This document shows positions 1 to 64,000 of a stretch of DNA of 64,000 nucleotides, piece after piece. Source of the stretch: Sporomusaceae bacterium (GTDB lineage Bacteria; Bacillota; Negativicutes; Acidaminococcales; JAJUGR01). Within the stretch, counting starts at the first letter, position 1; the number at the start of each line of letters is the position of its first letter. The translations under genes and the position numbers were made by a program. The notes beneath the pieces were generated by a model. The model saw only the letters and a program-made list of their open reading frames with translations. It did not search any database and was not told the DNA's origin. The stretch lies in assembly GCA_029265905.1 (NCBI GenBank), contig JAJUGR010000002.1:62001-126000 (forward strand), read 5' to 3'.

Positions 1-1191
1 GCGGAAGTCATATACATGTTCGTCGGCCGCTGACAGGAAGATGTCTTTCGCCCAGCGGTCCAGAACGAATGGCGCGACCTCCAGATAGCGCCGGTTCAAG
101 TCTGTCAATACCGACTCGTAGCGGTCAAAACCGTCGGTTGCCACGGTCACGACATTGTCATGGGGGCCGAGGCGCAGATGCTTGGCCAGCTTGATGGCGC
201 CGATGATGTTGCAGATGCCGGAGGGCCCGATTGCGCTGCCAAGCGTGGCGGCCAAGGCCGGGTCAACGCCCAGGGAAAGCAGCGTGTCGAGGCCGTCGTG
301 GAATACTTTCAGCCCTTGCACGGTTTCCTCGTCCTTGATCAAAATGACAAAGTCGGTGTTGAGGACGTTGTGGATCAAGGTGCACATTTTGTCGCCGATG
401 CCTTCAATGCGGTGCTGGCCACGGCCGCCGTTGGCCAACGTGGAGCATTCGTACGGCTCCAGCGCGGCAATTTTAGCTTCGGGAAAAGCGGCTTTGATCT
501 GGTCGCCGGCCGCGAGCGTGCCGGCTGACCCAGGGGCGGAAACGAAGCCGGCGATGCGGCCGTTGCCGATGCCACGCACGGCTTCAATGGCGCTTCCGCC
601 GGTTACGTGGCGGTGGAAGCGGTAGTTTGACATCAGCTCAAATTGCGCCAGCGCCTTGTTTTTGGGATCCTTCATCAGGGCGTGGGTGCGCTCAAGCGTC
701 AGGATGACATCCGATTCCGAGCCTGGCGTCAGATCCAGTTCGCCGCCGTAGCGCCTGATGCGCTCATAGCGCTCCTTGCTCATGTTGTCCGGCATGATGA
801 CAACGGCGCGCAAGCCCAGCAGGTTGGAGATGTAGGCGGTGCCGATGCCGAAGTTGCCGGTGGACGGACCAAGGATCGTATGCTCAGGCGTGATTTCTCC
901 GTCAACAAGCCCTTCGATCAGGGTGCTGTAGGCAGGGCCGACTTTGTGTGAGCCGGAAGGGAAGCCGGTGCCAAGCATGACGACGATGTTGGCGTCGATG
1001 CCGGTCAGGGCGCCCGGCAGCACCACGCTGCGCACATGGTTTTTGCCGTCCTTCCAGGTAATGTTGAAGAGGTTGATCGGATCCATTTCATTTTCGGACA
1101 AGGCGGACAGGGCTTGGGCCCGCAGGTCTGCCGGCAGGGTTTCAGGATGCAGCATTTCTGCGTAGGTGGGGCCGAACGGGATTTTGCTCAT
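1..1191 (-). CDS. PLP-dependent fold-type II lyase (cysteine synthase / ammonia-lyase-like), partial
   Basis: The reading frame stays open for 397 codons and runs off the left edge, so the C-terminus is missing. The PLP lysine is probably the one in GSHKVGPAY (about residue 82), followed by a phosphate-binding loop GPSTGNFG and a glycine-rich stretch SAPGSAGTLAAG. These are the marks of tryptophan-synthase-beta-fold enzymes such as cysteine synthase and diaminopropionate ammonia-lyase. It is the last visible gene of the minus-strand operon and its ATG overlaps the stop of the M20 peptidase by 4 bp (ATGA), so the two are translationally coupled. Beta-elimination or deamination of an amino acid released by the upstream hydrolases is the natural guess. 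The exact substrate cannot be read from the sequence. Confidence 0.8.
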   Translation of the reverse strand, partial: MSKIPFGPTYAEMLHPETLPADLRAQALSALSENEMDPINLFNITWKDGKNHVRSVVLPGALTGIDANIVVMLGTGFPSGSHKVGPAYSTLIEGLVDGEITPEHTILGPSTGNFGIGTAYISNLLGLRAVVIMPDNMSKERYERIRRYGGELDLTPGSESDVILTLERTHALMKDPKNKALAQFELMSNYRFHRHVTGGSAIEAVRGIGNGRIAGFVSAPGSAGTLAAGDQIKAAFPEAKIAALEPYECSTLANGGRGQHRIEGIGDKMCTLIHNVLNTDFVILIKDEETVQGLKVFHDGLDTLLSLGVDPALAATLGSAIGPSGICNIIGAIKLAKHLRLGPHDNVVTVATDGFDRYESVLTDLNRRYLEVAPFVLDRWAKDIFLSAADEHVYDFR

Positions 1192-2417
1192 GAGGCGACC
1201 TCCTTTGAATTAATGCCGGATACGCCGCAAGCGATGGCCTGATAGCCGATCGCCGCCGCTATTACTTGCGCTATTTCGATGTGCTCGTCAACCACATGGG
1301 CGCCGTCTTCACGCCCGGGGCCGAAGCCGATGGTGGGGATGCCGGCCAGTCCGGCCGAGCAGCTGCCATTGGTGCAAAAGCTGTAGTGCGACAACGGGGG
1401 ATTCAATCCGGCTTTGCGCAAGGCCACTAGGGCCTGGACCACAAGCGGCGCGTGCTCTGGGAGCACCCAGGCCGGGAATAAACGCTCGCCGGACAGCGTG
1501 ATGCCGGTGTAGCAGGGCTGCTCGGCGGATACGATGGCGGCTTCGGCTTGAAAATGGGGGTCTGTTGAAGCCATTTCGCCGAGCAGCCGCTGGATGGGCG
1601 CCAGCACGTCGGCGGCCGTTTCTCCCGGCAGCAGCCGCCGGTCGAAAGTGGCGCGGCAGCGATGCGGCACGACGGAGGCGCCGGGGTAGGGGGCTGAAAT
1701 AATGTCCGTCAATTCGAGGATGCCTGCTCCCAAAAAATCGTCGTGGGGCGCGGGGAGCGCCTGCAATGCGGCGATCAGCCGGCTCATGGCGTATACGGCA
1801 TTGATGCCGACGCTCGGGTTGGAGGAATGGGCCGCCTTGCCGTAGGTGGTGACCGCCACTTCCGCCCGTCCGCGCTGCCCGCGCTTGAGGCTCAAGGCGG
1901 AGGCTTCGCCGATGACAACGGCGTCCGGCTGCAGGGCGTCGACTACCTTGCCCAGGCCAAGTCCTTCAAACGTTTCCTCGCAGACTGTGCCGGAAACGAA
2001 AATTGTTCCGGAAAGTTGGTCTTTGTGGCGTGCCAGCGGCGCAAGGCCGTGGATCATCGCCGCCAGGGCGCATTTCATATCGCTGGCCCCGCGCCCGTAA
2101 AGGCAGCCGTTTCTGATTTCGCCGCCAAACGGGTCGGTAGTCCATTTTTCCAGATCGCTGACCTCTACGGTGTCCAGATGGCCATCGAACAAAAGACGGG
2201 GACCGGGCAGGCCGCCCTTGATTTCACCGATCACATTGCCGGCTTCGTCTATCCAGGCGCGGTCGAAGCCGAGCGCCGCCATTTGCGCGCGAAACAGTTC
2301 CGCAACCGCTCCTTCGTTGCCGGTATAGCTTTTGGTTTGCAGGGCGTGCTGGCAAAAGGCGATGAGGCTCGCTTCATCGACCGCGGCAACCGGTGCGCTA
2401 AGCCGTTCGGTTTGCAT
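1188..2417 (-). CDS. M20-family metallopeptidase/deacylase (YgeY-like)
   Basis: 409 residues with the M20 layout. The metal-binding FDGHLDTV lies near residue 77, GRGASDMK follows, the general-base GTVCEETFEG has the paired glutamates, and a late GAHVVDEH supplies the last histidine. M20 enzymes hydrolyse N-acyl amino acids or small peptides with two zinc ions in the cytoplasm. The sequence most resembles the YgeY/ArgE-DapE branch, which in other bacteria is found with PLP ammonia-lyases of the kind encoded immediately downstream here. A good GGAGGTG site precedes the ATG, and the 3' end overlaps the next gene by 4 bp. Family is sure; substrate is not. Confidence 0.85.
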   Translation of the reverse strand: MQTERLSAPVAAVDEASLIAFCQHALQTKSYTGNEGAVAELFRAQMAALGFDRAWIDEAGNVIGEIKGGLPGPRLLFDGHLDTVEVSDLEKWTTDPFGGEIRNGCLYGRGASDMKCALAAMIHGLAPLARHKDQLSGTIFVSGTVCEETFEGLGLGKVVDALQPDAVVIGEASALSLKRGQRGRAEVAVTTYGKAAHSSNPSVGINAVYAMSRLIAALQALPAPHDDFLGAGILELTDIISAPYPGASVVPHRCRATFDRRLLPGETAADVLAPIQRLLGEMASTDPHFQAEAAIVSAEQPCYTGITLSGERLFPAWVLPEHAPLVVQALVALRKAGLNPPLSHYSFCTNGSCSAGLAGIPTIGFGPGREDGAHVVDEHIEIAQVIAAAIGYQAIACGVSGINSKEVAS

Positions 2418-2447
2418 GTTGGCACCTCCAATGCAGATTTTGCTTGG

Positions 2448-2984
2448 CTAAAAAGCCGGCGGGGTAATTGCCGACCAAAAAACAAGCGGTTTTTCGCCGG
2501 TGTTCCAAATCTTGTGGGGCAGGCCTGACAGATAGTAAATGCTGTCGCCTTCCTCCAAATCGTAGCTGTCGGCGCCGATCTGGATGTGCATCCGCCCCTC
2601 GACGACTAGCAGGTTTTCCTCTCCCGCATGGGTCATGGGCTCGTCGCAGGAGACGCCGCCGGGCTCGATGCGGCCGATTACCATCTCGAGCGTCCGGCTT
2701 AAGTCGGGCGACAGCAGTTCAAAGACAACCTGGCCATGATCGGGGTTCAGCACCTTTCTTTCCGCCTTGCGGACGACAGGATTGCTTTTTGCGTCGTCCA
2801 GCAAAAAATGAAAGACGGGCACGTCAAGGGTTGTGGCTAGCTTGCGCAGTGAGGTGATGGAGGGATCGGCGAGATCGCGCTCGATTTGGCTCAAAAAGCC
2901 GGGGGTCAGGCCGGAGCGCTCCGCCAATTCGCGGATGGTCAAGCCGCGTTCCAGGCGTTTTGACCGTATTTTACTGCCTAACAT
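2448..2984 (-). CDS. XRE-family regulator with C-terminal cupin
   Basis: 178 residues. Residues about 4-58 form an XRE helix-turn-helix (LTIRELAERSGLTPGFLSQ) and the C-terminal half is a cupin barrel (VVEGRMHIQIGADSYDL, then a proline-containing SGLPHKIWNTGE turn). HTH-cupin proteins of this type (PuuR/SutR-like) sense a small metabolite in the cupin and repress or activate amine and amino acid catabolic genes. The start chosen is the ATG 7 nt after GGAGGTG; an in-frame TTG just before it is also possible. It sits inside the operon, between the deacylase and peptidase genes, so it probably regulates this operon and itself. Confidence 0.88.
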   Translation of the reverse strand: MLGSKIRSKRLERGLTIRELAERSGLTPGFLSQIERDLADPSITSLRKLATTLDVPVFHFLLDDAKSNPVVRKAERKVLNPDHGQVVFELLSPDLSRTLEMVIGRIEPGGVSCDEPMTHAGEENLLVVEGRMHIQIGADSYDLEEGDSIYYLSGLPHKIWNTGEKPLVFWSAITPPAF

Positions 2985-2999
2985 CAATCCACCTCCGGT

Positions 3000-4607
3000 T
3001 CAGCGTGTGCGAGCCTGCTTGCGCAGTACCCGGCCGGCATGCATGCCCGTGTGCTTGCCGCCGGCAAGGACTGGCACGCCGTTTACCCAGACTCGTTCAA
3101 AGCCGTCCGGGTGGCGGCAAGGGTCGGTAAATGTGCTGGTTTCGCGCAACTGCGGCAAGTTGAGCAGGACCAGATCGGCAAAGGCACCGGGGCGGATGAC
3201 GCCGCGCCGGTCTAGGCCGAGCCGGGCCGCCGGGCGGCCTGTCATCCGGTGTATGGCCGCTTCCAGCGACAGGAGGCGGTTTTCTTTCACCGCCCATTCC
3301 AAAATGCGGGCGGTCGAGCCGTAGGCGCGCGGATGGGGCTGACCGATCAACAGGCCGTCCGTGCCCAGCATGCCGGCCGGATGCTGCAGGATCGCGGCCA
3401 CGTCTTCTTCGCAGAGGCTGAAGTTGACCATGGAGACGGACAATTGCTCATCGCACAGCAGGTCGAAGACGGCTTCCTGCGGCGTGCAGGACCGCTCGGC
3501 GGCGATGGCGGACAGCGTTTTCCCTTCGCTGCGGCGGTTGCGTTCGGAATTGATGCCTGTGACAAGAATGCGATCCCAGCCGGCGGCCGTGCCGATATTC
3601 TCCCAGCCCGGCAGACCGTCGGCCATTTCGGCCGACAGCCGCCTGCGCCACGCGGGGTCGCGCAGGCGGGACAGCAAGGCTTCGGCGCCGCCTGCATGGG
3701 CGTGGGGCGGGACAAGAATGCTGAGCATGGTGCTGCCGGCCGGATAAGGGTACTGGTCAAAGCCGGCCCGAAGCCCGCGGCGGTTCGCTTCGTCGAATAG
3801 GTTCAGGAGATCCCGGGCAGTGCCCCAGTTCTCCTTGCCGATCACTTTTAGATGCGAAATGTGCGGTATGACGCCGGTTTCTTGCGCCAACGCAAAAATC
3901 TCTTGAATCGACTCCTTCACGCTGCCGCGTTCATTGCGCACGTGGGCGACGAACAGGCCGCCGCTATGCGCCGTAACTTGGGCCAGTGCGGTCAACTCCG
4001 GCTTGTCGGCGGCTACGCACGGCGGATAGATGAGGCCGGTAGAGAGTCCGAACGCGCCGGCTTGCAGCGCTTCCGCCAGACAATTGCACATGGCCGTGAG
4101 CTCGGACGCCGTCAGGGACCTGTCTGCCATGCCGGATACGGCCAGGCGCAACGGTCCGTGGCTGGCCAATGCGGCAAGGTTGACGGAAACGCCGCTTTTT
4201 TCCAAGGCGGACAAATAGTCGTTGAAGGAACGCCAGCGCCAAAACTCAGGCGGAAAATCGCCTTGCAGGCCGGCGATGTGGCGGCTGTAGTCGGCCTGCA
4301 GCGCGTCGGTGATTGGCGCTGCCCCCAGGCCGTCCTGGCCTAACAGTTCGGTGGTGATGCCCTGCCCGATGCGCGAGGCGCTGTTTGGCAAGGCCATGCA
4401 CATGAGGTCTGAGTGGCTGTGCATGTCGATAAAGCCGGGCGTCAGCGTCAAGCCGTCGGCTTCGATGACCTGCGCGTAGGAATCGCCGGACGGCGCGTGT
4501 CTGCCGACAGACTCAATGTATTCTTCAGATAAGACGACATCGGCTTGGAAGCTTGGCACGCCCGTTCCGTCGATGATGCGGGCATTGCGGATCAGTGTTT
4601 TAGACAT
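3000..4607 (-). CDS. N-acyl-D-amino-acid deacylase (D-aminoacylase), amidohydrolase family
   Basis: 535 residues. The N-terminal beta-sandwich and TIM barrel of the D-aminoacylase/AmdHyd family are evident: IIDGTG, then GFIDMHSHSDL carrying the HxHxD metal site near residue 70, PHISHLKVIG, and the late aspartate in GTDGLLIGQPHPRAYGS. The enzyme removes the acyl group from N-acyl-D-amino acids in the cytoplasm. A longer frame reaches 4733, but the ATG at 4607 overlaps the stop of the preceding threonine-synthase-like gene by 8 bp and matches the family N-terminus (MSKTLIRNARIIDG), so it was preferred. In this operon it would supply free D-amino acid from an imported acylated substrate. Confidence 0.9.
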   Translation of the reverse strand: MSKTLIRNARIIDGTGVPSFQADVVLSEEYIESVGRHAPSGDSYAQVIEADGLTLTPGFIDMHSHSDLMCMALPNSASRIGQGITTELLGQDGLGAAPITDALQADYSRHIAGLQGDFPPEFWRWRSFNDYLSALEKSGVSVNLAALASHGPLRLAVSGMADRSLTASELTAMCNCLAEALQAGAFGLSTGLIYPPCVAADKPELTALAQVTAHSGGLFVAHVRNERGSVKESIQEIFALAQETGVIPHISHLKVIGKENWGTARDLLNLFDEANRRGLRAGFDQYPYPAGSTMLSILVPPHAHAGGAEALLSRLRDPAWRRRLSAEMADGLPGWENIGTAAGWDRILVTGINSERNRRSEGKTLSAIAAERSCTPQEAVFDLLCDEQLSVSMVNFSLCEEDVAAILQHPAGMLGTDGLLIGQPHPRAYGSTARILEWAVKENRLLSLEAAIHRMTGRPAARLGLDRRGVIRPGAFADLVLLNLPQLRETSTFTDPCRHPDGFERVWVNGVPVLAGGKHTGMHAGRVLRKQARTR

Positions 4608-5859
4608 CTGTCTTCGCCCCCTCGCGGTGTGAGACGGCGGACAGGCGGGGCGGGATGCGGGTCGGTTCGCCGGCTGCCAAAATGGCGCTTTTCGTATCCT
4701 TGAGCCCGTTGCCGGTTGACAAGACGGCGGCAATGGCGTCTTGTCCGATGATGCCGCTGGCGACGGCGGCGCGTACGCCGGCTATGCAGGCAGCGCCGGC
4801 CGGCTCGGAGAATACGGCGGCTGTGCGCGCCGTATAGCACAAGGCGTCAAGAATGGCCTGATCCGTGACGGCGATGAAGGCGCCTCCTGATTGCCGGACG
4901 GCGCGCAGGGCTTTTTGGAAATTCCGCGGATAGCCGACGGCAATCGAATCAGCAAGCGTATCAGCGCTTGCCGGGGTCAGCTTGCCATCCGTTGCAAATG
5001 CTCGGCAGAACGGCTGGCAGCCATCTGCCTGGACGCCAAGCAGTTTAGGCAATTTAGGCAAAAAACCTAGTATATGCATTTCGACAAGACCCTTCCAAAC
5101 GCCGGCAATGGTGCAGCCGTCGCCGACGGATACGGCGATCCAGTCGGGGAAGCGTCCGTCGTATTGTTCGATGATTTGTTCGACAAGTTCTAGGGAGACG
5201 GTTTTTTTTCCTTCTATCAAATAGGGGTTGACGGCACAATTGCGATTGTACCAGCCGAAGGCGGCGCTGGCTTTTTGGCAGAGTTCCCAGGCTTCGTCAT
5301 AGCTGCCCTCGACGCTGAAGACCTGAGCGCCGTAGACCAGCAACTGGGCGACCTTGGCCTCCGGAGCCCGTTCGGGAACGAAGATGGTGGCGGGGAGGGC
5401 GGCAGCCGCTGCGAAGCCGGCTAGCGAAGAAGCGGCGTTGCCGGTTGACGCGCAAGCAATGCGCGTAGCGCCGGCTTCTTTGGCCTTGACTACGCCTACG
5501 GCGCTGGCCCGGTCTTTGAAGGAGGCGGTAGGATTGCGGCCCTCGTCCTTTATATACAGCGATTTGACGCCCAACGCGCCGGCCAGGCTGGCGCTGTTGT
5601 ACAGCGGCGTCCAGCCTACGGAAAGCGGCGGCAGGAGCGCCGGCTGTTCAATGGGCAGGAGCGGGAGATAGCGCCACATGGAGCGGAGGCCGGACGCCCT
5701 TGCTTCGTGCGGCGGCATCACGCGGGCAACGGCGTCATAATCATATTGTACGTCGAGTACGCCGTCTTCAATGCCGCAGGACGGGCAGGTAAACAAGGGC
5801 GTGTCAGCCGGAAAGGTTTGCCCGCAGGTGATGCAGGCAAGCTGTTTTACATAGCTCAT
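4600..5859 (-). CDS. Threonine synthase-like PLP enzyme
   Basis: 419 residues. An N-terminal zinc-ribbon (CITCGQTF ... CPSCGIED) is followed by the PLP fold; the Schiff-base lysine is in NPTASFKDRA near residue 115 and the phosphate loop is STGNAAS. This is the architecture of ThrC and its catabolic relatives. A biosynthetic threonine synthase would normally sit with hom or thrB. Here it lies between an amino acid importer and a D-aminoacylase, so a degradative beta- or gamma-elimination on the imported substrate is more likely. Only 16 bp separate it from the ABC ATPase gene, and it overlaps the deacylase gene by 8 bp. Family confident, reaction inferred. Confidence 0.82.
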   Translation of the reverse strand: MSYVKQLACITCGQTFPADTPLFTCPSCGIEDGVLDVQYDYDAVARVMPPHEARASGLRSMWRYLPLLPIEQPALLPPLSVGWTPLYNSASLAGALGVKSLYIKDEGRNPTASFKDRASAVGVVKAKEAGATRIACASTGNAASSLAGFAAAAALPATIFVPERAPEAKVAQLLVYGAQVFSVEGSYDEAWELCQKASAAFGWYNRNCAVNPYLIEGKKTVSLELVEQIIEQYDGRFPDWIAVSVGDGCTIAGVWKGLVEMHILGFLPKLPKLLGVQADGCQPFCRAFATDGKLTPASADTLADSIAVGYPRNFQKALRAVRQSGGAFIAVTDQAILDALCYTARTAAVFSEPAGAACIAGVRAAVASGIIGQDAIAAVLSTGNGLKDTKSAILAAGEPTRIPPRLSAVSHREGAKTDV

Positions 5860-5875
5860 CGAAGAAGCCCCCTCG

Positions 5876-6607
5876 TTAGTGGTGGATCCGCTTTAAAAAC
5901 GCTTTTGTCCGCTCGTGCCGGGGGCGCTCAAACACTTCCACCGGCGAGCCTTGCTCAACGATCATGCCCTGATCCATAAAAATGACGCGATCAGCCACTT
6001 CTCGGGCGAAACTCATTTCATGAGTCACGACGACCATGGTCATGCCGTCTTCTGCCAATTCCTTCATTGTCAGCAGCACCTCGCCGACCAGCTCGGGATC
6101 AAGCGCGGATGTCGGTTCGTCGAACAGCATGATTTTCGGGTTCATAGCCAGCGCGCGGGCTATGGCTACCCGTTGCTGCTGCCCGCCTGACAGCTCTCGG
6201 GGGTAATTGGCGGTTTTGTCCGACAGGCCGACCTTGGCCAGCAGGCGCAATGCTTCTTGCTCAGCGGTGGCGCGGCTGATTCCTTTCACGACCATCGGCG
6301 CTTCTGTGACGTTTTCCAGCGCGGTTTTGTGCGGGAACAGGTTGAACCGCTGAAAAACCATGCCGATTTGCATGCGCAACGCGCAAAGATCGGTTTGCCT
6401 GGTGACCGGTTCGCCGGCAAAATGGATGCAGCCGCTTTGAATCGGTTCCAACTGGTTGATGCAGCGCAGCACCGTGCTTTTTCCGGAGCCGCTGGGGCCG
6501 ATAATGACGACCCGTTCCCCTTCTTGCAATTGAAGGTTGAAGTCTTTCAGCACCTCGACGGCGCCGAAGGTTTTTCGGACCTTTTTCATTTCCACAAGGC
6601 TGTTCAT
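5876..6607 (-). CDS. Polar amino acid ABC transporter, ATP-binding protein
   Basis: 243 residues, full-length for GlnQ/ArtP-type ATPases. Walker [11 protein letters not shown]-loop [10 protein letters not shown], signature [16 protein letters not shown], Walker [15 protein letters not shown] and the switch histidine in VVTHEMSFA are all intact. It powers the permease encoded directly upstream, whose stop overlaps its ATG by 4 bp. The partner binding protein is the next gene upstream, so this is a complete importer. Confidence 0.95.
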
Positions 6608-7257
6608 CGGCGCGCCAACCCCTTTTCAAGTTTATCGGCTGCGATCATAAAGATGGAGTTCATGATCAGGTACAGAACGGCTACGACGGTATAGACTTCA
6701 AAACTGCGGAAGGTGGTGTAAATGATCTGTTCGCCGGTTCGGAACAGCTCGGTGATCGTGACGAGCGAAGCGATGGAAGAGTTTTTCAAGGTCATAATAT
6801 ATTGGTTGACCAGCGGGGGGATGCAGATTTTGGCTGCCTGGGGGCCGATAATGCGCGTCATGGATTGGCGGTAATTCATGCCAAGCGACATGGAGGCCTC
6901 CAACTGCCCCTTGTCGACGGCCTGGATGCCGGCTCGGATGATTTCCGTAATGTAGGCGCCGGTGTTGACGGCAAGGCCAAAGACGCCGGCTGTCATGCTG
7001 GACAGCTTGATTCCGAGCTGGGGCAGGCCGAAGTAGAGGATGAAGAGCTGGACCATAACCGGCGTGCCGCGAATGATCCAGACATACAGGAAGGCGAGGC
7101 GATTAAGCACTGGGTTGGCCGAGAGCCGGCACAGCGCGCCCGCTGTGCCGAACACCATGCCTAGCAGCAAAGAGAAAAAGGAGATTTCCAATGTAACCCA
7201 GCAGCCTTCAAGCAGCAGCGGCAGCTTGTTTACAACGATCGAATAGTCCAGGTTCAT
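6604..7257 (-). CDS. Polar amino acid ABC transporter, permease
   Basis: 217 residues with several hydrophobic spans and the inner-membrane-component EAA-type loop of the HisMQ family ([19 protein letters not shown], then [14 protein letters not shown]). Opening segment [16 protein letters not shown] and the [10 protein letters not shown] motif are standard for this family. It forms the channel, probably as a homodimer, since only one permease gene is present. It is coupled to the ATPase gene by a 4-bp overlap. Confidence 0.94.
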
Positions 7258-7284
7258 AAAGGGCCTTCCTTTCTTGCGGCATGA

Positions 7285-8106
7285 TTATTTTTTGTCGGGC
7301 GAGATCCATTTTTTGTAGAGCTTGTCGGCTTCGCCGTTTTGCTTCATGTCCTTCAGCACGCTGTTGACCAGGTCAACAAGTTCCTTGTCGCCTTTTTTCA
7401 CGGCTATGCCAAGCGAGGCTTTGGTGAAAGGCGTTCCGACGATTTTCACCTTGTCGCTGGTTTTATTGTATTCAAGTTGGTTGAGCAGGTCGTTGATGGC
7501 GGCGTCGAGGCGGCCGTTTTCAAGGTCAAGCAAGTAATCGACGGTTTCCTTGTAGCTCTTGATGGTAATGTTGGCGCCTTTTTCCTTCAGCTCTTGCGCG
7601 ACTTTTTCACTGGTGGCGCCGGTTTTGACGCCCACTGTCTTGCCGTTGAGCTTGTCGGGACCGGTAATATCGCTGTTTTCCTTGCGCACTACGAGCACCA
7701 TGCCGGTATCCATGTAGGGATCGGCGAAGTCAACCACTTCTTTGCGCTGGTCGGTGATGTACATGGCGGCGATGACCAAATCGGCCTGGCCATTTTGCAG
7801 GGAGGGTATCAGGCTGGTGAATTGCATTTCTTTTACTTCCAGGGGTACGCCGATTTTTTTGGCTACCGCTTCGGCTACATCGATATCATAGCCGACAATC
7901 TTGTTGGTTTTCTCGTCGTGGTACTCGAAGGGGCGATAGTTGCCGGTTGCAAGCACTAGCTTGCCGGCTTTTTTGATTTCGTCGATGCGGCTGGCTTTGG
8001 CGGCCGGCTTGTCTTTCGAAGCGGCGCTCTGGCCGCAGCCGGCGGCCAGGGAAGCAAGAAATACCAGCAGCAGGGAAAGAACGGAAAAACGTTTCAACCA
8101 GTTCAT
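7285..8106 (-). CDS. Polar amino acid ABC transporter, substrate-binding lipoprotein
   Basis: 273 residues. The N-terminus is a lipoprotein signal (hydrophobic core then LAAGC lipobox), so the protein is anchored outside the membrane. The mature part is an SBP family 3 domain: KLVLATGNYRPFEY, VGYDIDVAEAVAKK, and the lobe-2 segment LNGKTVGVKTGATSE. The start was set at the second ATG because AGAGGG lies 7 nt before it, while the first ATG (8112) is too close to that site. It is the first gene of the long minus-strand operon, downstream of a structured leader. The ligand is probably an acidic, polar or modified amino acid. Confidence 0.93.
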   Translation of the reverse strand: MNWLKRFSVLSLLLVFLASLAAGCGQSAASKDKPAAKASRIDEIKKAGKLVLATGNYRPFEYHDEKTNKIVGYDIDVAEAVAKKIGVPLEVKEMQFTSLIPSLQNGQADLVIAAMYITDQRKEVVDFADPYMDTGMVLVVRKENSDITGPDKLNGKTVGVKTGATSEKVAQELKEKGANITIKSYKETVDYLLDLENGRLDAAINDLLNQLEYNKTSDKVKIVGTPFTKASLGIAVKKGDKELVDLVNSVLKDMKQNGEADKLYKKWISPDKK

Positions 8107-8156
8107 GAACATACCCTCTTTCTTCTTTTTTTATGATCAGGCGGTTGGCCGAATCA

Positions 8157-8262
8157 CCAAAAAAATAGCCCGCGCCCTGAGAAAAACAGGGAGCAGGCTG
8201 CGTTGCCAGATAAACAGAAAATGCCTCGGATGTTTCATCCGAGGCATCTTTGCCAACGATTT
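8157..8262 (-). promoter_or_regulatory. Structured leader with intrinsic terminator (candidate riboswitch or attenuator)
   Basis: Reading the minus strand there are three elements. First is a short stem CCAA/TTGG with a CGA-AAA-TCG core (8254-8271 region). Second is a perfect 12-bp hairpin ATGCCTCGGATG/CATCCGAGGCAT (8221-8247). Third is a terminator, a GC-rich stem AGCCTGC-CCCTG pairing with CAGGG-GCGGGCT followed by seven U (8158-8200). CGTTG in the first stem can instead pair with CAACG at 8201-8205 beside the terminator, which gives two mutually exclusive folds. No known riboswitch consensus was recognised. Confidence 0.55.
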
Positions 8263-8264
8263 TC

Positions 8265-8303
8265 GATTGGTTGAAGTATATCAGAACTTTGTTCCTGAGG
8301 CAA
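8265..8303 (-). promoter_or_regulatory. Sigma-70 type promoter of the amino acid operon
   Basis: On the minus strand TTGCCT and TATACT are separated by exactly 17 bp. Transcription would start near 8265-8260 and give a leader of about 155 nt before the binding-protein gene. Confidence 0.6.
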
Positions 8304-8466
8304 GTCTTTTGTTTGGCGGCACTAAAAAAAGTTGTTCACAGTAAAACAACGGCCGGCCGCCGCGCGGTCGCGTTCGGCGTGCGGGTCGCGTGCGGCGGCA
8401 GGAATTTGTCATGTTGGCCGCGAATGTGGCCTTGGATACGGGTTATTGATGGGAAGGGATTTGTGT

Positions 8467-10374
8467 ATGAATCGGATTGTCATGGTGTCCCCTTATCGCG
8501 ATTTGGGCCAGCAGGCGCTGCGCGTGGCGCACGAGCTGGGGATCATTATTGAAGTGTACGACGGCAATCTTGAGGAGGCCTGCGGCATTGTCGAGCGGCT
8601 GAGCGGGCCCAAACCGGATGTGTTGGTCAGCCGGGCCGGGACGGCGGCCTGTTTGTCGGCGGCGTTTGACCTGCCGGTGGTGACGATGGATACGAGCCCG
8701 TTTGATTTGCTGGAGTGCTGCAACGAGGCGCGCGCCGTCGCGCCCAATATTGCAGTGACCGCGTTTGGCCGCGCGCCGCTGGGAATGGCGCTTTTGGAAC
8801 GGACGATGGGGATCTCCATTACGCCGGTGGTGTTTCATTCGCTGCCGGATTTGCAGGGAAAGATTGACGAGTTGGCTAAAAACGGCCTGTTTTGCGTGGT
8901 GGGAGGAGGCCCGTCCGTCACTTTTGCGCGGGAGGCGGGGCTGCCGGGCGTGCTCTTGCGTACGGGGTTGGAGACTATCCGGGAGGCGTTGTTGCGCGCC
9001 AATGAGATCGCCCAACTGCGGCAGGCGGAGATGCGCAAAGCCTATCGTCTCCAGACCATTTTGGACTCCATCTATGACGGCGTGATTGCCGTCGACGAAT
9101 ATGGCAAGTTGGAGATTTTCAACCGCGCGGCGTCGAACATTTTATCAATCCCGATGGACAATGTCCTGGGCCGGCCGGCGACCGAGGTCGTGGCCAACTC
9201 GCGGCTTGACGAGGTGCTGAAAAGCGGCGTGCGTGAAATTGGCGAGGTGCAGCAGGTTGGCGCCGCCAGCATTGTGACGAACCGCGTGCCGGTGCTGGCT
9301 GAAGAAGAAGTCATTGGGGCGGTGGCGACTTTCCAGGATGTAACGAAAATTGTCCAAACCGAGGCGCGGCTGAGGAAAACGCTGGCCGGCCGGGAGTTTC
9401 GGGCAAAATTCACTTTGGACGACATCGTCGGGCAGACGCCGGTGATTTGCGAAACGCGCAGCTTGGCCAGGAGCTTCGCCCGCTCGGATTTGACGGTGCT
9501 TTTGTACGGCGCTTCGGGGACGGGCAAGGAGCTATTCGCGCAAGGCATCCATCGGGCCGGCCGGCGCAAGCACAAGCCGTTTGTGGCCGTCAATTGCGGA
9601 GCGCTGCCGCCTAACCTCCTGGAAAGCGAGCTGTTCGGTTATGAGGAGGGGGCGTTTACCGGGGCCAAGCGAAAGGGCAAGCATGGCCTGTTTGAATTGG
9701 CGCACGAGGGGACGATATTTTTAGACGAAGTCGATTCTTTGCCGCTGGAGCTGCAGGCGCGTCTGTTGCGGGTTCTGCAGGAGCGGGAAGTGCTGCGCAT
9801 TGGCAGTGAGAGCCTGATCCCGGTCGATATACGCGTGATTGCGGCGACCAACACGGAGCCGATGGAGCTGTTGGCGCAAAAGCGGATGCGTTCCGACCTG
9901 TTTTACCGCTTAAATGTGCTGTACCTGGGATTGCCCCCGTTGCGTGAGCGGCGCGATGACATTCCGCTCTTATGCAAGCATTTTCAGCGCGGCGGCGCGG
10001 AGGTGAGCCGCCTGCTGGAGGGGATGATGCCCTTTTTCATGCGCTACTCGTGGCCGGGAAATGTGCGCGAGCTGTTCAATATGATGGAGCGACTGTCGCT
10101 CTACCAGGGAGAAAACTGCCTTGCGCCCGGCGTTGGCGCGCAAGGGGTGCTGCGCAAGCTGGCACCGCAACTATTGGCCGAACTTGATGCGCGTCCGGCT
10201 GCGGAGGCTGATGATTCGTTGACGGTGCAACTGGCTGACCGGGAGGCGCAGGTCATTTTGCAGGCCGTCAGGCAGGCTGGCAGTGTGGGTGCGGCGGCGG
10301 CGCAGCTGGGTGTCGGGCGGTCGACGCTGTGGCGAAAATTGAAGAAAATGGGTGTGTCTTCACAATGCGAATGA
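8467..10374 (+). CDS. PrpR-like sigma-54-dependent transcriptional activator
   Basis: 635 residues. Residues 1-190 resemble the PrpR_N sensory domain, a PAS domain follows (about 195-310, ILDSIYDGVIAVDEYGK), then the AAA+ domain with GASGTGKELF Walker A, the sigma-54-contacting GAFTGAKRKG loop and Walker B GTIFLDEVDS, and finally a Fis-type helix-turn-helix (VGAAAAQLGVGRSTLWRK). The start at 8467 follows GGGAAGGG at a good distance; the longer open frame from 8332 encodes an Arg/Ala-rich stretch with no domain. It is divergent from the amino acid operon and lies directly upstream of a consensus sigma-54 promoter, so its likely target is the CoA-transferase operon. Confidence 0.9.
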   Translation: MNRIVMVSPYRDLGQQALRVAHELGIIIEVYDGNLEEACGIVERLSGPKPDVLVSRAGTAACLSAAFDLPVVTMDTSPFDLLECCNEARAVAPNIAVTAFGRAPLGMALLERTMGISITPVVFHSLPDLQGKIDELAKNGLFCVVGGGPSVTFAREAGLPGVLLRTGLETIREALLRANEIAQLRQAEMRKAYRLQTILDSIYDGVIAVDEYGKLEIFNRAASNILSIPMDNVLGRPATEVVANSRLDEVLKSGVREIGEVQQVGAASIVTNRVPVLAEEEVIGAVATFQDVTKIVQTEARLRKTLAGREFRAKFTLDDIVGQTPVICETRSLARSFARSDLTVLLYGASGTGKELFAQGIHRAGRRKHKPFVAVNCGALPPNLLESELFGYEEGAFTGAKRKGKHGLFELAHEGTIFLDEVDSLPLELQARLLRVLQEREVLRIGSESLIPVDIRVIAATNTEPMELLAQKRMRSDLFYRLNVLYLGLPPLRERRDDIPLLCKHFQRGGAEVSRLLEGMMPFFMRYSWPGNVRELFNMMERLSLYQGENCLAPGVGAQGVLRKLAPQLLAELDARPAAEADDSLTVQLADREAQVILQAVRQAGSVGAAAAQLGVGRSTLWRKLKKMGVSSQCE

Positions 10375-10375
10375 T

Positions 10376-10385
10376 TCAAGCTTGA
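10376..10385. promoter_or_regulatory. Possible upstream activator site (palindrome)
   Basis: TCAAGCTTGA is a perfect 10-bp palindrome about 85 bp upstream of the -24 element. That is the usual distance for an enhancer-binding protein site, but a 10-bp palindrome alone is weak evidence. Confidence 0.25.
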
Positions 10386-10400
10386 GACTGAATGTTTCAA

Positions 10401-10436
10401 CAGAGAGATGGTTTTCCGTCTCTCTGTTTTATTTTT
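10401..10436 (+). terminator. Intrinsic terminator after the sigma-54 activator gene
   Basis: CAGAGAGA pairs with TCTCTCTG around a 10-nt loop and is followed by TTTTATTTTT. It separates the regulator transcript from the sigma-54 operon. Confidence 0.85.
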
Positions 10437-10461
10437 GCCGCTAGGATGGGCGTTTTCAAGT

Positions 10462-10477
10462 TGGCATGGTTTTTGCA
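10462..10477 (+). promoter_or_regulatory. Sigma-54 promoter (-24/-12)
   Basis: TGGCAT-N5-TTGCA, with GG and GC exactly 10 bp apart, matches the RpoN consensus closely. Transcription would start near 10488, some 33 bp before the CoA-transferase ATG, which has a GGAGGA site. Confidence 0.88.
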
Positions 10478-10520
10478 TTATACTTGAGCGACAAATAAAC
10501 AACTCAAGGAGGAAAGACAC

Positions 10521-11717
10521 ATGCAAAGACTAGGTGCACTTGAAGGGATTACCGTTTTGGACTTGACCCGCGTATTGGCGGGTCCGTTTGCCAGCATGAT
10601 GATGGCTGATATGGGCGCCAACGTCATTAAGATTGAGGAAGCGGGAAAAGGCGCGGACGAGCGGCAGATGGGGCCATTCCAAAACGGCGAAAGCGCTTAT
10701 TACATGAATCTCAACCGCAATAAAAAAGGGATGACCTTGAACTTGAAGTCCCCCAAGGGCAAAGAGATATTCAAGGAACTAGTCAAGAAAGCCGACGTAG
10801 TGCTGGAAAATTATCGCCCCGGCACAATGGATAAGCTAGGGTTGGGCTATAACGTGCTGAAAGAAGTCAATCCCGGCATCGTTTATGCTGCGGTTTCCGG
10901 CTTCGGCCAATACGGCCCGTACACGAAGCGCCCCGGCTACGACATCATCAGCCAGGCGATGAGCGGCCTGATGAGCACGACCGGCTGGCCGGGCGGCGCG
11001 CCCACGCGCAGCGGCACGGCGATGGGCGACGTTTTGGGTGGCTTGTCGGTTACAATCGGCATTTTGTCGGCGATTTACAACCGCTCTCATACGGGACTTG
11101 GGCAGATGGTCGATGTGGCGCTGGTTGACTCGGCTGTTGCCAGTCTGGAAATTATCAACATGATTTACCTAGTGGAGGGAAGATTGCCGCAGCGCATCGG
11201 CAACCGCTACGAGTCCGTTTATCCCTATGATTCCTTCCAGGCCAAAGACAATCTGGTTATTGTCGCCGGCGGCAATGACAAGCTGTGGGGGCTGATCTCC
11301 AAGCACATCGGCCGGCCGGAACTGGCGGATCATCCTGATTTTGCCCGGACGCGCGATCGGGTCAAAAACCACGTTGCCGTCCGGGAGATAGTCGAAGCTT
11401 GGACGCAAACCAAAACGTCCAAGGAGGTCGTAGATGAGTTGCTGGCCATTGGCGTGCCGGCGGCGCCGATTTACAACATTGAAGATGTTGTTGAGGATCC
11501 GCATATTGCCGGCGCGCGGGAGATGTTCGTCGACATCGAGCATCCGAAAGCCGGCCCGATCAAGATTACTGGCTCGCACATCAAGCTTTCCGACACGAAA
11601 TCCAGCATCCGCACCCCGTCGCCTGGTTTGGGCGAGCACAATGAAGAGGTGCTTACTTCGATGCTGGGCCTCAAAGCGGACGAAATTGCGGCGCTGAAGC
11701 AAGAGGGGGTGTTGTGA
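10521..11717 (+). CDS. Class III (CaiB/BaiF/FRC) CoA-transferase
   Basis: 398 residues, the full length of the family. N-terminal LEGITVLDLTRVLAGP, then NLNRNKKGMTLNLKS, KKADVVLENYRPGTMDKLG and SGTAMGDVLGG are diagnostic; the aspartate in AMGDVLGG aligns with the catalytic Asp of formyl-CoA transferase. These enzymes move CoA between carboxylic acids without ATP. As first gene of the sigma-54 operon, ahead of a lyase of the HMG-CoA lyase family and a dicarboxylate-type transporter, it probably activates the imported acid to its CoA ester, using succinyl-CoA or acetyl-CoA as donor. The acid itself is not identifiable from sequence alone. Confidence 0.93.
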   Translation: MQRLGALEGITVLDLTRVLAGPFASMMMADMGANVIKIEEAGKGADERQMGPFQNGESAYYMNLNRNKKGMTLNLKSPKGKEIFKELVKKADVVLENYRPGTMDKLGLGYNVLKEVNPGIVYAAVSGFGQYGPYTKRPGYDIISQAMSGLMSTTGWPGGAPTRSGTAMGDVLGGLSVTIGILSAIYNRSHTGLGQMVDVALVDSAVASLEIINMIYLVEGRLPQRIGNRYESVYPYDSFQAKDNLVIVAGGNDKLWGLISKHIGRPELADHPDFARTRDRVKNHVAVREIVEAWTQTKTSKEVVDELLAIGVPAAPIYNIEDVVEDPHIAGAREMFVDIEHPKAGPIKITGSHIKLSDTKSSIRTPSPGLGEHNEEVLTSMLGLKADEIAALKQEGVL

Positions 11718-11718
11718 T

Positions 11719-12633
11719 TTGTTCAAGAACTTGCCAGCCACAGTGAGCATCAACGAAGTGGGGCCGCGGGACGGGTTGCAGAATGTGAAGACCTTCATTC
11801 CTACGGAAGATAAGATTGCGATTATCGAAGGCTTGATTGCCGCGGGCATCAACAGTTTTGAACTTACTTCCTTCGTGTCGCCCAAAGCGATTCCGCAGCT
11901 GGCCGACGCGGCAGATGTCTGCCGGACGATTTTGGCCAAGTACGGCGATCGGATCAACGCCAGCGCGCTCGTGCCGAACCTTAAAGGCGCGCAGGCGGCC
12001 TGGGATGCCGGCATTCGCGAGGTGGCCTGCGTCATCTCCGTCTCGGCGGCCCACAACAAGGCCAACATCAACCGGACGCACGACGAATCAATTGCCGACT
12101 TAGCCAAGATGATCGAATCCCTGCCGGGGATGCGGATCCGCGTTGACCTTGCGACGGCCTTCGCCTGCCCCTTCGACGGCTGGGTCGGGCCGGAAGCGGT
12201 CAGGTCGCTGGCGTCGAGAATCCATCAACTGGGCGTGCGTAAAATCGTTTTGGCGGATACGATTGGCGTGGCGACCCCGGATCGCGTCTACGCGTTGTCG
12301 AGCTATATGCGCAGTCAGTTCCCGGAGGTCGAATTTGCGCTTCACCTGCATGACACGCGCGGCATGGGGCTGACCAATACGCTGGCCGGGCTGATGGCCG
12401 GCATCACCACTTTTGAAACTTCCATTGCCGGTCTGGGCGGCTGTCCGTTTGCGCCTGGCGCAGCCGGCAATACCGCCACCGAAGACGCCGTTAACATGCT
12501 GCAGGATATGAACATCGGCACGGGGATCTCCCGCGAAAAGCTGATCGATGTGCTTAGCTTGGTTGCCGAAAAGGTCGATGCGCCTGTCAACAGCCATCTG
12601 GCCAAAGCGAAGCTCTATGAGTGCCTTAATTAA
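11719..12633 (+). CDS. HMG-CoA lyase-family enzyme (DRE-TIM metallolyase)
   Basis: 304 residues. The signature loop GLGGCPFAPGAAGN with its catalytic cysteine, the metal-binding EVGPRDGLQN at the start and LHLHDTRGMG are all those of 3-hydroxy-3-methylglutaryl-CoA lyase. The reaction splits a 3-hydroxy-3-methyl-acyl-CoA into acetyl-CoA and a keto acid. Paired with a CoA-transferase, the substrate could be HMG-CoA, citramalyl-CoA or a relative. The start is TTG, 8 nt after AGAGGGGG and one base beyond the stop of the preceding gene, so the two are tightly coupled. Confidence 0.9.
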   Translation: MFKNLPATVSINEVGPRDGLQNVKTFIPTEDKIAIIEGLIAAGINSFELTSFVSPKAIPQLADAADVCRTILAKYGDRINASALVPNLKGAQAAWDAGIREVACVISVSAAHNKANINRTHDESIADLAKMIESLPGMRIRVDLATAFACPFDGWVGPEAVRSLASRIHQLGVRKIVLADTIGVATPDRVYALSSYMRSQFPEVEFALHLHDTRGMGLTNTLAGLMAGITTFETSIAGLGGCPFAPGAAGNTATEDAVNMLQDMNIGTGISREKLIDVLSLVAEKVDAPVNSHLAKAKLYECLN

Positions 12634-12651
12634 AGAATAGGGGTGAATCGG

Positions 12652-14055
12652 ATGGGTAAATGGAAATCCTTTCTCCTGGTAACCGTGCTCGGCGCCGTGA
12701 TTTGGTTTCTGCCGGTTCCGGCCGGCTTGAAGCCGCAAGCCTGGCATCTGCTGGCAATTTTTGTCGCTACCATTGTCGGCGTTATCCTGCAACCGTTGCC
12801 GATGGGGGCCATGGCGCTGATCGGCATCACGGTTTGCGCCCTGACGAAAACCCTGACTGTCCCCGAAGCCTTGTCGGCGTTTGCGGACGCCACGATTTGG
12901 CTGATTGTCTGCGCCTTTTTGTTCGCGCGAAGCTTCATCAAAACGGGGCTCGGCAGCCGGATCGCCTACATGCTGATGGGCAAAATCGGCGACAAGACGT
13001 TGAAGCTGGGCTATGTCCTGTGCATCAGCGACCTGATCCTGGCGCCGGCGACCCCGTCCAACACCGCCCGTGGCGGCGGCGTGCTGTTTCCGATTGTCCG
13101 GAGCCTCTGTTCGGCGTTTGACTCCGAACCGGGCGGCCCGTCCGCCCGGCGGATCGGCTCTTATTTGATGGTCACGCAATTTCAATGCAACTGCATTACG
13201 TCAGCCATGTTCATGACGGCGATGGCGGCCAACCCGCTGGTGACGGTCCTGTCCAAGCAGGTGCTGAACATCGACATCAGTTGGGGGCTGTGGGCTCTGG
13301 CGGCCTCTGTCCCCGGCATTGCCGCACTTGTGCTGATGCCGCTTGCGCTGTACAAGCTGTATCCGCCCGAATTAAAGCATACGCCGGAAGCAAAAGAAAT
13401 GGCGGCGCTCGAACTGAAAAAACGCGGGCCGATGACGACGGCGGAAAAAATCGTGCTGGCCGTGTTTATCGGCGCGCTGGTGCTGTGGGCTACGTCCACG
13501 ATCACGAAGCTCAACGCCACGCTCGTTGCGCTCTTGGGTGTTTGCGTCATGCTGGTGACGGAAGTGCTGACTTGGAAGGACATTCTCGATGACAAGGGGC
13601 CGTGGGACACCCTGATGTGGATGGGCGGCCTGGTCGGCATGGCCGGTTTCTTAAACAAGCTTGGCTTCATTCCCTGGTTTGCCAAAACGGTCAGCGCCAG
13701 CATCGCCGGGATTGCCTGGGTGCCGGCCCTGACTATCCTTCTGGTCGTTTACATGTACGCGCATTACGGGTTTGCCAGTCTGACCGCCCACGTCACGGCC
13801 ATGTTCCCCGCTTTCGTCGCCGTGGCCGCGGCGGCTGGGGCGCCAGTCTTCCTGGCGGCGCTGTCGCTTGGTTTTCTCTCCAACCTGTGCGGCGGCCTGA
13901 CCCATTACTCGACCGGGACGGCGCCCATCTATTTTGGCGCCGGCTACGTCGAACAGGGGACGTGGTGGAAAATCGGGTTTGGCGCCTCGGTTTTAAACAT
14001 GCTGATCTGGGTCGGCGTTGGCGGCCTGTGGTGGAAGGTGCTCGGACTCTGGTGA
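12652..14055 (+). CDS. DASS-family anion:sodium/dicarboxylate transporter
   Basis: 467 residues, about 12 hydrophobic spans. The family marker ILAPATPSNTARGGG (SNT motif of the substrate and sodium site) is present, and the second half has HYGFASLTAHVTAMFP and GGLTHYSTGTAP. It imports di- or tricarboxylates or exchanges them for another anion. It is related to the frameshifted transporter of the citrate island at 41752. The ATG at 12652 has AGGGG at the right distance; a GTG at 12643 is the alternative. The gene follows the lyase by 18 bp, so its substrate is probably the acid that the operon degrades. Confidence 0.9.
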   Translation: MGKWKSFLLVTVLGAVIWFLPVPAGLKPQAWHLLAIFVATIVGVILQPLPMGAMALIGITVCALTKTLTVPEALSAFADATIWLIVCAFLFARSFIKTGLGSRIAYMLMGKIGDKTLKLGYVLCISDLILAPATPSNTARGGGVLFPIVRSLCSAFDSEPGGPSARRIGSYLMVTQFQCNCITSAMFMTAMAANPLVTVLSKQVLNIDISWGLWALAASVPGIAALVLMPLALYKLYPPELKHTPEAKEMAALELKKRGPMTTAEKIVLAVFIGALVLWATSTITKLNATLVALLGVCVMLVTEVLTWKDILDDKGPWDTLMWMGGLVGMAGFLNKLGFIPWFAKTVSASIAGIAWVPALTILLVVYMYAHYGFASLTAHVTAMFPAFVAVAAAAGAPVFLAALSLGFLSNLCGGLTHYSTGTAPIYFGAGYVEQGTWWKIGFGASVLNMLIWVGVGGLWWKVLGLW

Positions 14056-14066
14056 TGAGTACTGTC

Positions 14067-14100
14067 AAAGGGGGCGTGAAGGCGTTTTCACGTCCCTTTA
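14067..14100 (+). terminator. Hairpin between transporter and dehydrogenase genes
   Basis: AAAGGGGGCGTGAA pairs with TTCACGTCCCTTT across GGCGTT. The U-tract is short (TTTAATATT), so it may be a partial terminator or an mRNA stabiliser inside the operon. Confidence 0.5.
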
Positions 14101-14135
14101 ATATTCAAAATACTGGATGGCGAGGGGTGTTCTTT

Positions 14136-15113
14136 ATGAAAAAACCGAACGTTTACGTGACCAGGATGCTTCCGCAGCCGGCAGTTGATTTATTGCGCGA
14201 GCATTGCGAAGTGGAAATCAACCCGGAGGACCGGGTGCTGACGCATGCCGAATTGCTGGAGAAGGTGCGCGGACGCGATGCGGTTCTGTGCCTCTTGACG
14301 GATACGATCGACGAAGCCGTGCTGGCGGCGGCCGGGCCGCAGTGCAAAATATTTTCCAATTATGCGGTAGGGTTCAACAATATCGACGTGGAGGCGGCCA
14401 CGCGGCACAAGATTATGGTCTCAAATACGCCGGATGTCTTGACGGACGCTACGGCTGACCTCGCCTGGAGCCTGCTGTTTGCCACGGCCCGGCGGGTGGT
14501 GGAATCGGACAAGTTTTTGCGCGACGGGTGCTACAAGGGCTGGGGACCGATGCTGCTCTTGGGCCTGGATATCACAGGGAAGACGCTCGGGGTTATCGGC
14601 ACCGGGCGGATCGGCGCAAATTTTGCCGCGAAGGCCAAGGGCTTCAAGATGAAGGTGTTGTACAATGACCTGGAGCCGAACCCGGCCTTTGAAGCGGAAA
14701 CCGGCGGCGTGTTCGTCGACAAGGCGACGCTGCTCAAAGAGGCTGATTTTGTCTCCCTCCATGTGCCGCTCTTGCCGTCAACGCGGCACTTGATCGGCCC
14801 GGCGGAATTCAAGCTGATGAAAAAAACGGCCGTTTTGATCAACACCTCGCGGGGGCCGGTGGTGGACGAGAAGGCGCTGGCGGAGGCGTTGCAGCTGGGC
14901 GAAATATGGGGCGCCGGGCTTGACGTGTTTGAAAACGAGCCGGCGGTGGAACCGGAACTGCTCAAATGCGAAAATGCGGTGCTCTTGCCGCATGTGGCGA
15001 GCGCGACGGTTGAAACGAGGACGAATATGGGTCTGATTGCGGTGCGCAATATCCTGGCGGCGATGAAGGGGGAAACGCCCCCGACGCTGGTCAATCGCGA
15101 ACTGCTGGCCTAG
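14136..15113 (+). CDS. D-2-hydroxyacid dehydrogenase (glyoxylate/hydroxypyruvate reductase type)
   Basis: 325 residues. Rossmann motif GVIGTGRIGANFA near residue 150, substrate arginine in NTSRGPVVDE, the later glutamate and the catalytic histidine in LLPHVASATVETR make a complete NAD(P)H-dependent 2-hydroxyacid dehydrogenase. The open frame continues far upstream inside the transporter gene, but the ATG at 14136 follows GAGGGG and starts with the typical MKKPNVYVTRMLP. In the operon it could reduce the 2-keto acid released by the lyase, or regenerate NAD+. It may be read through the weak hairpin before it. Confidence 0.9.
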   Translation: MKKPNVYVTRMLPQPAVDLLREHCEVEINPEDRVLTHAELLEKVRGRDAVLCLLTDTIDEAVLAAAGPQCKIFSNYAVGFNNIDVEAATRHKIMVSNTPDVLTDATADLAWSLLFATARRVVESDKFLRDGCYKGWGPMLLLGLDITGKTLGVIGTGRIGANFAAKAKGFKMKVLYNDLEPNPAFEAETGGVFVDKATLLKEADFVSLHVPLLPSTRHLIGPAEFKLMKKTAVLINTSRGPVVDEKALAEALQLGEIWGAGLDVFENEPAVEPELLKCENAVLLPHVASATVETRTNMGLIAVRNILAAMKGETPPTLVNRELLA

Positions 15114-15266
15114 CCGCAGCGCAGGCGGGATTGTTCTCCGCCGGAAACAGTGCGAATATAAAAAAGGTTAAGAAATTAGCAATTGTGCGCCAAAGGAAGG
15201 ATTTTCATGCACGCCGAAGAATTTAGTACTAAGAGTTGTTCTTTAAGAATTCAGGAGGTGCATGCC

Positions 15267-17996
15267 ATGAATGGCGAGTGGTATCAGCAGTCAATCGAGG
15301 AAGTGGCGCGAACGGTCAACGCCGACCTGGAACACGGTTTGTCCCGGGCGGAAGCGGAACAACGCTTGCAACAAAACGGACCGAACGAATTGCCGGAACC
15401 GCCGCAGGAATCGATTTGGACAAAGCTGTATCATCATTTTCAAGACTTTCTGGTCCTCATTTTGGTCGTGGCGAGCATCGTATCGGCGTTTGTCGGCGAG
15501 ACGGTCGACGCGGTGGTCATCCTGGCCATCGTCGTCTTAAATGCTTTCCTCGATATTTCCCAGGAGATGAAAGCGCAAAAGGCGCTGGACGCGCTGAAAG
15601 AACTGGCCGCGCCGACGGCGAAAGTCATCCGCAACGGCGTCATGGAGGTCGTTCCGGCCCGGACGCTGGTGACGGGCGATCTTGTCGTTGTGGAAACGGG
15701 CGACTACCTGCCGGCCGACCTGCGCTTTGTCGAAGCGGTTAACCTGAAAATTGACGAGGCGATGCTGACGGGCGAGTCGCTGCCGGTGGAAAAACAGACG
15801 GCGGCGATCGAGGGCGAAATGCCGCTGGCTGACCGCCGCAACCTCGGCTATATGGGCACGATTGCCGTTTACGGCCGCGGCCGCGGCGTTGTCGTTGCCA
15901 ATGCCGTGCAGTCGGAAATCGGCAAGATTGCCGAATTGATGCATTCCTATGAAGAAGGCGACACGCCGCTTCAGCAGCAATTGACGCAGTTTGGCAAGGT
16001 GCTGGGCATTGCCTGCATGGTCATCTGCGCGTTTGTCGTCGTCTTGGGCGTATATCAAGGTTACCGAGACGGAACCCTGAGCATGGATGAAGTCCGGCTG
16101 CTGTTCATGACGGCGATCAGCCTGGCGGTGGCGGCGATTCCGGAAGGCTTGGCCGCGATCGTGACGATCGTGCTGGCGATCGGCATGCAGCGCATGGCCG
16201 GCCGCAACGTCATCGTCAAGCGGCTGCACGCGGTGGAGACGCTGGGCAGCACGACGGTCATCTGCTCGGACAAGACGGGGACGCTGACGCAGAATAAAAT
16301 GATGGTGACGACGCTGGTTACCGGCGGCGCAATCGTCAAGGTCGAAGGCGACGGCTACGTGCCGGCCGGCTTCTTCAAACGGCACGGCAAGCCGCTGGAA
16401 GAGGAAGAGCGCAACAAGCTGCACTTGTCGCTGTTGGCCGGTCTGCTCTGCAGTGACGCGCGCCTGGTCCACAACGAAGAGAACGGCACATGGGGCATCA
16501 CCGGCGACCCGACGGAAGGCGCGCTGGTGGTTGTGGCCGGCAAGCTGGGGCTCAATCGCGAGGAAGCGGAGCTTGATTACCCGCGCGTCGCTGAAATCCC
16601 CTTTGATTCGGACCGCAAATTGATGACGACCCTACATAGGCAGCATGACGGGTCGATTCTGGCGGTGACCAAGGGCGCGCCGGACATCCTGCTGGCGCGC
16701 AGCACGCATGTGGTGCTGCCGGAGGGCGAAGTCGAGCTGTCTGACAAGGTGCGCGACCGCGTGCTGGAACTCAATCACTCGCTGGCGGAAAAAGCCTTGC
16801 GCGTGCTGGCGGTCGGCATCCGCCGCTTCCCGGCCCTGCCGGAGAAGCTGACGACGGAAGAGGTTGAACGGAACCTGACGATCGTTGCCTTGTTCGGCAT
16901 GATCGATCCGCCGCGCGGCGAAGCGAAGGCGGCCGTCAGAACCTGTATTGAAGCCGGCATCCGGCCGGTGATGATCACCGGCGACCACCCGGATACGGCG
17001 CTGGCGATCGCCAAGGAGATCGGTATTGCGTCAGCGGACGGCCGCGTCATGCGCGGGGCGGAGCTGGATAAAATCGACGAGGCGGCGTTTAAGTCGGTGG
17101 TCAAGGAATGCAGTGTGTTCGCGCGCGTATCGCCGGAACATAAGCTCATGATCGTCGATGCGCTGAAGGCGCAATCGGAAGTGGTCGCGATGACCGGTGA
17201 CGGCGTCAACGATGCGCCGGCGCTGAAAAAGTCCGACATCGGCGTAGCAATGGGCATCACCGGCACGGATGTGGCCAAGGAAACGGCCGATATGATATTG
17301 ACGGATGATAATTTTTCCAGCATTGTTGCCGCGATTGAGGAAGGGCGCGTCATTTATTCCAATATCCGCAAATTCGTCTTCTTCCTGATGACCTGCAACA
17401 TCGCCGAAATTATCATCATTTTCGCGGCGATGCTGTTTGGCTGGCCGGTGCCGCTTTTGCCGATCCAGCTCTTGTGGCTGAACCTGGTGTCGGACTCCTT
17501 CCCGGCGTTGGCGTTGGGCATGGAAGGCCGGGAACCGGATGTCATGTCGCAGAAGCCCCGCGATCCGAAAGAGCCGCTGTTGAACCGTCGGTTGTCCTGG
17601 ATGATCAGCATTCAGAGTATCGCTATTTCCGTGGCGTGCCTTGGCGTATATTGGTATGCCCTGAACGTAGGGGTTGACTCGCACGGCCAGCCGTACGGCG
17701 TGGCTGGCGCCCGGACCTTTGTCTTTGCCACCTTGATCATGGTGGAACTGTTCCTGGCGTTCTCTTGCCGCTCTTTGCACCAGTCGGCTTGGGGCGTGGG
17801 TTTGTTCCGCAACAAGTACATGAATATGGGCGTAGGCATTTCGTTCATTCTCTTGCTGGCATCGCTTTATGGGCCGCTGGCATCTGTCTTCCAAAACGTT
17901 TCGCTGGGCATTCATGAGTGGGATGTCATCTTGGCCTTCTCGCTCATGCCGCCTGTTGCCGTCGAAATAGGCAAAAAAATCGCGCCGATGGACTAA
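15267..17996 (+). CDS. P-type Ca2+-transporting ATPase (PMR1/SERCA-like)
   Basis: 909 residues. All P-ATPase landmarks are in order: TGESLPVEK, the PEGLAAIV membrane motif of calcium pumps, phosphorylation site DKTGTLTQNKM near residue 350, the KGAPD nucleotide-binding motif and GDGVNDAPALKKSDIG near 650, then the C-terminal cation-ATPase membrane domain. It pumps Ca2+ (or Mn2+) out of the cytoplasm. The ATG at 15267 lies 6 nt after AGGAGGTG; the long frame begins 84 nt earlier without a site. It stands alone between a hairpin-ended operon and its own strong terminator. Confidence 0.93.
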   Translation: MNGEWYQQSIEEVARTVNADLEHGLSRAEAEQRLQQNGPNELPEPPQESIWTKLYHHFQDFLVLILVVASIVSAFVGETVDAVVILAIVVLNAFLDISQEMKAQKALDALKELAAPTAKVIRNGVMEVVPARTLVTGDLVVVETGDYLPADLRFVEAVNLKIDEAMLTGESLPVEKQTAAIEGEMPLADRRNLGYMGTIAVYGRGRGVVVANAVQSEIGKIAELMHSYEEGDTPLQQQLTQFGKVLGIACMVICAFVVVLGVYQGYRDGTLSMDEVRLLFMTAISLAVAAIPEGLAAIVTIVLAIGMQRMAGRNVIVKRLHAVETLGSTTVICSDKTGTLTQNKMMVTTLVTGGAIVKVEGDGYVPAGFFKRHGKPLEEEERNKLHLSLLAGLLCSDARLVHNEENGTWGITGDPTEGALVVVAGKLGLNREEAELDYPRVAEIPFDSDRKLMTTLHRQHDGSILAVTKGAPDILLARSTHVVLPEGEVELSDKVRDRVLELNHSLAEKALRVLAVGIRRFPALPEKLTTEEVERNLTIVALFGMIDPPRGEAKAAVRTCIEAGIRPVMITGDHPDTALAIAKEIGIASADGRVMRGAELDKIDEAAFKSVVKECSVFARVSPEHKLMIVDALKAQSEVVAMTGDGVNDAPALKKSDIGVAMGITGTDVAKETADMILTDDNFSSIVAAIEEGRVIYSNIRKFVFFLMTCNIAEIIIIFAAMLFGWPVPLLPIQLLWLNLVSDSFPALALGMEGREPDVMSQKPRDPKEPLLNRRLSWMISIQSIAISVACLGVYWYALNVGVDSHGQPYGVAGARTFVFATLIMVELFLAFSCRSLHQSAWGVGLFRNKYMNMGVGISFILLLASLYGPLASVFQNVSLGIHEWDVILAFSLMPPVAVEIGKKIAPMD

Positions 17997-18030
17997 TGGC
18001 GCAATGGGCCTGCCCGTGCTTTAGGCAGCA

Positions 18031-18064
18031 ACCGGCCGCCGGGAAACCGGCGGCCGGTCCTTTT
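18031..18064 (+). terminator. Intrinsic terminator of the P-type ATPase gene
   Basis: Perfect 12-bp stem ACCGGCCGCCGG/CCGGCGGCCGGT with a GAAA loop, followed by CCTTTT. Confidence 0.85.
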
Positions 18065-18158
18065 CTGCCCCCTGGCGGAAGTTATTATAGATAAAATGAA
18101 CAAAACCAAAAGTTGTCGCTAATTTTCCGATAAAATAGAAGGGGATAGGAGGTTGATC

Positions 18159-19340
18159 ATGAGTCAGGTTATTAACATTGCCGCGATCGGCGGCACAAGG
18201 GAAATTGCCGATGAATTGTTGGCGGGCGTGTACCATGTCTTGGGCGAGCAGGTGCGGGGGATGGCTGTAACGCCTAAGGAATTGTCAGGCTGCCAGGCTG
18301 ACTTGTTCCTCACCATGCCGACGCGGGTTGAAGAATCGGCGGCGCAGGTGGCGCCCAGGCCGGTGATCGGCTTTGAATTGGTGCCGACCCGCCATTTTTT
18401 TGTTTCGGTCGCTAAAATTCCCGCCGGAGAAGTTGTTGCCGTTTTTCACAACAACCAGCGCGGGGGAGAAACGTTTGTGCGCAATTGCCAAAAGTACGGC
18501 ATCGACCATGTGCGGTTCGAGGTCGTTCCGTTCACGGAATTGAGCGAGCAGGCGGTGCTTGAACGGCTGCGCGGCGTGCGCTACATAATCGGGGCGGGAA
18601 TCTATCTGGGCCGGCAGGGCGTTTTCGAAGAAAAATACCGCCGGCGGTTGTCGGACGACGTCACGGTCATTCCGGCGGAGCGCATCCCGGACCTGGAGTC
18701 TGCGGCCCGGCTGATGCAGCGGGCCACCGCCTGGGAGCACCAGCAATTGTCGGCGCGGGTCGAGGATATCGGCCAGGAACTGGCGCAGCAGCTGCAGCAG
18801 GTTACCGCCAGCGCCAACCTGGCGCTGTTGGCGGTGCAAAACAGCGCCGTTTCGCTGGTTGATATGCAAAAAGCGGTGGCGCAGGAAGTGGAACGCATTT
18901 TGGGCGTGCTGACGTTGACTGAATCGCTTTCGGTTGCGACCGGCAACATCGGCTCGATCGCCGACACGATCAAGCGCATTTCCGATCAGACGAACCTCCT
19001 GGCGCTTAATGCGACGATCGAAGCGGCGCGGGTCGGCGAAGCCGGGCGCGGGTTTGCCGTAGTTGCCAAAGAAGTGGGCAAGCTGGCGGGCGAGAGCAAG
19101 GATTCGATTGAGATTATTCGCAAGGCGGTTACGAGCGTGCAGACCTCGGCGGGCGAGATGGTTCCCGCCCAGCGGGCCGTGGCGGCGTCGATGACCCGGT
19201 ACAAGGACTCGTTTGACAAGGTGGTCAAACTGTCGAATGAAGGGGAGGCGGCCTTGGCGGCGGTCTTCAACGCGCTGGAAACCATTTCGAAAAAGAGCGA
19301 GGCCCTGCAGGAAGCCGTTGACTCCATGCATCAAGCGTGA
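18159..19340 (+). CDS. Soluble methyl-accepting chemotaxis-like protein with PrpR-like sensor domain
   Basis: 393 residues with no membrane span. Residues about 1-190 are an alpha/beta domain reminiscent of PrpR_N/type-1 binding folds (order: [53 protein letters not shown]). A coiled coil leads into an MCP signalling tip, [19 protein letters not shown] then [18 protein letters not shown]. It would therefore signal to CheA from the cytoplasm in answer to an internal ligand. No che genes are nearby. The start chosen has GGATAGGAGG just ahead; a TTG two codons earlier is less likely. Confidence 0.8.
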
Positions 19341-19360
19341 TTATTTTTGCACAATGAAAA

Positions 19361-19426
19361 AGCCGGCCGCTGCGGCCGGTTTGAGATAAGCGCAAAAAAA
19401 AGCGGCCCGCACGGGCCGCTTTTTTT
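19361..19426. terminator. Two hairpins between convergent genes
   Basis: AGCCGGCCGCTGCGGCCGGTTT comes first, in two arms around CTG. Next is a bidirectional terminator: a run of A, then GCGGCCCGCACGGGCCGC, then seven T (19394-19426). It ends both the MCP transcript and the dehydrogenase transcript. Confidence 0.85.
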
Positions 19427-19440
19427 GCGTTGCAGTTTGG

Positions 19441-20415
19441 CTACAGGAGTTCCTTGCGGAGCTCGGCCGCCGTTTTTGGCGACAGCCAGGCCGGCGGTAC
19501 GTCGAAAATCGTCGCCGCGCCTTTATGGCCGTGTTGAGACAGGCGGTGGGCGGCGCGCGCATAGGCGGTCAACACGCTGGCGGTGAATTCCGGATTGCTG
19601 TCGAGGGTCAGGGCGAATTCGATCACATGGTTGACGCCCTCGCTTGTCTGGCCGCTGCGGAAGACGAAGCCGCCGTGCGGGATGCCGGCATGCTCCCTGT
19701 TGAAGGTTTCTTCTGAAATGAAGTTCACGTGGGTTTCGTAGCCGACAAAGTAGTTCGGCATCGTTTTGATCGCGGTTTCAATCGCGGCCAGGTCGGCGCC
19801 TTCTTGCGCCACGACATAGCAGTCGCGGATGTGCGCCTCGGTTCCCGTCAGGGCGGGGTGCTTGCCGGAGCGAACCGCCTCGATGGCGGCTTCGCGGGGA
19901 GTGGTGTATTGCTTGGCGTTCTTTACGCCGGGAATGCGGCGGACCGCGTCCGAGTGGCCTTGGCTGACGCCTTTGCCCCAGAAGGTGTAGTCCGTGCCGT
20001 TCGGCAAAACGGCGCCGGCCACCAGGCGCTGCAAAGAGAAGAGCCCGGGATCCCAGCCGATGGAGATGAGGGCGGTTTTGCCGGACGCTTTGGCTGTGTC
20101 GTCCATGGCGGCGAAATAGTCCGGGATTTTGGCGTGCGTGTCGAAGCTGTCGACCGTGTTGAACAGGGCGGCGAATTGCGGGCCTTGTTCGGCCAGGTCG
20201 GTGGCGGAGCCGCCGCACAGCAGCATGACGTCGATTTTATCCGCGTAGTCGCCGGCCTTTGTTGTGGATACGGCCGGCACGCCGCTGGCGGTTTCCGCCA
20301 GCTGACGCCGGGAAAAGACGGCGACCAGTTCCATGTCCGGGGCTTGCTGAACGGCTTTTTCGACGCCCTTGCCCAAATTGCCGTAGCCGACAATGCCGAT
20401 ACGAATGTTGCTCAT
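19441..20415 (-). CDS. ddh: meso-Diaminopimelate D-dehydrogenase
   Basis: 324 residues, the usual size. NADP-binding IGIVGYGNLGKGV at the N-terminus, then FSRRQ, the CGGSATD segment, SIGWDPGLFSL, WGKGVSQGHSDAVRRI and FISEETFNREHAGIPHGG are characteristic of Ddh. The enzyme makes meso-DAP directly from tetrahydrodipicolinate by reductive amination, the short route to lysine and peptidoglycan. It lies 128 bp downstream of the alanine dehydrogenase gene on the same strand; both enzymes reductively aminate with free ammonia. Confidence 0.93.
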   Translation of the reverse strand: MSNIRIGIVGYGNLGKGVEKAVQQAPDMELVAVFSRRQLAETASGVPAVSTTKAGDYADKIDVMLLCGGSATDLAEQGPQFAALFNTVDSFDTHAKIPDYFAAMDDTAKASGKTALISIGWDPGLFSLQRLVAGAVLPNGTDYTFWGKGVSQGHSDAVRRIPGVKNAKQYTTPREAAIEAVRSGKHPALTGTEAHIRDCYVVAQEGADLAAIETAIKTMPNYFVGYETHVNFISEETFNREHAGIPHGGFVFRSGQTSEGVNHVIEFALTLDSNPEFTASVLTAYARAAHRLSQHGHKGAATIFDVPPAWLSPKTAAELRKELL

Positions 20416-20543
20416 AGTTGTCCTCCTCTAAATTGATGTGACTGATTTAATTAGCCACGGGCGGCGCAATTTCCTGTTTGGGCGCAGCGCTGAAAAAAGT
20501 ATACAGAATAGTAAACCGGCGCCGCCGGTCAGGCGCGATTTGC

Positions 20544-21683
20544 TCAAGCAGTTGGCTTGTCGAGCGCCTGGTCCAGCATTTCGCGCCAGGGGCGATGCGG
20601 CAGTTGCAGCGCGTCAGCGACCGGGCCGCAGGTGATCTGTCCGGCGGCGGTATTGAGACCCAGTGCGAAGCCCTCGTCTTCCCGCAGTGCCTGCTTCCAG
20701 CCGAGCGACGCCAGGCGCAGGGCGTAGGGCAGGGTGGCGTTTGTCAGCGCGAGCGTGGCTGTGCGCGGGACGGCGCCCGGCATGTTGGCGACCGCATAAT
20801 GCAAAACGCCATGTTTTTCATAGACCGGCTTGTCATGGGTTGTCACGTGGTCGATTGTTTCCACGCAGCCGCCCTGGTCGATAGATACATCGACGATAAC
20901 CGAGCCTGGGGACATGTTTTCCACCATCTCCCTTGTCACAAGCTTGGGGGCCGCGGCGCCGGGCACCAGCACGGCGCCGATCAGCAAGTCGGCGCGGGCC
21001 GTCCATTCGGCCAGGGCCTGCATAGAGGCGATGACTGTGGCCGCTTGGCCATTGAAGCGATCGTCCAATTGCTGCAAGCTTTGCGGCGAGCGGCCGATGA
21101 TTGTGACGCGCGCGCCCAGGCCGAGCGCCATGCGGGCGGCGTTGGCGCCGACCGTGCCGCTTCCGAGAATCACGACCTGGGCCGGCGCAACGCCGGGTAC
21201 GCCGCCGAGCAAAATCCCTTTGCCGCCCTGCGGGCGGGTGAGGTACTGGGCGCCAACCTGGACGGCCATCCGGCCGGCGATTTCACTCATGGGGGTCAAA
21301 AGCGGCAAGGCGGCGCCGGCGCGGATCGTTTCATAGGCAATGGCGGTAACTTTTTTCTCCAGCAGAGCGTTGGTCAGGGCCGGCTCCGGCGCGAGATGCA
21401 GGTAGGTGAAGAGCAGCTGGCCCGGACGGAACAACTGGTATTCGGGCGGCAGCGGTTCCTTGACTTTCATAATCAAGTCGGCTTGTTCGAAGATGGCCGC
21501 TGCGCTGTCGAGCACTGTGGCGCCGCAGGCTTCGTAATCGCCGTCGACAAAACCGCTGCCCGAGCCGGCCATGCTTTCCACCAGCACCTTGTGCCCGGCG
21601 CGGCAAAGCGCCGACGCCCCGCTGGGAGTCAGAGAAACGCGGTTTTCATTGCTTTTGATTTCCTTTGGTACGCCGATGATCAC
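20544..21683 (-). CDS. ald: Alanine dehydrogenase
   Basis: 379 residues. MIIGVPKEIKSNENRVSLTP is the family N-terminus. The NAD-binding GSGTVGANAARMALGLG and the substrate-region MKVKEPLPPEY are in place, as is SIDQGGCVETIDHVTTHD. It interconverts L-alanine and pyruvate plus ammonia. It starts with a GAGGAGGGATTG site and may share a transcript with ddh. Confidence 0.95.
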   Translation of the reverse strand: MIIGVPKEIKSNENRVSLTPSGASALCRAGHKVLVESMAGSGSGFVDGDYEACGATVLDSAAAIFEQADLIMKVKEPLPPEYQLFRPGQLLFTYLHLAPEPALTNALLEKKVTAIAYETIRAGAALPLLTPMSEIAGRMAVQVGAQYLTRPQGGKGILLGGVPGVAPAQVVILGSGTVGANAARMALGLGARVTIIGRSPQSLQQLDDRFNGQAATVIASMQALAEWTARADLLIGAVLVPGAAAPKLVTREMVENMSPGSVIVDVSIDQGGCVETIDHVTTHDKPVYEKHGVLHYAVANMPGAVPRTATLALTNATLPYALRLASLGWKQALREDEGFALGLNTAAGQITCGPVADALQLPHRPWREMLDQALDKPTA

Positions 21684-22001
21684 AACAATCCCTCCTCGTG
21701 CAAGCTGGTAAAGCGCCTTTTATCGGAAGGGTTCGGTTTGAAGCGGGAAAAATCCTTTTTGCTTTCTTTTCCTGACGGACGAAGCGGAAGTGTAACATGG
21801 TTTTTCCGTTAATAAAAAATGTAACGGGAAGTCGTTGCTTGTCCGCTGTGAATGGAACAATTTAAAAATAAAATGATACAAATGTTATAAAATTAAAAAA
21901 ATTTTCAAACAAACGATTTAGCGAAAGGATTTTCGTATCCACTGCAGAAATACCTTTTATTCAAGTCTTGCATGCGAAATAAAAAAGAGGAGGAATACAC
22001 T
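21684..22001. other. AT-rich divergent intergenic region
   Basis: About 300 bp between ald (minus) and the DcuC gene (plus), much more AT-rich than its surroundings (21850-21960). It must hold both promoters. TTATAAAAT near 21886 is a plausible -10 on the plus strand, but no good -35 was found. No gene or RNA was recognised. Confidence 0.5.
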
Positions 22002-23366
22002 ATTTTAGGGATTCTTATTTCCGTCGTTATTACTTTTTGGGTCGGCTATTTAATTACGAAAAAGTACAAGCCGCAGCCGGTCTTGTTCATGGCCGGCATG
22101 ATTTTGATGGTTTGCGCTGTGGCGCTCGGCTTGGGCAAGATTCTGCCGGCCAAAGAAGCAACCGGCCTTTTGCTTTTCGACATGTTTGAGTTCATTAAAA
22201 AGACCTTCAGCTCGCGCGCTGCCGGACTGGGGCTCAACATCATGGCGGTGGGCGGTTTCGCCCGCTACATGGACCATATCGGCGCCAGCAAAGTGCTGGT
22301 CAAGATTGCGATCAAGCCGTTGGAGCGCCTGCACGCGCCTTACCTTGTGCTGGCCGCCTCCTGGGTGGTGGGCATGCTGCTGGGCTTGTTCATCAACAGC
22401 GCCTCGGGCCTGGCCATGCTGCTGATGGTGACGATGTTCCCGGTTTTGATCAACCTGGGCGTCAGCCGCCTGTCCGCCTGTGCTGCCATTTCGACGACGC
22501 TGTGCATGGACTGGAGCCCTGGCGACACAGGCAGCATTCTTTCGGCGACGACGGCTGGCCTGGATATCACGACCTACTGGACGCAGTATCAGGTGCCGGT
22601 TGCCATTGCCGTTATGGTAGTGGTCGCTGTGCTGCACTATTTCACGCAGCAGTGGTTTGACAAACGCGACGGTCACGTCGTAGCCAAGGGCGCAGCGGAA
22701 AAGGCTGCGGAAGAAGCTTTGCCGCCGACCTTTTACGCTGTCTTGCCGACACTGCCGCTCTTTTTGATCCTGGCGTTCAGCGATCTGTGGATTTCCTGGA
22801 TCAAGATGGACATCATCAAGGCAATGTTCGTCAGCCTCTTTTTTGCCATGATCTGCGAGTACCTCCGCCACCGGGACGGACGCAAGGTGCTCGGCGACAT
22901 CCAGTCGTTCTTTGACGGCCTGGGCATGCAGATGGCCAACGTCGTCACGCTGATCGTCGCCGGCGAGACCTTCGCCAAAGGCCTGCAGACGATCGGCACT
23001 ATCGATGCGATCATCAATTCGGCCCAGGGCGCAGGCTTCAGCGGCGCGGCCATGATTTTGGTCATGGTGTCGATCATCGCCGTCTGCTCGGTTGTCATGG
23101 GTTCCGGCAATGCGCCGTTCTTTGCCTTTGCCGCGCTGACGCCGACCGTGGCGGCGAAAATGGGCCTGGCGCCGGTGCTGATGCTGATGCCGATGCACTT
23201 TGCCGCCAGTATCGCCCGCAGCGTGTCGCCGATTACGGCCGTTATCGTTGTTACCTCCAGCATGGGCGGCATTTCGCCGTTTGACCTGGTGAAGCGTACG
23301 GCGATTCCGATGGTTGGCGCCATGATCACCATGGTAGCGGCTTCGTTCATTTTGTTCTACCGGTAA
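22002..23366 (+). CDS. DcuC-type C4-dicarboxylate carrier
   Basis: About 454 residues with roughly 12 membrane spans. AGLGLNIMAVGGFARYMDH, CMDWSPGDTGS and VVMGSGNAPFFAF fit the C4-dicarboxylate anaerobic carrier family. It exchanges or exports succinate-type acids. The start is unusual. The longest frame begins with ATG at 21972 but lacks a ribosome site, whereas a perfect GAGGAGG (21987-21993) lies inside it, 8 nt before ATT at 22002. Starting at that ATT gives the same N-terminus as the second DcuC protein here (at 43238). ATT initiation is proposed, not proven. Confidence 0.85.
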   Translation: MLGILISVVITFWVGYLITKKYKPQPVLFMAGMILMVCAVALGLGKILPAKEATGLLLFDMFEFIKKTFSSRAAGLGLNIMAVGGFARYMDHIGASKVLVKIAIKPLERLHAPYLVLAASWVVGMLLGLFINSASGLAMLLMVTMFPVLINLGVSRLSACAAISTTLCMDWSPGDTGSILSATTAGLDITTYWTQYQVPVAIAVMVVVAVLHYFTQQWFDKRDGHVVAKGAAEKAAEEALPPTFYAVLPTLPLFLILAFSDLWISWIKMDIIKAMFVSLFFAMICEYLRHRDGRKVLGDIQSFFDGLGMQMANVVTLIVAGETFAKGLQTIGTIDAIINSAQGAGFSGAAMILVMVSIIAVCSVVMGSGNAPFFAFAALTPTVAAKMGLAPVLMLMPMHFAASIARSVSPITAVIVVTSSMGGISPFDLVKRTAIPMVGAMITMVAASFILFYR

Positions 23367-23397
23367 ACATTGTTTTTGCATGCAAGAGGCTAGTCCG

Positions 23398-23429
23398 ACA
23401 GCCGCCCGGCAATGGGCGGCTGTTTTTTT
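23398..23429 (+). terminator. Intrinsic terminator of the dcuC-type gene
   Basis: ACAGCCGCCC pairs with GGGCGGCTGT and is followed by seven T. Confidence 0.88.
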
Positions 23430-23511
23430 ATGTGCCATGCGGTTGCTTGACATTATTATCCGCTGCTTTCACAATGAAAGTAAGCAAAGAGCGGGAGACG
23501 GGGGTGGGAAA

Positions 23512-24015
23512 ATGCGGACGATAAGGTTGGCGGGCGGTTGTTTTTGGGGCGTAGAGGCTTATTTCCAGCAGCTCAAGGGCGTGCTCGACACGACGGTCGG
23601 CTACGGGCAGGGAAGCGTGGCCAATCCTTCTTACGAACTTGTCTGCACTGGATTGACGGGCCATGCGGAAATCTGCGAGGTGGTTTATGACGAGCAGGTG
23701 CTGCCCTTGACCACACTGCTGGAGCACTTTTTCCGGATCATTGATCCGACGGCGCGCAACCGGCAGGGACCCGACGTCGGCACGCAGTATCGGACCGGCA
23801 TTTATTACCTGGACGAGCAGGAGCACTGGGTGATCAATGATTTTTTAGCAACCCAGGCCAAATTGCATGAGGAACCGCTGGCGGTTGAGGTCGAACCGGC
23901 CGGCGACTTTTATCCGGCGGAGGCCTACCATCAGGATTATTTGCAGAAGAACCCGCACGGCTATTGCCACGTCAATCTTGGCCTGGCGAAGGCGGAAGAA
24001 AAGAAAAACCAGTAA
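23512..24015 (+). CDS. msrA: Peptide methionine-S-sulfoxide reductase
   Basis: 167 residues. LAGGCFWGVEAYF carries the catalytic cysteine of the GCFWG motif; TTVGYGQG, AEICEVVYD and QYRTGIYYLDEQ follow as usual in MsrA. It reduces the S-epimer of methionine sulfoxide in proteins. The start chosen has GGGGGTGGG upstream; the longer open frame covers the preceding terminator. The C-terminus lacks an obvious resolving-cysteine pair, so the recycling route is unclear. The aminopeptidase gene follows 14 bp downstream. Confidence 0.94.
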   Translation: MRTIRLAGGCFWGVEAYFQQLKGVLDTTVGYGQGSVANPSYELVCTGLTGHAEICEVVYDEQVLPLTTLLEHFFRIIDPTARNRQGPDVGTQYRTGIYYLDEQEHWVINDFLATQAKLHEEPLAVEVEPAGDFYPAEAYHQDYLQKNPHGYCHVNLGLAKAEEKKNQ

Positions 24016-24029
24016 AGGACGGTAGTGGT

Positions 24030-25259
24030 ATGGATAAAACATTGCTGAGCAACTATGCCCGGCTGGTGGTTAAGACCGGCGTGAATTTGCAGGCGGGGCA
24101 GCTTTTGGTGGTGAATGCGCCGCTGGAATGCGCTGATTTTGCCCGGCTGATCGCGTCCGAGGCGTATGACGCCGGGGCGGCCGACGTTTCGATCCAATGG
24201 AAGGACGAGCTGTTTTCCCGGTTGCGGTACGATAAGGCGCCGGACGCCGTGTTTGACCAGTATCCGGCTTATTTGCAGTCTTTTTATCAGGAGCAGGCGA
24301 AAAAGGGGGCCGCTTTCGTCAGCATTGCGGCGAATGACCCGGAATTATTGAAGGGCGTGGTGCCGGACAAGATCATCCGGGCGCAAAAGGCGGCCAACAC
24401 CGCCCTGGCGGACTACCGCGAGAAGCTGATGGCCAACTATAACGCCTGGTGCGTCGTTTCCGTGCCGACGGTTGCCTGGGCGAAAAAGGTTTTTCCGGAC
24501 CTGACGGCCGAAGCGGCCGTGGAGGCGCTGGGCGCGGCGATCGCCCGAGCGGTGCGGATTGACCAGGCTGACCCTGTGGCGGCCTGGGAGGCGCACAAGC
24601 ATCACCTGCATGAGCGGATGACGTGGCTGAACGACCGGCAGTTTCGCCGGGTGCGGATTCAGACGGGGCTAGGCACGGACGTGAGCATCGGGCTGCCCGC
24701 CGCCCATCTGTGGCTGGGCGGCGCGGAGAAGACGAAAGGCGGCGTGCCCTTTGTGGCCAACATGCCGACCGAGGAGATCTTCACCCTGCCCGACCGCATG
24801 GCGGTCGACGGCAAGGTGGTTGCGTCCCGGCCGCTGGTTTACAACGGCAATTTGATCGACGGATTTTCGCTGGAGTTCAAGGCGGGCCGGTGCGTGGCCA
24901 GCCAGGCGAAGGAAGGCGAGGCGATTTTGCGGCAGTTGCTCGCGACGGATCCGGGGGCGGCGCATTTGGGCGAAGTGGCGCTGGTGCCGCATTCTTCGCC
25001 AATTTCAATGATGGGCATGCTCTTTTTCAATACGCTGTTCGATGAAAATGCTTCGGCCCACCTGGCGTTCGGCAAAGCCTATCCGGTTTGCCTGGCCGGC
25101 AGTGAAGGAATGGACAAAAGCGCCCTGCTGGCGGCTGGCGTGAATGACTCGCTCGTCCATGAGGACTTTATGATTGGCACAGCCGACATGCTGGTTACGG
25201 GCGAAACGAAGACTGGTGAAACGGTCACGATCATGCAAAACGGCGAATTCGTCCTGTGA
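24030..25259 (+). CDS. M29-family aminopeptidase (AmpS/PepS type)
   Basis: 409 residues, typical length. The metal-ligand segments are visible: NMPTEEIFTLPDR, LGEVALVPHSSPIS with its histidine, then NSALHLAFG-like ASAHLAFGKAYP, and SLVHEDFMIGTADM near the end. These enzymes take single amino acids from peptide N-termini in the cytoplasm. It shares a short intergenic gap with msrA and probably its transcript. The ATG at 24030 begins the recognised N-terminus (MDKTLLSNYARLVV); the open frame before it overlaps msrA. Confidence 0.92.
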   Translation: MDKTLLSNYARLVVKTGVNLQAGQLLVVNAPLECADFARLIASEAYDAGAADVSIQWKDELFSRLRYDKAPDAVFDQYPAYLQSFYQEQAKKGAAFVSIAANDPELLKGVVPDKIIRAQKAANTALADYREKLMANYNAWCVVSVPTVAWAKKVFPDLTAEAAVEALGAAIARAVRIDQADPVAAWEAHKHHLHERMTWLNDRQFRRVRIQTGLGTDVSIGLPAAHLWLGGAEKTKGGVPFVANMPTEEIFTLPDRMAVDGKVVASRPLVYNGNLIDGFSLEFKAGRCVASQAKEGEAILRQLLATDPGAAHLGEVALVPHSSPISMMGMLFFNTLFDENASAHLAFGKAYPVCLAGSEGMDKSALLAAGVNDSLVHEDFMIGTADMLVTGETKTGETVTIMQNGEFVL

Positions 25260-25348
25260 AATTCAATATTCACGACGGCGGCATCTTCTCAGCGTTCTCT
25301 TTCCCTGTTACAATTAGAATGTATTTTTATTAAAAACGAGGTGAAGGT

Positions 25349-26581
25349 GTGAAGCGGCGCGAGTTGATTGCTTTGTCGGCGGTCGGTATACACATTTCGA
25401 TCGGCAGTGTTTATGCCTGGAGCGTGTTGACGAAACCGATCATGAAGGAACTGGGCGTTGGTTTGAAGGACGTGCAGTGGACCTTTTCCCTGGCGATTTT
25501 ATTTTTGGGTTTGTCGGCCGCCTTTTTGGGCAAGCTGGTTGAGCGCAAGGGGCCGCGCGTATCCGGCCTTGTGTCAGCGGCTTGCTTTACGGCCGGCATG
25601 CTGGGGGCCGGCGTTGCTGTCGCGGTGCAGAGCCTGCCGCTGCTCTATCTGTTCTACGGCGTCATTGGCGGCATCGGACTTGGCGTGGGCTACATTACGC
25701 CCGTGTCGACGCTGGTGAAATGGTTTCCGGAAAATCGCGGCTTTGCCACCGGCTGCGCGATTATGGGCTTTGGCTTTGCCAGCTTGATCGCCGGGCCGGT
25801 GATGCAATGGCTTTTGGAACGCTTTAGCCTGTCGCACATGTTCTTTTTAATGGGGATCGCCTATTGTGCAATCATGGTGCCTGCGGCCCGTTACCTGGCG
25901 CCGCCGAAAAGCCTGACTTCCCATGCGCTGACGGAGGAAACCTGCCCGCTGACCGGTTTGACGCAGGTATCCGCTTACAACGCCGTGCGCACCTGGCAGT
26001 TTTATGCGCTGTGGTTCATTTTGTTTATCAACATTACGTGCGGGATCGGCCTCTTGTCTGTGGCGTCGCCCATGGCGCAGGAGGTTGTGGGCATGAGCCC
26101 GATGGCCGCGGCGGCGATGGTCGGCATCATCGGCCTGGTCAATGGCTTTGGCCGCCTGGCCTGGTCCTCGCTCTCTGATTTTTTGGGCCGGGCCAACACG
26201 TATATCGCTTTTTTTGTGATTCAGCCGGTTGCCTTTTACCTGATGACGACAACGACGAATGAAACAACCTTCAAGGTGCTTGTGTTTTCGGTCATGTCTT
26301 GCTACGGCGGCGGCTTTGCTACGATTCCCGCTTTTTTAAGCGACTTGTTCGGCACGCGGGAACTGGGCGTCATCCACGGCCGGATTTTGACCGCCTGGGC
26401 GGCGGCCGGCGTCGTCGGTCCGCTCTTGGTCGCCTGGGTTAAGGAGCTGACCGGCGGCTACAACGGCACGCTGCTGGTTTTTGCCGCGGCGCTGCTTGCG
26501 GCTTTGGGTGTGGCCGTGACGTTGCGCGTCAAACGGCCCAAGCCGGGCGCTGTTTCGGAATGTGCCTCGCATAAAGCATAA
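25349..26581 (+). CDS. MFS transporter, oxalate/formate antiporter (OFA) family
   Basis: 410 residues, 12 spans. The N-terminus ALSAVGIHISIGSVYAWSVL and the loop YITPVSTLVKWFPENRG are hallmarks of the OFA family; SDFLGRANTYIAFF marks the second half. OFA proteins exchange small carboxylates across the membrane; the substrate here cannot be told. GTG start after GAGGTGAAGG. Confidence 0.9.
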   Translation: MKRRELIALSAVGIHISIGSVYAWSVLTKPIMKELGVGLKDVQWTFSLAILFLGLSAAFLGKLVERKGPRVSGLVSAACFTAGMLGAGVAVAVQSLPLLYLFYGVIGGIGLGVGYITPVSTLVKWFPENRGFATGCAIMGFGFASLIAGPVMQWLLERFSLSHMFFLMGIAYCAIMVPAARYLAPPKSLTSHALTEETCPLTGLTQVSAYNAVRTWQFYALWFILFINITCGIGLLSVASPMAQEVVGMSPMAAAAMVGIIGLVNGFGRLAWSSLSDFLGRANTYIAFFVIQPVAFYLMTTTTNETTFKVLVFSVMSCYGGGFATIPAFLSDLFGTRELGVIHGRILTAWAAAGVVGPLLVAWVKELTGGYNGTLLVFAAALLAALGVAVTLRVKRPKPGAVSECASHKA

Positions 26582-26593
26582 ACGGGTATGAAA

Positions 26594-26625
26594 GGCTGCC
26601 GGCAACAAGTTGCCGGCGGCTTTTT
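26594..26625 (+). terminator. Intrinsic terminator of the OFA transporter gene
   Basis: GCTGCCGGCAA pairs imperfectly with TTGCCGGCGGC, followed by TTTTTC. Confidence 0.85.
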
Positions 26626-26728
26626 CGTGAAGCAAGCGGATTTGCAGGGTTATTGCCGTTTTTCTAGAATATAAGGGAATTAGTGGCTTCACGCGTGCTG
26701 GCGGCCGGCATTGTCAAAGGAAGGGGAG

Positions 26729-28711
26729 ATGGACTTGAACCGGTTGAGCTTGTTGCTGCAGAAAAAAAGTGTTCATCGCGCCCTGCCCTGGCTGCTGTTC
26801 GTTATCGGCCTGGCGTTGACAGGTGTGGAAGTTTCCTTGACGCTGCAGCGCGAAAAGGCAGTAGCGAAAGCAGAGTTTGCAATCAGGGCGAGCGAGCTGT
26901 CCGCCCGCCTGGAGCGCCGGCTGAGCGCTAACGTGCAGATTCTGCGCGGCGTGTCCGGCTTGTTTGCCAGCAGCGAGGGTGTGACGCGGGAGGAGTTCCG
27001 GCGCTATACGGCAGGGCTGCAGCTGCCCGAGTATTATCCCGGCATACAAGCGATCGGCTATGTGGAAATGGTGCCCGGGCGGGAAAAGGACCGCTACATG
27101 GCGGGCATGCGGAGTCAACATGGCCCTGATTACGAGATTTGGCCGGCCGGCGAAAGATCAGCCTATGCGCCGGTGGCCTATGTCTGGCCGGACGACTGGC
27201 GGAACCGCCGCGCCTTGGGGTTTGACATGCTGTGGGAGCCGGTGCGGACGAAGGCGGCGATGCGGGCGCGCGACGAGGGGCGGGCCGCCATATCCGACAA
27301 GATCAAGCTGGTGCAGGAAACGGAGCAGGGGGCGCAAGCCGGCGTGGTGTTCCTGCTGCCGCTTTATCGCCAGGGCGCTGTGGTGGATACGGTCGAGCAG
27401 CGTCGCGCCGCTTTGCAGGGGTGGACGTATTTAGCCTTGCGGGCGGGCGATTTCATGGACAACTATCTGCGGCAGGAGTATGCCGAATTGGCGGGACGCA
27501 TGGCATTGCGCGTTTATGACGGCGACAGAATCGATCCATTAGCGCTCTTGTATGAATCCAATCCTGGGCAGCAAGCCATAGCTGACGATTACGCGCAAGT
27601 ACATAAAATTAGGCTCATGGGGGGCGTCTGGACTGTTGTTATGGCCCCGCTTGAGCCTTCTTTGAGCAGCAGTCTGACAGACAGCAAGGCGGGTCTCGTC
27701 TTGCTGGTCGGCTTTTCGCTCGCTGCGTTGATGGCCCTGGCCGGCAAGCTGTTTCTCGACAGCCACCGGCGCGTGGCAGACGCCTTGGAAAAAACAGAAG
27801 CCGCCAACCGCGTCCTCACGGAGCAGGCAGGAGCCCTGCGCCTGGCCAGCGCGGTGATGGCGGCCAGCCCCGGCGGGATCATCGTTACCGATGCATATCG
27901 CCGGATCATCACCGTCAATCCGGCCTTCACCGCCATGACCGGCTACTCGCTGGAGGATGTGGCGGGGCAGACGCCGCAGGTTCTGGATTCCGGGCGGCAA
28001 AGCGAGCAGTTTTACCGGGAAATGTGGCGGGAAGTGGAAACAAGCGGACAGTGGGAAGGCGAACTGGTCGCGCGCCGCAAGGACGGCGGCTTGTTGCCGG
28101 AGATGGCGTTCATCAGCCGCGTGCTGAACGAAGACGGTGAAACGGTCAATTACGTGGGCATGTTTTTTGACATCACCGAGCGGCGCAAGGCGGAGGAGCG
28201 CATCCACTACCTGGCCCACCATGACTACCTGACCGGCCTGCCAAACCGGATGCTCCTGGTCGAACGCGCCACGCAGGCCCTGGCTTTGGCCCGGCGCTAC
28301 CAGCGCCGCATGGCGATCATCTTTATCGACCTGGACCGCTTCAAGCCGATCAACGATGAGTATGGCCATGATGCGGGCGACGCCGTTTTGCGCGAGGTCG
28401 CCCGGCGCCTGAGCGACTTGGTGCGCCAATCCGACACAGTTTGCCGCCAGGGGGGCGACGAGTTCGTCATATTGCTGCCGGAGTTCAGCGACCTAGAGAG
28501 CCTTGAGCAGCTGGCGCACAAGCTGCGCCAGGCGATTGAAGCCCCGTGCGCGTTTGAGGGCCATCAACTGACCGTATCCGGCAGCGTCGGCATCGCCACC
28601 TTTCCGGAAAACGGCGACACTGTTGATACGATCATCCAGAGCGCGGATTCGGCTATGTACCGCGCCAAAGCGGACGGCAGGCATGTTTGCTTTGCCAGAA
28701 GCAACCGGTGA
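26729..28711 (+). CDS. CHASE-PAS-GGDEF diguanylate cyclase
   Basis: 660 residues. One N-terminal membrane span (about 20-38), an extracellular CHASE domain (about 80-290: YYPGIQAIGYVEMVPG, RRALGFDMLWEPVRTKAM-like segment), a second span near 315-335, a PAS with PAC (ITDAYRRIITVNPAF ... FFDITERRK) and a GGDEF domain. The active site reads RQGGDEFVIL, and RQSD lies five residues before it, the product-inhibition I-site. The enzyme should make cyclic di-GMP when the outer domain senses its ligand. The start at 26729 follows AAGGGGAG. Confidence 0.93.
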   Translation: MDLNRLSLLLQKKSVHRALPWLLFVIGLALTGVEVSLTLQREKAVAKAEFAIRASELSARLERRLSANVQILRGVSGLFASSEGVTREEFRRYTAGLQLPEYYPGIQAIGYVEMVPGREKDRYMAGMRSQHGPDYEIWPAGERSAYAPVAYVWPDDWRNRRALGFDMLWEPVRTKAAMRARDEGRAAISDKIKLVQETEQGAQAGVVFLLPLYRQGAVVDTVEQRRAALQGWTYLALRAGDFMDNYLRQEYAELAGRMALRVYDGDRIDPLALLYESNPGQQAIADDYAQVHKIRLMGGVWTVVMAPLEPSLSSSLTDSKAGLVLLVGFSLAALMALAGKLFLDSHRRVADALEKTEAANRVLTEQAGALRLASAVMAASPGGIIVTDAYRRIITVNPAFTAMTGYSLEDVAGQTPQVLDSGRQSEQFYREMWREVETSGQWEGELVARRKDGGLLPEMAFISRVLNEDGETVNYVGMFFDITERRKAEERIHYLAHHDYLTGLPNRMLLVERATQALALARRYQRRMAIIFIDLDRFKPINDEYGHDAGDAVLREVARRLSDLVRQSDTVCRQGGDEFVILLPEFSDLESLEQLAHKLRQAIEAPCAFEGHQLTVSGSVGIATFPENGDTVDTIIQSADSAMYRAKADGRHVCFARSNR

Positions 28712-28750
28712 AAAAAGCCGCCGCCACGACGGTCAGTCGTGGCGGCTTTT
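28711..28750. terminator. Bidirectional terminator between cyclase and tex
   Basis: A-run, GCCGCC-CCACGAC pairing with GTCGTGGCGGC, then TTTT. The two flanking genes converge on it. Confidence 0.88.
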
Positions 28751-28759
28751 GACTGTTCA

Positions 28760-30940
28760 TCAGGCAGCTGAATCGGGGACTTGCTTGATGCTGAGGGCGA
28801 TGCGGTTGCGGGCCGCGTCGACCGAAAGGACGACGACGGTAACCTGATCGCCCACTGACACGGCGTCCAGGGGGTGGCGGATCGGCTTTTTCGACAGCTC
28901 GGAGCGGTGGACAAGGCCGTTCACCTTCACGCCGATGTCGACAAAGGCGCCGAAATCAGTGACGTTATGCACCGTCCCGGGCAGGACCGTGCCCGGCAGC
29001 AACTCGTCGAGGTGCATGATCTTTTTGCGCGTCATCGGCTGGGGCAGATCCTCGCGCGGATCGCGGCCCGGCTTGGCCAGCGCGTCCAGAATGTCGCGCA
29101 CGGTCGGCTCGCCGGCCTGCAGGCTGGTCGCCAGCGCACGGGCGTCGGTTTTGGCTATGGCCTGCTGCAGCTCGGCCAAACGGGGCTTGTCGCCCAAGTC
29201 GGCCGGGGTGAAGCCGAGGCTGGCCAGAATTTTCTCCGCCAGGGCGTATGATTCGGGATGGACGGGCGTGCGGTCGAGCGGCTGATCGCCGTGCGGCAGC
29301 CGCAAAAAGCCTGCGCATTGCTCAAACGTGGCCGGTCCGAGCCGCGGCACCTTGAGCAACGCTTTGCGCGACGGGAAAGGGCCGTTCTCGTCGCGGGTGG
29401 CGACGATGTTTTTCGCGACGGCGGCGCTGATCCCGGCGACGTGCTTTAACAGCTCGATGGAGGCGGTGTTGAGATCGACGCCGACGTGGTTGACGGACGA
29501 CTCGATGACCGTGTCGAGCGCGCTGGACAGCTCCTTTTGATTGACGTCGTGCTGGTATTGGCCGACGCCGATCGCCTTCGGCTCGATTTTGACCAGTTCG
29601 GCCAGCGGGTCCTGCACGCGCCGGGCGATGGAAACGGCGCCGCGGAGCGTGACGTCCAGGTCAGGCAGTTCGTCCTTGGCCAGCTTGGAGGCGGAGTAGA
29701 CAGAAGCGCCCGCTTCATTTACGATAAGATAATGGAGCGGCAGCTGTTCGTCCTGGATGAGCTGCGATAAAAACGTTTCCGTTTCATACGAGGCGGTGCC
29801 GTTGCCGATGGCGGCGAGGGTAATGTGGTGCTTGCGCACCAGGTGGGCGATTTCCGCCGCCGCCTTCTGCTTTTGGGCGTCGCTGTGCGTGACGTAGATA
29901 ACCGTTGTCGCCAGCACTGTGCCCTGGGGATTGACGACCGCCACTTTGCAGCCGGTGCGGTAGCCGGGATCAAGACCGATCACGGTGTGCCCGGCCAGCG
30001 GCGGGCTCAAGAGCAATTGCTTAAGGTTGCGCCCGAAAATGCTGATGGCGTGCTTTTCGGCCGTTTCGGTCAGCTGATTGCGGATTTCCCGCTCCAAAGA
30101 CGGGAAAAGCAGGCGCTTGGCGCCGTCCGTGACCGCTTCCCTCAAGTCGGCTTCCCACAAGGACGGGCCGATGATGACGGCCTTGAGCAAGGCGTCGATG
30201 ACGCTCTCTTGGGGAAATGCGAATGTCACGGCGAGGGCGCCGCGCTTTTCCCCGCGGTTGATGGCTAAAATGCGGTGCGGCGGCATGCGGCGAACCGGCT
30301 CGCGGTAGTCGCGGTAGGTCAAAAACTCCGGCGCCTCCTGCTCAGATGTGGCGAGGACGGCGGCGATTTCCGCCTGCTGCCAGACCAAGCGCCGCGCTTG
30401 GGCGCGCAAGTCGGCTCGTTCCGTGACCTGCTCGGCGATGATGTCGCGGGCGCCGGCCAAGGCCGCCTCCGCGTCGGGCGCCTTATCTTCGCCGGTGAAC
30501 GGCAACGCGATGGCTTCGCGGTCCGCGCCAGGCGCCTCCTGCTGGCGGAGCAGGCGTTCGGCCAGCGGCTCAAGGCCAAGTTCGCGCGCGGCCTGGGCGC
30601 GGGTCCGTTTTTTGGGGCGGAAGGGGAGATAGAGGTCCTCTAGCTCCTGGAGTTTGGCGGCGCTTTCGATCGCCGTGGCCAGTTCCGGCGTCAGCTTTTC
30701 CTGAGCGGTGATCGCGGCCAGGATTTCTTCCTGGCGTTTCAACAGGTTGCGCAGGTAGGTGAGGCGTTCCTCCACGCTGCGGATTTTTTCTTCATCTAAA
30801 CCGCCGGTCGCTTCCTTGCGGTAGCGGGCGATAAAGGGGACGGTATTGCCGCCGTCGAGCAGATCGCTGACCGATGAAACCTGTTGCGGCGTGCAAGCGA
30901 TTTCGCGGGCGATCAGGTGGGGAATATCGGCTGCCTTCAT
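28760..30940 (-). CDS. tex: Tex family RNA-binding transcription accessory protein
   Basis: 726 residues, standard for Tex. In order: N-terminal helical region (IARYRKEATGGLDEEKIR), YqgF-like RNase H fold (HTVIGLDPGYRTGCKVAV), helix-hairpin-helix modules (LNTASIELLKHVAGIS) and a C-terminal S1 domain (GTVHNVTDFGAFVDIGVKV). It binds RNA and acts in transcription. Single gene between a bidirectional terminator and a divergently read MFS remnant. Confidence 0.96.
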   Translation of the reverse strand: MKAADIPHLIAREIACTPQQVSSVSDLLDGGNTVPFIARYRKEATGGLDEEKIRSVEERLTYLRNLLKRQEEILAAITAQEKLTPELATAIESAAKLQELEDLYLPFRPKKRTRAQAARELGLEPLAERLLRQQEAPGADREAIALPFTGEDKAPDAEAALAGARDIIAEQVTERADLRAQARRLVWQQAEIAAVLATSEQEAPEFLTYRDYREPVRRMPPHRILAINRGEKRGALAVTFAFPQESVIDALLKAVIIGPSLWEADLREAVTDGAKRLLFPSLEREIRNQLTETAEKHAISIFGRNLKQLLLSPPLAGHTVIGLDPGYRTGCKVAVVNPQGTVLATTVIYVTHSDAQKQKAAAEIAHLVRKHHITLAAIGNGTASYETETFLSQLIQDEQLPLHYLIVNEAGASVYSASKLAKDELPDLDVTLRGAVSIARRVQDPLAELVKIEPKAIGVGQYQHDVNQKELSSALDTVIESSVNHVGVDLNTASIELLKHVAGISAAVAKNIVATRDENGPFPSRKALLKVPRLGPATFEQCAGFLRLPHGDQPLDRTPVHPESYALAEKILASLGFTPADLGDKPRLAELQQAIAKTDARALATSLQAGEPTVRDILDALAKPGRDPREDLPQPMTRKKIMHLDELLPGTVLPGTVHNVTDFGAFVDIGVKVNGLVHRSELSKKPIRHPLDAVSVGDQVTVVVLSVDAARNRIALSIKQVPDSAA

Positions 30941-31026
30941 ATTGGCTCACTCCATTCTTGTGTGGTTCTATGCTGTATTATAACAGATGGCGGCGGTCGC
31001 GCCAGCAGTAGAGAAGGGGGATTTTT

Positions 31027-31581
31027 GTGAAACTTGATCTTGGTCCGGCTGGGTCGGCGACGCTCATCGTCATGTCGGCCACGTCGTTTATTGCGCCGTT
31101 TATTGCCTCGGCGATGAATGTGGCCGTGCCGGCGATTGGCCGGCAGCTCGGCGGCTCGGCGGCCGAGGTCAGCTGGGTGGTGACAGGCTACCTGCTGACA
31201 ACGGCGTGTGCCCTTTTGCCCGTGGGGCGGCTGGCGGATATGCTGGGGCGTGGCAATGTGTTTATCGCCGGGCTGTGGGGGTTTGTCGCACTGTCGTTTG
31301 CTTGCGCCCAGGCCGGCACGCTGGCCTGGCTCATCTTGTTCCGCTCGCTGCAGGGGGTGGCGGCGGCGATGATTTTCGCCACCAGCATGGCGATTTTGAC
31401 GGCCACCTACCCGGTGCAAAAGCGTGGCCTGGTGCTGGGGATCAATGTTACGTGCGTTTACCTGGGCGGCTCGCTTCCTGGAGCCGGGACGGACAAGGCC
31501 GGCCTCGCTAGCCGTATCCAGCGGAATTCTTTTGACAGCCTGGCGGCCGGTAGGCTAAAATGGAAAAAGGTTTGGCAATGA
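31027..31581 (+). pseudogene. Truncated MFS transporter (EmrB/QacA type)
   Basis: 184 codons. The first about 150 residues are a good MFS N-terminus: ASAMNVAVPAIGRQLG, SWVVTGYLLTTACALLPVGRLAD with motif A, then RSLQGVAAAMIFATSMAIL and VQKRGLVLGINVTCVYLGGSL. There the match ends abruptly, just where GPVLGG would be expected, and the last 30 residues are polar and unrelated. Nine or more membrane spans are missing. The tail overlaps the promoter of the next gene, so a deletion has probably fused the 5' third of the transporter gene to the upstream region of the ABC-F gene. Confidence 0.8.
31532..31561 (+). promoter_or_regulatory. Promoter of the ABC-F gene
   Basis: TTGACA, 18 bp, TAAAAT; it lies inside the 3' end of the truncated MFS frame. 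Confidence 0.65.
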
Positions 31582-31608
31582 CGAGAATGCGGGGTAAGAG
31601 GAAAACAG

Positions 31609-33165
31609 ATGAGTGTATTGACAGTTGAGCATGTAACGCACGGCTTTGGCGGCCGGCAGATTTTGGAGGACGCTTCGTTCCGCCTGATGAAAGGCGAGCA
31701 TATCGGCCTGATTGGCGCCAACGGCGAAGGAAAAACCACCTTTTTGAACATTATCACGGGCCAGCTGACGCCTGACTCCGGCAAGGTGGAGTGGGCGCGG
31801 CGCGTGAAGGTCGGCTACCTTGACCAGCACGCCAGCCTGACGCGGGGCAAGACGATCCGCGACGTGCTGCGCGAGGCGTTCCAGGGGATGTTCGACCTGG
31901 AGGCGGAGATGCTGGCGATGTACGACCGCATGGGCGATACGCCGGAAGATGAAATGGACGCCCTGTTGGCTGACGTGGGCGAGATCCAGGAGACGCTTGA
32001 GCATGGCGGCTTTTACACCCTCGACGCCAAGATCGAGGAAGTGGCCAACGGTCTGGGGCTCGGCGACATCGGACTGGAAAAGGACGTGGCCGATTTGTCG
32101 GGCGGACAGCGGACGAAGGTGCTCTTGACCAAGCTGCTCTTAGAAAATCCGACGATTTTGATTTTGGACGAGCCGACGAACTTTTTGGACGTGGGGCATA
32201 TCGAGTGGCTCACGCGCTACCTGCAAAACTATGAAAACAGCTTCATCCTGGTTTCTCACGACCTGCCCTTTTTAAATGCTGTTATCAATGTGATCTACCA
32301 TGTGGAGAATGCCGTCTTGACCCGCTACACGGGCGACTACGAGCAGTTCCAGGCGATGCATGCAGTGAAGAAAGCCCAGGAAGCGCGGGCCTATGAGCGG
32401 CAGCAGCAGGAAATCGAAAAGATGGAGGATTTCATCGCCCGCAACAAGGCGCGGGTGGCGACGCGCGGCATGGCCAACAGCCGCCAAAAACGCCTGGACA
32501 AGATGGAAGTGCTGGAAAAGCCGCGCGAAAAGCCGAAACCGACCTTCAGCTTCCGCGAAGCCAGAACGCCGAGCCGCTTTGTCGTGACGGCGAAGGACTT
32601 GGTGCTGGGCTATGACGAACCGCTGACGCGGCCGGTCAACCTGGCGCTCGAGCGCAACCAAAAGATCGCCATTTGCGGCGTCAACGGCCTGGGCAAATCG
32701 ACGCTGTTGAAAACCCTGCTGGGCGTCATCCCGCCGTATTCCGGCAAGGTGGAGCGGGGCGATTACCTCGAGCCGGGCTATTTCGAGCAGGAGTCCAGCC
32801 GCGACAACCGCAACACGGCCTTGGAAGAGGTGTGGCAGGAATACCCGGGCATGTCGAATTACGAGGTGCGCGCGGCGCTGGCCCGCTCCGGCCTGACGAC
32901 CGAGCATATCACGAGCCAGATGATGGTGTTGAGCGGCGGCGAGAGCGCCAAGGTGCGGCTCACGAAGGTGATGCTCAAGGAAGTAAACTGGCTGGTGCTC
33001 GACGAGCCGACCAACCACCTCGACCAGGAAGCGAAGGACGAATTGAAGCGCGCCTTGAAGGAGTACAAGGGCACGATTCTCCTGGTTTCCCACGAACCCG
33101 ACTTTTACGAGGATTGGGTGACGGGCGTGTGGAACGTGGAGGACTGGACGACGAAAATCGTTTGA
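31609..33165 (+). CDS. ABC-F family ATPase
   Basis: 518 residues with two ABC domains and no membrane span. Walker A motifs are GANGEGKTTF and GVNGLGKSTL; signatures are LSGGQRTKV and LSGGESAKV; each has its DEPTN Walker B. The linker between domains (about 240-300, charged helices with RQKRLDKMEVLEKP) is the P-site tRNA interaction region of the EttA/YbiT/YkpA kind. ABC-F proteins act on the ribosome as translation factors or in antibiotic protection. Nothing here argues specifically for resistance. Confidence 0.93.
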   Translation: MSVLTVEHVTHGFGGRQILEDASFRLMKGEHIGLIGANGEGKTTFLNIITGQLTPDSGKVEWARRVKVGYLDQHASLTRGKTIRDVLREAFQGMFDLEAEMLAMYDRMGDTPEDEMDALLADVGEIQETLEHGGFYTLDAKIEEVANGLGLGDIGLEKDVADLSGGQRTKVLLTKLLLENPTILILDEPTNFLDVGHIEWLTRYLQNYENSFILVSHDLPFLNAVINVIYHVENAVLTRYTGDYEQFQAMHAVKKAQEARAYERQQQEIEKMEDFIARNKARVATRGMANSRQKRLDKMEVLEKPREKPKPTFSFREARTPSRFVVTAKDLVLGYDEPLTRPVNLALERNQKIAICGVNGLGKSTLLKTLLGVIPPYSGKVERGDYLEPGYFEQESSRDNRNTALEEVWQEYPGMSNYEVRAALARSGLTTEHITSQMMVLSGGESAKVRLTKVMLKEVNWLVLDEPTNHLDQEAKDELKRALKEYKGTILLVSHEPDFYEDWVTGVWNVEDWTTKIV

Positions 33166-33172
33166 TGGCAAT

Positions 33173-33206
33173 AAAAAAACCGCTTGTCGTAAGACAAGCG
33201 GTTTTT
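33173..33206. terminator. Bidirectional terminator between ABC-F and zinc-ribbon copy 1
   Basis: A-run, CCGCTTGTC-GTAA-GACAAGCGG, T-run. A near-identical hairpin ends zinc-ribbon copy 2. Confidence 0.88.
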
Positions 33207-33224
33207 GTTCGCTTACAGTGCCGA

Positions 33225-33530
33225 TTAGTAGCGGCGGTTTTGTTGGCTGAAGCAGTCGCGGCAGTAAACCGGACGGTCGCCGGACGGACGGAAAGGAACC
33301 ATGGTCTCTACGCCGCAAGCAGCGCAGGTAGCCGGGAACATTTCGCGTTGTTGCTGGAAGCCGCCGGAACGACGCGGAGCGCCGCCTTGAGCTTGTTTGC
33401 GAGCTGCACGGCAGGACGGGCAACGGCCCGGCTCGTTGGTGAAGCCTTTCTCAGCGAAGAACTCTTGCTCCGCTGCGGAAAATACGAATTCTGCGCCGCA
33501 ATCGCGGCAAACTAAGGTTTTGTCTTGCAT
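33225..33530 (-). CDS. Small double zinc-ribbon protein, copy 1 (zf-trcl type)
   Basis: 101 residues with four CxxC pairs: CRDCGAEF, CPSCRAAR, CAACGVET and CRDCF, enough for two zinc ribbons, joined by an Arg/Gly/Gln-rich linker. The N-terminal half (KGFTNEPGRCPSCR) matches the probable zinc-ribbon family often annotated zf-trcl. Its function is unknown; nucleic acid binding is plausible from the charge. The start is the ATG after GAGGAGG; an upstream ATG overlaps that site itself. It is 80-90% identical by eye to copy 2, 525 bp away, and shares its leader and terminator. Confidence 0.85.
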   Translation of the reverse strand: MQDKTLVCRDCGAEFVFSAAEQEFFAEKGFTNEPGRCPSCRAARKQAQGGAPRRSGGFQQQREMFPATCAACGVETMVPFRPSGDRPVYCRDCFSQQNRRY

Positions 33531-33703
33531 ATCAATATGCCTCCTCAAATCTATTACCCACTTGAATTGTTGGCCAGCTGCTCTGGACTTCCCTTACCAT
33601 TGAATAGTTTGAGAAGGACGGAAAAACATTCGCTTACCGAATTTGTGGGTCTTTAATTACTATAGCGCGCTTTGCGTCAAAAGTAAAGCCCTTTCTTGGC
33701 AAT

Positions 33704-33732
33704 AAAAAACCGCTTGCCCGAAGGCAAGCGGC
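33704..33732 (-). terminator. Terminator of zinc-ribbon copy 2
   Basis: On the minus strand CCGCTTGCC-TTCG-GGCAAGCGG is followed by TTTTTTATT. It is homologous to the hairpin after copy 1. Confidence 0.85.
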
Positions 33733-33752
33733 TCGTCCACTGCTAATGCTGA

Positions 33753-34055
33753 TTAGTAACGGCTGTTGTTTTGGCTGAAGCAGTCGCGGCAGTAAACCGG
33801 ACGGTCGCCGGACGGACGGAAAGGAACCTGGGTTTCTACGCCGCAAGCAGCGCAGGTAGCCGGGAACATTTCGCGTTGTTGGAAGCCGCCGGAGCGACGG
33901 TTGTTGCCACCGTTGGATTGTTTGCGAGCTGCACGGCAGGACGGGCAACGGCCCGGCTCGTTGGTGAAGCCTTTCTCAGCGAAGAACTCTTGTTCCGAAG
34001 CGGAGAATACGAAGTCTGCGCCGCAATCGCGGCAATTCAAAGTTTTGTCTTGCAT
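33753..34055 (-). CDS. Small double zinc-ribbon protein, copy 2 (zf-trcl type)
   Basis: 100 residues, same four CxxC pairs and order as copy 1. The differences cluster in the linker (KQSNGGNNRRSGG against KQAQGGAPRRSGG) and at the extreme C-terminus (QNNSRY against QQNRRY). The cysteines are all kept, so both copies look functional. Start chosen after GAGGAGG as in copy 1. Confidence 0.85.
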   Translation of the reverse strand: MQDKTLNCRDCGADFVFSASEQEFFAEKGFTNEPGRCPSCRAARKQSNGGNNRRSGGFQQREMFPATCAACGVETQVPFRPSGDRPVYCRDCFSQNNSRY

Positions 34056-34335
34056 ATTAATATGCCTCCTCAAATCTATTGCCCACTTGAATTTTGGCCA
34101 GCTGCTCTGGACTTCCCTTACCATTGGAATAGTTTGAGAAGGACGGAAAAACATTCGCTTACCGAATTTGTGGGTCTTTAGATACTATAGCGTGCTTTTG
34201 GCCAAAAGTAAAGGAATTTCTTTTATATTTTGTGGTATTCTTAATATATAGGCTTAAATAAGTAAATATGCGGGTAAATGCGCTTTTTTTCGCTAGCGAA
34301 TGTATAGTTTTCTCAAAGGAAAGGGTTGGCGTGAT

Positions 34336-35280
34336 ATGACGAATTTGTACCGGGGGCGGTATGCACCGAGCCCGACGGGGGAAATGCATTTGGGCAATGC
34401 CTGGACGGCGCTCTTGGCTTGGCTTCACGCCCGGTCGCACGGCGGACGGTTTGTCTTGCGGATGGAGGATTTGGACCCGGACCGGTCGAGGCCGGTTTAT
34501 GAAGCGCAATTAATCCATGATTTGCGTTGGCTGGGCCTGGATTGGGATGAAGGACCGGACGTGGGCGGCGGCTATGGGCCGTACCGGCAAAGCGAGCGGT
34601 TTTCTTTGTACCGCCAGGCGCTGGACATGCTGCGCCAAGACGGCCGCCTGTATGCCTGCCGGTGTACGCGGGCGCAATTGAGCGCCGGGGCGCCGCATCC
34701 CGGCGAGCAGGGCCGTCCGTATTCAGGCGCCTGCCGCACGTTGGGCCTGCCGCTTGACGGCCGGCAGGCCCTGCGGGTCGTGGTCCGGCCCGGCGTATAC
34801 GGGTTTGAAGACGAGGCGCGCGGCTGGTTCGAACAGGATGTGGCGGCGGTTGTGGGTGACTTTGCGGTCCAGCGGGCGGACGGCGTGCCGGCCTATCAGC
34901 TGGCCGTTGTCGTTGATGACGCCGCCATGGCGGTTACGCACGTCGTGCGGGGCGACGACCTGCTTGACTCCACGCCCCGGCAGCTGTTCTTGTATGAGGC
35001 GCTGCGGCTGCGGGCGCCGCGCTTTTTGCATTTGCCGCTGCTCGTCGATCCGGAGGGGCGGCGCTTGTCGAAGCGGCAGCGGGACTTGTCGATTGCCGCC
35101 CTGCGCAGCGCCGGCGTGCCGGCCGAGCGGATTATCGGTTACTTGGCCTGGAAGGCGCGTCTCTTGGAGGCGTGGCGTCCGGTGGCGCCGCAGGCGCTGG
35201 TGGCCGCCTTTTCCGTTGCGCGCCTGCCGCTTGCGCCTGTCGTCGTGCGGGAAACGGCGGCGGAATTCGGCGCTGTTTAG
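34336..35280 (+). CDS. gluQ: Glutamyl-Q tRNA(Asp) synthetase
   Basis: 314 residues, too short for GltX and lacking the anticodon-binding domain. RGRYAPSPTGEMHLGNAWTA has the HIGH-type motif, RLSKRQRD replaces KMSKS, and the zinc site is YACRCTRAQL ... YSGACR, as in GluQ/YadB. The enzyme attaches glutamate to the queuosine of tRNA(Asp) independently of a tRNA acceptor end. The start was set at 34336 after GGAAAGGG; the open frame begins 12 codons earlier. Confidence 0.92.
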   Translation: MTNLYRGRYAPSPTGEMHLGNAWTALLAWLHARSHGGRFVLRMEDLDPDRSRPVYEAQLIHDLRWLGLDWDEGPDVGGGYGPYRQSERFSLYRQALDMLRQDGRLYACRCTRAQLSAGAPHPGEQGRPYSGACRTLGLPLDGRQALRVVVRPGVYGFEDEARGWFEQDVAAVVGDFAVQRADGVPAYQLAVVVDDAAMAVTHVVRGDDLLDSTPRQLFLYEALRLRAPRFLHLPLLVDPEGRRLSKRQRDLSIAALRSAGVPAERIIGYLAWKARLLEAWRPVAPQALVAAFSVARLPLAPVVVRETAAEFGAV

Positions 35281-35442
35281 CCGGCTGCCCTCGGCTCGAA
35301 GCAATCGCTGAAGGGTCAAAAACCAACCAGAAAACCGCGTCCTTTTTCTGCTGTTTGGCTTGACGTGTTGCCTGGATAAGGACATAATAATAAGCGGTAG
35401 CTTTATTGTGATAAAGCGATGAATATATGTAGGAGGCTTTTC

Positions 35443-36096
35443 ATGGAGTACGTGCTGAGCATACTCGGACCGATGCTGGAGGGCACGGTTTTGACGCTGC
35501 AAATGTTTTTTATTACGATTGCGTTGTCGCTGCCGCTGGGTCTGGTGCTGGCGCTGGCGCGCATTTCGCACTTTTCCTTCCTTAGTAAGCCGGTTGGCGT
35601 GTATATCTGGCTGTTCCGGGGAACGCCGCTGATGCTGCAGCTGCTGTTCATTTATTTCGGTTTGCCGTTTGTGCCGGTCATCGGCGTGCGGCTGGAGGAT
35701 TTTCCGGCGGCCGTGGTGGCGTTCGCGCTGAACTATGCAGCGTATTTTGCGGAAATTTTCCGGGCCGGCATCCAGTCGGTGGACCGGGGCCAGTATGAAG
35801 GGGCCAAGGTGCTGGGCTTGTCCTACCTGCAAACCATGCGGCGCATCATTTTGCCGCAGGTTATCTACCGCGTTCTGCCGCCGGTCAGCAATGAAACCAT
35901 CACCCTGGTCAAGGACACGTCCCTGATCTACGCGCTGGCGATGAACGACCTGCTGCGCACGACGCGCGGCATTGTGCAGCGGGACTTCAATACGACGCCG
36001 TTTATTGTCGCGGCGGTGTTCTATTTGGCGATGACGCTCGTTTTGACGTGGGGCTTTCAGAAGCTGGAGAAAAAATACTCCGCTTATGAAGCGTAA
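35443..36096 (+). CDS. Amino acid ABC transporter permease (second system)
   Basis: 217 residues of the HisMQ permease family: LEGTVLTLQMFFITIALSL, WLFRGTPLMLQLLFIYFG, and the EAA loop AAYFAEIFRAGIQSVDRGQ with EGAKVLGLSYLQTMRR. It starts at the ATG after AGGAGG. Next gene is its ATPase. No substrate-binding protein is encoded beside the pair. Confidence 0.93.
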   Translation: MEYVLSILGPMLEGTVLTLQMFFITIALSLPLGLVLALARISHFSFLSKPVGVYIWLFRGTPLMLQLLFIYFGLPFVPVIGVRLEDFPAAVVAFALNYAAYFAEIFRAGIQSVDRGQYEGAKVLGLSYLQTMRRIILPQVIYRVLPPVSNETITLVKDTSLIYALAMNDLLRTTRGIVQRDFNTTPFIVAAVFYLAMTLVLTWGFQKLEKKYSAYEA

Positions 36097-36108
36097 GAGG
36101 TGCTTATT

Positions 36109-36864
36109 ATGAAGAAAATTGTGGCGGAAAACATAGACAAGTGGTATGGGCAACTGGAAGTGCTGAAAAAGATCAGCCTGTCGGTTGACGCCGGCGAGGT
36201 GGTGGCGGTCATCGGGCCGTCCGGCTCCGGCAAGAGCACTTTTCTGCGTTGCCTCAACCGGCTGGAGGAAATCGATGGCGGCCGGATCGAGGTCGACGGC
36301 GAGGTGCTGGTCGAGACGGGGGCGGCTGGCGTCGTCTATGCGCCGGACGCCGATTCGCGGCGCATCTGCCGCAAGATGGGCATGGTTTTTCAGCAGTTCA
36401 ACCTGTTTCCGCACCTGACGGTGCTGGAAAACCTGATCGAAGCGCCGATGCTGGTCAAAGGACTGGCCAAGGAAGCGATTATTCCGGAGGCGGAGGCCCT
36501 GCTGCGCAAGGTGGGCCTGTTTGAAAAACGCGACAACTACCCGGCCCGCTTGTCCGGCGGGCAAAAGCAGCGGGTGGCGATCGCCCGCGCGCTGGCGATG
36601 AAGCCGGAGATTATGCTGTTTGACGAACCGACCTCGGCGCTGGATCCGGAATTGACCGGCGAGGTGCTCCGGGCGATGCGCCAGCTGGCGGAGGAGCACA
36701 TGACGATGGTCGTCGTCACGCACGAGATGGGCTTCGCCCGCGAGGTCGCCAATCGGGTCGTGTTCATGGACCAGGGGGAAATTGTCGAAGAAGGCAAGCC
36801 GGCGGAACTATTTAGCCGCCCGCAGCACCCGCGGACCCAGGCTTTTTTAAACAGCATGCTGTAA
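36109..36864 (+). CDS. Amino acid ABC transporter ATP-binding protein (second system)
   Basis: 251 residues. Walker [11 protein letters not shown]-loop [37 protein letters not shown]-loop [10 protein letters not shown] slightly longer insert (about residues 65-85) follows the first strand compared with the paralogue at 5876. It lies 12 bp after the permease gene. The system needs a binding protein encoded elsewhere, or shares the one at 7285. Confidence 0.94.
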
Positions 36865-36908
36865 AAACCGGACGCCCGCCAATCATCCGACTGGCGGGCG
36901 TCCGGTTT
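36863..36908. terminator. Bidirectional terminator
   Basis: AAAACCGGACGCCCGCC pairs perfectly with GGCGGGCGTCCGGTTTT across an 11-nt loop. It lies between the ABC pair (plus) and the isochorismatase-fold gene (minus). Confidence 0.9.
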
Positions 36909-36923
36909 TGTTGCGGCACAAGG

Positions 36924-37580
36924 TTAGTTGCGCAGTTTCAAGAAGCTGATTTGATCGAAGGTCGTCAGCGTGACGCGGTTGCGGGTGCCGGGCGCGTTCA
37001 GCATGTGCCAGGCCGTGTATTGCTCCGCATACGGCGTATCGGCCGACATGCCGTCGACAGGCAGGATGACCGCCAGATCCCGCAGGGCAGCGCCGGTCGC
37101 CGTGTGCAACACCGCCCCGTGCGCGGCGGTGCCGGCAATAACGACGGTTTGGATGCCGTGCTCCTTTAGAATTTTCTCCAGATCGGTCCGGAAAAATTTG
37201 TCCACGCCGGAGCGGACAACCGGATCGCCGCGCTGCGGAGCGACGGCGGGGACGATTTCAGCGGCCGTGCCGGTTCGCGTCAGGCTGTAGACGACAAGCA
37301 GGCCGTTGGCGCGGCTCGCAGCCAAAAATGACTGGATGCGCGGCACCGAGGCGGCGGCCCGCGGACGGGCCTGGGGATCGGCAAGCCGCGTCTGGATATC
37401 CAGGATCAAAAAGGCGGTATTGGCGGGATTGACGAAAACAGGCTTGGCGACGGGCGCCGGCGGGGCGGCGATGCCGCTCCATTCGTCAAGCAAGGTGGGC
37501 GCTTGGGCGGCGGCAGGAAGCGCCGCCAGCAGGCACAGACAAAAAACGATCAAGACGAGAGTACTTTTTTTGCCGGACAC
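36924..37580 (-). CDS. Exported isochorismatase-fold (cysteine hydrolase family) protein without the usual cysteine
   Basis: 218 residues. The N-terminus has a Sec signal peptide (hydrophobic LVLIVFCLCLLAALP, then AAAQA), which is rare in this family. The fold is clear: FLILDIQTRL supplies the Asp, VDKFFRTDLE the Lys, and VVIAGTAAHGAVLHTA aligns with the GxATxxCVxxTA loop. The nucleophilic cysteine of amidase-type members is alanine here. True isochorismatases also work without that cysteine, so it may be an enzyme of another type or a binding protein. GTG start after AGGGGGG. No obvious partner gene. Confidence 0.8.
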   Translation of the reverse strand: MSGKKSTLVLIVFCLCLLAALPAAAQAPTLLDEWSGIAAPPAPVAKPVFVNPANTAFLILDIQTRLADPQARPRAAASVPRIQSFLAASRANGLLVVYSLTRTGTAAEIVPAVAPQRGDPVVRSGVDKFFRTDLEKILKEHGIQTVVIAGTAAHGAVLHTATGAALRDLAVILPVDGMSADTPYAEQYTAWHMLNAPGTRNRVTLTTFDQISFLKLRN

Positions 37581-37731
37581 GGATATCCCCCCTGTTGATT
37601 AGTGTTCATCTATGGGGGTTATTCTGCCAAGCAAGGGGAAGTCCTGCTGTGGTCCGCCATTAATTGAAAGTTTAAAGAGGGCAAGCGTTTGGGCAGGGGC
37701 AAAAGCCGCTAATTTTTAAAGCAAGAATTGG

Positions 37732-37760
37732 TTGACGAAAGTGCAATTTTCAGATATTAT
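37732..37760 (+). promoter_or_regulatory. Promoter of the GntR regulator gene
   Basis: TTGACG, 17 bp, TATTAT. The predicted start (about 37767) lies just before operator 1. Confidence 0.7.
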
Positions 37761-37772
37761 AGATAGTGTAGT

Positions 37773-37791
37773 TTGGTATACCGGATGCCAA
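37773..37791. promoter_or_regulatory. GntR operator 1 (autoregulatory)
   Basis: TTGGTATACCGGATGCCAA shares GGTATACCG with the two sites upstream of the hydratase gene and sits at about +6 to +24 of the GntR transcript. It is a good position for autorepression. Confidence 0.6.
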
Positions 37792-37822
37792 TTAGCATCA
37801 ATTGAGGAAACGGGGTTGCAAT

Positions 37823-38515
37823 GTGGAAAACTTATTAGTGCCTGAGGGCCTAACGGATGTTAAGCCAATCCGCGAAATTATTTACGAGTATTTGCGGCAG
37901 GCTATTTTAGATGGCGATATCAAACCGGGCGAACGGCTGGTTGAGCGTGATATTGCTGAAAAATTGGGTGCGAGCCGGACGCCGGTCCGCGAAGCGCTGC
38001 GCAAGCTGGAGTCGGAAGACTTCGTCGTTTATATCGCCCGCAAAGGCATGATTGTAAAAGGCATTAATATTCATGAAGTGGATGAATTGTACAGCATTCG
38101 CAAGGCGCTGGAATCGCTTGCCATCCGGTGTGCGATCAAGAATATTACCAGCCAGCAGTTGGCTGAACTAGAGAAGATTGTCGCCGCGCTGGAAATGGAA
38201 GAAAAGGGCGATGGGGCCCAGACGACGTTGAACGGCTTGCACGAATTTGATGATCTGATCATCAACGCTGCCGCCATGCCGACGCTGAAAAGCTTTCTTC
38301 ACAGCTTATACGATATGCTCAGCCGCTATAAGCGGATTAATTTATCCCGCCGCCCGCGACGCAAGGAGGCGGTGCGCGAGCACAAGGAGATCTTGCAGGC
38401 GATTATCGCCCGCAATGAGCAACTGGCGGAAGCGTTGGTTTGCGCGCACGCCGACCGTTCCTGCCGGGAGCTGAAAAAACGGCTGCATGAAGTTGATCTG
38501 TCGGAAATGGCTTAG
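37823..38515 (+). CDS. GntR-family (FadR/FCD subfamily) regulator
   Basis: 230 residues. Winged helix at about 15-80 (IIYEYLRQAILDGDIKPGERL, ASRTPVREALRKLESE) and a C-terminal FCD ligand domain (EVDELYSIRKALESLAIR, LHEFDDLIINAAAM, REHKEILQAI) with the histidines that bind a metal and a carboxylate in this subfamily. GTG start with CGGGG upstream. It opens the citrate island and is followed by a 400-bp control region. It probably controls the hydratase operon and itself in response to a carboxylic acid. Confidence 0.92.
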   Translation: MENLLVPEGLTDVKPIREIIYEYLRQAILDGDIKPGERLVERDIAEKLGASRTPVREALRKLESEDFVVYIARKGMIVKGINIHEVDELYSIRKALESLAIRCAIKNITSQQLAELEKIVAALEMEEKGDGAQTTLNGLHEFDDLIINAAAMPTLKSFLHSLYDMLSRYKRINLSRRPRRKEAVREHKEILQAIIARNEQLAEALVCAHADRSCRELKKRLHEVDLSEMA

Positions 38516-38914
38516 ACAAAAGAACAGCCCGGCTGTTTTTTTGTGTCGTTTTTGGCATACCGTACACCTAGCAAAGGCGTTTCATGAATCAGACTAGCGG
38601 TGTTGTGCGGACGATAGACTGAATTGCGGCAAAAATAGACAGGGAAATAAAATTAAATCGACTGTTTCACGACAAGTGTGAAGATTGCTTCACGCTCCCG
38701 ATTTGACAAAAACAGCCCAGGCTGTTTTTGGCACTATTTGGTATACCGTACACCTATAGTGCCTGTAAAGCCAACGCATCGGTGCGGACGAACGGGACGC
38801 AAGTATCTACCTGATGGAGGTAGGCGGTAAACCAAAATCAGGGCGTGGCGTCGCGGAAAAATCACTGATGCTAGTAGCAACCACAAAAAGGCAGAAAAGA
38901 GAGTGAGGATGAAC
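38516..38914 (+). promoter_or_regulatory. Control region of the hydratase/citrate genes with two further GntR operators
   Basis: No gene fits here. Operator 2 (38551-38570, TTTGGCATACCGTACACCTA) and operator 3 (38737-38756, TTTGGTATACCGTACACCTA) share the 15-bp near-palindrome GGYATAC-C-GTACACC. Each is preceded by a hairpin ACAGCC...GGCTGT plus a T-run, so the whole module of about 50 bp seems duplicated 187 bp apart. Possible promoters are TTGCGG-18-TAAAAT (38624-38653) and a -10 TATAGT (38755-38760) adjoining operator 3. The leader beyond contains stems CGCATCGGTGCG and CTACCTGATGGAGGTAG. Confidence 0.6.
38519..38541 (+). terminator. Short terminator after the GntR gene
   Basis: ACAGC-CCG-GCTGT followed by seven T. 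Small, but well placed. A homologous hairpin recurs at 38711. Confidence 0.6.
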
Positions 38915-41227
38915 ATGGTTGAGTTAGTAAAGAATGGCGCATACCTGTTGGCCGGACAGCAATTGGTAGCAGCAGAAGGCCAAACGGCCGAAACTTTGGC
39001 GAAAGCCGCGCAAGAAGCGGGCGTACAGGTTTCCGGCGAGCAACTCACGAAGGAAAGTGCCCGTCAGAACACGATTGCCAGCGGCATCATCAAGTCGCAT
39101 GACATCGGCGGCAAGGAAGGCTTATCGCTGAAGTTTGACGCACTGACTTCGCATGACATCACTTTCGTCGGGATTATTCAAACGGCTATGGCCAGCGGCA
39201 TGAAAGAGTTCCCGGTGCCGTATGTGTTGACGAACTGCCACAACAGCCTGTGCGCCGTCGGCGGCACGATCAACGAAGACGACCACGTTTTCGGTCTGAC
39301 AGCCTGCAAAAAATTCGGCGGCATATATGTGCCGGCCCACCAAGCGGTCATCCATCAGTACAACCGTGAAATGATGAGCGCCTGCGGCAAAATGATCCTT
39401 GGCTCCGACAGCCACACCCGCTACGGCGCCCTGGGCACCATGGCGATCGGCGAAGGCGGTCCGGAACTGGTCAAACAACTATTGGGCCGCACCTATGACG
39501 TGGCGGCGCCGGAAATCATCGCCGTTTACCTCGAAGGGGCGCCGCGCCACGGCGTTGGGCCGCAGGACGTTGCGCTGGCCTTGATCAAAGCGGTGTTCGC
39601 GTCCGGCTTCGTGAAGAACAAAGTGCTGGAATTCGTCGGACCGGGCGTCGCCAACCTCAGCATCGACTTCCGCAACGGCATCGACGTCATGACGACGGAA
39701 ACGACCTGCCTGTCCTCGATCTGGCAGACAGACGACAAGGTCGCCGAGTACTTTATGGTACATGGCCGTCCGGACGCCTACAAGCAGCTTCTGCCGGGTT
39801 CCGTCGCCTACTATGACGGCGCGGTGCGCATCGACCTCAGCGCCGTTGAGCCGATGATCGCGTTGCCGTTCCATCCGAGCAACGGCTTCACGATCCGCGA
39901 GTTCAACGCCAACGCGGCTGACATCCTGCGCGAAGTGGAGCGGACTGCGGGCGAGCAAATCGAAAACCCGGACATCAAGATGAACCTCGTCGACAAGCTT
40001 GTCGACGGCAGACTCTATGTCGAACAAGGCGTCATCGTCGGCTGCTCCGGCGGCACGTTTGAAAACATCGAGCTGGCGGCGGAAATCCTGAACGGCAAAA
40101 ACATCGGCAACGGCGAGTTTGCCCTGAGCATTTACCCGCAGAGCCAGCCGGTCTTCTCCGAGCTTGTAAGAAGCGGCTCCGTTGAAAAACTGATGACGGC
40201 CGGTGCGACGATCCGCACGGCCTTCTGCGGCCCTTGCTTCGGCGCCGGCGACACGCCCGCCAACCAAGGCCTCAGCATCCGCCACGCGACGCGCAACTTC
40301 CCGAACCGCGAAGGCTCCAAACCTGGCCAAGGCCAGATCGCTTCTGTCGCGCTTATGGACGCCCGTTCGATCGCGGCGACGGCAGCCAACGGCGGCTTCC
40401 TCACCTCGGCGGCCGACATTGAATACGGCACGCCGAAACATGTTTACCAATTCAACAAAGCGATTTATGCCGGCCGCGTTTATGACGGCTTCGGCAAACC
40501 GAATCCGGAGGCGGAAGTCAAAATGGGCCCGGGCATTGCGCCGTGGCCGGCGATCCGCGCCCTGCCGGAAAACCTCCTGATGCCGGTGGCGGCGGTCATC
40601 CACGACCCGGTCACGACGACCGACGAATTGATCCCCTCCGGCGAAACCTCCTCCTTCCGCTCCAACCCGTACATGCTGGCTGAGTTCACCCTCTCCCGCA
40701 AGGAGCCGGCCTACGTCGGCCGGGCGAAAGCGGCGCAGGAAGTGGAAAAAGCCCGCGTGGCCGGCGATGCCGGCGCGGCGGCCTATATTGCCAAGGCGCT
40801 GGGCCTGAGCGAAGCAGAGGCCAAAGCGGCGCAAGCCAATACGGGCATCGGTTCGGTCATTTTCGCCCGCAAGCCGGGTGACGGCTCGGCCCGCGAGCAA
40901 GCGGCCAGCTGTCAGCGCGTGTTGGGCGGTGACGCCAACATCGCGATTGAATACGCGACGAAGCGCTACCGCAGCAACGTCATCAACTGGGGCATGCTGC
41001 CGCTCACGATTTCGGAAGAGGCATGCGAAATGCTGGCGGTGGGCGACTATGTCTACCTGGAGAACATCCGCACGACAGTGGTCAATGGCGAAGATACGGT
41101 TAAAGCCTACCGTGTCCGCGACGGCGTGAAAACGCCGCTGCCCTTGAAGCTGCCGGGCTTGACGAAAGAAGACCGGGAAATTATCCTGGCCGGCTGTCTG
41201 ATGAACTACTACGCCGCGCAGGCGTAA
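38915..41227 (+). CDS. Aconitase-family hydratase (YbhJ-like)
   Basis: 770 residues. The 4Fe-4S aconitase core is clear: SDSHTRYGALGTMAIGEGG, CSGGTFENIELA and FCGPCFGAGDTPANQGL carry the cluster cysteines, then a swivel domain (SFRSNPYMLAEFTLSRKEPAY). The sequence resembles the uncharacterised hydratase YbhJ more than housekeeping AcnA or LeuCD. In a citrate island it would interconvert citrate and isocitrate or act on a related tricarboxylate. GAGTGAGG lies 6 nt before the ATG at 38915; an ATG two codons earlier is too close to it. First structural gene behind the GntR operators. Confidence 0.88.
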   Translation: MVELVKNGAYLLAGQQLVAAEGQTAETLAKAAQEAGVQVSGEQLTKESARQNTIASGIIKSHDIGGKEGLSLKFDALTSHDITFVGIIQTAMASGMKEFPVPYVLTNCHNSLCAVGGTINEDDHVFGLTACKKFGGIYVPAHQAVIHQYNREMMSACGKMILGSDSHTRYGALGTMAIGEGGPELVKQLLGRTYDVAAPEIIAVYLEGAPRHGVGPQDVALALIKAVFASGFVKNKVLEFVGPGVANLSIDFRNGIDVMTTETTCLSSIWQTDDKVAEYFMVHGRPDAYKQLLPGSVAYYDGAVRIDLSAVEPMIALPFHPSNGFTIREFNANAADILREVERTAGEQIENPDIKMNLVDKLVDGRLYVEQGVIVGCSGGTFENIELAAEILNGKNIGNGEFALSIYPQSQPVFSELVRSGSVEKLMTAGATIRTAFCGPCFGAGDTPANQGLSIRHATRNFPNREGSKPGQGQIASVALMDARSIAATAANGGFLTSAADIEYGTPKHVYQFNKAIYAGRVYDGFGKPNPEAEVKMGPGIAPWPAIRALPENLLMPVAAVIHDPVTTTDELIPSGETSSFRSNPYMLAEFTLSRKEPAYVGRAKAAQEVEKARVAGDAGAAAYIAKALGLSEAEAKAAQANTGIGSVIFARKPGDGSAREQAASCQRVLGGDANIAIEYATKRYRSNVINWGMLPLTISEEACEMLAVGDYVYLENIRTTVVNGEDTVKAYRVRDGVKTPLPLKLPGLTKEDREIILAGCLMNYYAAQA

Positions 41228-41327
41228 GCTGAGGCGGCTGTGAAAGATCTGGAGAATGGTGGTAGTGGCGATGATGCTTTGCAAATCCTTGCCTAACGGG
41301 TGCCAATCAGTTGCTGGGAGCCGGGAC

Positions 41328-41579
41328 ATGCTTCCGAAAAACTTGCACGAATATACCTTCGGGCTGGTTTGGAACTACTTGCAGGAACAGACAAAAGCGG
41401 TTACCGCCGAGCAGGTTGGGCGGGGACTCGGGCTGTCGCGATCGACCGCCCGGCGCTATTTGGAGTTTTGCTGCAAGCAGGGATTGGTTGAACGCATGCT
41501 GCTGTATCACGGCGTCGGCCGTCCGGAACATGTGTTTCGGCTGAACGGCGCTTTGCAAAAAGACGGGTTGGCCGTCTAA
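41328..41579 (+). CDS. Stand-alone CitB-like helix-turn-helix protein
   Basis: 83 residues from an ATG with GGGAG upstream; starts as early as 41256 are open. The protein is a single DNA-binding domain: LPKNLHEYTFGLVWNYL, ITAEQVGRGLGLSRSTARRYLEFCCKQG-like helices, then VGRPEHVFRL. It closely resembles the C-terminal domain of the CitB-type response regulator at 49162 (GLSRTTARRYLEYCQEEG, VGRPVHRFRL) but has no receiver domain. It sits 100 bp after the hydratase gene, in the same direction. It could compete with the full-length regulator at the same DNA sites. Confidence 0.75.
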   Translation: MLPKNLHEYTFGLVWNYLQEQTKAVTAEQVGRGLGLSRSTARRYLEFCCKQGLVERMLLYHGVGRPEHVFRLNGALQKDGLAV

Positions 41580-41603
41580 AGAATGTAGTTTACGTATGTC
41601 AGG

Positions 41604-41631
41604 GCCGGGCGCTAGAACTGTAGCGCCCGGC
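41604..41631. other. Strong inverted repeat before the citT-like gene
   Basis: Perfect 10-bp arms GCCGGGCGCT/AGCGCCCGGC with an 8-nt loop, but no T-run after it. A second hairpin CGTCC-TTCG-GGACG follows at 41643. They may process or partly terminate the hydratase transcript. Confidence 0.5.
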
Positions 41632-41751
41632 AAATCCCCAGGCGTCCTTCGGGACGTTTCAAATTTTGTTTCATTTATCGCAATATTGCTTAAACGGCGG
41701 TCTCTTGATTCGCAGCGCGGTGAATGATGACATCAGGAAGAAGGCGTTCGT

Positions 41752-43178
41752 GTGAGTAAAGAAAAGCTTATCAAATTAGGGGTTTTATTTGCGATTGCGG
41801 CTATCATTTGGTTTATTCCTACGCCCAAAGGCCTTTCCGTAAAAGCGTGGCACCTGTTCGCTATTTACTTCAGCGCTATAGTCGGCTTGGTTATCAGGCC
41901 GTTTTCTGAACCGGTCATTATGGTGTCGCCATTGCCTTTTCCTCGCTGTTGCTCGACAATACCAAAGATGTGCTTAGCGGGTACGCCTCCACGACGACCT
42001 GGATGGTTTTTGCCGCCTTTTCCTTGAGCGCGGCTTTTGTCACTACGGGTCTTGGCAAGCGCATCGCGTATATTTTGATTGAAAAATTTGGCAGCACGAC
42101 ACTTGGGCTCGGTTATGTAACGGCCTTGCTGGACGGGGTCATTTCCCCGGCCACGCCGTCTAATACGGCTCGCGCCGGCGGCATCGTTTACCCGATTATG
42201 AACAGCGTTTCCATTGCTTTAGGTTCCGAACCCGGTAAAACGCCGGAGAAAGCGGGCGCCTATCTGGCGCTCAACACCTATATGGCGACCAAGGTGACGA
42301 GCTTCATGTTCCTGACGGCAATGGCCGGCAACGCTTTAGGGGCAGCCTTTATGACCGACATTGTCGGCGTTACGCTCGACTGGATGACCTGGACCAAGGG
42401 CTTGTTTGTTCCGGGCCTGCTGCTATTGGCCGTCACCCCTTACTTTGTTTACGTGCTGGAAAAACCGGAAATCAAACACGTTGACAATAAGAAGATCGCT
42501 TCCGAGGGTCTGGCGGAATTGGGACCGATGAAAGCGAAGGAAAAAATCCTCCTGGCTATTTTCGTGCTGGCGCTGTGCGGCTGGGCCGTGCCGTCACTGT
42601 TGGACCAGTTGCTCGGCATTAAAATCAAGATCAATGAAACGGCGGTGGCCGTCGGCGCTATGGCTGCTTTGCTGCTGACCAACACACTGACCTGGGATGA
42701 CATGTTAAAGAACAAGGGGGCGTGGAATTCGCTCACCTGGTTCGGCGGCATCATTGGATTGTCGGGCGCGCTCAGCAAATTGAAGTTCTTTGAATGGCTG
42801 GGCAAGGTTATGCAGGCCAACATCAATTTCGGCGACAATGCAATGATCGCCCTGTGGATTTTGGTGTTTGTCAGCGTGATAGTCCGTTACCTGTTTGCGT
42901 CCGGCAGCGCGTTTATCGCCGCGCTGATGCCGGTGCTCTTGATGCTTGGCAAGGTGGCCAATGTTGATCCGATGTCGATGTGCCTCGCCTTGGCCGCCTC
43001 CAATTCCTACGGCGGCTGCCTGACGCACTACGGCGGCGCAGCAGCGCCGATCATCTTTGGCGCTGGCTACAATACAACGAAAAAGTGGTGGATTGTCGGC
43101 GGCCTGTTTGGCTTGCTCTGCTACCTTGTGATGATGACGGTTGGCGTAGCGTGGTGGAAAATGATCGGACTGATCTGA
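41752..43178 (+). pseudogene. DASS-family (CitT-like) transporter with a frameshift
   Basis: The N-terminal part (IIWFIPTPKGLSVKAWHLF) reads from 41752 as far as PFSEPVIMV. The rest (VAIAFSSLLLDNTKD, ISPATPSNTARAGG, then the full DASS C-terminus) is in the -1 frame to 43178. The break is at about 41925 in ATGGTGTCGCC; one extra base (ATGGTGGTCGCC) would restore a 476-residue protein co-linear with the DASS transporter at 12652. Cause may be a real mutation, a sequencing error or, less likely, recoding. Both halves otherwise keep family motifs and show no other decay, so loss is recent or apparent. The role would be citrate uptake or citrate/succinate exchange. Confidence 0.85.
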
Positions 43179-43237
43179 GCGGAACGAACTGTTTTGCAAC
43201 CTGTATTGTTAAAAAATGAAATTAGAGGAGGCTTATT

Positions 43238-44503
43238 ATGCAAGTTTGGTTGGGCACCCTGGTCGTGTTGGTAACGGTCTACGCCTTGGTCAAGCGGTAT
43301 GAAACCCGCATGGTACTGTTTGGCGCCGGTATCGCGCTGGCGATTATCGCCGGCAACCCGATGTCCGTGTTCAATTCCTTTTCCCATGCGATGAAGGAAA
43401 CAAAACTGTTTGAAAACATCATCGCCGCGATGGGCTTTGCCATGGTTATGAAAGTAACCCAGTGCGACAAGCACCTGGTCGCTTTTTTGGGCAAAGGGGC
43501 GAAATTCGCCGGCGGATTGATCATTCCGGCCGTCGTGATGCTCACGTTTTTCATCAATATTTCCGTTACCAGCGCGGCCGGCTGCTCGGCCGCAGCCGGG
43601 GCGATCTTCATTCCGCTCCTGTTGGCTTCCGGCGTTAAGCCGGCGACGGCCGGCGCGGCTGTTTTCGCCGGCACGATCGGCGCGATGCTGAACCCCGGCC
43701 ATGCCCTGATTCTGGTTGCGGCCGACGTTTCCAAATCCACGCCGATGGAAATCGTGGCCAACCATGCCGTGGTATTGGTGGTGGCGGGCCTGATCGGCGC
43801 GATAACGCTGTACTTTGTCGCCAAATTCATGAAAGAAGACAAGGGACATGTTCTGGCGGCCGACCAAGCGGCGGCGGCAACGGCTGATTTTAAAATCAAC
43901 TACCTGTGGGCGGTTGTTCCGATGCTCCCCTTGGTCATTTTGATGGCGGGCACGAAGGTTGCAGCCTTGAAACCGCTTAGCATTTCGCATGCGATGATCA
44001 TCGGCGTTATCGTCGGCATGATTGTCACCCGCACCAACCCGGCGAAAGTCTCCAAAGAATTCTGGCACGGCGCCGGCGACGGCTTCGGCCACGTATTCGG
44101 CATCATCGTTTGCGCGATGATTTTTGTCGGCGGCTTGAATGCGGTTGGCTTGATCAAAGCGATTACGGCGGCGATGGTTAAGAACGTGGCGCTGGCGAAA
44201 ATCAGCTCGGCGGTCGGTCCGTTCATGCTGGCGGCGTTGTCCGGCTCCGGCGACGCTGCGTCCGTGGCCTTTAACAAATCGGTAACGATCAATGCGGCGC
44301 AAATGGGCCTAAACGGCATGGACATGGCCAGCATGTCGGTTATTGCCGCTAACCTCGGCCGCACGATGTCGCCGGCGGCGGGCGCCTGCGTTATCTGCGC
44401 CGGCTTGGCCGGGGCAGACCCGGTCGATTTGATGAAGCGCAATGCGCCGGGCATGATCATTGCCCTGATCGTCAGCTTGCTGATGCTGATGTACCTGCGC
44501 TAA
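43238..44503 (+). CDS. DcuC-type C4-dicarboxylate carrier (citrate island)
   Basis: 421 residues, about 12 spans. MQVWLGTLVVLVTVYALVKR, FFINISVTSAAGCSAAAGA, GTIGAMLNPGHALIL and ALSGSGDAASVAFNKS are typical of the family. It starts at the ATG after AGAGGAGG, 59 bp behind the CitT-like gene. In citrate fermentation it would export succinate or exchange it for another dicarboxylate. It is a paralogue of the carrier at 22002. Confidence 0.9.
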   Translation: MQVWLGTLVVLVTVYALVKRYETRMVLFGAGIALAIIAGNPMSVFNSFSHAMKETKLFENIIAAMGFAMVMKVTQCDKHLVAFLGKGAKFAGGLIIPAVVMLTFFINISVTSAAGCSAAAGAIFIPLLLASGVKPATAGAAVFAGTIGAMLNPGHALILVAADVSKSTPMEIVANHAVVLVVAGLIGAITLYFVAKFMKEDKGHVLAADQAAAATADFKINYLWAVVPMLPLVILMAGTKVAALKPLSISHAMIIGVIVGMIVTRTNPAKVSKEFWHGAGDGFGHVFGIIVCAMIFVGGLNAVGLIKAITAAMVKNVALAKISSAVGPFMLAALSGSGDAASVAFNKSVTINAAQMGLNGMDMASMSVIAANLGRTMSPAAGACVICAGLAGADPVDLMKRNAPGMIIALIVSLLMLMYLR

Positions 44504-44827
44504 CTCAATACGCTGTTCCTTGCTAAAATCGGCTGGACCGGGGCCGCGCAACCATTGCCAGACCCCGGCCGGCACGATTATTATTAATATAAGGAAGCTT
44601 ACCGCTGTGGCGATAAAAAACTTTTAAAAATCGTTATTATGCCCAGAATGAACAAAAGGGGTTCTTTTTTGCCACGATGGTGGTATTCTAAATTTGCTTG
44701 ATTTTTTGCAACAATATTGGTTATTTCCGGCAAATGAAAAAAACCATGTTGTTGCAAGACAACCGGTATCTTGAAGTATCCATGATCAGGCGGTCATGGG
44801 TATTTCTCATGTTGATGGAGGTGCAGA
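44504..44827 (+). promoter_or_regulatory. Control region of the citrate lyase operon with inverted repeats
   Basis: 324 bp without a gene. TTGCAACAA (44706-44714) and its exact inverse TTGTTGCAA (44749-44757) are centred 43 bp apart, about four helical turns. The similarity extends to TTGCAACAA-AT-GG on both arms. This is a candidate binding site for the CitB-type regulator at 49162 or the small HTH protein. TTGATT-17-TTATTT (44698-44726) is a poor promoter match overlapping the first arm. A large imperfect GC hairpin (44538-44572) may end the DcuC transcript. Confidence 0.5.
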
Positions 44828-45112
44828 ATGAACGTTTTAAACCGTCCTGGCCAATGCGGGACAATGGAATCCAACGATCTTATGGTGCAGGTCGCGCCGG
44901 CCGAGCAAGGCAGCGGCATTGCGATTACCCTGGTCAGCCCGATGATTAAACAATACGGCAAGCAGATTGAAGCGGTCGTCAAGGCAACGCTGCAGGAAAT
45001 GGGCGTAGCAGACGCTTTGGTTCAAGTTACTGATAAAGGCGCGCTGGATTGCACGATCCGGGCGCGGGTTCGCGTAGCCGCAGAGCGGGCTATGCAAAAG
45101 GAGGCAAACTAA
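44828..45112 (+). CDS. citD: Citrate lyase acyl carrier protein (gamma subunit)
   Basis: 94 residues. GTMESNDLMV holds the serine that receives the 2'-(5''-triphosphoribosyl)-3'-dephospho-CoA arm; IRARVRVAAERAM ends the domain. It carries the acetyl group during citrate cleavage. Start follows GATGGAGG. Its stop TAA overlaps the citE ATG (TAATG), so the two are coupled. Confidence 0.95.
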   Translation: MNVLNRPGQCGTMESNDLMVQVAPAEQGSGIAITLVSPMIKQYGKQIEAVVKATLQEMGVADALVQVTDKGALDCTIRARVRVAAERAMQKEAN

Positions 45113-45984
45113 TGGAAAAGATGCGCAGAACTATGATGTTTGTGCCGGGCAACAATCCTGGCATGCTCCAAAACGCTGGCATTTATGGCGCTGACACGAT
45201 CATTTTTGACGTGGAGGATGCTGTCTCGATTGGGGAAAAGGATTCTGCCCGCCACTTGGTGGCCGAAGCGATCCGCACGATCAACTATCCGTGCGAAGTC
45301 GCCGTCCGCATCAACCATATCTCCACGCCGTACGGCTATAAAGACCTGGAAGTGATTCTGCCCTCCCATCCGGACCTGATCCGTTTGCCGATGGCGCAAT
45401 CCGCCGATGAAATCAAGGAGATCGACGGCATCATCACGGCCGCCGAAGAAAAATACGGCTTTGAGCCGGGCTCGATCAAAATGATGGCGGCGATTGAAAC
45501 GCCGAAAGGCTTGTTCAACGCCCAGGCGATTGCCGAAGCCAGCCCGCGCATGGTGGCGATTGCGATCGGCGCGGAAGACTTCATCGCCAACCTGAAGACG
45601 ACCCGCAGCAAAGACGGTTCGGAGCTGGTTGTGGCCAGAGGCCATTTGGTATTGGCCGCCCGCGCCGCCGGCGTTCAAGTCATCGACACGGTCTTCTCCG
45701 ACGTCAACGACGAAGAAGGCTTCATTGCCGAAGTCAAACGGATCAAGCAACTGGGCTTCGACGGCAAATCCGTCATCAACCCGCGCCAAATCGGCATCGT
45801 GCACGATATCTTCATGCCGACCGAAAAAGAAATCGAATTCTCCAAACGGGTGCTGGCCGCTTTCAAAGAGGCGCTGGCTAAGAATTCGGGCGTCATTTCG
45901 CTGGACGGCAAGATGATTGACAAACCGATCGTGGATCGCGCAGAACGCGTACTGGCTTATGCTGAAGCTGCCGGTGCACGGTGA
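45112..45984 (+). CDS. citE: Citrate lyase beta subunit (citryl-ACP lyase)
   Basis: 290 residues of the HpcH/CitE TIM-barrel family. RRTMMFVPGNNPGM, DTIIFDVEDAVSIGEKD, AVRINHISTPYG (the substrate arginine), IETPKGLFNA and GFDGKSVINPRQI are in their usual places. It splits citryl-ACP into acetyl-ACP and oxaloacetate. The longer frame from 45049 lies inside citD; the ATG after AGGAGG was chosen. Confidence 0.95.
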   Translation: MEKMRRTMMFVPGNNPGMLQNAGIYGADTIIFDVEDAVSIGEKDSARHLVAEAIRTINYPCEVAVRINHISTPYGYKDLEVILPSHPDLIRLPMAQSADEIKEIDGIITAAEEKYGFEPGSIKMMAAIETPKGLFNAQAIAEASPRMVAIAIGAEDFIANLKTTRSKDGSELVVARGHLVLAARAAGVQVIDTVFSDVNDEEGFIAEVKRIKQLGFDGKSVINPRQIGIVHDIFMPTEKEIEFSKRVLAAFKEALAKNSGVISLDGKMIDKPIVDRAERVLAYAEAAGAR

Positions 45985-45995
45985 AGGGGGATAAA

Positions 45996-47534
45996 ATGAT
46001 GAAAAACGCAGCAGGACGGATTGTGCCTGAAGAGATTAAAGGCTTGGGCACGGTAAAACAATACAAGGGCGCGTTCGCCCTCGAGCCGCAAGGCCATATC
46101 GTCGGCGGCAAGCTCAGAGCCGGCAAACCGCACAGCGACAAGATCGTTCGCTCGATCGAGCAAGCCATTGAAGCATCCGGCTTGAAAGACGGCATGACGA
46201 TTTCTTTCCACCATCATTTCCGCAACGGCGACTATGTTTTGAACATGGTCTTGGAGGCGATTGCGAAAAAAGGCATCAAGGGCTTGACCTTGGCGCCGAG
46301 CTCCTTGAATGACAGCGACACCCTGATCAGAATGATCGAGATGGGCGTTGTCACCGCGATTGAAACCAGCGGCGCGCGCGGCAAACTGGGCCGGGTCATC
46401 ACGTCCGGCAAACTGTCCAAACCGATGATCGTCCGCTCGCACGGCGGCCGCGCCAGAGCAATCGAATGCGGCGACCTGCACATTGACGTTGCCTTCATCG
46501 GCGCGCCTTGCTGCGACAAGTACGGCAACATCAACGGCGTCAACGGCAAATCGGCCTGCGGCACGATGGGCTATGCCATGGTGGACGCGGCGGCGGCTGA
46601 TTGCGTCGTGGCGGTTACCGACAACCTGGTTGAGCATCCGATTTTCCCGATCAGCATTCCGATGACCCAAGTCGACTACATCGTTGAAGTCGACGCGATC
46701 GGCGATCCGAAAGGCATCGCGTCCGGCGCCCTGCGCATCAGCCGCGACCCGCGCGAATTGCAAATCGCTGAATACGCTTCCCGCGTCATTGAATACTCCG
46801 GCTACTTCAACCAGGGCTACTCCGTGCAGCTGGGCAGCGGCGGCGCTTCCCTGGCGGCGGCGAAGTTCATCAAGGATAAGATGCTGGCGAAAAAAATCAC
46901 GGCGAGCTTCGGCGTGGGCGGCGTGACGGCGCCGTTCGTCAATATGCTGGAAGAAGGCCTGCTTGATATGATCTATGACGTTCAGGACTTTGACATCCCT
47001 TCGATCGATTCGGTTCGCAAAAACGCCAACCACATCGAGATGTCGGCCTCCTACTACGCCAACCCGCACAACTGCGGCGCGGTCGTCAACAACCTCGACG
47101 TCGTCATCCTGAGCGCCACGGAAGTGGACGTTGACTTCAACGTCAATGTCATCACTGACTCCAACGGCGTGATCATGGGCGCGTCCGGCGGCCACTCCGA
47201 CACGGCGGCCGGCGCCAACCTCGCGATCGTCGTCGCGCCGCTCTTGCGCGGCCGCTTGCCGATGGTCCTCGATCAAGTCAACACGATCGTTACGCCGGGC
47301 GAAACGGTTGACGTTGTCGTTACCGAACGCGGCGTAGCGGTCAACCCGAAACGCAAGGATCTGATCGACAACCTGAAAGAGGCGAAACTGCCTTTGATGG
47401 AAATCGAAGAGCTGCAAAAAATCGCCTACGACCTGGCCGGCAAACCCGAATCTGTCCCCATGAGCGACGATATTGTCGGTGTGGTTGAATACCGCGACGG
47501 CAGCATCATCGATGTAATTCGCCGCCCTCTGTAA
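45996..47534 (+). CDS. citF: Citrate lyase alpha subunit (citrate:acetyl-ACP transferase)
   Basis: 512 residues, the family's normal size. SFHHHFRNGDYVLNMVLEAI, RSHGGRARAIECGDLHIDVA, AFIGAPCCDKYGNING-like segment and FGVGGVTAPFVNMLEEGLLD are recognisable CitF landmarks. It exchanges citrate for acetate on the acyl carrier protein. ATG after GAAGGGGG, 11 bp behind citE. The operon order DEF is the classical one. Confidence 0.95.
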   Translation: MMKNAAGRIVPEEIKGLGTVKQYKGAFALEPQGHIVGGKLRAGKPHSDKIVRSIEQAIEASGLKDGMTISFHHHFRNGDYVLNMVLEAIAKKGIKGLTLAPSSLNDSDTLIRMIEMGVVTAIETSGARGKLGRVITSGKLSKPMIVRSHGGRARAIECGDLHIDVAFIGAPCCDKYGNINGVNGKSACGTMGYAMVDAAAADCVVAVTDNLVEHPIFPISIPMTQVDYIVEVDAIGDPKGIASGALRISRDPRELQIAEYASRVIEYSGYFNQGYSVQLGSGGASLAAAKFIKDKMLAKKITASFGVGGVTAPFVNMLEEGLLDMIYDVQDFDIPSIDSVRKNANHIEMSASYYANPHNCGAVVNNLDVVILSATEVDVDFNVNVITDSNGVIMGASGGHSDTAAGANLAIVVAPLLRGRLPMVLDQVNTIVTPGETVDVVVTERGVAVNPKRKDLIDNLKEAKLPLMEIEELQKIAYDLAGKPESVPMSDDIVGVVEYRDGSIIDVIRRPL

Positions 47535-47603
47535 AAGAGGTTGCCGGATTGCAAAATTAACGGTAATATGAAGTTAGAAAAACTTCAAAGGCAGGAACCG
47601 TTA

Positions 47604-49187
47604 GTGCGGACAAAACGCATGAAATTGCAATACCGGATTGCACTGTTAACCCTGGCGACCATGTTTTTTGCCTTGGTCTCCGTAGGGGTGATGGTGTACG
47701 ACAATGTCTCCGACTATATTGAATCAAGCATCGGGCGGCGCGCCATGGCTATCGCCAAGGTCGTCGCCACGGTGCCAACGGTGCAGCGGGCGCTTCTTTC
47801 ACCGGATCCGACCGCTGTGCTGCAACCTATCGCAGAACAGTGGCGCCAAGACACAGGGGCAGCATTCGTTATTGTCAGCAATATGAATGCCGTACGCCTC
47901 TCTTATCCTGTTCCGGAAATGATCGGCACGCCGATGGCCAAGCTCCCGCGGGAGCGCGTCCTGCAAGGCGAAGACATCATTTACATCGGGCAGGGAAGGT
48001 TGGCGCCTTCTTTGCGTGCCAACACGCCGATTTTCAATCCGGACAACGGCGAGCAGATAGGCTTTGTTTCAGTAGGGTTTTATTTGGATGATATTGAAGC
48101 GCTGACCGACGCGGCTGGGGGGCGTGTCGTGCTGGCGCTTATTGTAGCAATGCTGTTTTGCCTGGCTGCGGCGGCTTTGTTAGCCAACCAGGTGCGCAAG
48201 GAATTATTCGATTTGGAGCCATTTGAGATTGCGACGATTTTAAACGAACGCATCGCCACGTTGGAAGCGATTCACGAGGGCGTGGTTGCGGTCGGCGTCG
48301 ATCGCCGGATCAGCATCCTCAACAATGAAGCCTGCCGGCTTTTGGCGTTGCAGCCGGATCAGGCGATCGGGATGAAAATTGATGACGTTTTGCCGGACAA
48401 TCAGCTCACGGATGTGATGGACCGGGGGCTTGTGCAGCTCGATCAGCAGCAGCGCATCGGCGACCGGCTGATTGTCTCCAACAGCATTCCCATTGTCGTG
48501 GGCGACAAGGTAACCGGTGCGGTAGTGTCTTTCCGCGACCGCACGGAAGTCAACCGCCTGGCGGAGGAGCTCACCGGCGTCAACCGCTTTGTGGATGCTT
48601 TGCGGGCGCAAACACACGAATTTAAAAATAAATTGCACACCATTGCCGGCTTGATTCAGCTCCGGCAGTACGATGCGGCGATTGATTATGCCATTGAAAA
48701 CAGCCAGGACCAGGAAGAACTGCTGGGACACTTGCGGCGGCACATTCAAGATCCGGTTATTTCCGGCTTGCTGTTAGGCAAGGCGAGCCAGATGAAGGAG
48801 CAGGGCGTTGAGTTCGTCATCGATCCGGCTTCGCATCTGCAATCGCTGCCGGTTCATGTGACGAGCGGCGACCTGGTTTTGATTATCGGAAATTTATTGA
48901 ATAATGCGATGGAAGCGCAGCGGGACTTTCCCACCAAGGAGATCAGCTTGCTGATCAGGCAAGAGCCGGGCGAGCTGATTGTGCGGGTGAAAAACACCGG
49001 CCCTTGGATTGATGCGGCGCTGGGCGGGCGCATTTTTGAACGGGGCGTATCAGGCAAACCCGGGGGAACGGGGATCGGCCTCTCGCTGATCAAGGAAAAG
49101 GTCCAACTTGTTGGCGGAAGCGTGCGGTATGAGAATCAGCCCGAAGGGGGGGTGCTCTTTGATGTCAGAATGCCATACGGCGGGTGA
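47604..49187 (+). CDS. CitA/DcuS-type sensor histidine kinase
   Basis: 527 residues. Two membrane spans (about 12-32 and 170-192) enclose an extracytoplasmic PAS domain; a cytoplasmic PAS follows (ILNERIATLEAIHEGVVAV), then the phospho-acceptor helix RAQTHEFKNKLHTIAGLIQL and an HATPase domain (LLNNAMEAQRD, GGTGIGLSLIKEKV). The ligand pocket motif is RLSYP where citrate and fumarate sensors usually show RYSHP. The start is the GTG 6 nt after CAGGAA; ATG at 47568 and TTG at 47541 are open but less well placed. It overlaps the response-regulator gene by 26 bp. Confidence 0.9.
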   Translation: MRTKRMKLQYRIALLTLATMFFALVSVGVMVYDNVSDYIESSIGRRAMAIAKVVATVPTVQRALLSPDPTAVLQPIAEQWRQDTGAAFVIVSNMNAVRLSYPVPEMIGTPMAKLPRERVLQGEDIIYIGQGRLAPSLRANTPIFNPDNGEQIGFVSVGFYLDDIEALTDAAGGRVVLALIVAMLFCLAAAALLANQVRKELFDLEPFEIATILNERIATLEAIHEGVVAVGVDRRISILNNEACRLLALQPDQAIGMKIDDVLPDNQLTDVMDRGLVQLDQQQRIGDRLIVSNSIPIVVGDKVTGAVVSFRDRTEVNRLAEELTGVNRFVDALRAQTHEFKNKLHTIAGLIQLRQYDAAIDYAIENSQDQEELLGHLRRHIQDPVISGLLLGKASQMKEQGVEFVIDPASHLQSLPVHVTSGDLVLIIGNLLNNAMEAQRDFPTKEISLLIRQEPGELIVRVKNTGPWIDAALGGRIFERGVSGKPGGTGIGLSLIKEKVQLVGGSVRYENQPEGGVLFDVRMPYGG

Positions 49188-49872
49188 CAAGCGCGGCGAG
49201 ATCGTGCGCGTCTTGATCGTGGAAGACGATCCGATGGTTGCGGCGATCAACAAGCAATTCACCGAGGCGTTGGAAGGGTTTTGCGTCGTCGCGGTTGCCA
49301 AAAACGGTGATGAGGCGATGGAGGTTTTGGAGCGCCACCAGATCGATCTGGTGATCCTGGACTTGTATATGCCCGGACGGGATGGTTTGACCGTATTGCA
49401 GGAACTCCGCCAGCATGGGAAGCCGGTTGATGTCATTATGATCACCGCGGCTGACGACGTCGAGACCGTCAGCAAGGTGCTGCGCCAAGGCGTGGTGGCG
49501 TATATCGCCAAACCCTTCAAGTTCGACCGTTTTCAGTCGGTGCTGCTTTCCTACTATGATTTTTGGCTGAAATTGCGGCAGAAAAAAACGCTGGCGCAAA
49601 AAGACATCGACGAGATCCGCACGGTTGCAGCCAAGCGGACGAGCGTGGAGCTGCCCAAAAATTTCAACCACCAGACGATGCTGTTGATTTTGCAGTACCT
49701 GGCCGAGCAGGGCGGCGAACTGTCGGCGGACGAGGTGGCGCAAGGCGTCGGCTTGTCGCGCACGACGGCGCGTCGCTATCTGGAGTACTGCCAGGAGGAA
49801 GGCAAGGTTGAACGCGTGATGAGCTATCTGGCTGTCGGCCGGCCCGTTCACCGCTTCCGCCTGCCGAAGTAG
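49162..49872 (+). CDS. CitB/DcuR-type response regulator
   Basis: 236 residues. Receiver domain at about 15-135 with VLIVEDDPMVAAIN, the phosphorylated Asp in LVILDLYMPGRDG and the Lys in YIAKPFKFDRF; then a C-terminal helix-turn-helix (GLSRTTARRYLEYC). It is the partner of the kinase whose 3' end it overlaps, and should control the citrate lyase genes in reply to an external carboxylate. Start ATG after GGGGGGTG. Confidence 0.92.
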   Translation: MSECHTAGDKRGEIVRVLIVEDDPMVAAINKQFTEALEGFCVVAVAKNGDEAMEVLERHQIDLVILDLYMPGRDGLTVLQELRQHGKPVDVIMITAADDVETVSKVLRQGVVAYIAKPFKFDRFQSVLLSYYDFWLKLRQKKTLAQKDIDEIRTVAAKRTSVELPKNFNHQTMLLILQYLAEQGGELSADEVAQGVGLSRTTARRYLEYCQEEGKVERVMSYLAVGRPVHRFRLPK

Positions 49873-49891
49873 AGTTTGAGGAGGACGGCGA

Positions 49892-50926
49892 GTGGAACGC
49901 AGAATCGTGCACTTGTTTGACGCACGCGAAGTTGAGCAAGTGCGGGCTTTTTTGGCTGGTTTCGATCTGACCTTCGACGGGGATGTCGATTACACGGTCT
50001 CCTTTTGGGACAACGACCGCATGGTGGCGACCGGCTCGTTCAAGGGAAAAGTCATCCGCAATGTGGCGGTCGACAACACGCTGCAGGGCGAGGGCCTGAT
50101 GGCCGCCGTGGCAACGGAACTGATGGAGGAACAGGGGCGGCGGGGGATTTTCCACCGCCTGCTGTTTACGCGCCCGGAGAAGGCGTTTTTGTTTGCCGCG
50201 CTCGGCTTCACCGAACTGGCGCGCTTTGAGCCGCACGCGGCCCTCTTGGAGCAGGGCTTGGGCGGCTTCGACCATTTTTGCCGCACGATCCAAAAGCAGG
50301 CGGAATCGCTGCCGGCGGGGCGGCGCGCGGCGCTGGTCATGAACTGCAATCCGTTTACCCTGGGGCACCAGGCGATTATCGCCCGGGCCGCGGCGGAAAA
50401 TGATGCGGTGATTATTTTTGCCGTGCAGGAGGACCGCTCGCTGTTTCCGTTCGCCGTCCGCCTGGAGCTGATCAAGCAGGGCACGGCGCAGTTCAAGAAC
50501 GTGCTGGTCGTCTCCGGCGGCGATTATATCATTTCAGCGGCGACCTTCCCGGCTTATTTCACCCGGGAGGAAAACCTGGTCGCAGCGCAGACGCGCCTGG
50601 ACGCCACGCTGTTTGCCGCCAAAATCGCACCGGCGCTCGGCATCACCCGCCGCTACGTGGGCGAAGAGCCGTATTGTCCGGTGACGCGCTCCTACAACGC
50701 GGCGCTGGCCGATATACTGCCGCGCTACGGGGTGGAGCTGGTGGTTATGCCGCGCGTGGCCGAAGGGGATGCGGCGATCAGCGCCTCGACTGTGCGCGAG
50801 GCGCTGCGCCGCGACGACTGGGCAACGGTGCGCAGGCTGGTGCCGGCGACAACGCTGGCATATTTGGAATCGGCGGCGGCGGAGCCAGTGCTGCGCCGCA
50901 TCAAGGAAACACAATCACGTCACTAA
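49892..50926 (+). CDS. citC: [Citrate (pro-3S)-lyase] ligase
   Basis: 344 residues. The N-terminal third is a GNAT-like fold (VSFWDNDRMVATGSF, NTLQGEGLMAAVATELM) and the rest is a nucleotidyltransferase with MNCNPFTLGHQAIIARAA (the HxGH-type site) and SASTVREALRRDDW. CitC acetylates the prosthetic thiol of citrate lyase with ATP and acetate. GTG start after GGAGGACGG, 19 bp behind the response regulator. Confidence 0.94.
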   Translation: MERRIVHLFDAREVEQVRAFLAGFDLTFDGDVDYTVSFWDNDRMVATGSFKGKVIRNVAVDNTLQGEGLMAAVATELMEEQGRRGIFHRLLFTRPEKAFLFAALGFTELARFEPHAALLEQGLGGFDHFCRTIQKQAESLPAGRRAALVMNCNPFTLGHQAIIARAAAENDAVIIFAVQEDRSLFPFAVRLELIKQGTAQFKNVLVVSGGDYIISAATFPAYFTREENLVAAQTRLDATLFAAKIAPALGITRRYVGEEPYCPVTRSYNAALADILPRYGVELVVMPRVAEGDAAISASTVREALRRDDWATVRRLVPATTLAYLESAAAEPVLRRIKETQSRH

Positions 50927-50937
50927 GGGGTAAGGCA

Positions 50938-51867
50938 ATGAAAAACAGCGAACAAGCATGGCCGGCCGTCCGGGAGGACGCTTCTTCACTCTTGGGGGTT
51001 CCCGCCGCGGTGGAACTGATCGGCACAATGGCGGTGGAGGCGGCCTTGTTTGAGGCTGCTTGCGGGCCGGCGCCCGGCCTGGTTGACCGGTTCAACCAGG
51101 GGGCGCACCATGATATGGACCTGTTTTCGTTTTTGGCGTCCAGCAGCGCGATCGGGCCGGGTTTGACGGCTTGCGCTCTGGCTGGCTGGCAGCACCGCGG
51201 CGAACCGGCCGCGCTGTTTGACAAAATCAGACCGATCGGCCAAGCGGCGGAAAAAGCAATGTTCCGCGCGACGCGCGGCGTGAATACGCAAAAAGGCTTG
51301 ATTTTCCTGTTGGGGACGCTGGCCGCCGCGGCGGCGCAGACGGTCCGCCGCCAGCAGCCGCCTTCAGCCGCCGGCGTTTTGCTGGTGGCGTCGGTGATGA
51401 CAAAGGGCGTTGTGGCGCGCGAGCTGGCGCCCTTGCGGGAGGCGCTGCCGGCGCGGAAGCTGACGGCCGGCGAGCGCTTGTATTTGCAGCACGGCGTCAC
51501 GGGCATCCGCGGCGAGGTCGAGCAAGGCGTTCCGGCCGTTCTGCAGGGCAGCCTGCCGGCCCTGCGCGCCGCTTTGGCGGCGGGCCTCCCGGTTAATGAC
51601 GCGCTGGTTGAGGCGCTTTTAGTCTTGATGACGCAGGTGAACGACACAACGATCCTGCACCGCCACGACATGGAGACGCTGCAGTTCGTCCGGCAGCAAG
51701 CGCGCGAGGCGCTGGCGAGCGGGGGCATGAAAACGCCGGCCGGACGCGAATTCGTGCAGGCGCTGGATGCGCTGTTCATCAGCCGCCGCATCAGTCCCGG
51801 CGGTTCGGCCGATCTCTTGGCCGCAACCTGGTTCTTGCACCGACTGGAGACAGACTGGGCGCTTTGA
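50938..51867 (+). CDS. citG: Triphosphoribosyl-dephospho-CoA synthase
   Basis: 309 residues. EAALFEAACGPAPGLVDRFN and GAHHDMDLFSFLASS, GVNTQKGLIFLLGTLAAA and NDTTILHRHDMETLQFV are CitG/MdcB signatures. It makes the precursor of the citrate lyase prosthetic group from ATP and dephospho-CoA. The open frame extends far into citC in another register; the ATG after GGGGTAAGG, 11 bp past citC, is right. There is no fused CitX domain, and no separate citX in the window. Confidence 0.93.
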   Translation: MKNSEQAWPAVREDASSLLGVPAAVELIGTMAVEAALFEAACGPAPGLVDRFNQGAHHDMDLFSFLASSSAIGPGLTACALAGWQHRGEPAALFDKIRPIGQAAEKAMFRATRGVNTQKGLIFLLGTLAAAAAQTVRRQQPPSAAGVLLVASVMTKGVVARELAPLREALPARKLTAGERLYLQHGVTGIRGEVEQGVPAVLQGSLPALRAALAAGLPVNDALVEALLVLMTQVNDTTILHRHDMETLQFVRQQAREALASGGMKTPAGREFVQALDALFISRRISPGGSADLLAATWFLHRLETDWAL

Positions 51868-51871
51868 TAAG

Positions 51872-51915
51872 AAAAACCATTACACGTAATGTTCATTACG
51901 CGTAATGGTTTTTTT
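51872..51915 (+). terminator. Intrinsic terminator of the citrate operon
   Basis: AAAAACCATTAC-CGTAAT pairs with ATTACG-GTAATGGTTTTTTT. It closes the citD-citG set. Confidence 0.9.
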
Positions 51916-51940
51916 GTGCCGCATATGCTGCGCGAGCAAC

Positions 51941-51969
51941 TTGCCCTGCGCTAGTGCCTGGGGTATACT
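51941..51969 (+). promoter_or_regulatory. Promoter of the DUF523-rsuA pair
   Basis: TTGCCC, 17 bp, TATACT, about 33 bp before the start codon. Confidence 0.6.
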
Positions 51970-52001
51970 GAGGGCAATGATTGTTAGGGGGCGAATCAAC
52001 G

Positions 52002-52475
52002 ATGAAACCACATTTTCCGATGCTGGCGGTCAGCGCCTGTTTGGCTGGGGTCGCCTGCCGCTACAATGGCGAAGCCTATCCCGTTGCGGCGGTCGAGGAG
52101 CTAGTGCGGACTGGCGATGCCCTGCCGATTTGCCCGGAGCGGCTGGGCGGCTTGCCCAGTCCGCGAAACCCTGTCGAGTGGCGGGCTGAAAGGGCGCTTG
52201 ACGAGCAAGGCGGCGACTGGACGCAGGCGTTTTTAGTCGGGGCGCGCAAGGCGGTCGGCATTGCCATGACGCTTGGCGCGACAGGGGCGATTTTGAAAGC
52301 GCGTTCGCCCTCGTGCGGCTGCGGCTGCATCTATGACGGCAGTTTTTCGCACCGCCGGATTGCCGGCGACGGCCTGTTTTGCCGTCTGCTGAAGGAACAG
52401 GGCGTGCAGGTGATAACCGAGGAAGAGGACGTGGCGGCGTTTATTCGCCGGCACTGCGGAGGTGGACATGAGTAA
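52002..52475 (+). CDS. DUF523 family protein
   Basis: 157 residues. The N-terminus VSACLAGVACRYNGEAYP, then PICPERLGGLPSPRNPVE, and AILKARSPSCGCGCIYDGSF carry conserved cysteines of DUF523, a family of unknown function whose cysteine pattern suggests a metal or Fe-S site. Its last 8 bp overlap the start of rsuA. Start chosen at the ATG; the upstream ribosome site is weak (GGGGGCG at some distance). Confidence 0.85.
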   Translation: MKPHFPMLAVSACLAGVACRYNGEAYPVAAVEELVRTGDALPICPERLGGLPSPRNPVEWRAERALDEQGGDWTQAFLVGARKAVGIAMTLGATGAILKARSPSCGCGCIYDGSFSHRRIAGDGLFCRLLKEQGVQVITEEEDVAAFIRRHCGGGHE

Positions 52476-53223
52476 GGAAAAAGCGCAACGGCTCGATAAG
52501 GTGCTGGCGAATCTGGGCTACGGCTCGCGCAAGGAAATCAAGCAACTCATCCGTCAGGGGCAGATTACCGTCAACGACGTGCTGGCCGTGAGGCCGGAGC
52601 AGCACGTCCAGCCGGAGCAGGACGTGCTGACCGTTTGCGGCGAAGTGGTCCGCTACCGGAATACCGTGTATTTTATGCTGCATAAGCCGCCGGGCATGAT
52701 TTCCGCAACGGAGGACACGCGCTGGCCGGTTGTTACGGATTTATTGTCGGCGGAGGACAGCGTCTTTGATGTTTTCCCCGTGGGGCGGCTGGACAAAGAC
52801 ACGGAGGGACTCCTCTTGCTGACGAACGACGGCGTGCTTGCTCACCGCCTGCTTTCGCCCAAATGGAAGGTCGACAAGCGCTACCGGGCGACGGTTGAAG
52901 GCCAGGTGACGGAAGCAGACGTCGCGGCTTTTGCGCAGGGCGTCGTCTTGGACGACGGCTACAAGACGCAACCGAGCGTGCTGGAAATCGTCACGAGCGG
53001 CCCGGTCTCGGAGGTGCTGGTGACGATTTCCGAAGGCAAGTTCCATCAGGTTAAGCGCATGTTCGAGGCGGTCGGCAAAACGGTCACGTATCTGAAGCGA
53101 CTGACGATGGGGCCGCTGGCGCTCGATGAAACGCTGGCGCTGGGCGAGTACCGGGAGCTGACGGACGAAGAAAAACAGCAGCTGTTCGCTGCTGTCAGAC
53201 TGATAGGTGAAACCAGTAAGTAA
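52468..53223 (+). CDS. 16S rRNA pseudouridine synthase, RsuA/RluB/RluE family
   Basis: 251 residues. An S4 RNA-binding domain at the N-terminus (LDKVLANLGYGSRKEIKQL) and the catalytic VFPVGRLDKDTEGLLLLTND with the Asp nucleophile; GKFHQVKRMFEAVGK is the family's late motif. It isomerises one uridine in ribosomal RNA. ATG after GGAGGTG, coupled to the DUF523 gene. Its final 29 bp overlap the convergent transporter gene. Confidence 0.92.
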   Translation: MSKEKAQRLDKVLANLGYGSRKEIKQLIRQGQITVNDVLAVRPEQHVQPEQDVLTVCGEVVRYRNTVYFMLHKPPGMISATEDTRWPVVTDLLSAEDSVFDVFPVGRLDKDTEGLLLLTNDGVLAHRLLSPKWKVDKRYRATVEGQVTEADVAAFAQGVVLDDGYKTQPSVLEIVTSGPVSEVLVTISEGKFHQVKRMFEAVGKTVTYLKRLTMGPLALDETLALGEYRELTDEEKQQLFAAVRLIGETSK

Positions 53224-54403
53224 CGCAGAGGCAAAGCGCTATGGTCAAGGGGAAGCCGATCAGGAAGTAATCGCGAAAGGTCATCCGGAAGCCTTCTTTG
53301 GCGGCGATTTCGGCGACGATCAAATTGGCGATCGAGCCGGTGATGGTCAGGTTGCCGGCGAAGGTCGAGAGCAGCGCCAGGGCCTTCCACCAGGGGGCGG
53401 CGTCCGCCGCCGGGATGAAGTATTTCAATAATAAAACGGCCGGTACATTGCTGACCAGGTTGGACAAGGCGACCGTCAGGCCGCTGAACAAAACGGGGTT
53501 GTGCATTTGCTCCGGCGAGAGGCGGTCGGCAAGAGCGGTCATCAGGCCGCTCTTTTCCACGCCGCCGACCACGACGAACAGGCCGATAAACATGACGAGC
53601 AGGTTGAAGTCGATGCTGGTGTAGATTTTGTTCGGTTTGACGCGCCGGGTGACGAGCAGCAGCGCGCCGCCCAGGCCAGACAGGAGCGCCAGGTCGCCGC
53701 CCAGCGCATAGCCGCCCAAAATAAGCGCGAGCATGCCTAAAGACTTGGCGATCAAATAGGGATGGCAAGGCGACGCCGCCGTGTCAGCCGCCGGCAAAGG
53801 ATCAGCGAGCAGGCGGCGGTAGCGGTAGCAAAGAAGCCCGTGCAGCAGGAGCAGGGCGGCCAGGGAAAATGGCAGGGCGGTCAACAAATAGGCGGCGAAG
53901 GGCAGGCCGGAGAGGCTAGCGACCAGGATGTTCTGCGGGTTGCCCAGCAGGGTGGCGGCGCTGCCGATGTTGGAGGCCATAGCCGTGCCGAGCAGATAAG
54001 GCAGCGGCGCGGCGCCGGTTTTTTTGCAGACGGAGAGCACGATCGGCGTAAAGAGCAGGCAGACGATGTCATTGATGCACAGCGCCGACATCAGTCCGCT
54101 CGACAAGATGACGGCCAGCAGCAGGCGTCCCTGCGTGGCGGCAACCGTGCGCAAGAGCTGGCCGGTTAGTTCGAAGAAACCGGCCAATTTGAGGTTCGCC
54201 ACGATAATCATCATGCTGAACAAAATGACGATCGTGCGGTGGTCGACGGCGGCCGTCGCATCCTCGAACGACAGCAGGCCGGCGGCGATCGTGGCGATGG
54301 CGCCGATGATCGCCGCTCCCGCCCGGTCGACGCGGAATACGGGGCTTTTGCCAACCGTAAAGACGAGCAGGACGAACGCTAGGATCGCGGCGGCAAAGAG
54401 CAT
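53195..54403 (-). CDS. ArsB/NhaD-superfamily ion transporter
   Basis: 402 residues, about 11-12 spans. VDHRTIVILFSMMIIVANL, SSGLMSALCINDIVCLLFTP and TAMASNIGSAATLLGNPQN are the repeated half-motifs of the ion-transporter superfamily (ArsB, NhaD, YbiR). The substrate may be Na+/H+ or an anion. The ATG lies only 9 bp after the tyrS stop and has no clear ribosome site, so translation probably depends on tyrS. Confidence 0.85.
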   Translation of the reverse strand: MLFAAAILAFVLLVFTVGKSPVFRVDRAGAAIIGAIATIAAGLLSFEDATAAVDHRTIVILFSMMIIVANLKLAGFFELTGQLLRTVAATQGRLLLAVILSSGLMSALCINDIVCLLFTPIVLSVCKKTGAAPLPYLLGTAMASNIGSAATLLGNPQNILVASLSGLPFAAYLLTALPFSLAALLLLHGLLCYRYRRLLADPLPAADTAASPCHPYLIAKSLGMLALILGGYALGGDLALLSGLGGALLLVTRRVKPNKIYTSIDFNLLVMFIGLFVVVGGVEKSGLMTALADRLSPEQMHNPVLFSGLTVALSNLVSNVPAVLLLKYFIPAADAAPWWKALALLSTFAGNLTITGSIANLIVAEIAAKEGFRMTFRDYFLIGFPLTIALCLCVTYWFHLSV

Positions 54404-54412
54404 GGGAGCACG

Positions 54413-55630
54413 CTAAGCCAGCAGCAGGCGGTGGTAATGCTTCTTGCCGCGGCGGATTAAGACGCTGCCGTCGGTAAAGTGGTCGGCCGACAGCACCAGG
54501 TCGGGATCGGTGACTTTCGTTTCGCCGATCGTCAGGCCGCCTTGGGCGATCAGGCGCCGCGCTTCGCTCTTGGACGGCAGGATGGCAGCTGCGACCAGGA
54601 CGTCAACGAGCTTTTGCCCGAGGGCGGCGGCGTCGACCGTGGCCGTGGGGGCGTTATCGAGGCTGCCGCTGCCGCCGAACAAAGCTTGGGCGGCCTGCTT
54701 GGCCTGGCGCGCCTGCTCCTCGCCGTGAACCAATTTGGTGACCTCGAAGGCCAGCACGGTTTTCGCTTCGTTGATCGCGGCGTCGCGCAGCGCGCCCAAA
54801 CGCCGGACCTCCTCCATGGGCAGGAAGGTCAGGAGGGCCAGGCATTTTTCCACGTCGGCGTCCGCGACGTTGCGCCAGTATTGGTAGAATTCGTACGGCG
54901 ACGTTTTTTCCGCATCAAGCCAGAGGGCGCCTTTTTCCGTCTTGCCCATTTTCTTGCCTTCGCTGGTGGTCAGCAGGGTGAAGGTCAAGCCGTAGGCGGG
55001 CTTAGCCTCCTTGCGGCGGATCAGGTCGACGCCGGCGATGATGTTGGACCATTGGTCGTCGCCGCCCATCTGCATGATGCAGTTGTAGTGGCGGTGCAGT
55101 TCCAAAAAGTCATAGGCCTGCATCAGCATGTAGTTGAATTCCAAAAACGAGAGGCCTTTTTCCAGGCGCTGCTTGAAGCATTCGGCCGTCAGCATGCGGT
55201 TGACGGAGAGGTGGACGCCGATTTCACGCAGGACCTGCACGTAGTTGAGCTTTAAGAGCCAGTCGGCGTTGTTGAGCATCAGGGCCTTGCCTTCGCTGAA
55301 GTCGATGAAGCGGCCCATCTGTTTTTTGAAGCATTCGGCGTTGTGCTGGATTGTTTCCGGCGTCATCATTTTGCGCATGTCGGTTTTGCCGCTCGGATCG
55401 CCGACCATGGCGGTGCCGCCGCCTAACAGGCAGATCGGCCGATGGCCGGCGCGCTGCATATGGGCCATGACCATCATCCCGAGAAAATGGCCGACGTGCA
55501 GGCTGTCGGCGGTGGGGTCAAAACCGATGTAAAACGTGATTTTTTCTTTTTCTAACAGTTCGCGCACTTCTTCTTCGTGCGTGATTTGCTGGATAAAGCC
55601 TCTTTCTTGCAAGGTATCAAATACGGACAT
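54413..55630 (-). CDS. tyrS: Tyrosyl-tRNA synthetase
   Basis: 405 residues. [20 protein letters not shown] has the HIGH-type site, [15 protein letters not shown] the tyrosine pocket, [14 protein letters not shown] the KMSKS-type loop, and a C-terminal S4-like domain ([17 protein letters not shown]) binds tRNA. The start was moved to 55630, after AAAGGAGGA; the open frame before it runs into the T-box leader. Confidence 0.97.
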
Positions 55631-55642
55631 GATATTTCCTCC

Positions 55643-55913
55643 TTTGCTTCCCGTAAAAATAAAAAAAGCCGCCCCTTGCGAAGGGACGGGCAAAACCCGC
55701 GGTACCACCCTAGTTGCCGCCAGGCGGCCTCTTTGATGTCATTCAGACATGCCGGTTATCGGTGGCGGCCGGTGCGGCCTACTGTTGTTCAGCCCACTGC
55801 TTGCAGGTGTATTCGGTCAGGCAAATGGCTGGGTCGCAGCTACCCCCAGCTCTCTTGACAGTTGCCTCTGACGTACTCGTCCTGGTCATTGCGTTGCGAT
55901 ATGCTGTTAGAAA
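55643..55913 (-). promoter_or_regulatory. Tyrosine T-box leader
   Basis: On the minus strand the T-box sequence AGGGTGGTACCGCGG occurs at 55697-55711, followed by a terminator (55654-55691: GCC-GTCCCTT/AAGGGGCGGC then seven T). In stem I the specifier region GAATACACC offers TAC, the tyrosine codon, at 55809-55811. Uncharged tRNA(Tyr) would pair with it and open the terminator, raising tyrS expression when tyrosine is short. Confidence 0.95.
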
Positions 55914-55915
55914 TC

Positions 55916-55944
55916 ACTATAGCGAAGGGGGCGCTGTTTGTCAA
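55916..55944 (-). promoter_or_regulatory. Promoter of the tyrS T-box transcript
   Basis: On the minus strand TTGACA and TATAGT are exactly 17 bp apart, just ahead of the T-box leader. Confidence 0.88.
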
Positions 55945-55953
55945 GGGCTCGCC

Positions 55954-55982
55954 TTGTTGGCGCAGCGAAAACATGGTAGACT
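55954..55982 (+). promoter_or_regulatory. Promoter of the EamA gene
   Basis: TTGTTG, 17 bp, TAGACT, pointing away from the tyrS promoter, which begins 10 bp to the left. Confidence 0.55.
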
Positions 55983-56009
55983 GATTAAATGTATTCTAGG
56001 GAAGGTGTG

Positions 56010-56876
56010 ATGGTTATGCATCGGTGGCAGGGCGTGCTGCTCGTGCTGGCGGGTTCAATCTGTTACGGCGTTTTGTCTACGCTGACCAAGCTGGCCTATG
56101 CGCAGGGGTTTGGTACGGCGGCGGTTGTGGGCAGCCAGGTCTGGTTTGGCGTTTGCGGGCTGTTGGTGCTGAGTCATTCTCACTTGCGCCGCTTGTTTTT
56201 TGTCTCTACCCCTGTTCGCCTGCAATTGCTGTTTGGCGGGGCGTTGTCCGGCTTGACCGGGATATTCTACTATTTGTCGCTCCGGTCGCTGTCGGCGACG
56301 GACGCCGTGCTTGTTTTGTTCCAGTTCACCTGGATGGGGATGCTGTGGGAATGGGGCTGGCGGAAGAAAAAGCCGTCGCTCAGGCAGGCGGCCGGGTTGG
56401 TGCTTGTGCTGGCCGGCACGTGGCTGGCCTCCGGCGGGGCGCGCGGCGGCCTTGATTATGCGGGCGTCGCGCTGGCGCTGGTGGCCGCCGCTTGTTACGC
56501 GCTGTTCTTGGACTGCAACGGGCACGTGGGGCTTGAGGCGCCGTCCGCCGTGCGGACGCTGTGGATGGCAGCTGGCACGGCTGCGCTGACTTACGTTGTT
56601 TTTCCGCCGGTCTTTTTGATTGACGACCAGCTGGTCGGCGGCTTGTGGCTGTGGGGGCTGGGGCTGGGCGTATTCGGCGTCACCCTTCCTTATTACCTGT
56701 TTTCGCGCGGCGTGCCGCTGGTCGGCACCGCCGTGGCCTCCTTGCTGGGCGCGGTGGAATTGCCGGCCGTGGTCGTTGTTGCCCGCGTCGTGTTGGGGGA
56801 GGCCATGTCGCCGCCGCAACTGGGCGGTTTGGCTGTTCTCTTAACCGGGGTCTGGCTGTCGGCACTCAAAAAATGA
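56010..56876 (+). CDS. EamA/DMT-family transporter
   Basis: 288 residues, ten hydrophobic spans in two EamA repeats. SICYGVLSTLTKLAYAQGF opens repeat 1, the loop LRSLSATDAVLVLFQFTWMG ends it, and SRGVPLVGTAVASLLGAVELP marks repeat 2. Such proteins export amino acids or metabolites; none can be named. The ATG chosen follows GGGAAGGTG; a second ATG two codons on is also possible. Confidence 0.88.
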   Translation: MVMHRWQGVLLVLAGSICYGVLSTLTKLAYAQGFGTAAVVGSQVWFGVCGLLVLSHSHLRRLFFVSTPVRLQLLFGGALSGLTGIFYYLSLRSLSATDAVLVLFQFTWMGMLWEWGWRKKKPSLRQAAGLVLVLAGTWLASGGARGGLDYAGVALALVAAACYALFLDCNGHVGLEAPSAVRTLWMAAGTAALTYVVFPPVFLIDDQLVGGLWLWGLGLGVFGVTLPYYLFSRGVPLVGTAVASLLGAVELPAVVVVARVVLGEAMSPPQLGGLAVLLTGVWLSALKK

Positions 56877-56890
56877 ATAGGCTCGCCTGG

Positions 56891-56920
56891 AAAAGGGCGC
56901 CCCGGCCGGGGCGCCCTTTT
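56891..56920. terminator. Bidirectional terminator
   Basis: AAAAGGGCGCCCCGG/CCGGGGCGCCCTTTT is a perfect palindrome between two convergent genes. Confidence 0.88.
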
Positions 56921-56931
56921 CGTCGGGGTTG

Positions 56932-59067
56932 TCAATCCGCTGCTATAAGCAGCGGATTGACTTGGCTGCGGTCCTCTTGCTGCGAAAACAAAGACAAAAA
57001 GGCGTCCGTCAGCGTCGGATCGAACATCAGGCCGCGGTTTTTCCTGATTTCCGCCAGCGCTTGGCTTTGGCTCAGCGCCTTGCGGTAGGGGCGGTTGTTG
57101 GTCATGGCGTCGTAGGCGTCAACGAGCGCCAGAATGCGCGCCTCGAGCGGAATCGCCTCTCCCGCCAGTCCCAGGGGATAGCCCTTGCCGTCCCAGCGCT
57201 CATGATGGTGGAGTATGAGCGTCGCAACGGCGGAGAGGTCAGGAATGTGGCGGGCGATGCGGTGGCCGATTTCCGGATGGCGGCGCATTTGCTGCCATTC
57301 CTCCGGCGACAGGGGACCGGGCTTGAAGAGGATCTGATCCGGAATGCTGATCTTGCCGATATCATGGAATTGGGCCAACAGCGTCAGGTCATCAAGCCGG
57401 GAAGAAGAGAGGCCCGCCAGACGGCCAAGCTTGCCGCACAAGTCCTGCAGGCGCTGCGAGTGCCCTTCCGTGACAAAGTCGCGGGCCTCCAAGAGGCTCA
57501 TCATGCTTTGGACAAGCGCGCTGCGGTTGCTTTGGTCGTGGGAGAGCTTTTGCCGGTACATGGCGTCGTCCGCCTCGGTGAAGGCGCGGTAGAAGGCTTC
57601 CCTGCTCAGCGTTGGCCCCGGCAGGTGCGCGCAGCCCAGCGAAATAATCAGGCGAAGCTGGCCGTCTTCTAAAGGCGGATGAGCAGCGAGCGCCGACTGC
57701 AGCGCTTGCGCTGCTTCTTCCAGCAGTTCCGGCGTGGCGTGGGGCAGCAAAATGGCGAATTCGTCGCCGCCGATGCGGCACAGGACGCCGCGGTGCGTGA
57801 AATGCTCCTTCAAAAGTTGAGCGGCGCGGCACAGCAGGCGGTCGCCCGCCGCATGCCCGAACGAATCGTTGATCAGCTTCAGCCCGTCCACGTCGCAGAT
57901 GACGAGGCCCAGATCCTGGCGAAGCTCGATGAGCCGCGCCGACTCGGCCTCGAAATGCAGGCGGTTGTATAAGCCGGTCAGGGCGTCGCGGTGGCTGATC
58001 CGCAGCAGCTTTTTTTCCGCCCGTTTACGGCTGGCCAGTTCCTTGCGCGCTGTTTGGAACAGCACGCGGATGCGCGTTTGCGAATGCTCCAGGCGGTCAA
58101 GCAGCCTGTTTACCGAGCGGGCGACTTGCGACAGCTCATCGTGCCGGTCCGGCAAAACAAGCCGGCGCGACAAGTTCGGCTTTTCCGCCAACTCGCCAAA
58201 GAAGGCGGAGACCGTTCTCAATCGATTCAGCAGGAAGCGGTTGAGGAGCAGGAAAAATAAGAGGAGAAACAGACAGCTGGCACCCGTACTGACCAGCAAA
58301 AAAGCTTTGTGCTGCGCTTGGCCGAATTGGACGATCGCGCGAGGCACAGTCACGCCCATCACGAACGCCTCGCCTTCATTCAAAACCGGCATAGACCAGC
58401 GGGCGTAGACGGTATCGCTTGACTCCTCCCACGCGGGAAGCGCTGGTTCCGACCAGAACAAGTCGCCCTGCACGAGAGTGGACAATTCCTGCAGGTATTC
58501 AGCGTCCGCCCGCCGGGCGAACCACAGCGTGCCGCGCGGAGGCCCGTCGCGCTCGCTGGTTAAAATGGGGTGCGAGGCGACGAGCAGGGGCGTATTGTCC
58601 GGCAGGCGGACAAGGCCTGACAGACCGGTTTCCTGGGCGTTGGACAGGCCGGTCAGGCGGGCGATTTGCGCCGCTTGTCCCGGAACCGGCGCAGTGTACT
58701 GAGCGGTTGACAGGTCAAAGGCCAATTCGTACAGCGGCTTTCCGGCCGGCGACACGACCAGGACGTAGGAGAGCTTCATGTTGGCCATGGCCGACTCGGT
58801 CAGGTTTTTTTGCACGAAAGACGGGTTTAGCGTTTGCGCAAAGTCATAGGCGTCATCCCAGGGCCCCCAATCCTCGACCAGCGTGTGCAGGCGGCTCAGT
58901 TCGCTGTCCATGGCGAGCTGGGCGCGCTTTGTTTCCAGCCTGACTTCACGGTGCTCCAATTCCAAATAACCGTTACGCCAGATCGTGTCGCTGATGAACA
59001 CGAACACGGCGACAAACAGCGAGAAAAATGCAAGAAATAGAAGAAGGATTTTTTTTACTAGCGACAT
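56932..59067 (-). CDS. CHASE4-HAMP-GGDEF-HD-GYP cyclic di-GMP enzyme
   Basis: 711 residues. A signal-anchor span (about 5-28), an extracytoplasmic CHASE4-like domain (LVEDWGPWDDAYDF near 63-76), a second span (about 262-285), HAMP, then GGDEF (CRIGGDEFAILLP) and HD-GYP with HDIGKISIPDQIL and HHERWDGKGYP. Both catalytic signatures are intact, so it can in principle make and break cyclic di-GMP. The inhibitory RxxD site five residues before GGDEF is absent (THRG instead). It contrasts with the cyclase at 26729, which keeps that site. Confidence 0.92.
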   Translation of the reverse strand: MSLVKKILLLFLAFFSLFVAVFVFISDTIWRNGYLELEHREVRLETKRAQLAMDSELSRLHTLVEDWGPWDDAYDFAQTLNPSFVQKNLTESAMANMKLSYVLVVSPAGKPLYELAFDLSTAQYTAPVPGQAAQIARLTGLSNAQETGLSGLVRLPDNTPLLVASHPILTSERDGPPRGTLWFARRADAEYLQELSTLVQGDLFWSEPALPAWEESSDTVYARWSMPVLNEGEAFVMGVTVPRAIVQFGQAQHKAFLLVSTGASCLFLLLFFLLLNRFLLNRLRTVSAFFGELAEKPNLSRRLVLPDRHDELSQVARSVNRLLDRLEHSQTRIRVLFQTARKELASRKRAEKKLLRISHRDALTGLYNRLHFEAESARLIELRQDLGLVICDVDGLKLINDSFGHAAGDRLLCRAAQLLKEHFTHRGVLCRIGGDEFAILLPHATPELLEEAAQALQSALAAHPPLEDGQLRLIISLGCAHLPGPTLSREAFYRAFTEADDAMYRQKLSHDQSNRSALVQSMMSLLEARDFVTEGHSQRLQDLCGKLGRLAGLSSSRLDDLTLLAQFHDIGKISIPDQILFKPGPLSPEEWQQMRRHPEIGHRIARHIPDLSAVATLILHHHERWDGKGYPLGLAGEAIPLEARILALVDAYDAMTNNRPYRKALSQSQALAEIRKNRGLMFDPTLTDAFLSLFSQQEDRSQVNPLLIAAD

Positions 59068-59251
59068 ACGCCTGATCCCCTTTCCCTGGCACTCACGCTA
59101 ACATTCTACCACAAGTGGGGATTTTTGGCATTGATTAAGTGAGAAAGCGGACAGAATTCAGCTGCGGCGCGGAAAGCAGGCAGGGCAGGAAAATGGCCCT
59201 GTGCGGCGAATTGATACTTATTATGCTGTAGTAAAGGGGCTTTTTGCTAAC

Positions 59252-60994
59252 ATGGGAGAATTATGCAACCGCCATTTCTGGCGCCTTACCTGGCAGATGA
59301 CGAAGGGGTTTTGGCAGTCGCCCGGCGAGGGGCGCAAAGGCCTCGCGCTCTTTATTGCGATTATCGCGCTCAGTTTGCTGGGCGTGTATGTCCTGGTGCT
59401 TTTAAACCGCTGGTACAACACCTTTTACAATACGCTGCAGCAGTTCGACCTGCCGGGCTTCGGCACGGCGCTGGCGGAGTTCGGCTGGCTGGCGTTTTGC
59501 CATATCGTCATAGCGGTGTACGCCTTTTATCTGCAGCAGATGCTGGAAATAAAATGGCGCCGTTGGATGACGGAGCGCTACGTGGAAAAATGGCTGGCAA
59601 ACGGCGCGTATTACCGTTTGCAGGTTTTTGAAAAAAGCACGGACAATCCTGACCAGCGGATCAGCGAGGACATCCGTCTGTTTGTCAACATAACCTTGCG
59701 TTTGACGGTCGGCTTGGTGAAATCGCTGGCGACGCTTGTCTCCTTTTTGGCGATCCTGTGGAGCCTGTCGGGCGTATTTTCCTTTGACGCCCTGGGAAAG
59801 AGCTGGAGCATACCGGGCTACATGGTGTGGCTGGCGGTTTTGTACGCGGCCGCCGGCACCTGGCTGACGGACCGGGTCGGACATCCGCTGGCCCGTTTGA
59901 ATTTCGAGCAGCAGCGCCTGGAGGCCGACTTCCGGTACAGCCTGGTGCGGCTGCGTGAAAACAGCGAAAGCGTCGCTTTTTACGGCGGCGAGGCGCGGGA
60001 GCAAGCGGCGTTCTTCAGGCGCTTTGGCGCCGTGTTCAACAACTTCTGGCGCTTGATGACCAAGCAAAAGCAGCTGACCTGGTTTACCTCCGGCTACGCG
60101 CAACTGGCGGTCATCTTTCCGATCATTATGGCGGCGCCGCGTTACTTTGCCAAGGAAATTTCCTTGGGCGGCCTGATGCAGATCAATTCCGCTTTCGGCC
60201 GGGTGCAGGATTCCCTGTCGTTTGTCGTCGAGGTCTATCCGTTGTTGGCCGAATGGCAGGCGGTCGTCATCCGTTTGACCGGCTTTACGGCCGACATGGA
60301 GCGGATCGGCGAACGGCAGCGGCAAGAGCAGCCGATCCGGATCACGCGCGAGGCGCGCGCCTCGTTGGCGGTTCAGGGGCTGACGCTGACGGTGCCGACG
60401 GGCGAGACGCTGGTCAAGGACTTGAGCCTTCAGGTGAACAGCGGGGAAGCGCTGCTGGTCAAGGGACCTTCCGGCGCCGGGAAAAGCACGCTCTTGCGCG
60501 CCATCGCCGGCTTGTGGCCTTGCGGCGACGGCAAGGTGCTCCTGCCGGAGACGGGCAAGCTGCTGTTTGTGCCGCAACGCGCTTATTTGCCGATTGGCAC
60601 GTTGCGGGAGGCGCTGGCCTATCCGGCTGATCCGGCCGGTCTTGATGAAAACAAAGTGCGGCAGGCGCTGGCCGTCGCGCGTCTGGATGATTTGATTCCC
60701 ATCCTTGACCAGGAAGGTGACTGGAGCCAAATTTTATCGCTTGGTGAACAACAGCGGCTGGCATTTGTGCGGGCCGTCTTATCACAGCCGGACTGGCTGG
60801 TGCTGGACGAGGCGACGTCTGCCGTTGATGAAGAGACGGAAGAAAGCCTATACCGCTGGGTGCGCAATGCCTTGCCGGCGGCTGCCATCATCAGCGTGGG
60901 ACATCGCAGCGTGCTGGAACATTTTCATGACCGGGTGCTTGAGCTTGACGGCGATAGCCGGTTTGCGCTGCGGGCGGCGGCTGTCGCCGTGTAG
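59252..60994 (+). CDS. SbmA/BacA (YddA)-type ABC transporter, fused permease-ATPase
   Basis: About 580 residues. The N-terminal half is a membrane domain of the ABC_membrane_2/SbmA_BacA type (LNRWYNTFYNTLQQFD, MLEIKWRRWMTERYVEKWL, NPDQRISEDIRLFVN). The ATPase half has GPSGAGKSTLLRAIAGLW, LSLGEQQRLAFVRAVLS and WLVLDEATSAVD. The family carries peptides, fatty acyl compounds or cobalamin. The frame is open from a GTG at 59201; the ATG at 59252 was preferred, but neither start has a convincing ribosome site. Confidence 0.85.
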   Translation: MGELCNRHFWRLTWQMTKGFWQSPGEGRKGLALFIAIIALSLLGVYVLVLLNRWYNTFYNTLQQFDLPGFGTALAEFGWLAFCHIVIAVYAFYLQQMLEIKWRRWMTERYVEKWLANGAYYRLQVFEKSTDNPDQRISEDIRLFVNITLRLTVGLVKSLATLVSFLAILWSLSGVFSFDALGKSWSIPGYMVWLAVLYAAAGTWLTDRVGHPLARLNFEQQRLEADFRYSLVRLRENSESVAFYGGEAREQAAFFRRFGAVFNNFWRLMTKQKQLTWFTSGYAQLAVIFPIIMAAPRYFAKEISLGGLMQINSAFGRVQDSLSFVVEVYPLLAEWQAVVIRLTGFTADMERIGERQRQEQPIRITREARASLAVQGLTLTVPTGETLVKDLSLQVNSGEALLVKGPSGAGKSTLLRAIAGLWPCGDGKVLLPETGKLLFVPQRAYLPIGTLREALAYPADPAGLDENKVRQALAVARLDDLIPILDQEGDWSQILSLGEQQRLAFVRAVLSQPDWLVLDEATSAVDEETEESLYRWVRNALPAAAIISVGHRSVLEHFHDRVLELDGDSRFALRAAAVAV

Positions 60995-61057
60995 CGCCCT
61001 GCCTTGACAGATTGATGATTGAGTAGAATTCGGATAGGGTTGTTGGAGGGTGAAGAT

Positions 61058-61756
61058 ATGGAAGCAACAGGCTGGTTGATAGTAACCCGTTCAGGCGGGC
61101 AGCAGACCTCGGGCAGACGCATCGTGTTGGGCGGGGAGTCGTTTTTGGTGGGCCGCAGCGCCTCCGGCGTCACGCCTGACCTGGCGTTTGCCGACCTGCT
61201 GATTTCGCGGCGGCACTGCCTGTTTACCAGGACGGACGAGGGCTGGATGCTGCGCGATTTGGGCAGCAAGCACGGTACCGCCGTGAACGGCCAGGCGCTT
61301 GTCGCGGAAGCCAACTATTTGCTGCGCGACGGCGACCAGATAAGCCTTGCCATGGGAGCGGTCATTTTGCGGTTTTCGACGCAAGACCCTTCTTTGGAAA
61401 ACACAATGGACATCAGCCGCCTGCCGGCTGACGAGGTCGGCTATGCCGGTTGGGCGCTGCCCTTTTTGCTGGACGAGGACAGCCACGAGTGCCGGATTGG
61501 CGACACGGTTGTTTCCTTGAGCGCTAAGGAGTGGGCGTTTTTAAAGCTGCTCTACGACGAAGCTGAGCAGCTGGTGCCATACGACCGGATCCGCAAGGAA
61601 GTCTGGCCGGAGCGGCAGGCGGGCCCTGATGCTGTGCCTGATGTTGGCATTGATGAGCTGAACGTATTGATTTATCGCCTCCGGCGGAAGCTGGGGCCGG
61701 TTGGCCGCTATATCCGCACGGTGCGCGGCTGCGGCTGTGCGTTGCGGCGCAGCTGA
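61058..61756 (+). CDS. FHA domain-winged helix protein
   Basis: 232 residues. FHA domain at about 20-100 with SFLVGRSASG, ISRRHC and GSKHGTAVNG, the full phosphothreonine-binding set. The C-terminal part (about 140-232) is an OmpR-type winged helix: SLSAKEWAFLKLLYDE, IDELNVLIYRLRRKLGP, IRTVRGCGCAL. It has no receiver. DNA binding is probably governed by a phosphothreonine partner made by a Ser/Thr kinase encoded elsewhere. ATG after GGAGGGTG, 63 bp behind the ABC exporter. Confidence 0.88.
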   Translation: MEATGWLIVTRSGGQQTSGRRIVLGGESFLVGRSASGVTPDLAFADLLISRRHCLFTRTDEGWMLRDLGSKHGTAVNGQALVAEANYLLRDGDQISLAMGAVILRFSTQDPSLENTMDISRLPADEVGYAGWALPFLLDEDSHECRIGDTVVSLSAKEWAFLKLLYDEAEQLVPYDRIRKEVWPERQAGPDAVPDVGIDELNVLIYRLRRKLGPVGRYIRTVRGCGCALRRS

Positions 61757-61796
61757 CGCGAGGCGCGGTTGTCGATCAAGACTGGAGGGGTGGCGT

Positions 61797-64000
61797 TTGC
61801 AGTCAAAACCGATCCTGCTTATTGCAACTGATGAACCGAGAGAACAAGCCCGCCTGACGGAAAACATCATCGCCTGCGGGTATGAAGCGGCCTGCTGCCT
61901 GACTCAGGCGGAGGTCTGGCGGCAGGTCAAGCGCAACCCGTTCCTTGTGCTGCTTGACGGTGATGCGCCGCCCTTGGGCGCCCAGGAGACCTGCCGCCGG
62001 CTGAAGGCGCTTTATCCGGCTTTGACGGTGCTAGTGCTCTTGGAGGAAACGGATTCACAAACCCTGGACGAATGGGTGGCAGCCGGTGCGGATGATTTTT
62101 TTCTCAAACCGTTGCACTGGCCTGTTTTAAAGCTGCGCATGCAGCGGTTTGCGGAACTGCACCGTCTGAAGGAAGGCATGCTGGCGCGGGAAGCGCATTT
62201 GCAGGCGGGCACTGACGCTTACTGGAATATGCGGCGGCTCGACGGGGTGCCGCAGGTTGCGTTGACGATGCCGCGGCCGCTGTTTGACATTCCGGACGGG
62301 GAAACGGCGTTGTCAGCCTTTGTGGCGCACCTGCATCCGGATGACCGCGCGGGCGCGGCGGCAGAGGCCGAGGCTTTTTTTGCCGGACAGCGCGGCGAGT
62401 GTCTGTCGCAGGAATTTCGGTTGCGGGTCAAGAGCGGCGAATGGCGCTGGTTCATGTCGCGGGGCCGGCTTCTGCAGCGGGATCCCCAGACCGGCGAGCC
62501 CCTGGTCGCCGCCGGCATCATTTTTGACATCCATCAGCAAAAGGCGATGGAAAGCCAACTGGCCGAAGCGCAGCTTGTCGGGCGGACCGGCAGCTGGAGC
62601 GTGCCGATGGAAAGCAATGTGTTCACCGTTTCGCGCGGTTTTTGCCATTTGGTCGGCTTAGAGCCGGACACGGTCACCGTGGAATCAGACCGCCTGCTGG
62701 CGATCGTGCATCCGGAGGACCGCGAGACCCTAACGCAGCTCAGGGATACCTGCCTGGCCTGCCGAGACGTTGTCACGTTTGAATGCCGCACGGCGGGCCA
62801 GGGAAGACAAGCGAGAATTCTGCAGGGCGAAGCGCGGATCGTGACCGACGCCGACGATAAACCGATCTACCTGGTCGGGACAATTGTTGACATAACGGAG
62901 CGCCGTCGCTTGGAATGCTTGCTGCGGGATGATTTGCAGCGCATGCATTACTTTGTGGAGGCGGTCTCGGACATCAGCTTTATTTTGGACGAGAGCGGGC
63001 AATACGTGCAGGTGTTCGGCCAGCGCCCGGATTTGCTGGTTGACTCGCCGGCCAACCTGATTGGTCGGAATATCCGAGACCTGCTGCCGGCGGGCGTGGT
63101 GAAAATACTGTTGAAAGCCATGAAAATGGCGCTTGCGTCAAACTGCCAGCAAGAGGTTGAATATGAACTGTTCGTGGGGGACGGCTATAAGCGTTTTGGC
63201 GGCAAGCTCGTGCCGATGCAGCATTTGCAGGAGGGGAAAAAGGTGGTGGCCTTGCTGGTTGTTGACGTTACCAGCAAACACCGGACGGAGGAGGCGTTGC
63301 GCTTGTCGTACGAGCGGCGGCGGCGCAACGATTTTTTTAACGACATGGTTGCCGGACGGTTGCATTCGGCGGCGGATATCGATAGCGGCAATATCAATTG
63401 CTTTGCACAGGGGCGGTTTTATTCTTTCGTTTTGTTTGAGATCGAAAGCTGGCGCGGCGAGGATCTGGCCAGCTGGCTGAAAACACGGCGCATGCAGCTG
63501 CAATATATGATTGACGAACTGGTTGACCGTTTGTCGAAAACGGAAAAGCAGATCGCCTGGGACGCCGGGGAAGGGAAAATCGGCTTGATCGTTTTGCGTG
63601 GCAGCGAAGCCGATTTGTCGGACAGCGGCTTTGATGTCTGGCTAAAAAGCATTGAAGGCCGGTTTGCCGGCATCCGCCTGCGGGTCGGGATCGCTTCCTG
63701 CGGCACGCAGGCAGCGCTGGCGGAACGATACCGGGAAGCGTTGCAGGCGCTTGAGGTCGGCAGAAAAATCTGGCCGGAACGCCACTGCTACCGCTATTCG
63801 GAACTCGGGGTTTTCCAGGTGCTCATGCAGGTGGAGAACAAGGCGCTGCTCGAACGGTACACGCAGCAGTCGCTGGGCGCATTGCTTGACTATGACCGGC
63901 AAAAAGGGGCGGAGCTGGTGGAAACGCTCGATGCGATCCTTACCTATCCTAATCTGCGGGAAGCGGCTGACAAGCTGTTTATCCACTACAAGACGCTTTT
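61797..64000 (+). CDS. Receiver-PAS-PAS regulator with CdaR/PucR-like C-terminus, partial
   Basis: The frame is open for 734 codons to the right edge. Residues 1-120 are a receiver domain (ILLIATDEPREQARL, LVLLDGDAPP with the Asp, FFLKPLHWPVL). Three PAS/PAC modules follow (FRLRVKSGEWRWF, IIFDIHQQKAM; HPEDRETLTQL, GTIVDITERRR; a third near 390-500). The visible end is like the CdaR GGDEF-like domain (MQLQYMIDELVDRLSK, IGLIVLRGS, LRVGIASCG, YREALQALEVGRKIW), and ILTYPNLREAADKLFIHYKTL begins the HTH_30 helix-turn-helix. TTG start after GGAGGGG, 40 bp behind the FHA gene. Confidence 0.82.
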   Translation, partial: MQSKPILLIATDEPREQARLTENIIACGYEAACCLTQAEVWRQVKRNPFLVLLDGDAPPLGAQETCRRLKALYPALTVLVLLEETDSQTLDEWVAAGADDFFLKPLHWPVLKLRMQRFAELHRLKEGMLAREAHLQAGTDAYWNMRRLDGVPQVALTMPRPLFDIPDGETALSAFVAHLHPDDRAGAAAEAEAFFAGQRGECLSQEFRLRVKSGEWRWFMSRGRLLQRDPQTGEPLVAAGIIFDIHQQKAMESQLAEAQLVGRTGSWSVPMESNVFTVSRGFCHLVGLEPDTVTVESDRLLAIVHPEDRETLTQLRDTCLACRDVVTFECRTAGQGRQARILQGEARIVTDADDKPIYLVGTIVDITERRRLECLLRDDLQRMHYFVEAVSDISFILDESGQYVQVFGQRPDLLVDSPANLIGRNIRDLLPAGVVKILLKAMKMALASNCQQEVEYELFVGDGYKRFGGKLVPMQHLQEGKKVVALLVVDVTSKHRTEEALRLSYERRRRNDFFNDMVAGRLHSAADIDSGNINCFAQGRFYSFVLFEIESWRGEDLASWLKTRRMQLQYMIDELVDRLSKTEKQIAWDAGEGKIGLIVLRGSEADLSDSGFDVWLKSIEGRFAGIRLRVGIASCGTQAALAERYREALQALEVGRKIWPERHCYRYSELGVFQVLMQVENKALLERYTQQSLGALLDYDRQKGAELVETLDAILTYPNLREAADKLFIHYKTL

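Follow-up and report, generated by a model that had tools for sequence, protein, structure and literature searches.

The minus-strand leader of an amino-acid ABC transporter operon, at about 8268-8159 of the window (the whole 64,000-nucleotide stretch of Sporomusaceae DNA analyzed here), is very probably a tandem transcription attenuator controlled by an ANTAR response regulator, as judged from comparative sequence analysis. It is composed of two modules in series, in each of which a 3-bp hairpin with a hexaloop has its 3′ arm in common with an intrinsic terminator. On this reading, a leader that had no assignment becomes a defined regulatory element for which regulator, kinase, and gene set can be named; it belongs to a known kind of system, in an arrangement outside the classical dual-hexaloop definition. 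The original prediction had left two possibilities, a protein-controlled attenuator or a new amino-acid-sensing RNA; the ANTAR-type hexaloop modules support the first well and speak against the second, the conserved part being a 12-nt mini-hairpin that is small for an aptamer and has the features of ANTAR target loops.

The leader lies between a promoter-like site and the binding-protein gene that heads the operon, and the genes downstream of it, identified by family scans, are presumed to be cotranscribed:

7285..8112, minus strand: substrate-binding protein of an amino-acid ABC transporter (SBP_bac_3), the first gene of the operon
6604..7257, minus strand: ABC transporter permease
5876..6607, minus strand: ABC transporter ATPase
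4600..5859, minus strand: PLP enzyme of the threonine synthase group
3000..4733, minus strand: amidohydrolase
2448..2987, minus strand: XRE-cupin regulator
1188..2417, minus strand: YgeY-type M20 hydrolase

By eye, the ATG at 8106 suits the Shine-Dalgarno-like AGAGGG better than the ATG at 8112 as the start of the binding-protein gene. The longest frame of the amidohydrolase gene overlaps the preceding gene, and its true start is therefore probably further inside. The name D-aminoacylase had been proposed for its product; the scans agree as far as the amidohydrolase family and say nothing more specific. A PrpR-type sigma-54 activator is encoded divergently at 8332-10374 on the plus strand. Further along, before a frame at 10521, TTGGCATGGTTTTTGCAT at 10461-10478 resembles a sigma-54 -24/-12 promoter.

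The elements of the leader were mapped as follows:

8303-8275, minus strand: promoter-like site, with -35 TTGCCT at 8303-8298, a 17-nt spacer, and an extended -10 TATACT at 8280-8275 (TG before the -10)
8254-8243, minus strand: module 1 putative antiterminator mini-hairpin GGC-AAAGAU-GCC, with A1 and G4 in its loop (RNA-model E 2.7e-4, the unit being in the model seed)
8250-8218, with tail to 8211, minus strand: terminator T1, 15 pairs, -22.6 kcal/mol, tail CTGTTTA; its 5′ arm takes in the GCC of hexaloop 1
8207-8196, minus strand: module 2 putative antiterminator mini-hairpin GGC-AACGCA-GCC, with A1 and G4 in its loop (RNA-model E 0.012, the unit being in the model seed)
8199-8159, minus strand: terminator T2, AGCCUGC-U-CCCUG / CAGGG-C-GCGGGCU, -22.3 kcal/mol, then A and seven U (8165-8159); the GCC of hexaloop 2 is part of its 5′ arm

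The good promoter announced by the original prediction is indeed present as a promoter-like site, though the pattern scan, with one found against 0.6 expected, is weak taken alone; in 24/44 leaders, a -10-like box stands 20-32 nt 5′ of the stem of the first hexaloop. From the -10 box, transcription is likely to start near 8268. The RNA of 8150-8268 folds to -54.8 kcal/mol, far better than its shuffles (z -7.8; 0/200 as good). The "stem 1" proposed earlier has its first base at the likely start or 5′ of it. Likewise, the clear intrinsic terminator described at the end of the leader exists at 8199-8159, but it is not alone: because the hairpin at 8250-8218, a perfect palindrome of 12 pairs that extends to 15, is also terminator-like and carries a U-rich tail, the leader has two terminators.

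The hexaloop hairpins and the terminators are mutually exclusive folds, through the GGC-hexaloop-GCC hairpins that share a terminator arm, which upholds the idea of exclusive folds (terminator versus antiterminator) put forward for this leader. The pair originally named for it fared less well: the complementarity between CGTTG (8258-8254) and CAACG (8205-8201) is present and part of the minimum-energy fold, but a pairing of at least 5 bp was found in just 5/19 tandem leaders (window included) against 3.6 expected from shuffles, and a CGTTG/CAACG switch was thus rejected as a conserved element. The 3-bp hexaloop stems are weak (-2.8 kcal/mol each), and enforcing both hexaloops costs the fold 21 kcal/mol, so that the two terminators clearly prevail in the ground state. 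Control must therefore rely on kinetics and on help from a protein, as has been proposed for EutV. With both hexaloops enforced, the upper part of T1, which lies within the 35 nt between the hexaloops, is still able to form a small hairpin, and this may bring the two loops nearer to each other.

Under the proposed mechanism, RNA polymerase would start near 8268 and, with the regulator inactive, the RNA would form T1 and then T2, such that transcription would end before the amino-acid ABC and amidohydrolase genes. Phosphorylated by a PdtaS-type kinase (both proteins are encoded on contig C11), an ANTAR dimer would grip the hexaloop of module 1 and hold GGC-AAAGAU-GCC, thereby keeping its GCC out of T1; module 2 would behave alike, GGC-AACGCA-GCC being held against T2, and the operon would be transcribed. 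Binding of the regulator, the antiterminating direction of its action, and its action at both modules are drawn from analogy with known ANTAR systems, and by the same analogy the signal is presumably a nitrogen or amino-acid cue.

A profile search of the genome, which is 98.8% complete, gave exactly one ANTAR match, a protein of 193 aa composed of receiver and ANTAR domains and encoded directly after a kinase gene; judged from translations, the pair sits between a tsaD-like gene and groEL. The regulator aligns over nearly its full length with EutV (6wsh/6ww6, E 1.5e-46) and with Rv1626 (1s8n, E 3.9e-58), the closest solved ANTAR regulator. Six of the seven EutV residues that contact the loop are kept (Arg142, Lys143, Lys149, Glu160, Tyr164, and Met172), and Lys147 is replaced by Arg; the numbering was transferred via the alignment, two positions offset in the chain. 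Tyr164 is the residue that stacks on loop G4. The partner kinase has a HisKA_2 domain and a weak match to GAF_PdtaS (26.9 bits against 23.7). The PdtaS-PdtaR (Rv1626) system of Mycobacterium tuberculosis likewise combines a kinase with a GAF_PdtaS domain and a receiver-ANTAR regulator. NasR and AmiR, in turn, whose target leaders have dual hexaloops, work without a partner kinase.

The window leader was compared with those of binding-protein orthologs picked by protein homology. Their recurring pattern is a hairpin of three to five pairs that closes a six-base loop with A1 and G4 and whose 3′ arm is the 5′ arm of a terminator. Lack of stem conservation in relatives had been named in advance as grounds for abandoning the original prediction; the modules are in fact conserved. 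In a 17-unit alignment drawn from 20 units (the pair of L012 and unit 2 of L047 being left out), 83.8% of the cells of the hexaloop stem are paired and seven show double changes, values each reached by 0/500 shuffles; the terminator stem gave 89.4% and seven (0/500), and the hexaloop stem over 38 units gave 84.2% and 11 (0/500). The stems observed include GGC/GCC, AGC/GCU, GAGC/GCUC, AAGC/GCUU, and CUGC/GCAG, with GGAC/GUCC in second modules. This covariation is carried by two of the four pairs, since the two loop-closing pairs are invariant; the outermost pair is open in 24/38 units. The number of covarying pairs over the 38 units is not above that of shuffles (358/500 as high), and a one-column shift of the partner raised the covariation score slightly, from 0.203 to 0.245 but lowered the paired cells from 84% to 59%. 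Across these units (alignment A3), the first loop base is A in 35/38 and G in 3/38, and the fourth is G in 38/38, a figure that is partly circular because the RNA models were seeded with hand-picked units. For the successive alignments, 23 and then 22 of the 30 loci from the R1 search were kept, the loci dropped by eye being L095 (a tRNA terminator), L103, L106, L113, L114, L115, and L119, and later L110 (a near copy of L109); L106, which stands before an amino-acid-type permease, may be genuine.

An automated test found the first unit to overlap an intrinsic terminator in 42/44 leaders. Tandem arrangement also recurs: in 11/44 leaders, against 0.35 expected, the first module is followed by another complete one whose stem has 4 bp or more, the second module of the window standing outside those 11 because its stem has 3 bp. 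A looser count by eye put a second module in 19/44, with a spacing of 33-42 nt, about the size of T1, in 13 of the 19 and a longer one in the other six.

The genes behind these modules are mostly of nitrogen metabolism, a usual, not strictly defining, property of ANTAR targets. The genome of the window holds four units in three places, namely, two in the present leader, one before the gene for a DcuC-type carrier, and one before another amino-acid ABC operon; one more match scores no better than chance (E 0.68). Inspection by eye and by script found no module directly upstream of the five other genes in this genome that match the binding protein, but for one of them (contig C23) a module precedes the ATPase gene that heads its operon. 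Among relatives, units stand before genes for ammonium transporters (amt), diaminopropionate ammonia-lyase, the 5-oxoprolinase subunit PxpA, and peptide and amino-acid binding proteins. These targets were identified by eye from translations, with family scans of 10 proteins, three of them ammonium transporters and one without any family, plus 7 more. By eye, other matches precede unlinked genes, for MnmE (L115), a chemotaxis-type protein (L114), and porin-like proteins (L103 and L113), and are taken as chance or of unknown meaning.

Four modules are adjacent to genes for ANTAR systems. Units lie directly before kinase-ANTAR operons in three genomes, G242 (R2 E 0.007), G085 (R1 E 0.14), and G096 (R1 E 0.06), and in a fourth, G374, an RNA model built from the present leaders found a unit before eutA (E 0.017), all four being weakly scoring matches that were picked by comparing coordinates. 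The order at the latter locus (L141, G374:C5:138500-143000) is ANTAR regulator, kinase, leader, and eutA, and the leader has a classical-type upstream hairpin, GCAAC-GAUGUA-GUUGU (G1, G4), in addition to a terminator-linked hexaloop. The kinases of all four genomes carry HisKA_2 and GAF_PdtaS domains over the cut-off. Modules before the kinase gene (L140, L142, and L143 in G242, G085, and G096) suggest transcriptional autoregulation of some ANTAR systems.

The motif and the regulator also occur together. In 380 genomes of the class Negativicutes, the own genome included, a model match at E <=0.02 was counted as the motif, giving 88 genomes with matches, against about 8 expected from rough E-values, and 272 with ANTAR over the cut-off. 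With the own genome excluded, ANTAR is found in 84/87 motif-bearing versus 187/292 motif-less genomes (Fisher 4e-11, a value inflated by relatedness). Of the same order, genus g7 lacks both in 9/9 genomes searched (no ANTAR and no R2 match at E 0.02), consistent with their joint loss or joint absence; three g7 genomes have weaker R1 matches (E 0.04-0.46).

These data bear on the first alternative, that some other RNA-binding protein or factor reads the mini-hairpin. ANTAR was not found in 3/88 motif-bearing genomes, and 187 of the 272 ANTAR-bearing genomes have no motif match, as such an alternative might lead one to expect. Against it, the three are assemblies of about 100-400 contigs (G040, 97% complete; G080, 87%; G303, 72%), the modules immediately 5′ of kinase-ANTAR operons and the one ahead of eutA, next to an ANTAR gene, point to the ANTAR protein itself, and the A1/G4 hexaloop, the stem of at least 3 bp, and the terminator overlap are the published ANTAR criteria. 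Another reader is judged improbable.

A small-molecule riboswitch that senses an amino acid is very improbable. Its appeal lies in the strong structure, the plausible operon, and the fact that, as the original prediction had it, no riboswitch consensus fits: a search of the whole window with Rfam 15 gave no family at gathering score for the leader, and at E up to 5 the leader showed 12 sub-threshold matches (best 20.8 bits against 49 needed), none of them usable. The only gathering-score match in the window is a T-box (RF00230) at 55679-55898 on the minus strand (121 bits), away from the leader, which bears out the earlier statement that the leader is not a T-box. A DNA similarity search of 100 relatives yielded, besides the leader itself and its own palindrome, just short weak pieces (best E 0.003), so the leader must be kept via structure and key bases and not via plain sequence. 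The riboswitch reading is opposed by the small conserved core, just 12 nt together with a terminator that is variable, in both sequence and length, in its upper part, by the differing nitrogen functions before which the modules stand, and by the lack of conservation of the long-range CGTTG/CAACG pair.

Equally hard to sustain is the view that the leader holds two constitutive terminators, serving insulation or promoter-proximal termination without regulation. Both hairpins are stable enough for it, at -22 kcal/mol each, but the conserved, covarying antiterminator hairpins sit exactly on the 5′ arms, far over background: an A1/G4 hexaloop was found on the 5′ arm of 11/20 terminators in 14 leaders, compared to 3/271 other terminator-like hairpins on both strands of the window (Fisher 2e-12; 3e-10 when the two of the window are set aside). 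The test, automated but written after the leaders had been inspected, covered the window and 13 orthologs of the first gene. It omitted L049 and L057, in which the binding-protein gene lies inside an operon and no leader precedes it; L058 was kept and gave no terminator, and L011 and L012 are near copies. The nine misses include G1 loops and terminators drawn too long by the finder. Moreover, modules stand shortly before gene starts in most leaders inspected. Least probable of all is leader-peptide attenuation by ribosomes. A short frame that runs across the leader, MKHPRHFLFIWQRSLL..., speaks for it, but by eye there is neither a clear Shine-Dalgarno sequence nor a run of regulatory codons.

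The ANTAR reading is best placed by comparison with EutVW of Enterococcus faecalis and its eutP, eutG, eutS, and eutA leaders (Ramesh et al. 2012, PMC3369931; Walshe et al. 2022, PMC8934654). As these papers describe it, an ANTAR target loop has A1, G4, a stem of at least 3 bp, and a pairing alternative to a terminator (PMC3369931, PMC8934654); the A1/G4 hexaloop of at least 3 bp, the 3′ arm shared with a terminator, the receiver-ANTAR regulator with its kinase, and the RNA-contact residues are common to that system and the present one. Broad-sense ANTAR attenuators are characterized by such a hexaloop, the terminator overlap, and a genome-encoded ANTAR protein with the contact residues, all of which were found here. 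The arrangement differs. The eut target consists of hexaloops P1 and P2 with a linker of 5-12 nt, P1 being essential, and a longer linker sharply reduces (14 nt) or abolishes (+20 nt) EutV action (PMC3369931, PMC8934654); a linker of 2-25 nt is accepted in actinobacteria. In EutVW, an upstream P1 is followed by P2 and the terminator, whereas here each hexaloop has a terminator of its own, the linker is 35 nt with T1 inside, and a P1 outside the terminator was not found, so that the leader lies beyond the classical definition.

Over 44 leaders, a hidden canonical P1 upstream was looked for and not found: within the 36 nt 5′ of the first unit, an A1/G4 hexaloop on a stem of 3 bp or more occurs in 2/44 against 3.4 expected, and, irrespective of loop sequence, a hexaloop on 4 bp or more in 11/44 against 13.1. 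Among ten settings tried, weak upstream excesses appeared for 5-bp hairpins with a 5-nt loop (10/44 against 5.5 expected; 10/200 shuffle sets as high) and for 4-bp hairpins with a 7-nt loop (18/44 against 12.7; 8/200). Only 9 nt separate the end of the -10 box from the hexaloop stem in the DcuC leader; if that box is the promoter, a hairpin upstream of the stem could not fit into the transcript.

Whether Negativicutes use single-hexaloop ANTAR attenuators, with the hexaloop embedded in one terminator, singly or in series, and without P1, is a proposition that we regard as evenly balanced. The 2022 structure paper takes a single hexaloop as the minimal binding site, states that the dimer needs both loops to prevent termination, and leaves natural single-loop sites open (PMC8934654); in the in vivo eut work, both loops were needed (PMC3369931, PMC8934654). 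If the proposition holds, one dimer on one loop would be enough to beat a terminator, contrary to the two-contact model, and a minimal, stackable form of ANTAR antitermination would govern a nitrogen regulon across much of the Negativicutes. Single-loop leaders, in one of which the loop hairpin follows the likely start site by a few bases, offer a natural test of single-hexaloop sufficiency, and the window leader, with its two modules, lends itself to asking if stacked terminators sharpen the response.

A literature search found no report of ANTAR targets in Negativicutes; the supplementary tables of the 2012 genome survey may list such genomes. A comparable multi-target nitrogen regulon is that of Desulfotomaculum acetoxidans, of a different class, for which that survey describes at least 13 ANTAR attenuators in six units, found with a dual-hairpin model (PMC3369931). 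Compared by description, the two have in common several attenuators per genome, more than one attenuator per unit, and control of ammonium transporters and other nitrogen genes (PMC3369931). The NasR-nasF and AmiR-amiE leaders, as described there, follow the same hexaloop/terminator logic (PMC3369931). In actinobacteria, unlike here, only few predicted ANTAR targets are upstream of a terminator (PMC8164766).

At one further locus of a relative (L144, G040:C79, 438-6782), a tandem module is followed by genes for diaminopropionate ammonia-lyase, a YgeY-type hydrolase, an amidohydrolase-like frame, and an ABC transporter of the same kind as in the window, suggesting a rearranged form of the window operon and a linked catabolism of acylated or unusual amino acids.
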